From positions 1-24,802 of IMG/VR virus record IMGVR_UViG_3300044628_000858: DNA of 24,802 nt, one strand, 5' to 3'. The position numbers were made by a program, and so were the translations under genes. Below, one piece after another: positions 1 through 24,802 of this stretch; the first letter of the stretch is position 1; every line of letters starts with the position of its first letter. The DNA comes from a virus. Below the pieces are notes generated by a model. It was not told the DNA's origin. It saw nothing but the letters and a program-made list of their open reading frames with translations, and ran no database searches.

Positions 1-1313
1 ACTCTTGAACGCTCAAGATCAGTTAGTGGTTGTAGTGCCTGTGCAAATCCAGTTACTGTGTTTCTTAGATTTCCTTGGTTGGCTTCAACAATTCCTTTAA
101 TGTTAACTCCAACTGCTGCTGCTGCTTTAGATGCAGCGTTACTTGGATTAATTAAAGATGCAAGACCTGACTTAAGTGCGTTAGCACCTTGCGCTGCAGA
201 AATTCCACCTTCTTGCATTGCAGCCATGAAGTATGCTAAATCTTTTACATCACCACCAAGTTGTTGAATAACTGGTGCAACCTTTGGAATTGCTTCTGTT
301 AAATCTTCAAGGGCTACAACTGTTTGGTTTTCTACTGCGTTAAGGAAGTCAATTGTTCCAGCCATTGCTGAAGTGTCAATCTGGAAAGCATTCTTAAGTG
401 CAATAGTTGTTTCTAATGCTTTTTCTTGTGTAACTCCACCAAGTACTGCAAGTTTATTTGTTTGTTCTACAAGTTGCTCTAACCCCTTGCCAGAAAAACC
501 TGCTGCTGCTGCATCTGCAGCCATCTTAATTGTGTCAGAAACCTTAAGTCCATACTTTGTATATTCATCTCCCAGTGCACGAATATTTTTTAAGGCAGCG
601 TCCGTTGCTCCTTGATCTGTAAAAATATCTCCGTAAACCTTTTTAAATCTAATAGTTTGTGTTTCAATTTCTTTAAATACCTTTATTGCCTGAGAACCAA
701 AAAGCATAAGTGGGATTGTAAAACCAACCATAAGTTGGCGACCTGCCCACTGTGTATTTTTACCAAAGTTTAAAAGTTTTGTAGATCCATCATCAATAAG
801 TTTATTCATTATTTGTTGACGCTGAGTTGCCATCATTAACTGTGTAGTTAAGTTTTGCATGTTCAATGACTTTGGAGTGAACTTCATAGAGTTCATTGCA
901 CCTTGGGCATCACGGCCTAATTGAACATACTGTTGCTGTAGAGTCTTTACACGCTTATCTACAAGTTTTTCAATAGTGTCAAACTCACGACCAAACATCT
1001 TTCCAAATGTCTTGGTAGATGCTGCGCCATATCTAAAATATTCTTTAAGTGATAGTCTTTGTCTATCTAGGTTTGTAGCAAACTGCTCAGAGGCAGTGCT
1101 CATTCTTGTCATTGATGCTGTCCACTGACCAGTGGCATTTACGTTGTGTAGAAGTGATTGTGCGTATTTTGCTTGCGCTGCTGCTGCAGTCTTTGTTCCA
1201 ACGATTAAGGAACGGTTAAGGGCTGTGAGTTCCTTCTCAAGTAAACGCAGTTGCGCCATTGCTTGTGAAGTATCAATATTTATAAAAATATTGCTATTTG
1301 TATCTCCAGCCAT
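1..1313 (-). CDS. Tail tape measure protein, N-terminal part (runs off the window)
   Basis: The reading frame opens with ATG at 1313-1311 (MAGDTNSNIFINIDTSQAMA) and stays open to base 1, so about 437 N-terminal residues are visible and the C-terminus lies outside. Tape measure proteins set tail length and are threaded into the tail tube. The N-terminus is helical and Gln/Lys-rich. It is followed by a segment with 'LMVGFTIPLMLFGSQAIKVFKEIE', then 'YGDIFTDQGATDAALKNI', 'DTIKMAADAAAAGFSGKGLE' and 'GGVTQEKALETTIALKNAF', the pattern of the TP901-type/PhageMin_Tail core. It lies 20 bases after the short chaperone gene, the standard place for this gene. GAAGG about 10 bases before the ATG is a weak ribosome site. 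Function is secure from pattern plus synteny; total length is unknown. Confidence 0.93.
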   Translation of the reverse strand, partial: MAGDTNSNIFINIDTSQAMAQLRLLEKELTALNRSLIVGTKTAAAAQAKYAQSLLHNVNATGQWTASMTRMSTASEQFATNLDRQRLSLKEYFRYGAASTKTFGKMFGREFDTIEKLVDKRVKTLQQQYVQLGRDAQGAMNSMKFTPKSLNMQNLTTQLMMATQRQQIMNKLIDDGSTKLLNFGKNTQWAGRQLMVGFTIPLMLFGSQAIKVFKEIETQTIRFKKVYGDIFTDQGATDAALKNIRALGDEYTKYGLKVSDTIKMAADAAAAGFSGKGLEQLVEQTNKLAVLGGVTQEKALETTIALKNAFQIDTSAMAGTIDFLNAVENQTVVALEDLTEAIPKVAPVIQQLGGDVKDLAYFMAAMQEGGISAAQGANALKSGLASLINPSNAASKAAAAVGVNIKGIVEANQGNLRNTVTGFAQALQPLTDLERSR

Positions 1314-1333
1314 TAACCGTTAGCCTTCAACCG

Positions 1334-1663
1334 TTACATATCTTCTTGTGCTAAAGCAAGTAAAGCGGTATCTGAAAGATTGATTCCAGATGCAGCCTCA
1401 ATGATTGAATAAACTGTAGGAAGATCAATTACATCTTCAAGTTTTTCAATGCTTTCCCCCAACTCTGGCCTATATTGTTCCATAGCGATTGCTACACACT
1501 CAATTAAAAGTGTCATAGACTTATCGTTATCATTTTGGACTGCCCCCAAGCCCTCAAACTTCTTCATAAATTTACGTAAAAGTGAGATCTTGAGAGGTCT
1601 AACCTTGATCTTTGTTCCATCAATTAAGGTTATTGTTTTTTCTTCATGAACTGTTGTAGTCAT
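1334..1663 (-). CDS. Tail assembly chaperone, short (G-like) form
   Basis: The 109-residue protein consists only of the chaperone N-terminal domain: 'ITLIDGTKIKVRPLKISLLRKF', 'IECVAIAMEQYRPEL', 'LEDVIDLPTVYSIIEAA'. Tail assembly chaperones bind the tape measure protein while the tail tube polymerises. It is a paralog of the gene just upstream (1709-2410): over the first 36 residues the two align without gaps, with 17 identities by my count, and the match continues to about residue 95. This copy stops where the upstream copy enters its T-like domain. Only 20 bases separate it from the tape measure start, so no T-like frame follows. It has AGAGGA about 6 bases before the ATG and its own extended -10 box at 1689-1697. 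I see no canonical slippery heptamer at its end. Confidence 0.85.
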   Translation of the reverse strand: MTTTVHEEKTITLIDGTKIKVRPLKISLLRKFMKKFEGLGAVQNDNDKSMTLLIECVAIAMEQYRPELGESIEKLEDVIDLPTVYSIIEAASGINLSDTALLALAQEDM

Positions 1664-1688
1664 AACTTCCTCTCAGTAAGTTACCTCA

Positions 1689-1697
1689 ATTATAGCA
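1689..1697 (-). promoter_or_regulatory. Extended -10 promoter TGCTATAAT before short chaperone gene
   Basis: The minus strand reads TGCTATAAT, a perfect TGN plus TATAAT, in the 45-base gap after the long chaperone gene. No TTGACA-like -35 is seen 16-18 bases upstream. The box ends 25 bases before the ATG, so a transcript would keep the Shine-Dalgarno site. It could set the dose of the short chaperone separately from the long one. Confidence 0.6.
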
Positions 1698-1708
1698 TAA
1701 ACAGCCTA

Positions 1709-2410
1709 TTACATTAGGTTTTCGTAGTCAAGGCCCATGCCTATTCCAAACCCTGCTTTTTGAGCATTTACACCCTGTAAAGATAATACATCATTACTGT
1801 CGCTGGTTTGACCACCACTAAATACTCTGGCTTTCATGTCTTCCCATTCTTTTTGTCCTTTATCTTTATTTGTTTCCCCGTCTAAATCCACACCCTGAAT
1901 TGCTGCAAGGAATTTCTTTTCTTGATAATCTAATTCTCTAATTGATCCAATAGTTGCTACTAGTTCAGGCATTGATAGATTTGCCTCTAACTCTTGATAG
2001 TCTTTCCATATACCCAGCAAAAATATCTCAGATTCTAACTTTGCTAAATCTAATTCATCCCAGCCACTACCCGTCGTGTCTTGTTTTAATGCTTGTTCTT
2101 TTACTGGTTCTTCTGCTTCTCCATTCACACTTATACCGCCACCAATATTAATTATTTTGTATATTGTGGGTAGGTCTACATGATCCTCAAGGTCTTCAAG
2201 TGTTTTTGCAATTTCTGGCTTATATTGTTTCATAGCGATTCTTGCACATTCTGACAAATAGGATATTGATTCCATGTCATTTTTAGATTCTTTAATTAAA
2301 TGGAAGGCTTCCATAAACTCTCTAAGATATTTAATCTTGAGAGGATAAATTTCTATCTGTTCGCCATCCATTAATGTAATAATGTCTGACTTATATATTC
2401 TTGTTGCCAT
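1709..2410 (-). CDS. Tail assembly chaperone, long (G-T fusion-like) form
   Basis: The protein has 233 residues. Residues 1-96 are the G-type chaperone domain ('ITLMDGEQIEIYPLKIKYL', 'CARIAMKQYKPEI', 'LEDHVDLPTIYKII'). After an acidic linker, residues 115-233 look like the T extension: 'LGIWKDYQELEANLSMPELV', 'REL.YQEKKFLAAIQGVDLD', and a Gly/Asn-rich tail. In most siphoviruses the T part is reached only by a -1 frameshift; here G and T are joined in one frame with no slip needed. Its N-terminal domain is duplicated in the next gene (1334-1663). It follows the terminator after the tail-tube gene, and its ATG sits 7 bases after an extended -10 box without a Shine-Dalgarno site, suggesting leaderless expression. 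Confidence 0.85.
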   Translation of the reverse strand: MATRIYKSDIITLMDGEQIEIYPLKIKYLREFMEAFHLIKESKNDMESISYLSECARIAMKQYKPEIAKTLEDLEDHVDLPTIYKIINIGGGISVNGEAEEPVKEQALKQDTTGSGWDELDLAKLESEIFLLGIWKDYQELEANLSMPELVATIGSIRELDYQEKKFLAAIQGVDLDGETNKDKGQKEWEDMKARVFSGGQTSDSNDVLSLQGVNAQKAGFGIGMGLDYENLM

Positions 2411-2417
2411 CTTATCA

Positions 2418-2426
2418 ATTTTACCA
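2418..2426 (-). promoter_or_regulatory. Extended -10 promoter TGGTAAAAT, leaderless start for long chaperone
   Basis: The minus strand reads TGGTAAAAT, then 7 bases, then the ATG at 2410. A start site about 7 bases after the hexamer falls on the ATG itself, and there is no Shine-Dalgarno sequence. The box lies inside the T-rich tract of the preceding terminator. Confidence 0.5.
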
Positions 2427-2463
2427 CAAACAAAAAGCCCACCCCCAATTAAGGAGATGGGCT
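2426..2463 (-). terminator. Rho-independent terminator after the tail-tube gene
   Basis: On the minus strand an 11-pair stem (AGCCCATCTCC with GGGGGTGGGCT, two G-T pairs) encloses a TTAATT loop and is followed by TTTTTGTTTG. It begins 16 bases after the tail-tube stop codon. It should limit read-through from the highly expressed tube gene into the chaperone genes. Confidence 0.85.
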
Positions 2464-2478
2464 AGTTGCTAATTTATA

Positions 2479-3117
2479 TTAAATTGAGTTTGATGCCCAA
2501 GTACGGTCAACGATCTTACCGTATGATCCTGTAGCGTCTTCTGGTAGCAAACGGAATGATACTTCAAACATTGAAGCCTCATCACGCTTTGCTGATACTG
2601 TTACGTTTTCAATAGACAAAGCACGGTATGCTGTGTAGACTCGCTCAATATATGGAGAATCTGCACAATCACCTGTTCCTGGTCCAACTGCAACGATTGC
2701 ACGTTCTACTGGACATTCTCCGATGTCACCTGCGGAAAGATTTAATGTTCTTCCGTTTGATGTTGTCTTTGTTCCAGATAGATCATCTGAGTTTCCTGCT
2801 AATGCGAGAAGCAAGTTCTCCAAAGTAGCCTCAGCGAAAGCAGTTGCAAGATTAACCTGCATACCCTGCTTATAAAGTTTAGCAACGTCAAGAATCTGGT
2901 CTACCTGTACTTCACCGAAGTCTGGTTGGAACTGCATTTCAAGACCGTTCATGGTATAACCTACGTTTGTGTAATCGTTCTCATCAGACAAAGTTTCCTT
3001 GAATGATTCGCCGTCTACAAAAGCCTCCAGTGTACCTGGAGTTAGGGTTGTATCTGCAACGAAAAGCGCTGCTGCACCAACGATAATGTTGGTAGAACTT
3101 CCACGACTATATGCCAT
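2479..3117 (-). CDS. Major tail (tube) protein
   Basis: This 212-residue protein starts 'MAYSRGSSTNIIVGAAALFV' and contains 'ETLSDENDYTNVGYTMNGLE', 'VEVQFQPDFGEVQVDQI'-like and 'VTVSAKRDEASMFEVSFRLL' stretches (the actual middle stretch is LEMQFQPDFGEVQVDQILD). This strand-rich pattern is usual for actinophage tail-tube proteins that polymerise into the tail tube. Its position after the tail terminator and before chaperones and tape measure agrees. GGAAGAGGTG stands a few bases before the ATG. The gene has its own promoter (3182-3190) and strong terminator (2426-2463), as expected for a virion protein needed in high copy. No second sheath gene is present, so the tail is probably non-contractile. 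Confidence 0.88.
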   Translation of the reverse strand: MAYSRGSSTNIIVGAAALFVADTTLTPGTLEAFVDGESFKETLSDENDYTNVGYTMNGLEMQFQPDFGEVQVDQILDVAKLYKQGMQVNLATAFAEATLENLLLALAGNSDDLSGTKTTSNGRTLNLSAGDIGECPVERAIVAVGPGTGDCADSPYIERVYTAYRALSIENVTVSAKRDEASMFEVSFRLLPEDATGSYGKIVDRTWASNSI

Positions 3118-3181
3118 TTATTCACCTCTTCCTTAAAATAGATATTAAGTTGTTTTGGCGTGATTTGTTTCCTCAGCCTTA

Positions 3182-3190
3182 ATTATAACA
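3182..3190 (-). promoter_or_regulatory. Extended -10 promoter TGTTATAAT before tail-tube gene
   Basis: The minus strand reads TGTTATAAT in the 78-base gap upstream of the tail-tube gene, ending 64 bases before its ATG. At the expected -35 place I read only AAAATA. The leader of about 57 bases has no hairpin I can see. Confidence 0.6.
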
Positions 3191-3195
3191 TTGTT

Positions 3196-3825
3196 TTATA
3201 TAACTATTTTATTTGCATCAGAGAGTCTTGCCTCTGGAGTCCAGTCATGGTTTGTAAGGTCTTGGTCTTGGTGGTAGTCAAAGTCAATAATAATCTTATT
3301 CCCGCCGAAGGTACGGGCAGTTCCAAAGTCAATGATGTCCCTGGTTTCTTCTAGTTGGTATACCTTAAAATTATGGAATAGGAACATGTTGTCTAAATCA
3401 ATTACCTGATCAACCCCATCTTTCTCTGGAGTCAGTCTTACCCTTCGGTTAGCACACCATGCGTTTAGTTCCTCTGCAGACTCATCTCCACGGTCAAGGA
3501 GTCTTAAAACAGCCTCCTGTGTTTGTATCATGGTAGAAACTGAGCCTATTCCAAGACCATAAAAGTAATATAATATTTGTTCATTTTTTATATGTGGAAA
3601 CTTATTTCTTTGCATTTTAACCAGTCTGTCCCAAGTACAGGCAACCGCATCGCTTACTGGCGTATTAACATTATTAAGCACCATCCATTTTTCTGTAAGG
3701 TCATCAATATTAAATGGTGATGGTGGAAAAAACGGGGTTACATATCCAAGGTCTTCACTTAGTTTTGATTGTAAATACTTATTTATCCATAATAATGGAG
3801 TATTTAATAAATCTGTATTAGCCAT
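3196..3825 (-). CDS. Probable tail terminator protein
   Basis: This 209-residue protein begins 'MANTDLLNTPLLWINKYL' and has 'TPEKDGVDQVIDLDNMFLF' and 'RTFGGNKIIIDFDYHQDQDL'. I do not recognise a catalytic motif. It is the last gene of the head-to-tail block, directly before the tail-tube gene, where siphoviruses keep the protein that caps the tube and joins it to the head (tail terminator). Its start overlaps the upstream gene by 8 bases, with CGGGGT before the ATG, so translation is probably coupled. The function rests on gene order and size; a neck protein of another class is possible. Confidence 0.6.
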   Translation of the reverse strand: MANTDLLNTPLLWINKYLQSKLSEDLGYVTPFFPPSPFNIDDLTEKWMVLNNVNTPVSDAVACTWDRLVKMQRNKFPHIKNEQILYYFYGLGIGSVSTMIQTQEAVLRLLDRGDESAEELNAWCANRRVRLTPEKDGVDQVIDLDNMFLFHNFKVYQLEETRDIIDFGTARTFGGNKIIIDFDYHQDQDLTNHDWTPEARLSDANKIVI

Positions 3826-4498
3826 TTAGTAACCCCGCATTTGCTATCCATCTATATCCTACATCTCTTCCTTTTGATCTTCCAGATTTCTTTCCTGATG
3901 TAAGGTTCTTTTTATACAATATAGGGTTTTCCAGGTATTGTGATATACCGCTTGATCTTAAAAATGCTTGTGTAAAGTACTTTGTAAAAAAAGAGTCTAT
4001 TACTTTTTCAAATGCTCCTGTTGTTGCGTCTCCGCCAGGATTACTTACATTGACACTATTTCTAGTAAAAACTGTCTCTCCGCCTTCTTCAAATACAAGC
4101 ACGTCAGAATTTCTTGGTGTAATCGTTACTGGTATTCCCTCTTCCATTATTCTTGCTTTATCATAGAAAGGTACATTTGATCCATCTTTAAGTGATGATG
4201 ATTGTTTAAAGTTTGTTATAAAGGATAGTCCTAGATTGCTTACTGTATATTTTATATCGTATAGTCTTGCGTTTGGACTTCCCACTTGATACCATTCATA
4301 TATATGGTTTAGTGCTTGTGGATTTACCCTTGCATTTGAGTCAATATATTTTTGCAGCATTTCTGAAATGTTTAAACCAAGATTATGAAAGAACTCAACT
4401 TTTCCTATTTGAACTCCATCTAGGTAGCCAAAAGAGTATTCAACAATGTTGTTCATATCTTTTCTAAACTGTTTGGTATTGATTGCTAGTTTTATCAT
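3818..4498 (-). CDS. Head-tail joining / tail completion protein (HK97 gp10-like)
   Basis: The protein has 226 residues. The middle contains 'FYDKARIMEEGIPVTITPRN', followed by 'VLVFEEGGETVFTRNSVNV', a pattern I associate with gp10-like neck proteins of siphoviruses, where a strand-rich core follows N-terminal helices. The C-terminus is basic (KKSGRSKGRDVGYRW). It is the third of five tightly packed genes between capsid and tail-tube genes and overlaps the upstream stop by 4 bases (ATGA junction). Family assignment is from recollected pattern and synteny only. Confidence 0.6.
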   Translation of the reverse strand: MIKLAINTKQFRKDMNNIVEYSFGYLDGVQIGKVEFFHNLGLNISEMLQKYIDSNARVNPQALNHIYEWYQVGSPNARLYDIKYTVSNLGLSFITNFKQSSSLKDGSNVPFYDKARIMEEGIPVTITPRNSDVLVFEEGGETVFTRNSVNVSNPGGDATTGAFEKVIDSFFTKYFTQAFLRSSGISQYLENPILYKKNLTSGKKSGRSKGRDVGYRWIANAGLLNG

Positions 4499-4941
4499 AT
4501 GTCTGATGCCTGATTCTCTGAACGGCGTACGACTAATGCAAAATACTCTGGATCTCCAAATGGTCCTATGATTGGTGACTGAGATTCAATCTCATATATT
4601 GTTGACTTTCCAGCCCTTGTTCCAGAAGTTTCTACGTATAGGGGGACATCATTTTTTGTTCTAATATTTGTAACAATAACATTGGTTATTGCATCTGCTA
4701 TATTTTCTTCAGAAAACCTTATGTCTTTTTTTGTTCTTCCCACTAATACTTTCTTTAATGTTATATTTACATTTGGCTTTACTTCTTCGTCTACCGTGCC
4801 ATCTTTTGAAAAATTGCAAACCACTGTCTTATTAAATATCCAAGTCTTTTTAACATTTCCATAGGCACCTTGCTCAACTATTGGATAGTAAACATCTGCC
4901 TTCATTGGGTACATGAAGTCTGTCTCTTCACATAGATCCAT
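4495..4941 (-). CDS. Probable head closure (stopper) protein
   Basis: This 148-residue protein has a strand-rich pattern: 'ADVYYPIVEQGAYGNVKKTW', 'NVIVTNIRTKNDVPLYVE', 'IYEIESQSPIIGPFGDPEYF' and 'LVVRRSENQ'. Small beta-barrel stopper proteins of siphoviruses close the portal channel after packaging and sit between the adaptor gene and the completion gene, as this one does. Start and upstream stop share a TAATG junction, with GGGTG just before. The role is inferred from position, size and strand-rich sequence; no motif is decisive. Confidence 0.55.
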   Translation of the reverse strand: MDLCEETDFMYPMKADVYYPIVEQGAYGNVKKTWIFNKTVVCNFSKDGTVDEEVKPNVNITLKKVLVGRTKKDIRFSEENIADAITNVIVTNIRTKNDVPLYVETSGTRAGKSTIYEIESQSPIIGPFGDPEYFALVVRRSENQASDI

Positions 4942-5918
4942 TACAACACCCAGGGCTTGGCAATATTAGTTATATATTTTTCTAAAATCTTGTCTACTAA
5001 AATGTTTCCAGTTCCATCAAATAATCTTTTATCGTACGATACCTTAAACTGCTCTGTACTATAATCTTTTACATATCTCTTATAGTAGTCTAGTTTTCCA
5101 CACTTAATATCATTAATTAACATCTTAGTTGCATCTTGAATATCATAAGGAACTACCTTATATCCAGTTTCTAATAAGAAAATATAATCCATTCCTTCTG
5201 GAAATCCAACCCCAGGAGAAACTGTTTGAACGTTTCCGCTGTCCTCTGTGTCAAACATAGAGATAGAGTCTGAATAAGCCAAAGGAATTCTTGCTGGCTT
5301 TCTTTCTGAACGATTAATGCTATCTGTGACCTGAAGCAAATCTTTTGTGATTGCAGTTTTATCTTTAGTGATCAAATAATTAAAATCACCTAACGCTGCT
5401 GGTGTTTCTGATGAGTCATAGACTAACTGTGCATTTTCATGTATTGTTAAAATCTTGTGTGTCTTATCCCAAAGTGGCATGTAGTCAGTTCCCTGGCCAA
5501 CAACTTCTAAGTAAGTTCTTTTATAATAAAATCCATCTACGATTGAGTCAATGATTGTTCTTGCAAGATCTTCATACTCTGTATATTCTGCTATTTCTGT
5601 TGGTGTTTTACCAAGAGTCTTTGGGTCTACATAGGGTCTTACAATATCTAGGTTATCTTCTACTACAATATCTCCACGAGTATTCTCAACTCCAGATACC
5701 GTCAAACTTTCGTAAATTGTAACTGGGTAAGACTTATCATACTTTAGGTATTCTCCTGTGAGTTCATATGTTAATACAGAGTTTGCATCTGACTCAACGA
5801 TAATCTCATCTTCTATTTGCTCTAGAAGATCCTCAATTACAAGAATATACTCTGTAGATTCTTCTGGCACTGTATAAGATACAGAAAGTGGATATGGGGG
5901 AGTTCTTAATATTCTCAT
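4941..5918 (-). CDS. Probable head-tail connector (adaptor) protein
   Basis: The protein has 325 residues. An N-terminal strand-rich part (1-100, 'EYLKYDKSYPVTIYESLTV') is followed by a more helical part with 'TEYEDLARTIIDSIVDGFYY', 'YKRTYLEVVGQGTDYMPLW' and a Lys/Tyr-rich C-terminus ('GKLDYYKRYVKDYSTEQF'). The 'DLARTIIDSIVDGFYYKRTYLEVVG' style is what adaptors that attach to the portal show around their first helices. It overlaps the upstream stop in a TAATG junction. At 325 residues it is larger than simple gp6/gp15 adaptors, so it may be a fusion of an adaptor with another domain. The assignment is by gene order. Confidence 0.55.
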   Translation of the reverse strand: MRILRTPPYPLSVSYTVPEESTEYILVIEDLLEQIEDEIIVESDANSVLTYELTGEYLKYDKSYPVTIYESLTVSGVENTRGDIVVEDNLDIVRPYVDPKTLGKTPTEIAEYTEYEDLARTIIDSIVDGFYYKRTYLEVVGQGTDYMPLWDKTHKILTIHENAQLVYDSSETPAALGDFNYLITKDKTAITKDLLQVTDSINRSERKPARIPLAYSDSISMFDTEDSGNVQTVSPGVGFPEGMDYIFLLETGYKVVPYDIQDATKMLINDIKCGKLDYYKRYVKDYSTEQFKVSYDKRLFDGTGNILVDKILEKYITNIAKPWVL

Positions 5919-6250
5919 TATTTACCGTAATAACTCGCTAATTCTTCAGGTGTCGCAAGACGTACCTGCTTACGTGTTAACCATTTTTCTGATGCATCTT
6001 TAGTAACTATATTATATCCTGGAGTCAATTGTCCAACATTAGCCCAGTGTAAATTCTTGGTTGAATGTATTGCAACCTTTTCGTGTACTTTTTTTGGCTC
6101 AACAACTTCTTTTTTAGGGTCTGGGATAAAACTACCAATGGTTTCTAGGATCTGTAATTTTGTTGTAGCACCATCTAGATTAATATTATTCTTTTTGGCA
6201 TAGGACTTTAACTCAAAAACTGTTTTACCAACTAATTCTTCAATAGTCAT
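5918..6250 (-). CDS. Small head/neck-associated protein with HeH/LEM-like N-terminus
   Basis: The protein has 110 residues. Residues 1-40 ('MTIEELVGKTVFELKSYAKK' onward, with 'TTKLQILETI') look like a helix-extended-loop-helix (HeH/LEM/Rho-N type) fold, often nucleic-acid or protein binding. Residues 58-110 ('VAIHSTKNLHWANVGQLTPG', 'YNIVTKDASEKWLTRKQVRL', 'ATPEEL') match a conserved tail found in small actinophage genes next to the capsid gene. Its exact role is unknown to me. It lies just downstream of the capsid terminator, has its own extended -10 box (6269-6277), and AGGAGG before the ATG. The predicted transcript would begin almost at that ribosome site. Confidence 0.65.
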   Translation of the reverse strand: MTIEELVGKTVFELKSYAKKNNINLDGATTKLQILETIGSFIPDPKKEVVEPKKVHEKVAIHSTKNLHWANVGQLTPGYNIVTKDASEKWLTRKQVRLATPEELASYYGK

Positions 6251-6268
6251 TGTAGATCCTCCTATGTT

Positions 6269-6277
6269 ATTATACCA
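6269..6277 (-). promoter_or_regulatory. Extended -10 promoter TGGTATAAT for the head-tail block
   Basis: The minus strand reads TGGTATAAT, ending 18 bases before the ATG at 6250, directly after the capsid hairpin. A start about 7 bases on gives a leader of only about 11 bases beginning at GGAGG. No -35 consensus is visible. It could drive the five overlapping head-tail genes down to 3196. Confidence 0.65.
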
Positions 6278-6286
6278 GAATGTGAA

Positions 6287-6317
6287 GAAGGAGGGCAGTT
6301 GTTACACCGCCCTCCTC
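6287..6317 (-). terminator. Hairpin (probable terminator) after major capsid gene
   Basis: On the minus strand GAGGAGGGC pairs with GCCCTCCTTC around a 12-base loop, 20 bases after the capsid stop. The following tract (TTCTTCACATT) is only moderately T-rich, so it may be a leaky terminator or a 3'-end stabiliser of the capsid mRNA. Confidence 0.6.
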
Positions 6318-6336
6318 ATTCAATTATTTATGAGTA

Positions 6337-7494
6337 TTACTCAGAAACGCTATCTGCGTCGCCGTAAGCAACTGCATCTAGTTCTTCCCATTGAATACCA
6401 AAGCGGACGAATACTGTGTATTCAATTGTATCCTTCTTTGGCTTGTATTCACGGTTTACAGTAATATCACGCTGGAATCCCCATACACGGTTTGATGGGA
6501 ATGTCAAGTCGACGAATCCATCTGGGTAGTAAGGAACTTCCATTACATCAATTCCTAGAACACGTGTTGTACGTGCTCCACCAATTGTCTGTGCGTTACC
6601 ATCTAGGTATGACTGACGGTTTGCAGGTGTACCTGCTGGAATTGGAGAAAATGCTTCTGCAATTGCATCAGCAAGTGTACCGTTATGCTTAACAATACCC
6701 TGGAAAGCATCTGTACCAGCGTAGAACTTTAGGTTCGACTTAACTGCACGATACTTACGTGGCATTGCCAAGATGATCTCCTGCATTACGCTTGGAGTCC
6801 AAGCATTTTCTGAAACAGAAACTACTGCTTCGTGTGCATCGGTGTTTCCAACGATTGCACTGTTTCTTTCCTGCTTTACGAAACCATTCATAATTGACAG
6901 GAAGTCACCTGTTGATCCATCACCATTAATGGCTAGATCTTCAATATCGTTAGCAAATGCGTTAGTCATCAAGCGAACTAGATGATCTTCAAGACCTGCA
7001 CCTTCAATATTGTCTTCAAGTGATTCTGTAGAAACTTCCCAATCAAGACGAATCTTCTTTGTAGTAAGTTCTACCTTTGTAAATGTTGCTCCAGCATTAG
7101 TGTAGTTTGGGCTACCCTGTGCTGCTGCACGAATAACACGCTCTCCAACGTTAACCTTTTCGATTTCCATTGTGTTTGCTCGCATTGTAACCTTACGGCC
7201 ATCCTTGGCGAGTACAGTTCCATCCCACACGTAGTCGATGAAGCGACGAGCCTGTTCTGGTGCAAGAATACCACCTGCTACTCCAGTTGGATTTACAGCA
7301 TTTGGTCCTGATGTGACACCAAAGTTTGCCGTTGCGGTGTTGCCAAGTTGTGACCCTACAGACGCTGCTGCTGAATCAAGACCTGTTGCACCACCTACAC
7401 CACCTGATACGAGTGAACCCTGAGAGTTAATTTCTGCTCCTGAGCCACCTGAACCTGGATAGTTTTTGGCTATATCTTTATCTTGTTCTGACAT
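6337..7494 (-). CDS. Major capsid protein (HK97 fold)
   Basis: The protein has 385 residues. After a Gly/Ser/Ala-rich N-terminus (about 13-70) comes the HK97-fold pattern: 'PEQARRFIDYVWDGTVLAKD' (N-arm region), 'YTNAGATFTKVELTTKKIRL', 'WEVSTESLEDN', 'NAFANDIEDLAINGDGSTGD', and the A-domain end 'GIDVMEVPYYPDGFVDLTFP' with 'WGFQRDITVNREYKPKKDT'. The 'STESLEDN' and 'INGDGS' signatures are typical of major capsid proteins. A strong AGGAGGTGA stands 7 bases before the ATG, in keeping with very high expression. It follows the protease/scaffold gene by 26 bases and is followed by a hairpin. I see no extended -10 box of its own, so it is likely co-transcribed with protease and scaffold. Confidence 0.93.
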   Translation of the reverse strand: MSEQDKDIAKNYPGSGGSGAEINSQGSLVSGGVGGATGLDSAAASVGSQLGNTATANFGVTSGPNAVNPTGVAGGILAPEQARRFIDYVWDGTVLAKDGRKVTMRANTMEIEKVNVGERVIRAAAQGSPNYTNAGATFTKVELTTKKIRLDWEVSTESLEDNIEGAGLEDHLVRLMTNAFANDIEDLAINGDGSTGDFLSIMNGFVKQERNSAIVGNTDAHEAVVSVSENAWTPSVMQEIILAMPRKYRAVKSNLKFYAGTDAFQGIVKHNGTLADAIAEAFSPIPAGTPANRQSYLDGNAQTIGGARTTRVLGIDVMEVPYYPDGFVDLTFPSNRVWGFQRDITVNREYKPKKDTIEYTVFVRFGIQWEELDAVAYGDADSVSE

Positions 7495-7520
7495 TATTTC
7501 ACCTCCTAGTGAATATGTTG

Positions 7521-8060
7521 TTAATTAAATAGGTCGGAATTTTTGAGGAAACGTCCGCCCCATAGGGATTTCTGAACCTTTTCAGGCTCAAACTGCACGA
7601 TCTCGCCTAGATCGCCAGACTTGCGGAAAGCGGTATCTTGCTCTACGGCATCTACTCTCTTTCCAAACTCATTGAACTCGCCCTTGACATTGTTTACCTC
7701 TGCGGATACACCGTCAATGGACTTGCTAAGTGCTGCAACTTGCTCATGAAGAGACTTAATGGTTGTAGCGAGATCGCCAAAGGCATTAGTAAGAGAGTTC
7801 TTGATTTCAGCAACTGCATCAACAATTGCCTCATCTGACTTTGCTACAGCAAGTTCGGCTTCAACTTCTGTGACAACGCTCTCTTCTTCTACTACTGGAG
7901 CAGAAGGAACTGCACCACCATCGTCTGACTTTTCAACAGCAACTTCTGCTGGTGCTTCGTCAACGACTGCAGGAGTTTCTACTTCTGCTGGCTGTGCCTC
8001 TGGAGTAATTTCAACATTTTCAACTGCAGCATCTAATACTGCTTCTGTTGCTTCTGTCAT
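7521..8060 (-). CDS. Capsid scaffolding protein, nested in-frame in the protease gene
   Basis: Within the protease frame, codon 258 is an ATG at 8060 preceded by AAGGAGGT with 7 bases between, the best ribosome site in this region. Translation from it gives a 179-residue protein (MTEATEAVLDAA...): an acidic, Ala/Val/Glu/Pro-rich half, then a long heptad-like helix ('IKSLHEQVAALSKSIDGVSA', 'VNNVKGEFNEFGKRVDAVEQ'), then a basic/aromatic end (LWGGRFLKNSDLFN). That is the usual scaffold layout: flexible acidic part, coiled coil, capsid-binding C-terminus. Phage lambda makes its scaffold Nu3 from inside the protease gene C in the same manner. Full-length protein would be a protease-scaffold fusion that co-assembles with the scaffold. 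Confidence 0.72.
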   Translation of the reverse strand: MTEATEAVLDAAVENVEITPEAQPAEVETPAVVDEAPAEVAVEKSDDGGAVPSAPVVEEESVVTEVEAELAVAKSDEAIVDAVAEIKNSLTNAFGDLATTIKSLHEQVAALSKSIDGVSAEVNNVKGEFNEFGKRVDAVEQDTAFRKSGDLGEIVQFEPEKVQKSLWGGRFLKNSDLFN

Positions 8061-8831
8061 TTTATTTACCTCCTTGGTAATCTTAATTGTACTAATGCCT
8101 TTAGCACTATCAACTAAGAACTTTATCATGTTTGCTTTTTCGTCATCATTCTTTTCAACAAAACCAATGTTTTCCATACCCTTACCGCTAATAGGGCTTT
8201 CTGCTGTTTCTGAGTCAGATACTAATACGATACCGTTTTCTGAATCGTAAAATACATTTTCAATAATTGTTTCTGCAGATGAACCTGTTATAACATTTTG
8301 TCCGTTTACTTTTTCAACAGAAATAATGCTTGCAAACTGGTTTGCTGGGCTGTCAACTAGTGACAACTCATAAAGGTCATAATCTTTAATAACACGGATT
8401 GCCTTGTCTAGATCTGCATTGTATGCATCATCCCAAGACTTTATATTGCCACCAATAGAAAAACCACTATATGTACCATCTAGGACTTTCTCCCAGGCAT
8501 CTTGTGCTCCCTTTGAAACATAGGCAGACACATAAACTCCATTATAAAACTTTTTTGAGTTTGTATCAAAATAACGATCTTCTTTAAATGAAACCATCTT
8601 TCCTACTGCTGATGGTTGGTGCATTTCACGAAGGTTTCCCTTAAAATTCTTAAATGCTTTTACGCTTGCTTCTGCTGTAACAATGTCATCTTGTTTATCA
8701 ATATTATCAAGAGATGCAAAGCCAGATACGATGCGTCTTTCGGCATCTACCTTTCCAATAGGCATTGACAGACGTAGATTCTCTTTGTCTGTGGTCCAGG
8801 AAGCCTTATTTATTAACATATCGTTATCCAT
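7521..8831 (-). CDS. Prohead protease (XkdF / S78-like) fused to scaffold domain
   Basis: The protein has 436 residues. Residues 15-175 resemble XkdF-like prohead serine proteases: 'RIVSGFASLDNIDKQDDIV', His71 in 'REMHQPSAVGK', Ser125 in 'GTYSGFSIGG', and Glu155 in 'YELSLVDSPANQ'. His/Ser/Glu at this spacing is the expected triad. It matures the capsid by cutting the scaffold and probably the capsid N-terminus. Residues 258-436 are a scaffold domain with its own internal start (see 7521-8060). The first ATG (8831) lies inside the extended -10 box at 8830-8838; a second in-frame ATG at 8819 lies 10 bases beyond the box and could be the start used on that transcript. It follows the portal gene by 29 bases. 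Confidence 0.85.
   Translation of the reverse strand: MDNDMLINKASWTTDKENLRLSMPIGKVDAERRIVSGFASLDNIDKQDDIVTAEASVKAFKNFKGNLREMHQPSAVGKMVSFKEDRYFDTNSKKFYNGVYVSAYVSKGAQDAWEKVLDGTYSGFSIGGNIKSWDDAYNADLDKAIRVIKDYDLYELSLVDSPANQFASIISVEKVNGQNVITGSSAETIIENVFYDSENGIVLVSDSETAESPISGKGMENIGFVEKNDDEKANMIKFLVDSAKGISTIKITKEVNKMTEATEAVLDAAVENVEITPEAQPAEVETPAVVDEAPAEVAVEKSDDGGAVPSAPVVEEESVVTEVEAELAVAKSDEAIVDAVAEIKNSLTNAFGDLATTIKSLHEQVAALSKSIDGVSAEVNNVKGEFNEFGKRVDAVEQDTAFRKSGDLGEIVQFEPEKVQKSLWGGRFLKNSDLFN
8068..8075 (-). promoter_or_regulatory. Internal Shine-Dalgarno site AAGGAGGT
   Basis: This strong ribosome site lies inside the protease gene, 7 bases before an in-frame ATG at 8060. The protease's own first ATG has no comparable site, so the nested scaffold should be made in excess over the fusion protein. 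Confidence 0.75.
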
Positions 8832-8838
8832 TATACCA
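8830..8838 (-). promoter_or_regulatory. Extended -10 promoter TGGTATAAT at the protease start
   Basis: The minus strand reads TGGTATAAT; its last AT plus the next G forms the first possible ATG of the protease gene. A start site about 7 bases further lies just before the second in-frame ATG (8819). It sits in the 29-base gap after the portal stop. Confidence 0.6.
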
Positions 8839-8860
8839 AATGTTTTAAGAGATTTCTCAA

Positions 8861-10465
8861 TTACTGAGACGCTCTACCCTCTCCCTGTGGATTACGTCCA
8901 GAGATAGTACTTGGAGAGTCTGAGTTGTTGTTTGTTCTTTCAGTGTCTCTTTGTCTATTCCCTGCAATATTTGCCCTAGCATCTGTTGCCTCTCTTGGGC
9001 TCATGATAAACGGTTCGTCTCCATCTGATCTTTGTGGAAGATCTAATGCTTCACGAGCCTCGTTAGGCATCATAATCTGAGTCTTTACGAGTCTTTCAAG
9101 AATCTGAGACTGAGCAATTTCATCTGTAAGAGTTAGTTCATTAAACTTAAGTTCAAGAATATCTGTCTTTTCCTTAATAATTTTATTTACAACCTTTTCA
9201 AGATGATGCTGTGCTGGTCTGGCAACCTGCTCTTTAAATGTGCGATCTTGAGAGAGTGCTGCTGCCAAACCAGATTCTGATCCACCAAGTTTTGATATTG
9301 GAACTTGATGTGCAATTAGAATGTCATCACGGTTTTGTTTACGATACTCTTTAAATGATCCATCTTGAATACCGTTTTCAATAGGCTCCATCTTGAATTC
9401 AACCTTGTTCTGGTCTGTGTCTCCAGGAAGTGGAATATAAAGTGTTCTGTGAGACTGAGACTTAAGTCCTGTTTGCAAGAATCTAAACATTTTATCTTCT
9501 GCGTCTCCAGAAAGTTTTGCACCCTTTAGGGTAATGATATATCTTGGAACAGCCTTGTTCTCAAAGTAATCAATGTTATATCTTGCTGCAAGTTGATCTC
9601 CAATTAATGAAGGCATTGCAGACACAATGTCTGGAATTCCATAGTATGTATTGAGAGGAGAGTATGACTTTATGTGAATAATCTCATTTGGTCTAGAATC
9701 TGCTGTTACTGGGTTTTGATTATTTGCCCCGAAATTTCTAAAGTAAACAACTGCCTGACCAATGATCTGAAGAAAGCCATCATTAAGTCTACGAACACGA
9801 ACTGTTGTTGCTGGAATGTGACCAATGTAGCCAATCTCACCTTTTACAGTTCTACCTACTTCAATAAAACCATTTCCTGTTGCTTCAACATCTGTGTAAA
9901 CTTTTTCCATAACCTTTGTAAAACTGTCATCATCATTAAGATTTTCTAGCCAATCACGAAGTTCAATCTTTGCTCTTTCAATTCTTTTTCTTGCTCTTTC
10001 TGTTGCTTCTTGATCTTCAGACATTTCTAACCTTAAAGCAGTTCTGTCTGCAATGTCAAACCTGTATCCAAGTCCTACAATATTTTCTACCTTAGCATCA
10101 ATAGCAGCGTGGTTAGCAAAAGATGTATCATAAAAATTTGCAAGTTCATACATGTTATATGGTGGTGTGATTACATCAAACAAACCGTATCCATTTCTAT
10201 ATACCGTTCCAGGATTAAGAGCCTTTGATCCAGCATCCACTCCCGATGGTGTTGCATTTGCAGAATCTAGATACGCTGCAGTTGGAGTAACAGCCTTGCT
10301 TACTTGTCTTGCTACACGGCGACGAAAGTTTTGGTCTAAGCCAGTGTACTCTTTAAGTTCTTCCCAATTTTTATTAAATGGGTCGTTTGCTTTAAATTCA
10401 TTTTCTTGCTGTTCCTGAGTATTTAGGCTTGCTCTAATGTACTCAAAGTTATCATCATCAGTCAT
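8861..10465 (-). CDS. Portal protein (PBSX/HK97-like)
   Basis: From the ATG at 10465 the protein has 534 residues. It shows the portal pattern: 'PYNMYELANFYDTSFANHAA' and 'DAKVENIVGLGYRF' (N-terminal region), 'DVEATGNGFIEVGRTVKGEI', 'GYIGHIPATTVRVRRL' (crown/wing), 'ADSRPNEIIHIKSYSPLNTY', 'YGIPDIVSAMPSLIGDQLAA' (stem), and 'ILIAHQVPISKLGGSESGLA' (clip side). Portals form the dodecameric channel for DNA packaging. The C-terminus is polar and Arg/Asn-rich. ATGs at 10486 and 10477 are in frame, but the one at 10465 overlaps the upstream stop by only 8 bases and has GGAAGG 12 bases before it. The PBSX-type portal fits the XkdF-like protease that follows. Confidence 0.9.
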   Translation of the reverse strand: MTDDDNFEYIRASLNTQEQQENEFKANDPFNKNWEELKEYTGLDQNFRRRVARQVSKAVTPTAAYLDSANATPSGVDAGSKALNPGTVYRNGYGLFDVITPPYNMYELANFYDTSFANHAAIDAKVENIVGLGYRFDIADRTALRLEMSEDQEATERARKRIERAKIELRDWLENLNDDDSFTKVMEKVYTDVEATGNGFIEVGRTVKGEIGYIGHIPATTVRVRRLNDGFLQIIGQAVVYFRNFGANNQNPVTADSRPNEIIHIKSYSPLNTYYGIPDIVSAMPSLIGDQLAARYNIDYFENKAVPRYIITLKGAKLSGDAEDKMFRFLQTGLKSQSHRTLYIPLPGDTDQNKVEFKMEPIENGIQDGSFKEYRKQNRDDILIAHQVPISKLGGSESGLAAALSQDRTFKEQVARPAQHHLEKVVNKIIKEKTDILELKFNELTLTDEIAQSQILERLVKTQIMMPNEAREALDLPQRSDGDEPFIMSPREATDARANIAGNRQRDTERTNNNSDSPSTISGRNPQGEGRASQ

Positions 10466-10856
10466 TTTCGTATGCATCCCTTCCATGTGCCCTTAATGTA
10501 TTTTGTGCATCTGAAATAGCACCAAGGTCATTAAGGTTTGGAATTAATCCCTGTTTCATTCTATCTTTTTGTTCTGAGTATTCTTCTTCGGATACCCGTG
10601 TTAGTCCAGGAACAAAGTGTGCTGTTCCCTCTCCGTCATCACCGTTAAATATTGCAGCCTTTTTAAGTTCTGCAATCTTTGAGATGTCCCCCTTTTGAGA
10701 GGGTATGTTTAAAACTGAACCACTTCCATCAGTAAACCACTTACCATTTGACTTCTTATAAACATATAGACCCCAGTCATAGTGTTTATCAATGACCTTG
10801 CGACGTACATTATTTACAATTGGTTTACCAGTTTTGGGGTTTATTAAAGAATCCAT
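10458..10856 (-). CDS. Small protein of unknown function upstream of portal
   Basis: From ATG 10856 the protein has 132 residues (134 from the ATG at 10862): 'MDSLINPKTGKPIVNNVRRK', 'HYDWGLYVYKKSNGKWFTDG', 'GTAHFVPGLTRVSEEEYSEQ', 'AISDAQNTLRAHGRDAYEND'. I recognise no domain. 'YDWGLYVYKKSNGKWFTDGSGSVLNIP' reads like a small strand-rich fold. It sits directly before the portal gene, whose start overlaps its end, so a packaging or virion role is possible but not shown. No Shine-Dalgarno site precedes either ATG; an extended -10 box (10864-10872) ends 7 bases before the second one, which is why I prefer it as a leaderless start. Confidence 0.75.
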   Translation of the reverse strand: MDSLINPKTGKPIVNNVRRKVIDKHYDWGLYVYKKSNGKWFTDGSGSVLNIPSQKGDISKIAELKKAAIFNGDDGEGTAHFVPGLTRVSEEEYSEQKDRMKQGLIPNLNDLGAISDAQNTLRAHGRDAYEND

Positions 10857-10863
10857 AACCATA

Positions 10864-10872
10864 AGTATACCA
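10864..10872 (-). promoter_or_regulatory. Extended -10 promoter TGGTATACT, leaderless start upstream of portal
   Basis: The minus strand reads TGGTATACT, then 7 bases, then the ATG at 10856. It overlaps the 12-base gap after the LamG protein gene. There is no ribosome site between box and start. Confidence 0.5.
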
Positions 10873-10874
10873 GA

Positions 10875-13800
10875 TTACACTGGTGAGCCAACAGATATTG
10901 ACCATGTGGTGTCATTGTATATTTTCATCTTATCTGCATCAAAAATCATACCTGATTCATCATCAATAATAATCTTATTAGTACCCATATAGTTATTGTA
11001 TACGTCCTGTGAGTTTACTCCGTATAGAGGAGAAGATGATATAGACATTACTCCATCCCAGGTGTAGTTGTTTAGCCAGTATGACCATCCATAGTCAATA
11101 GCGCCGTCTTGCCTTACCTGATTCCAAGACCTACTTACCTTTGACTGTAACTGCTGTAGATTATTGGCCTGATAGTATGAAATATTGTTGAATATTGCTG
11201 GACCCTTCAAATTTACAGAACCTAGGAATAGGTCAAAGTTTAAGGCTGTTGTAAAGTTAATTCCTAGAATAGACCATTCTTTAACCGTCAAGACTGGCTC
11301 ACGAACAGGCTTTCCATTTATAAAGTATTTAATCTCATCAAAATTTGAGTTATCTTTCTTATTTTTTGCATAAACAACTCCTCTTTTTCCAAAACTATCA
11401 TTTGCAACAACATAAAAAACTATTGTATTATTTTTATGTTCAACTTCAAACAGTGCTATTGGTGTTAGTGGAAAGGCTCTTTGCTCATACTTAATCCATG
11501 ACTGAAATGCACTTACTCTGTAATTTTCTGCAACAGACTGATTTACTGGCATGGAAATACCACGATCTTCATTTAAGTCAAAGTCTCCACGAACTTGAAT
11601 TCCAGATGTTCGGTTTGTGTATAAATATGGAGTGCTTGCCTTATAAATACTAAATGGATTTTTTGCTTTATAGTCATAATATAAGCCAGACCTCTTGTAT
11701 GGGAAAAGGTTAGATCCAAACTTTGTTCCAATTGGATTAAATGAATTATCATTAAGAGCCTGGGAAGCAATTTCTAATTTCTTTAAAACTACTGGTTTTT
11801 TAATTATTCCACGAACAACAAAGTCAACACTGTAAACAACTGCAAGTTCATTAAAGTCTATATCTTTTCTTGGATAGACTAATGTATTATCAACAATCTC
11901 AAACTTTGTTTTTTGCCAAGATGGATAGTCTGATACATCAACTACAGAGTTTTCTTGTGGAGGGACGGATTCTGTAAAATAACTTGATGGAGCATTTGCT
12001 CCTTCGTCTACATACTGGAAAGTTAGATAACTTCTAATTGATGCATTCTCAGTATTATACTCATAATATGTTAAAGAGTTTTCTAGCATATTAGAATAGT
12101 TGTACCATCCAGTAAACAATACATTTTGTAGTTGTGTGTAGGTTCTTCTTATTGGAGTATCGTAGTTATTCATTAAATCTTGATAGGTTAGTTCTTGTCC
12201 TCTTGTTGATTCTAATAATGTATCTGGTGATGGGTATCCTAAGTTAAACTGTAAAAAGTCAAGATCATAAAAAGAATTTCCAGAATCACTTTGAACGTAT
12301 TGTCCAAAATATGATAGTGGCAAATAATCCTCCCAGTGTCCAGAAATACCAATATCTAAAAATAGTTGATTATATGAAAATGTTGGTAGTAGTGTATAAC
12401 TTGCCATGTAATCTAAAAGAGTTATTGCGCTTGGCTTTGTTGTTCCACCGTCATAGACAGAAGACCAAAACGTAGTATTGTATAATCCTCCATCAACTAA
12501 ATCTGCCTCTTCATTATAAAGTCCTCCATTTATAATGCTAGACAATGTTGGATCATTATCATTAACTAGAAGTCCATAAGAATTAAAAAGACTAGATATT
12601 CCATTCAGGTTTGATTTTGTTGAAAATCCAACGGAATAGATATATCCATCAAAGGTGCTATCCCCTTGATCGTCTCCACCAACATAAAGACTTAGTGAAT
12701 TCTGATTACCAAAAAATGTTGAAAGGTTTCCACCAGTTGAATTAATAAGAGACTCAATGTCAAATCCTGCAGCAAATGGTTCGTCTAGACTAATGCTTTG
12801 TGTTCGGTAAATTTCTTGTTCAGTTCCCCCATAATTAAAAGAATAAACAACCTCAAGACCATCAACTTTAACAATAAAGTAGTTTCCAGTGCTTGGGCTA
12901 TAAACTTTAAATAATATCTTTTCTTCTTGGGCAGTTCCGCTTCCTTGATAACCTACTTCAAAAACTCCATAAAGAGATGCAACCTGATCATTTAAAACAT
13001 TAAAATTTGTGAAGTATAAGTATGCTCCTTGGTTATCCCAAGTTGAATCAGGGTTAAGAGATATAAATCTAGCATCAGTACCTATGTTTCCGCTAGTAAG
13101 ATTATTAAACAAAGAGTTTGAATCATCGTATAGGTCCTGCAATGTTTTTGTTCCAGTAAAGATTGTTGGAAGTGTGTAGTCTGGTGTCTTTAAATATTTT
13201 TCTGTTGTGGATAGGTTGTCAAAACTTCCTTGTTGCCATTGTGCAAAACTTGGATAATTATAGTTTGCTGTATAGTCTGCAAATGTATAGTCAATTACAG
13301 CAGAGGTTCCTCCATATGCAGAATCAATTGCCTCTGATGATCCAACTCCCTGACCATAAACCCATCGTCTTTTTGCAACTACGTCTGGAACACGATAAGA
13401 GTAAATAGCAAAACAATCAATCTCAACAGGGGTGACATCTTCATAAGAATAGAAGCCAACCCAGTCTTCGTCAATTCCATCTGCAAGGTTTATAGATGCA
13501 GTATTAAAATCTAAAGAAATAACTTGTTCTCCGTTTATCATAACCGTTGCATTATTATTAACTACCGCAATGTGTATTAGCATTGGTCTAAACCATTCAG
13601 ATACAAAATGAGAACTAAAGTTATTGCCAATTAGTAGTGTTAAAAATCCATCTTCTACATATAGTCCATCACTGCTTCCAATTGGTCCAAAAATCTTTTT
13701 AGATGTAATAGATTCTGAATTTATTCTTGCCCAAAATTCAACAGTATAGTTATTGTATCTTCCTACTTCATGTAAAAATCCTTTTCCAGGGAAAATGACT

Positions 13801-14609
13801 GATGGTCTTCCACCGTTTGGTTCAAGTTTTGTAATTCCAGATGCACCAAAGACTAATGGAATTCCTGTATTCTTTGCAACAAGGGAATTGTTATTTACAA
13901 GATAGTATCCAGTATCTGATGATATTCCGTAGGCTGCTGCAGGAACAACTTTATTGTCAGTTGTTATATTAATATTTGCTGGGAAAGTTTGTGGAGTAAT
14001 TCCCAAAGAAGCAACATGAAACTCTTCAGACCACTGACCAAGGGTTATTCCATTAAAATAAAACTCATAATCTGCTGAAGTAGATCCTCCATCAGTTGTA
14101 ACAATTTTTATAACTAGTCTTAATGTTGTGGTCTCATCTGGTATCTCAAAGGTCTCTGAGATAAAACCCCACTTTTGAAACAAAGATGTTTCAAAGGTTT
14201 TTAGATTTTGAACTATTTGAGAAGTGGTTGTGTCTGTATATTCATATCCAATAGAGACTGATTCAACATATGGGCTATTTGAATAAAAATGCGTTCCAAT
14301 ACAAAATGTCTTAAGGTTTAAATTTAGATCTTTAAAATTTACAATATCTGGACTTATTAATATTGCTTCATTTGTTTGACCAGTTGGGACGGTACAACTA
14401 ACCTTTGTATTATAACTATCTGGAAATGGTTCACCAGTTAATGCAGTACCCGCAGAAAGTGTACATCCAGTCTTATTCCAGAGTGTAAGTATATTTCTTT
14501 GAGCCTCTGAAATAAGGCTAACATAGTCAAGTTTATCGTCTAGTGCCCAGAGAACTAGTGGGTGTTCACTAAAAATCTTTTCTGCATATAAGTTTGATGG
14601 GCTGGACAT
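10875..14609 (-). CDS. Large LamG-domain virion protein (minor tail / fibre-like)
   Basis: This 1244-residue protein starts 'MSSPSNLYAEKIFSEHPLVL' followed by WALDD, a start I know from large actinophage minor tail proteins. Residues about 285-375 form a LamG/concanavalin-like domain ('YTVEFWARINSESITSKKIF', 'WFRPMLIHIAVVNNNATVMI', 'NGEQVISLDF'). A similar strand series recurs at about 1030-1150 ('KYFINGKPVREPVLTVKEWS', 'FDLFLGSVNLKGPAIFNNIS'). Such domains bind sugars at the host surface. Residues 694-722 hold a 29-residue motif shared with the protein at 24175-24633. It lies between the ribonucleotide reductase and portal genes, away from the tape measure, an unusual place for a tail protein. 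It has its own extended -10 box and AGGAG before the ATG. Confidence 0.82.
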   Translation of the reverse strand: MSSPSNLYAEKIFSEHPLVLWALDDKLDYVSLISEAQRNILTLWNKTGCTLSAGTALTGEPFPDSYNTKVSCTVPTGQTNEAILISPDIVNFKDLNLNLKTFCIGTHFYSNSPYVESVSIGYEYTDTTTSQIVQNLKTFETSLFQKWGFISETFEIPDETTTLRLVIKIVTTDGGSTSADYEFYFNGITLGQWSEEFHVASLGITPQTFPANINITTDNKVVPAAAYGISSDTGYYLVNNNSLVAKNTGIPLVFGASGITKLEPNGGRPSVIFPGKGFLHEVGRYNNYTVEFWARINSESITSKKIFGPIGSSDGLYVEDGFLTLLIGNNFSSHFVSEWFRPMLIHIAVVNNNATVMINGEQVISLDFNTASINLADGIDEDWVGFYSYEDVTPVEIDCFAIYSYRVPDVVAKRRWVYGQGVGSSEAIDSAYGGTSAVIDYTFADYTANYNYPSFAQWQQGSFDNLSTTEKYLKTPDYTLPTIFTGTKTLQDLYDDSNSLFNNLTSGNIGTDARFISLNPDSTWDNQGAYLYFTNFNVLNDQVASLYGVFEVGYQGSGTAQEEKILFKVYSPSTGNYFIVKVDGLEVVYSFNYGGTEQEIYRTQSISLDEPFAAGFDIESLINSTGGNLSTFFGNQNSLSLYVGGDDQGDSTFDGYIYSVGFSTKSNLNGISSLFNSYGLLVNDNDPTLSSIINGGLYNEEADLVDGGLYNTTFWSSVYDGGTTKPSAITLLDYMASYTLLPTFSYNQLFLDIGISGHWEDYLPLSYFGQYVQSDSGNSFYDLDFLQFNLGYPSPDTLLESTRGQELTYQDLMNNYDTPIRRTYTQLQNVLFTGWYNYSNMLENSLTYYEYNTENASIRSYLTFQYVDEGANAPSSYFTESVPPQENSVVDVSDYPSWQKTKFEIVDNTLVYPRKDIDFNELAVVYSVDFVVRGIIKKPVVLKKLEIASQALNDNSFNPIGTKFGSNLFPYKRSGLYYDYKAKNPFSIYKASTPYLYTNRTSGIQVRGDFDLNEDRGISMPVNQSVAENYRVSAFQSWIKYEQRAFPLTPIALFEVEHKNNTIVFYVVANDSFGKRGVVYAKNKKDNSNFDEIKYFINGKPVREPVLTVKEWSILGINFTTALNFDLFLGSVNLKGPAIFNNISYYQANNLQQLQSKVSRSWNQVRQDGAIDYGWSYWLNNYTWDGVMSISSSPLYGVNSQDVYNNYMGTNKIIIDDESGMIFDADKMKIYNDTTWSISVGSPV
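12444..12530 (-). repeat. 29-residue 'GGLYNE...GGLYNT...YDGG' motif, copy 1
   Basis: This encodes residues 694-722 of the large LamG protein (NGGLYNEEADLV, DGGLYNTTFW, SSVYDGG). It aligns without gaps to residues 117-145 of the 24175-24633 protein, with 14 identities in 29 by my count. Each copy itself contains a doubled GxYN unit. Confidence 0.75.
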
Positions 14610-14626
14610 TGTTCTCCTATACCCTT

Positions 14627-14635
14627 ATTATAGCA
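14627..14635 (-). promoter_or_regulatory. Extended -10 promoter TGCTATAAT before large LamG gene
   Basis: The minus strand reads TGCTATAAT in the 35-base gap after the reductase gene, ending 17 bases before the ATG. A start about 7 bases on leaves a leader of about 10 bases that contains AGGAG. Confidence 0.65.
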
Positions 14636-14644
14636 GGATAGAGC

Positions 14645-16675
14645 CTAGTATAATTTAATCTCACAAGCATCAGTTGAGCAGTATTTTTCAGACTCAGCGT
14701 CTAGATTGTCTTTACCGTCATAGATTGCAGACCAATCAATCTTGCCAATTGTTCCAACATAAGAGTTATACTCTTCTTTTGAAATCTCTGTGTATGGTTG
14801 CTGAGGATAAGTCTTATTCCCCATTGGTAAAAATGATACTGCTTTTAGTTGACCCTCGTACATGTTTAGTGCTGGAGCCACAAACTGTTTTTCTGTTTCT
14901 TTGTCAAATGACAGAGTTACAGAAACACCATTGTCTGACCAGTACTTTTGAGCAGTTGCTGCAAGTCCAATCTTCTCAAACAAACTAACCTGCTTCTCAG
15001 CACGTTTGTGTCCAGATGCTACTGGGAAATATACTACGGATGTATTTGCTGATACAAGGTCGTCTTCAATTTTATATCCCGCTGCTTTAAATAAATGCAT
15101 CATTGGATCGGTATTGCCAAAACGAATAGCACGAAGATAAAATTCTCCACCAGGTCCCCAGTGAACTCCAGGAGTTGCGCCCGATAAAAGAGAAACAGAT
15201 CCTGAAGGCTTGACTGTAGTTACACGAACTGATTCACGAACACATAACCACTCAGAATACTTGTGGTCATAATGACGAATTTTTTGATACCCTTCATCCA
15301 TCCACTCACGCAATGCTGGAAGCCCAGAATTATCTGCAAAAGAAGCAATGCCAGTAAGGGATGTTCCAATACGACGATTACGTTGCATAATTCCATTTGT
15401 CTGTTGCCAATGCGTTGGCATTAAGGTTACAGTCTTTCCATAAAGATATGCAAACTTCAATGTCTTGAGGAAGTCCTCCTTAGAGTCATGACGGTTTAAG
15501 TGCACCTCTACAAGTGTACAAAGTTCGTATGATTCTAATGGCTGCTCCGCACAAGGATTGAATCCCATAATACGGGAATCCTTATAGTCTGGTGCATCTT
15601 TTAATCTACCATATTCTCTAGCAACATCTAACCAGATAAAACCTGGCTCTCCATTGTCTGCAATTAAATCTACATAATCTTCATATTTTGTTCCAACAGT
15701 TGCTGAAATAGAATTATTTGACATCCAAGCCCATCCTGGTTTTTTTGGATCGTAAGAGTTACGGTCTGGAAATACTTCTGGATTTTTAAGATTAATAAAA
15801 CCTTCATCTTCTGGTATTCCAAGTGCAAGAGTTGCAGAACGACGAACATTTCCTGATACTACACAAGTACCAATAAGATTAACAATATCAACAATAGCAC
15901 GGCTATCTAATAGTTCTCCAGCCCTAGAGCCAATTACATTACGAATACGTGTATGGAGATCAATAAGTGGTACTGGACCGCTTGCTACCCCTCCAAAGCC
16001 CTTAATGGGGGCTCCTAGAGGACGGATAAGGTCATAGGTAAACTCCTGAATAGGTTGATTTTGGCGAAGAAATGAGTTAATTAAAAGACGAACAGATTCA
16101 ACCCAGCCTTCACGAGTATCTGGGATTTCATAAATAGATGCTGGTTCGGTAGGGGCATAAATAGGCATTTGCTTGTCTTGTCCAAGGGTATCAAACCCAA
16201 CTCCAATACCCAGCATTAATGCATCCATTACCCAAGCAAATAAAGCACCAGGATCATTGCGATCAATGTCTCTTGTTGAAACCATTGCACAGTTTTGAAG
16301 GGAAGCAGAGTTGCGCTTTTCCATAGTCATGGGAGTTCCAAATGCCCATAGCCCACGACCTGGCGGTGTCCACTTTAGTTCAAACATTCTTTGGAATGCT
16401 TCTTGTGCAGACTTCTGTGCTTTGTTATCATTCCATGGTAAACGATTATCCTTAGCATGATTCTTTTGTACTGAATACATACCCTCAATTACACGACGAC
16501 AAACCTCATGCCAGCGTTCTTTTGTTCCGTCTTCTTTCATACGAGAATATGTACGAATAAATGTAATTTCTCCTAAAGAGTTAGACCCAGCATCTGAGAA
16601 TCCAAATGGTGCTGAAACATTATTATATTTATTTACAAAATCTTCTGATAGACGAAACGAAAAAACTTCTGACAT
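14645..16675 (-). CDS. nrdJ: Adenosylcobalamin-dependent (class II) ribonucleoside-triphosphate reductase, monomeric
   Basis: The protein has 676 residues. It reduces ribonucleoside triphosphates to deoxy forms with coenzyme B12 as radical source, feeding phage DNA synthesis, and works without oxygen. Key residues are all visible: Cys129 ('SASLQNCAMVST') and Cys386 ('SYELCTLVEV') as the active-site pair, 'NPCAEQPL' with Asn373, Cys375 (thiyl radical) and Glu377, and a C-terminal CX4C pair (Cys666, Cys671 in 'CSTDAC') for re-reduction. The 11-residue distance Cys375-Cys386 equals that of the Lactobacillus leichmannii enzyme (408/419), which has 739 residues, so this one is compact. It has its own promoter (16734-16763), AAAGGT before the ATG, and an upstream terminator. 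The thioredoxin at 17617-17892 is a plausible reductant. Confidence 0.95.
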   Translation of the reverse strand: MSEVFSFRLSEDFVNKYNNVSAPFGFSDAGSNSLGEITFIRTYSRMKEDGTKERWHEVCRRVIEGMYSVQKNHAKDNRLPWNDNKAQKSAQEAFQRMFELKWTPPGRGLWAFGTPMTMEKRNSASLQNCAMVSTRDIDRNDPGALFAWVMDALMLGIGVGFDTLGQDKQMPIYAPTEPASIYEIPDTREGWVESVRLLINSFLRQNQPIQEFTYDLIRPLGAPIKGFGGVASGPVPLIDLHTRIRNVIGSRAGELLDSRAIVDIVNLIGTCVVSGNVRRSATLALGIPEDEGFINLKNPEVFPDRNSYDPKKPGWAWMSNNSISATVGTKYEDYVDLIADNGEPGFIWLDVAREYGRLKDAPDYKDSRIMGFNPCAEQPLESYELCTLVEVHLNRHDSKEDFLKTLKFAYLYGKTVTLMPTHWQQTNGIMQRNRRIGTSLTGIASFADNSGLPALREWMDEGYQKIRHYDHKYSEWLCVRESVRVTTVKPSGSVSLLSGATPGVHWGPGGEFYLRAIRFGNTDPMMHLFKAAGYKIEDDLVSANTSVVYFPVASGHKRAEKQVSLFEKIGLAATAQKYWSDNGVSVTLSFDKETEKQFVAPALNMYEGQLKAVSFLPMGNKTYPQQPYTEISKEEYNSYVGTIGKIDWSAIYDGKDNLDAESEKYCSTDACEIKLY

Positions 16676-16733
16676 TTATTTACCTTTCTAAGCAAATCTA
16701 GATGAGTACTTTGAGTTTTCCAAAGTGGTCTTA

Positions 16734-16763
16734 AGTATATCATAGTTATTTTAATGAATGTAA
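16734..16763 (-). promoter_or_regulatory. Promoter for ribonucleotide reductase (TTACAT - 18 - TATACT)
   Basis: The minus strand has TTACAT, an 18-base spacer, and TATACT preceded by TGA (extended -10 TGATATACT). It is the only promoter in the window with a fair -35 match. It lies just after the terminator at 16768-16802 and 58 bases before the reductase ATG. Confidence 0.65.
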
Positions 16764-16767
16764 GCGT

Positions 16768-16802
16768 AAAACAAAAGGCTATACCTAATGTTAAGGTATA
16801 GC
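16768..16802 (-). terminator. Rho-independent terminator before the reductase gene
   Basis: On the minus strand GCTATACCT and AGGTATAGC form a perfect 9-pair stem with a 7-base loop, followed by CTTTTGTTTT. It closes the transcription unit of the small accessory genes, in the largest gap of the window (16676-16878); the rest of that gap holds only the reductase promoter. Confidence 0.85.
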
Positions 16803-16878
16803 ACTTTAAGTTTATAAAAGTAGGTCTATTATTTATTCAGTAGAGGGATTGTCTTCATAAACCTTTTAGAAACAAATT

Positions 16879-17349
16879 CTAGTTAATCTTAACCCATTCT
16901 TTTTGTGGCTCCACCCATGTGTAATTATCTCCATCTAGCGGATATGGTTTTGGAGGAATCCACTGCTCTGTAACTTCATCATATCCCCATGAGGGGTATA
17001 GTTTTTTCAACCACTGTTGATCTTTTTCTACCCAAGTATAATATATTCCGTCTTCGTGAGTATGATTATAAATATTTTCTGGATAAGGTACAGGAGGAAT
17101 ATAACCAGAGCCGTCTTCAGCTAAAATCCATGTTGGGTATGGCTTAACAGGAGATAAAGACCCATCTTCTTCATTATAAATAAACCCAACCTTAACATTT
17201 TTTTGATTATCTTTTAGTTGAATGATTATTGGATCACTAATTAATGCGTAATATGTGGTTTCATCAAGAATATCCATAACAGCAACTACTTTACCGTCAA
17301 TAACAATAGCTATGGAGTTTGTGCTTTGAATCTCTATATCAGTTTTCAT
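16879..17349 (-). CDS. Small protein with VIDGxVV domain and two PYPSW-type repeats
   Basis: The protein has 156 residues. Residues 12-66 form a short domain ('SIAIVIDGKVVAVMDILDE', 'ISDPIIIQL', 'VKVGFIYNEEDG') that recurs in the genes at 20250 and 20639. Residues 70-114 and 118-154 are two copies of a tryptophan/proline-rich repeat: 'PYPTWILAEDG..IPPVPYP...YTWVEKDQQW' and 'LYPSWGYDEVTEQWIPPKPYP..NYTWVEPQKEW'. Repeats of this style occur in small phage genes of unknown role near structural genes; a virion or fibre-assembly role is a guess. Its start overlaps the zinc-ribbon gene by 11 bases, with GAGGAG 7 bases before the ATG. A terminator follows. Confidence 0.8.
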   Translation of the reverse strand: MKTDIEIQSTNSIAIVIDGKVVAVMDILDETTYYALISDPIIIQLKDNQKNVKVGFIYNEEDGSLSPVKPYPTWILAEDGSGYIPPVPYPENIYNHTHEDGIYYTWVEKDQQWLKKLYPSWGYDEVTEQWIPPKPYPLDGDNYTWVEPQKEWVKIN

Positions 17350-17614
17350 TTAATTGCTCCTCTGTATATTCTTTTACTTTAATTTCTGGGATAAATGCAT
17401 CCCATTTCCCTAGTGGACATGTAGCATTTGGCAACTTTGTTTTTGCATTCATAATACAACCACACTCTTTACATTGATGTGTAAGCGCAACATATCTATC
17501 GCATTGCTTACATATATCTAGTCTTTCTTTTGCAATTATGTCTGTTACTCTTCCTATTTTTTTATTAAAAAGGTCCCATGGTCTTGCTGGTCTATCTGGA
17601 AAAATTTCGCTCAT
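17339..17614 (-). CDS. Small six-cysteine zinc-ribbon-like protein
   Basis: The 91-residue protein has cysteines at 35, 38, 48, 51, 53 and 66, arranged CX2C-X9-CX2CXC-X12-C in 'ERLDICKQCDRYVALTHQC', 'KECGCIMNAKTKLPNATCP' and LGKW. The pattern with C-terminal 'CPLGKW' is that of a small conserved family common in phages (I believe DUF6171-like); metal binding is likely, function unknown. It follows the thioredoxin gene by 2 bases with GAGGA before the ATG, and overlaps the next gene, so the three are co-translated. A redox link to thioredoxin or reductase is possible but only by neighbourhood. Confidence 0.8.
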   Translation of the reverse strand: MSEIFPDRPARPWDLFNKKIGRVTDIIAKERLDICKQCDRYVALTHQCKECGCIMNAKTKLPNATCPLGKWDAFIPEIKVKEYTEEQLNEN

Positions 17615-17616
17615 TG

Positions 17617-17892
17617 TTAATCCTCACTACATTCATGATTATAAAAATCTAAAAGTTCTTTTTTGCTTCTAGGGCTAGTCATTCTACAGTACTCTTTGTC
17701 ATTACTGACCATAATCATTGTTGGAACTGAAACAGCACGAAAAAATATTGCTTTTTCTTTATCGATATCTACATCAAAAACCTCTATTTCTATCTCAGGG
17801 TTTTCCTGCTTAAACTCGTAAAAATCTGGCTGCATTGATTGACAAAAGCTACACCAAGTTGCAAAAAAAGCAATCATTTTTTTATTATTCAT
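17617..17892 (-). CDS. Thioredoxin-like protein
   Basis: The 91-residue protein has the thioredoxin fold signature: 'IAFFATWCSFCQSMQPDF' with the redox pair Cys14-Cys17 (WCSFC), 'VFDVDIDKEKA', and the cis-proline Pro57 in 'AVSVPTMIMV'. It is slightly shorter than cellular thioredoxins (about 105) because the first strand is missing, which is common for phage ones. It likely passes electrons to the class II reductase encoded one unit downstream, whose C-terminal CX4C pair needs such a partner. The ATG lies 6 bases after an extended -10 box and has no Shine-Dalgarno site, so expression may be leaderless. Confidence 0.9.
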   Translation of the reverse strand: MNNKKMIAFFATWCSFCQSMQPDFYEFKQENPEIEIEVFDVDIDKEKAIFFRAVSVPTMIMVSNDKEYCRMTSPRSKKELLDFYNHECSED

Positions 17893-17898
17893 TATAAT

Positions 17899-17907
17899 AT
17901 TGTATCA
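17899..17907 (-). promoter_or_regulatory. Extended -10 promoter TGATACAAT, leaderless start of thioredoxin
   Basis: The minus strand reads TGATACAAT; the hexamer covers -12 to -7 relative to the A of the ATG at 17892, the exact place used in actinobacterial leaderless genes. The box fills most of the 18-base gap after the upstream stop. Confidence 0.5.
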
Positions 17908-17910
17908 TAT

Positions 17911-18672
17911 CTACTTTAAAGGATGTACCAATTTTTGATGGTCTGGGAATGGTAAATCGTTTGGAAAAATCCCATTATAGTATCTATTGGCTTCTTTTCC
18001 ATCAGACCTTTCTGCTTTTAGTTTATTTGAAGAAGCCCACTCTAGTTCCAGAGTAGACTCGTCTAATACGTCTAGTCCATCTATCAATTCAAAACTATCA
18101 ATAAAATACCTTTTCACTGGAATAAATGCTGCAAGGAGATCTCCTTTTTTTATTTTAATCTTGGTTAAGGGGCGGGTTACCTTTATGTTAAATGAAAACG
18201 ATGATCTAAGGTTGTCGGACTCTATAACACTTGTCATTGCTACAAGGCCATCTATAAAAGAATTGGGAGGCTGAATAGTCATTAAGTTAATTCCTGGAGA
18301 TGTTCTAATAATAAAACTATTTCTTACTGACAAAATTCCAGAGTTTAATGTATTATAGTAGTTTTGAATATCTAAATCTGTATTTTCTCTCTGCTTGTGA
18401 TTTGTTTCAATCATAACTTCTTTTTCTCCGCCTGGCCAAAAAAGTGTTAAATCAATATTAGATTTTACAGCAAAGCCCATTTGGTTTCCTATAACAAGAG
18501 GCAACACCTGATACATCTTTTCTGTAAACCAGTCTTTAGACTGATCTCCTCCAAGTGGTTGGACTATGTCATAAAAATTCCAATTATTTAAAAAGTGTTC
18601 TTTTTTGTTTTCTGGATAAAATAAAATCTGGTTTTCTTTAATTATATTTTCTTTTTCATTTATATAAGGCAT
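17911..18672 (-). CDS. DUF6065-like protein, divergent third tandem paralog
   Basis: This 253-residue protein contains 'VLPLVIGNQMGFAVKSNIDL', 'FWPGG', 'NSGILSVRNSFIIRTSPGIN', 'MTSVIESDN', 'FSFNIKVTRPLTKIKIKKGD' and 'AAFIPVKRYFI'. That order (LPL..N..G, GIL.., RT.PG.NL, V.E.D, F..N.K.TRP, KGD..A.F.P) is the pattern I recall for DUF6065, a family of unknown function. It aligns in its second half with the two genes upstream (RTSPGINLM against KTPKGYSIM; SVIESDN against GVVDTDA; IKKGDLLAAFIPVKR against IEKGTPVVQIIPFKR). It starts at a TAATG junction with GAGGAAGA before it. No signal peptide or membrane segment. Function not known. Confidence 0.75.
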   Translation of the reverse strand: MPYINEKENIIKENQILFYPENKKEHFLNNWNFYDIVQPLGGDQSKDWFTEKMYQVLPLVIGNQMGFAVKSNIDLTLFWPGGEKEVMIETNHKQRENTDLDIQNYYNTLNSGILSVRNSFIIRTSPGINLMTIQPPNSFIDGLVAMTSVIESDNLRSSFSFNIKVTRPLTKIKIKKGDLLAAFIPVKRYFIDSFELIDGLDVLDESTLELEWASSNKLKAERSDGKEANRYYNGIFPNDLPFPDHQKLVHPLK

Positions 18673-19445
18673 TATTCTTCCTCTAGTTCTTTTTTATTAT
18701 TTTTTTCAGAAAGATATTTTTTTTTGACCCAAAAATTACTTCTATAGTATCCGTAATTAACTGACCTTAAAGCGTCTGCCATCTTTTTCCAACTGTTTGG
18801 TAAGATATGAAATGAGGCCATCCAAGTCTCTCTTTTTATTGGAATCATCTGGATAATAGGTGTTCCTTCTTCTATAACTCCAAGCCAGCCTTCTTTTATA
18901 AAAAATGGATAAAATCCGCTTAGTGGAAAATTATCACCATCTACAATTGCACTAGTGGTTACAAATGGGAGTTCCCATCTATTAAGTGGGTGGGTTACAA
19001 GCATACTCCATCCTCTTGGTAGATCATAACCCCACATTCCTCCCCAGGCTAGGTGATTCCAAGAACAGCCAGGTGGCCTAGGAATTGTATGTCCTAAGTT
19101 AATCGGTCTTTCAGTAATCAAATCTCTAGTGACTGGAGAATAATCCTGAACCCATTCTCCTTGTTCATTTTTTCTAACTTTTCTATATTCAACTACGTTA
19201 GAATCATTTCTTGTTATCTCTATGTCATAAGTTGCTAAAATTAAATATCCAGAGGTAATGGCATCTAAAAACGGAACACAGGACTTCATTCCGCCAGCTC
19301 TATCTTCTTTACCTAAAACATTAATTCCATCATCTTCTTTGCTTATAAAGTTTTCTCCTTTTTTCCACCAATCTGGGATCATTTTTTGTGCAGGTATTGG
19401 AAAAACGTCTACTGGCATTTCGCTATAAAATTTAACTTTTTTCAT
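18672..19445 (-). CDS. DUF6065-like protein, second tandem paralog
   Basis: The protein has 257 residues: 'FPIPAQKMIPDWWKKGENF', 'KSCVPFLDAITSGYLILATY', 'GWSMLVTHPLNRWELPFVTT', 'AIVDGDNFPLSGFYPFFIKE', 'WLGVIEEGTPIIQMIPIKRE' and TW. It is clearly a paralog of the gene at 19463 (CVPFLDAITSGY against CIPVLDAITTGY; GVIEEGTPIIQMIPIKRETW against GVIEKGTPVVQIIPFKREDW). The alternating hydrophobic pattern suggests a beta-sandwich. Related proteins occur in several aquatic phage groups, all without assigned function as far as I know. It has AGGGGGT 4 bases before the ATG. The C-terminus is Lys/Glu-rich. Confidence 0.78.
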   Translation of the reverse strand: MKKVKFYSEMPVDVFPIPAQKMIPDWWKKGENFISKEDDGINVLGKEDRAGGMKSCVPFLDAITSGYLILATYDIEITRNDSNVVEYRKVRKNEQGEWVQDYSPVTRDLITERPINLGHTIPRPPGCSWNHLAWGGMWGYDLPRGWSMLVTHPLNRWELPFVTTSAIVDGDNFPLSGFYPFFIKEGWLGVIEEGTPIIQMIPIKRETWMASFHILPNSWKKMADALRSVNYGYYRSNFWVKKKYLSEKNNKKELEEE

Positions 19446-19462
19446 TTTTACCCCCTATTAAC

Positions 19463-20242
19463 CTATAGATATTTCTTGTTTTTTCTATAATCTCTTTTAT
19501 AAGCTCCGCCGACTAGTTTTCCTTCAAGATTAAACCTTCTAGACATATATTCATGACCTAAAGATTTTAACTCTTTAGAACTCTTATCGCTTATCTTATC
19601 ATAAATCCTTTTTTTCCAATCTTCTCTTTTAAAAGGTATTATTTGAACAACAGGTGTTCCCTTTTCTATAACTCCCTCAAAAGTATTTTTCATCATAAAT
19701 GGGAATAAAACTACCAAGGGGTAAGCATCAGTATCTACAACTCCAGTTAAAGTATAAAATGGAAGATATGGAGAATTAATTGGATGGGTAAACATTATAG
19801 AATACCCTTTTGGTGTTTTAATTAGCACATCGCTTGACCATTTAAACGCATAATTTATAAATTCTGGAGATATTGGCATTTCCTGTAATTGAGCAGTTGG
19901 GTGCATTGAAATGGCTTTCTCTCCAGTAGGTCCCGCCATTCTTTCTCCAGAAAATTCAATCAAATTGGTTTTTTCGTCATACTTAAAATGATAGTCTGAT
20001 TTTGTAACTAAAACATATCCTGTTGTTATTGCATCTAGAACAGGTATACACTTTTTTATAGTTAGTTCTGGTTGATTCTGAATCTCAAAAAATGAAGACA
20101 TTTTTTTATACCATTCTGGTATAAGATCCATAGCTCTTTTCACTTCTAAAAAAGAGTCTTCTGTTGTATAAACAAATTCAATTATTCCTTCTTTAGAAGG
20201 AGAGTTTACGTCTTTTTTCCATTTGATTATTTTTTCTAACAT
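19463..20242 (-). CDS. DUF6065-like protein, first tandem paralog
   Basis: From the ATG at 20242 the protein has 259 residues; a TTG at 20248 could add two. It contains 'AMDLIPEWYKKMSSFFEIQ', 'KKCIPVLDAITTGYVLVTKS', 'KTPKGYSIMFTHPINSPYLP', 'TGVVDTDAYPLVVLFPFMMK' and 'EGVIEKGTPVVQIIPFKRED'. Compared with the next gene it lacks the tryptophan-rich middle ('CSWNHLAWGGMWGYDLPRGW'). The C-terminus is strongly basic (AYKRDYRKNKKYL). The start is 7-8 bases after the upstream stop and has a poor ribosome site, so translation is probably coupled. The role is unknown; placement after fibre genes makes a virion or host-surface function conceivable. Confidence 0.75.
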   Translation of the reverse strand: MLEKIIKWKKDVNSPSKEGIIEFVYTTEDSFLEVKRAMDLIPEWYKKMSSFFEIQNQPELTIKKCIPVLDAITTGYVLVTKSDYHFKYDEKTNLIEFSGERMAGPTGEKAISMHPTAQLQEMPISPEFINYAFKWSSDVLIKTPKGYSIMFTHPINSPYLPFYTLTGVVDTDAYPLVVLFPFMMKNTFEGVIEKGTPVVQIIPFKREDWKKRIYDKISDKSSKELKSLGHEYMSRRFNLEGKLVGGAYKRDYRKNKKYL

Positions 20243-20249
20243 AATCAAA

Positions 20250-20597
20250 CTAGTTGTTCTCTGGTGTGTCTATTCCCAGGTTGGCTCTTGCAATCATTTC
20301 AGGAGTTACTTCAGCGTGACCACCTGGCGCAATATATCTTCCACCATTAGCATAGTAACTAAACGCTCCGTCGGAATTGGTAAATGTGTTGTTAGATGAA
20401 TCATATGCCATACCCTCTTGAACATCTTCACCCATCTCCAAACTGGAAATGTCAAGAACGGTGTGTTCCTTTAAAAGAAGACCATGAACCTCTGGTGAAA
20501 CCATCATTATCTTCATTACAACGCCATTTTCAATAATTGCCACCGCTTGATCAAACCCTAGGGTTCCAAAATTTGCTGCCATTGATTTATTTGTCAT
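20250..20597 (-). CDS. Small protein with VIxNGVV-type domain
   Basis: The protein has 115 residues. Residues 18-73 ('AVAIIENGVVMKIMMVSPEV', 'LLLKEHTVLDI', 'VQEGMAYDSSNNTFTN') match the short domain also present at 16879-17349 and 20639-20911. In other phages a similar '(V)I..G.VV...V......V..G..YD...F' module sits in fibre or fibre-assembly genes. The end is Gly/Ala/Asn-rich ('YYANGGRYIAPGGHAEVTPE'). It has its own extended -10 box and AGAGGAGATGG before the ATG. Function unknown. Confidence 0.75.
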   Translation of the reverse strand: MTNKSMAANFGTLGFDQAVAIIENGVVMKIMMVSPEVHGLLLKEHTVLDISSLEMGEDVQEGMAYDSSNNTFTNSDGAFSYYANGGRYIAPGGHAEVTPEMIARANLGIDTPENN

Positions 20598-20621
20598 TTT
20601 CCATCTCCTCTATAGGTAATA

Positions 20622-20630
20622 ATTATAACA
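20622..20630 (-). promoter_or_regulatory. Extended -10 promoter TGTTATAAT before the small-gene block
   Basis: The minus strand reads TGTTATAAT, ending 24 bases before the ATG at 20597, in the 41-base gap. No -35 consensus is seen. It could drive the block from 20597 down to the terminator at 16768-16802. Confidence 0.6.
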
Positions 20631-20638
20631 CATGTCTA

Positions 20639-20911
20639 TTAGTCATGTGGGTATTCTTTTTTTGGAACTAAGTTTACAAACTCTCCATTTATATACTTAT
20701 ATCCAGGCTTAACCACTATATCTTTTTCAACCCTAATAAATTTAGGCTCACTTAATAATATTGCTGCTAGTTTTTCTTGAGAAAACATGACCTCTACTAC
20801 ATCTTCATCTATTACAAGTGCTAGAACTTCTGTAATTGATGAGATTTCTGGATCTGGTCTTTCCTTATGTCTTTTAATTATATCTCTATAGTGTTTTACT
20901 GTAGTAAGCAT
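20639..20911 (-). CDS. Small protein with VIDEDVV-type domain
   Basis: The protein has 90 residues. A basic N-terminus ('VKHYRDIIKRHKERPDPE') is followed at 29-81 by the domain shared with 20250-20597 and 16879-17349: 'VLALVIDEDVVEVMFSQEK', 'LAAILLSEPKFIRVE', 'VVKPGYKYINGEFVNL'. It is the shortest carrier of this domain. It starts 6 bases after the cysteine-rich gene, with TAGGG before the ATG. Function unknown; its place suggests work with the fibre proteins. Confidence 0.72.
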   Translation of the reverse strand: MLTTVKHYRDIIKRHKERPDPEISSITEVLALVIDEDVVEVMFSQEKLAAILLSEPKFIRVEKDIVVKPGYKYINGEFVNLVPKKEYPHD

Positions 20912-20917
20912 ATAACC

Positions 20918-21991
20918 CTACTCTACTTTAAATTCTGATATTACAGTTGTTTGTGCTGCAGCATGTGTTACTGGGGCTGCAATGATTCCATGCTTTTTTG
21001 TTTTTGTCGCTTGTCCAGAAATATTTGTAGTACGGTTTGCTCCGATTTGTGATGTGTACCCCGTTGAAGAGAATCCCTGTACTGTTACAACATCTCCAGA
21101 AAGAATAGTTTTAAAGCTTGCAACGGCAGCATTAAAAGCATGGTTGGCGACATTTGTAATTGTTCCTGAAACAGACTTAATCAAGCTAACTGATTGATTT
21201 GTAACGCAGTCACAGTCATAGTTTGTTGCTGTGTTATATGTTGCACAGTTTGTTGTTGAATTAAATGTTGAAGGATAGTATGTGTTGTAGGCTGCACAAT
21301 TTGTTGAAGATGATGCACAGTTGCCTCCAGATGCGTTAGAGCCTTGTTCTGTGTTACAGCAGCATCTTACTGGGAAGTTATAACCTCCAACATAGCTACA
21401 GTTTATGTAGCCACAGCTATGGCCCGAAGGATTGTTGTAACAAGTGTTTTCTGCACATGCTCCACAGCCACCACCGAAGGATCCAGGGCAAGAGTTTTGT
21501 GTCCAAAAATTATCACAAGACTGGTAGAAGAAAGTGTTTCCAGGATTATATGCATTATATGAATTACATGTTGTTGTAAAGTTTGCACAGTTTCCACCTG
21601 AAGCTGGAGTAAATGTGAAGTTTGTTACAAAGGTTGCACAGTTTACAGTATTTGTACATGTCTGACAAACCTGATTAGCTTGAACATATGTAGCCCACCA
21701 GTTATTTGAGTCTGTTACCCAAAATGCTGTTCCAACTCCTGGTCCAGTACCAGAAGCTGAAAGCGTAACATCTTCTTTTGAGAATGTTAATGTTGATAGT
21801 GGATAACCTGAAGCTGCAGAGGAAGATCCTTTATTTGTAGCAATTCCCCATGATCCTCTTACTGAGTTCCATAAAGCAGAAGTATTATTCGCTGCCCCTA
21901 AGCCAGCATTATCTGCTCTCGTAAAATTTTCTGTTACTGAGAGTAGTGCTTTTAGTCTAGAGGATACGCTTGCTCTTCTAAATTTTTTCAT
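20918..21991 (-). CDS. Cysteine-rich virion protein: jelly-roll-like domain with 20-Cys insertion
   Basis: From the ATG at 21991, which shares a TAATG junction with the fibre stop, the protein has 357 residues; an ATG at 22021 is in frame but overlaps more. Residues 16-108 ('ENFTRADNAGLGAANNTSAL', 'RGSWGIATNKG', 'AFWVTDSNNWWATYV') and 266-357 ('SLIKSVSGTITNVANHAF', 'ILSGDVVTVQGFSSTGY', 'KTKKHGIIAA', 'ISEFKV') read as two halves of one concanavalin-like (LamG/glucanase-type) sandwich. Between them, residues 109-262 carry 20 cysteines, and none occur elsewhere in the protein. The insert is Asn/Thr/Tyr/Gly-rich and lacks lysine, with a doubled 'GGNCA...T.C..YN.Y.P..TF' unit. A disulfide- or metal-stabilised surface loop of a receptor-binding protein is the likely reading. 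Confidence 0.78.
   Translation of the reverse strand: MKKFRRASVSSRLKALLSVTENFTRADNAGLGAANNTSALWNSVRGSWGIATNKGSSSAASGYPLSTLTFSKEDVTLSASGTGPGVGTAFWVTDSNNWWATYVQANQVCQTCTNTVNCATFVTNFTFTPASGGNCANFTTTCNSYNAYNPGNTFFYQSCDNFWTQNSCPGSFGGGCGACAENTCYNNPSGHSCGYINCSYVGGYNFPVRCCCNTEQGSNASGGNCASSSTNCAAYNTYYPSTFNSTTNCATYNTATNYDCDCVTNQSVSLIKSVSGTITNVANHAFNAAVASFKTILSGDVVTVQGFSSTGYTSQIGANRTTNISGQATKTKKHGIIAAPVTHAAAQTTVISEFKVE
21206..21667 (-). other. Cysteine-rich insertion (20 Cys in 154 codons)
   Basis: This encodes the insertion in the 20918-21991 protein. It includes CQTC, GCGAC, CCC and CDC clusters. At DNA level, GCACAGTT-like words recur with the NCA codons, so the segment probably grew by internal duplication. 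Confidence 0.8.
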
Positions 21992-24132
21992 TAGGCTGCT
22001 GTGTCTCCTACCAATAACCATTCATTGGCAGCGATTTTGATCAGTGTCATTGTACTGTATCTAACTCTGCTCTTTAATTGTGAATCTGTTGACCGAATTG
22101 TAACTCCGCCAGCTGCTGCAACTGTAAGCTGACCAGCACCGTACTGAAAAAGATCAGTAAAGGTTCCAACTGCCCAGTTAGCACCATCACCGCTGTCGGC
22201 AGGAACTGTTACTGTAACTGCTGATGAAGATGTAAATTTAATTGTATTTGTTACGTCTGTAGCATAAGATAGAGTTCTGGTTGTTCCAGATACCTCCACA
22301 AATGCGTATAAACTATTTTCTTTAGCATTTAGTTGTGTTTGGATTGCTGAAGTTACACCATCTACGTAGTTTAATTCAGTTGCAGTTGCTGTAAGCGCAA
22401 CATCCTCATTAATCTTTGGAGATGTAAGTGTCTTATTTGTAAGAGTTTCAGTAGCATCCTTTAATAGTGTGCCATTTAAATATAGTGACTTTCCTGAAGC
22501 AAGGTTTACGTGCTCTGATGAGGTCCATGCGTCTGTAGCATCTACCCAGTTAAATGTCTTATCTGATGCGCCCTTTAATGTAATACCGCCACCATCAGCA
22601 GTTGTATCTGTTGGGGTTTCTACATCTCCAAGAACTATATTCTTATCATCTACTGCAAGAGTAGTTGAATTAATTGTTGTAGTTGTACCATTAATAGTTA
22701 GGTCCCCTGAAAGAACCAAAGATGTTCCAGTTGCTGCACCAATATTTGGTGTTACAAGTGTTGGTGTATTAGCAAAGACAAGTGCTCCAGTGCCAGTTTC
22801 ATCTGTAACTGCTGATATAAGGTTTGCAGATGACGGAGTTGCAAGGAATGTTGCTACTCCTGTTCCAAGTCCATCTACTCCAGTTGCTATTGGTAATCCT
22901 GTTGCATTTGTAAGAATACCAGAAGCAGGTGTACCAAGTGCTGGTGTAGTCATTGTTGGTGAAGTTAAAGTTTTATTTGTTAAAGTTTCTGTTCCTGCAA
23001 GTGTAGCAAAGTCTGCATCAGTAACCGCTGTGTTAAATTGTGCGAGTGTTCCTGATACTGTATTTGAGCCAAGAGCAATTGTTTTATTTGTAAGCGTTTC
23101 AGTACCTGCAAGAGAGGCTACGTCGGCATCAGATACTGCAGTATTTAGTTGAGCAAGAGTTGAAGTAACTGTATTTGAACCAAGTGAGATTGATTTATTT
23201 GTAACTGTTTTGGTGTTAGCGTCTGTCAAAAGTGTTGATGTATCTGTAATTCCATGAACAGATGTTGAATCACTGTTGTGTGTTGATACTGCTGAATCTG
23301 CATAAGACTGGGCAGTTGAAAGTGTTGATGAAGCCTGTGATGAAACATCTGACAAAAATGCAACGTTTGCAGTTAACTGTGCGCTAGGAAGCTTGGTATT
23401 GTTATCTAAAGATGCAACTGAAACTCCTATTGCTGAAGTTAAAACACTATTGTTGAGCTGTGTTTGAATAGCAGAAGTGACTCCATTTAGGTATCCAATT
23501 TCTGTATCAGATACATCTGTAACTCTAAGTTGAACTGTTCCAGTTGCATCAGGAAAAGTAATAGTTCTATCTGCTGTAGGATCTGTTACTGTTAAAGTAG
23601 TTTCATGAGCATCTGCTGTTGTACCTTCAAAAACAATTCCTGTTGTAGCATTAATTGTTGTACTGTTAATGGTAGTAGTTGTACCACTTACTGTTAAGTC
23701 TCCTGAAACTGTAACGTTTCCACTACCGTCGGCCAAAACAACTGTACCTGATGCGTCAGGGAATGTTATAGTGCGGTCAGCGGTTGGGTCTGTAACTGTT
23801 AAAGTTGTTTCATTTGCGTTATCTGTTGCACCTTCTATGTGGATAGATGTTCCAGGAACAATCAAATTCTTGCTTGAATCAAGTCCTGCTACACCAGAGA
23901 TTGCTCCGACATCTGAATCCTGAAGATATGCTCCAAGAGATGATGCGATAACATCTGTGGCATCTACGAAATAGGTAAGGTCTGCCCAGTAAGATACGCC
24001 ATCACCGATTTTAAATTTATTTGTGTCCGACTCCCAGCCGATTTCTCCAGCATTTAGGATTGGACCATCTCCGTCGTTAGAGGATGTCCACTGTGATGCG
24101 GTACCTCTACGCTGTTGCATTCTTGTTGCCAT
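21991..24132 (-). CDS. Tail fibre-like protein with Mtd-type N-terminal domain
   Basis: The protein has 713 residues. Residues 1-52 ('[20 protein letters not shown]', '[20 protein letters not shown]') match the N-terminal domain of the phage major tropism determinant, which anchors trimeric fibres. The rest is Ser/Thr/Ala/Asn-rich and repetitive: '[20 protein letters not shown]' twice, '[11 protein letters not shown]' and '[12 protein letters not shown]', '[11 protein letters not shown]' twice, '[11 protein letters not shown]' twice. This is typical of long fibres built of stacked strands. The C-terminus ('[20 protein letters not shown]', VGDTAA) resembles many phage fibre ends. GGAGGAG precedes the ATG and an extended -10 box lies 29 bases upstream. 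No reverse transcriptase is in the window, so diversification as in Bordetella phage is not shown. Confidence 0.87.
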
Positions 24133-24161
24133 TATTTACTCCTCCATCGGTGTATAGTCAT

Positions 24162-24170
24162 ATTATATCA
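24162..24170 (-). promoter_or_regulatory. Extended -10 promoter TGATATAAT before the fibre gene
   Basis: The minus strand reads TGATATAAT in the 42-base gap before the 713-residue fibre gene, ending 29 bases before the ATG. No -35 consensus is visible. Confidence 0.6.
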
Positions 24171-24174
24171 GATT

Positions 24175-24633
24175 TTAATTGTATACTTCTGTTGCAATAC
24201 CGCCATCATATGTGGCAGCCCAACTGTTAGTATTGTAAAACCCTGCATCTTCTTCTGCGCCAGCCTCGTTATAGAATCCTGCATCTTTAAATGTTGAAAC
24301 AATCAAACCAGTTCCACCAATTGATGTATCGTGGATGTGTTGCGCTATTTCAATTGTGTCATTTAATAGTGCAAGAGTGTTCCACTGACCATTGTAATAA
24401 AACAAAAGTCTATTTTCAGCAGTATCAATAAAAAGTTCACCATTTGATGAATTTTGATCGCTTGGTGGTGTAGAACCTTGCGCTACAAGAAGTTCTCTAC
24501 CGTCTACATATGCCTTAGTAGCGGCATGTGTATTTTCAGTTGGGGTGCCAACTACGACTGCTTGACCAAAAGTACCGCCTTCGGCTACATTAAGCCCATG
24601 CTTTACTTTAAAGTCTTTATTTACTGTTGCCAT
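24175..24633 (-). CDS. Virion structural / fibre-associated protein
   Basis: This 152-residue protein starts 'MATVNKDFKVKHGLNVAEGG' with 'TENTHAATKAYVDGRELLVA', a start common in phage fibre and baseplate-associated proteins. 'NGELFIDTAENRLLFYYNGQ' and WNTL follow, a strand-rich unit also usual there. Residues 117-145 ('DAGFYNEAGAEEDAGFYNT', NSWAATYDGG) are the 29-residue motif shared with the large LamG protein. It has GGGAG 6 bases before the ATG and follows the upstream gene by 20 bases. A structural role is likely; the exact location in the virion is not known. Confidence 0.72.
   Translation of the reverse strand: MATVNKDFKVKHGLNVAEGGTFGQAVVVGTPTENTHAATKAYVDGRELLVAQGSTPPSDQNSSNGELFIDTAENRLLFYYNGQWNTLALLNDTIEIAQHIHDTSIGGTGLIVSTFKDAGFYNEAGAEEDAGFYNTNSWAATYDGGIATEVYN
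24199..24285 (-). repeat. 29-residue 'GFYNE...GFYNT...YDGG' motif, copy 2
   Basis: This encodes residues 117-145 of the 152-residue protein. The pattern G-[LF]-Y-N-E ... D-x-G-[LF]-Y-N-T ... W ... Y-D-G-G matches copy 1 (12444-12530) with the same length and no gaps. Confidence 0.75.
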
Positions 24634-24653
24634 AGTTGACTCCCGTCCCTAAA

Positions 24654-24802
24654 TTATGCTTCGATATAAGTCTTGTGAACCTTAACAGAAGTATCTGCTG
24701 ATGCTCCAGTTACCTGAAGAAGAACATTTCCTGAAGAATAAACTGCATTTGTTGTTCCTAGTTCAGCGTTGCTAATTATATCAGCGTACTCTGTTACGTA
24801 AA
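24654..24802 (-). CDS. Partial virion protein, C-terminal end only
   Basis: A frame open from the window edge ends with TAA at 24656-24654. The 49 visible residues read 'YVTEYADIISNAELGTTNAV', 'YSSGNVLLQVTGASADTSVK', VHKTYIEA. The strand-rich ending with '(S)GNVLLQVTGAS...VKV' is like the C-termini of phage fibre or surface proteins. It precedes the 152-residue structural gene by 20 bases. The start and total length are outside the window. Confidence 0.7.
   Translation of the reverse strand, partial: YVTEYADIISNAELGTTNAVYSSGNVLLQVTGASADTSVKVHKTYIEA

Follow-up and report, generated by a model that had tools for sequence, protein, structure and literature searches.

The window analysed here (24,802 nucleotides, an entire IMG/VR record of 24.8 kb) encodes a 357-residue protein in which all cysteines lie in one block that, in the models described below, interrupts a concanavalin-like sandwich domain. 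Across a family of at least 59 relatives, the spacings between the cysteines of the block tend to be nearly identical when read from either end. The protein is proposed, with a probability of about 0.7, to be a tail-fibre-associated adhesin in which the sandwich serves as carrier and the block forms an antiparallel hairpin with cross-arm disulfides and a tip or knob, acting as a receptor-binding arm. It also seems fairly probable that the architecture is an undescribed one: a hairpin, at most about 480 residues long and joined by up to 23 cross-arm disulfides, whose arms evolve in register and which uncultured actinophages carry within a tail lectin domain as an adjustable arm for receptor binding.

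Gene, carrier domain and cysteine block

The start of the cysteine-rich gene is likelier to be the ATG at 21991 (357 aa) than that at 22021, because the former lies in a TAATG overlap with the stop codon of the upstream fibre gene; residues are numbered accordingly. A start/stop overlap (gap −1) upstream of the gene was seen at 11 of 20 loci, and an upstream open reading frame adjoined or overlapped it at 19 of 20. The upstream neighbour carried an Mtd_N domain in 8/8 relatives tested, as it does in the window. The gene thus belongs to a tail-fibre module, and its place directly after a fibre gene with Mtd_N, in many cases with overlap, fits a tail adhesin. The window fibre is a 713-aa protein (21991-24132, minus strand) with an N-terminal Mtd_N domain and repeated TETLTNKT-like units; its C-terminus (...WLLVGDTAA) was seen again in fibre genes located 5' of the cysteine-rich gene in many relatives. 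Features of the region are listed below; arm, rung, root and knob refer to the proposed hairpin.

21991..24132, minus strand: upstream tail-fibre gene with Mtd_N domain (Pfam E 7e-9), overlapping the start of the cysteine-rich gene
20918-22021, minus strand: open reading frame of the cysteine-rich gene, 367 aa
20918..21991, minus strand: cysteine-rich tail protein, 357 aa (alternative start at 22021, giving 367 aa)
21680..21991, minus strand: N-terminal half of the predicted concanavalin-like carrier, residues 1-104, ending ...FWVTDSNNWWATYVQ; conserved flank that the L082 model folds together with the C-terminal half (hhalign E 1e-25)
21206..21667, minus strand: inserted 20-cysteine block (outbound arm, tip/knob, inbound arm), residues 109-262
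21656..21667, minus strand: root of the outbound arm, C109-Q-T-C112; CxTC...CNC root motif of nearly the whole subfamily
21518..21655, minus strand: outbound rungs 2-5, residues 113-158; spacings 6, 17, 7, 17 mirror the inbound 11, 17, 7, 13
21356..21517, minus strand: cysteine-dense tip knob, residues 159-212 (C159...C212); spacings unmirrored (9/1, 8/1, 3/12)
21215..21355, minus strand: inbound rungs 5-2, residues 213-259, of the mirror array
21206..21214, minus strand: root of the inbound arm, C260-D-C262, facing C109/C112 in the mirror array
20921..21205, minus strand: C-terminal half of the predicted carrier, residues 263-357, VTNQSVSLIKSVSGTIT... (L082 model and hhalign)

All 20 cysteines were located within residues 109-262 (119-272 in the 367-residue numbering), exactly the 154-residue block at 21206-21667 given in the original prediction; the probability that 20 randomly placed cysteines would all land in one given block of this size is 1.3e-8. 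The lack of lysine reported earlier was likewise found (Lys 0, Arg 1 and His 1 in 154 residues, with N, T, C, S and G most frequent), and the doubled GGNCA unit lies at residues 132-136 and 222-226.

The flanks of the block had been taken for two halves of a single jelly-roll, and both modelling and profile comparison bore this out. In the AlphaFold2 model of the relative L082 (61 rows), both flanks were folded as one domain with pLDDT 91-97 over most of their length, and the block (pLDDT 30-50) left and re-entered the sandwich between neighbouring strands, strands 105-109 and 244-247 lying at the root of the block. When the window-type flanks were joined into one profile, this was colinear with the two L082 halves on either side of the L082 block (hhalign 99.7%, E 1e-25). 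An insertion-free CBM66 domain (165 aa) could be aligned over both halves of L082 (149 residues, 2.5 Å), which indicates that the flanks form one domain. The AlphaFold2 model of the window protein itself (12 rows) was poor (mean pLDDT 39, block unfolded), and almost every structural match of this low-confidence model fell into the same fold class (Z of at most 7.5); the block was left unfolded in both the window and the L082 model (pLDDT ~20-50). Modelling therefore supports the cysteine block being an insertion into a concanavalin-like sandwich, and for the window protein the fold is claimed by homology to L082.

When the L082 model was compared with ConA-like chains by VIA-align, Z scores of 12.5-17.6 were obtained. 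The top match was the central fibre protein gp20 of mycobacteriophage Douge (Z 17.6, 3.0 Å, 173 residues, ~15% identity), followed by CBM66 (Z 16.3-16.4), the Douge baseplate chain 8zdo_a (Z 16.0) and the receptor-binding domain of TM4 gp23 (Z 15.4, 9% identity), below which came GH43 modules and legume lectins. The Douge gp20 CTD and baseplate CBM (PDB 8ZDP, 8ZDO) have the same concanavalin/CBM-like sandwich in an actinobacteriophage tail; the gp20 domain is part of the fibre and has no described cysteine array, whereas the cysteine-rich carrier is a separate small protein. The C-terminal domain of TM4 GP23 (PDB 9N6A), an actinophage receptor-binding protein, has this sandwich as well, with 175 aligned residues over 248-451 and no comparable block apparent from the alignment. 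CBM66 of Bacillus subtilis (PDB 4AZZ) is an insertion-free single domain and belongs to a cellular enzyme. The receptor-type domain predicted earlier thus agrees with the fold (Douge central fibre, TM4 gp23) and with the gene order. The carrier has the two-sheet jelly-roll of the ConA-like/CBM sandwiches in actinophage tail fibres; searches of Pfam, PHROGs and NCBIfam returned no convincing family match for the cysteine-rich protein (a PHROG match was obtained only at the N-terminus of L116), and the claim concerns the fold, without assignment to any named, sequence-curated family.

Mirror-symmetric spacing and paired change in the family

An initial set of 12 distinct members, obtained by scanning IMG/VR with the two flanks, was later widened to 136 relatives, and the 80 best loci were retained. 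From these viral metagenomic contigs 60 distinct full-length proteins were read, and statistics were calculated on 59 of them, L115 being omitted because its ORF start is uncertain. A cysteine block was present at the corresponding site in 60/60 proteins, and cysteines outside the block were absent from 59/60. Block size varied within this one family between 46 and 476 aa, counted from the first cysteine through the last, and cysteine number between 4 and 46, in keeping with the hot spot for variation that had been anticipated. The supposed rarity of such cysteine-rich loops in phage proteins needs qualifying, as at least 59 further full-length members share the arrangement. No convincing relative was detected by tblastn among 50,697 phage records (several family members or flanks as queries), none was found in the bacterial genomes of 84,980 species, a sequence search of the PDB gave no match, and no such phage protein was found in open PMC papers.

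The cysteine total was even in all 60 proteins and in all 26 clusters (<40% block identity). The most informative feature of the block, absent from the original prediction, is the mirror symmetry of its cysteine spacings. Symmetry was scored as a simple ungapped mirror sum, and p-values were obtained by shuffling the spacings; p<0.05 was reached in 20/26 clusters (Fisher combined p ~1e-30). Facing spacings were correlated with rho 0.71 at the true centre, compared with 0.16-0.45 when the centre was shifted by 1-4, and in a smaller representative set mirrored arms gave rho 0.64 as against 0.21 for arms in parallel order. In L037 the spacings are 3,5,7,5,5,5,6,5,5,8,8, then a central 10, then 8,8,5,5,6,5,5,5,7,10,2; in L012 they are 17,17,17,14,18,18,9,12,... 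on one arm and 16,16,16,14,19,19,10,11,... on the other; and in L108 2,6,8,10,10,10,10,10,8,8,5 faces 3,10,10,12,10,10,10,10,8,8,5. The most regular arrays are those of L037 and L071. The window protein alone gave a modest p of ~0.04: its outer rungs are mirrored (3/2, 6/11, 17/17, 7/7, 17/13) and its inner knob, which includes part of the CCC run C210-C211-C212, is unmirrored, so that pairing within the knob is unassignable by symmetry. Four subfamilies with few or evenly spaced cysteines (L065, L072, L093, L111) missed p<0.05, and L075 and L114 likewise fell short of it. Facing arms are often unequal (6/11 near the root; 13/12). Rungs 13-18 of L014 alternate between 7/4 and 4/7 residues, as if the sum per rung rather than the equality of the arms were kept, which hints at geometry. 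As a control, other clusters of at least 10 cysteines in the same loci, mostly in spurious frames, were scored, and none reached mirror p<0.05 among the matches listed. A DNA palindrome was rejected as the source of the mirror: inverted repeats of at least 12 nt were absent from the blocks of the window, L014 and L037, and one trivial repeat was present in L108.

Cysteines were also lost and gained in facing pairs. L008 and L058 are without both partners of the window pair 118/249 (6+17=23 and 11+17=28), and both partners of a pair are likewise gone in L014 relative to L009 (6+13=19 and 11+12=23); L102 has one extra cysteine per arm, and the two are level with each other. The facing segments of a rung, outbound and inbound, co-vary in two subfamilies (Fisher p 1.6e-4 and 2.7e-7, values that are indicative, the sequence pairs being related and non-independent). 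Between L091 and L095 rungs 6 and 7 are swapped from arm to arm, with GSPSYP facing GAYYYA and SSPSYP facing SGGYYYA in the former, and GQYYYA facing GSPSYP and GGYYYA facing SSPSYP in the latter. The even counts of 26/26 clusters, the mirror order and the paired loss and variation are as expected of a ladder whose cysteines pair across a hairpin.

A knob motif, GNAAPAxSCGLTxAQAxxCGGCK, is nearly identical in L014:3480-5297 and L004:5031-6176, where it sits at the tip of completely different arms; the sequences suggest that knob and stalk may be exchanged as modules.

A proposed disulfide-laced arm and its alternatives

In the proposed adhesin, a long Asn/Thr/Ser/Gly/Tyr/Cys-rich insertion would break into the concanavalin/CBM-like carrier at a single hairpin turn, head outward, turn at a tip or knob and return. 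Every outbound cysteine would stand opposite an inbound one and each facing pair would form a disulfide, so that the ladder could number up to 23 rungs; the outer pairs predicted for the window are 109-262, 112-260, 118-249, 135-232 and 142-225, followed by the cysteine-dense knob (159-212). The cytoplasm in which phages assemble is normally reducing, which counts against a disulfide ladder; oxidation would have to wait until lysis had released the protein into oxic water. The oxidised arm would be stiff and protease-resistant and would offer its tip to glycans or proteins on the host surface. In the course of evolution middle rungs would be exchanged, mostly as matching pairs, altering the length and surface of the arm and keeping its register; a rung would be added, lost or swapped on both arms at once, and the complementarity of facing segments would amount to a kind of pairing code.

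The block had been predicted to be a disulfide- or metal-bound loop. Of the two, disulfides are the better reading of the sequence. A hairpin held by metal clusters, with the cysteines binding Zn or Fe-S, is highly improbable: the CxxC...CxC root resembles a metal knuckle and the protein is synthesised in a reducing cytoplasm, but histidine is scarce in the window block (1/154), most rungs have two cysteines only and the next rung is 5-28 residues off, which leaves a tetrathiolate site unfillable, and the cysteine totals (6, 10, 14, 18, 22, 26, 30, 34, 46) are even without being multiples of four. These totals, together with two thiols at most rungs, make metal sites unlikely as a general rule.

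It is distinctly unlikely that the block is a string of small independent cysteine-rich knots with within-arm disulfides, its mirror order stemming from repeats on either side of the tip. L009, L012 and L014 plainly contain tandem repeats and an even cysteine count is compatible with any pairing; within-arm pairing, however, predicts neither equal spacings in reversed order nor that a cysteine's mirror partner on the opposite arm would be lost with it, the arm segments of L014 and L037 match in length yet differ in sequence, and inverted DNA repeats fail to explain the mirror. Neutral low-complexity drift, in which repeat slippage would have produced a disordered Asn/Thr/Ser/Cys loop with no defined structure, is scarcely credible: it would suit the composition, the tandem repeats and the disorder in the AlphaFold2 models, but not the even counts (60/60), the mirror order or the invariance of 20/20 cysteines between the window and its close homologues L001 (94%) and L002 (85%), in which other block residues vary.

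The block might instead crosslink neighbouring chains of a fibre trimer or coat the virion. Host binding is a prediction from the fold, and a gene directly behind the fibre gene could encode a cap or a chaperone-like partner; this role is nevertheless unlikely, since actinophage central fibres bind glycans through the fold that the carrier has (PMC13033339) and since root and tip are conserved and middle rungs variable in the two subfamilies with co-varying segments, as expected of a stalk for presenting a tip. In Douge, both CFP-tip-CTD and BppU-CBM bind to cells of M. smegmatis and to fragments of LAM/AM and alpha-glucan (PMC13033339).

Parts of the proposed arm have counterparts elsewhere. 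DGR-diversified tail proteins (Mtd) likewise carry a hypervariable region in a phage adhesion protein, and the neighbouring fibre here has an Mtd_N domain; diversification in Mtd is by A-to-N substitution, whereas length and rung content vary in the cysteine-rich family. DGR hypervariation was set aside as the source, RVT_1 reverse transcriptase having not been found in the records of 11 relatives, which are possibly fragments. In theta-defensins, antiparallel strands are joined by successive cross-strand disulfides in a cystine ladder. These are short cyclic peptides with three rungs, in contrast to the up to 23 proposed rungs, mostly 5-28 residues apart, of the phage block. The term 'disulfide ladder' is already in use (PMC13408038). 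The bovine ultralong CDR H3 is similarly a hypervariable cysteine-rich knob on a stalk that emerges from a beta-sandwich hairpin (PMC5994613); it differs in being non-homologous, in its length of up to ~70 residues, in its somatic diversification and in a stalk for which no disulfide ladder is described.

As an actinophage tail lectin fold the carrier is ordinary; the mirror-symmetric cysteine array is undescribed in the open PMC literature searched. If the proposed arm exists, it would represent a new route to a long rigid arm built from low-complexity sequence, and protein pairing would be readable from sequence by mirror symmetry, much like an RNA stem. It would bear on host recognition by phages of abundant uncultured actinobacteria and on the use of tens of disulfides by a virus made in a reducing cytoplasm, and the family would constitute a large, testable library of natural scaffolds that are putatively disulfide-laced.

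Host group and neighbouring genes

The phage probably infects actinobacteria. NrdJ of the window is ~60% identical to that of Mycobacterium and Actinomycetia phages and its portal 44-47% to that of Streptomyces phages, and the two similarities point to an actinophage. WhiB, an actinobacterial marker by which membership among the actinobacteriophages was judged, was present in 13/28 relatives' records and absent from the window record; in a control of 14 genomes it was found in Corynebacterium only. The lake actinophage DSL-LC01, which shares NrdJ, has no such cysteine array.

One further feature of the window concerns the redox state of the cysteine-rich protein:

17617..17892, minus strand: thioredoxin (WCSFC; Pfam E 2.6e-13), a putative redox partner of the cysteine-rich protein

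Thioredoxin was found in just 5/29 records tested, an occurrence by which a role as obligate oxidant or fixed partner was ruled out; the enzyme at 17617-17892 may serve NrdJ instead. The adjoining gene (17339-17614, minus strand) encodes a small CxxC-type protein whose match to DUF6171 was barely below threshold. A B12-dependent (class II) ribonucleotide reductase is encoded among the structural genes (14645-16675, minus strand), with ~60% identity to those of Mycobacterium phage Gaia and DSL-LC01. Directly downstream of the adhesin region, three consecutive genes (17911-20248, minus strand; 253-261 aa) form a paralogue cluster: two match DUF6065 (E 4e-26 and 4e-9), and the one between them looks similar by eye. 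L001 and L002 have the whole cluster and L004 part of it. A 156-aa protein with YPxW...WIPPKPYP-like repeat units (16879-17349, minus strand) is also present in L001 and L002.
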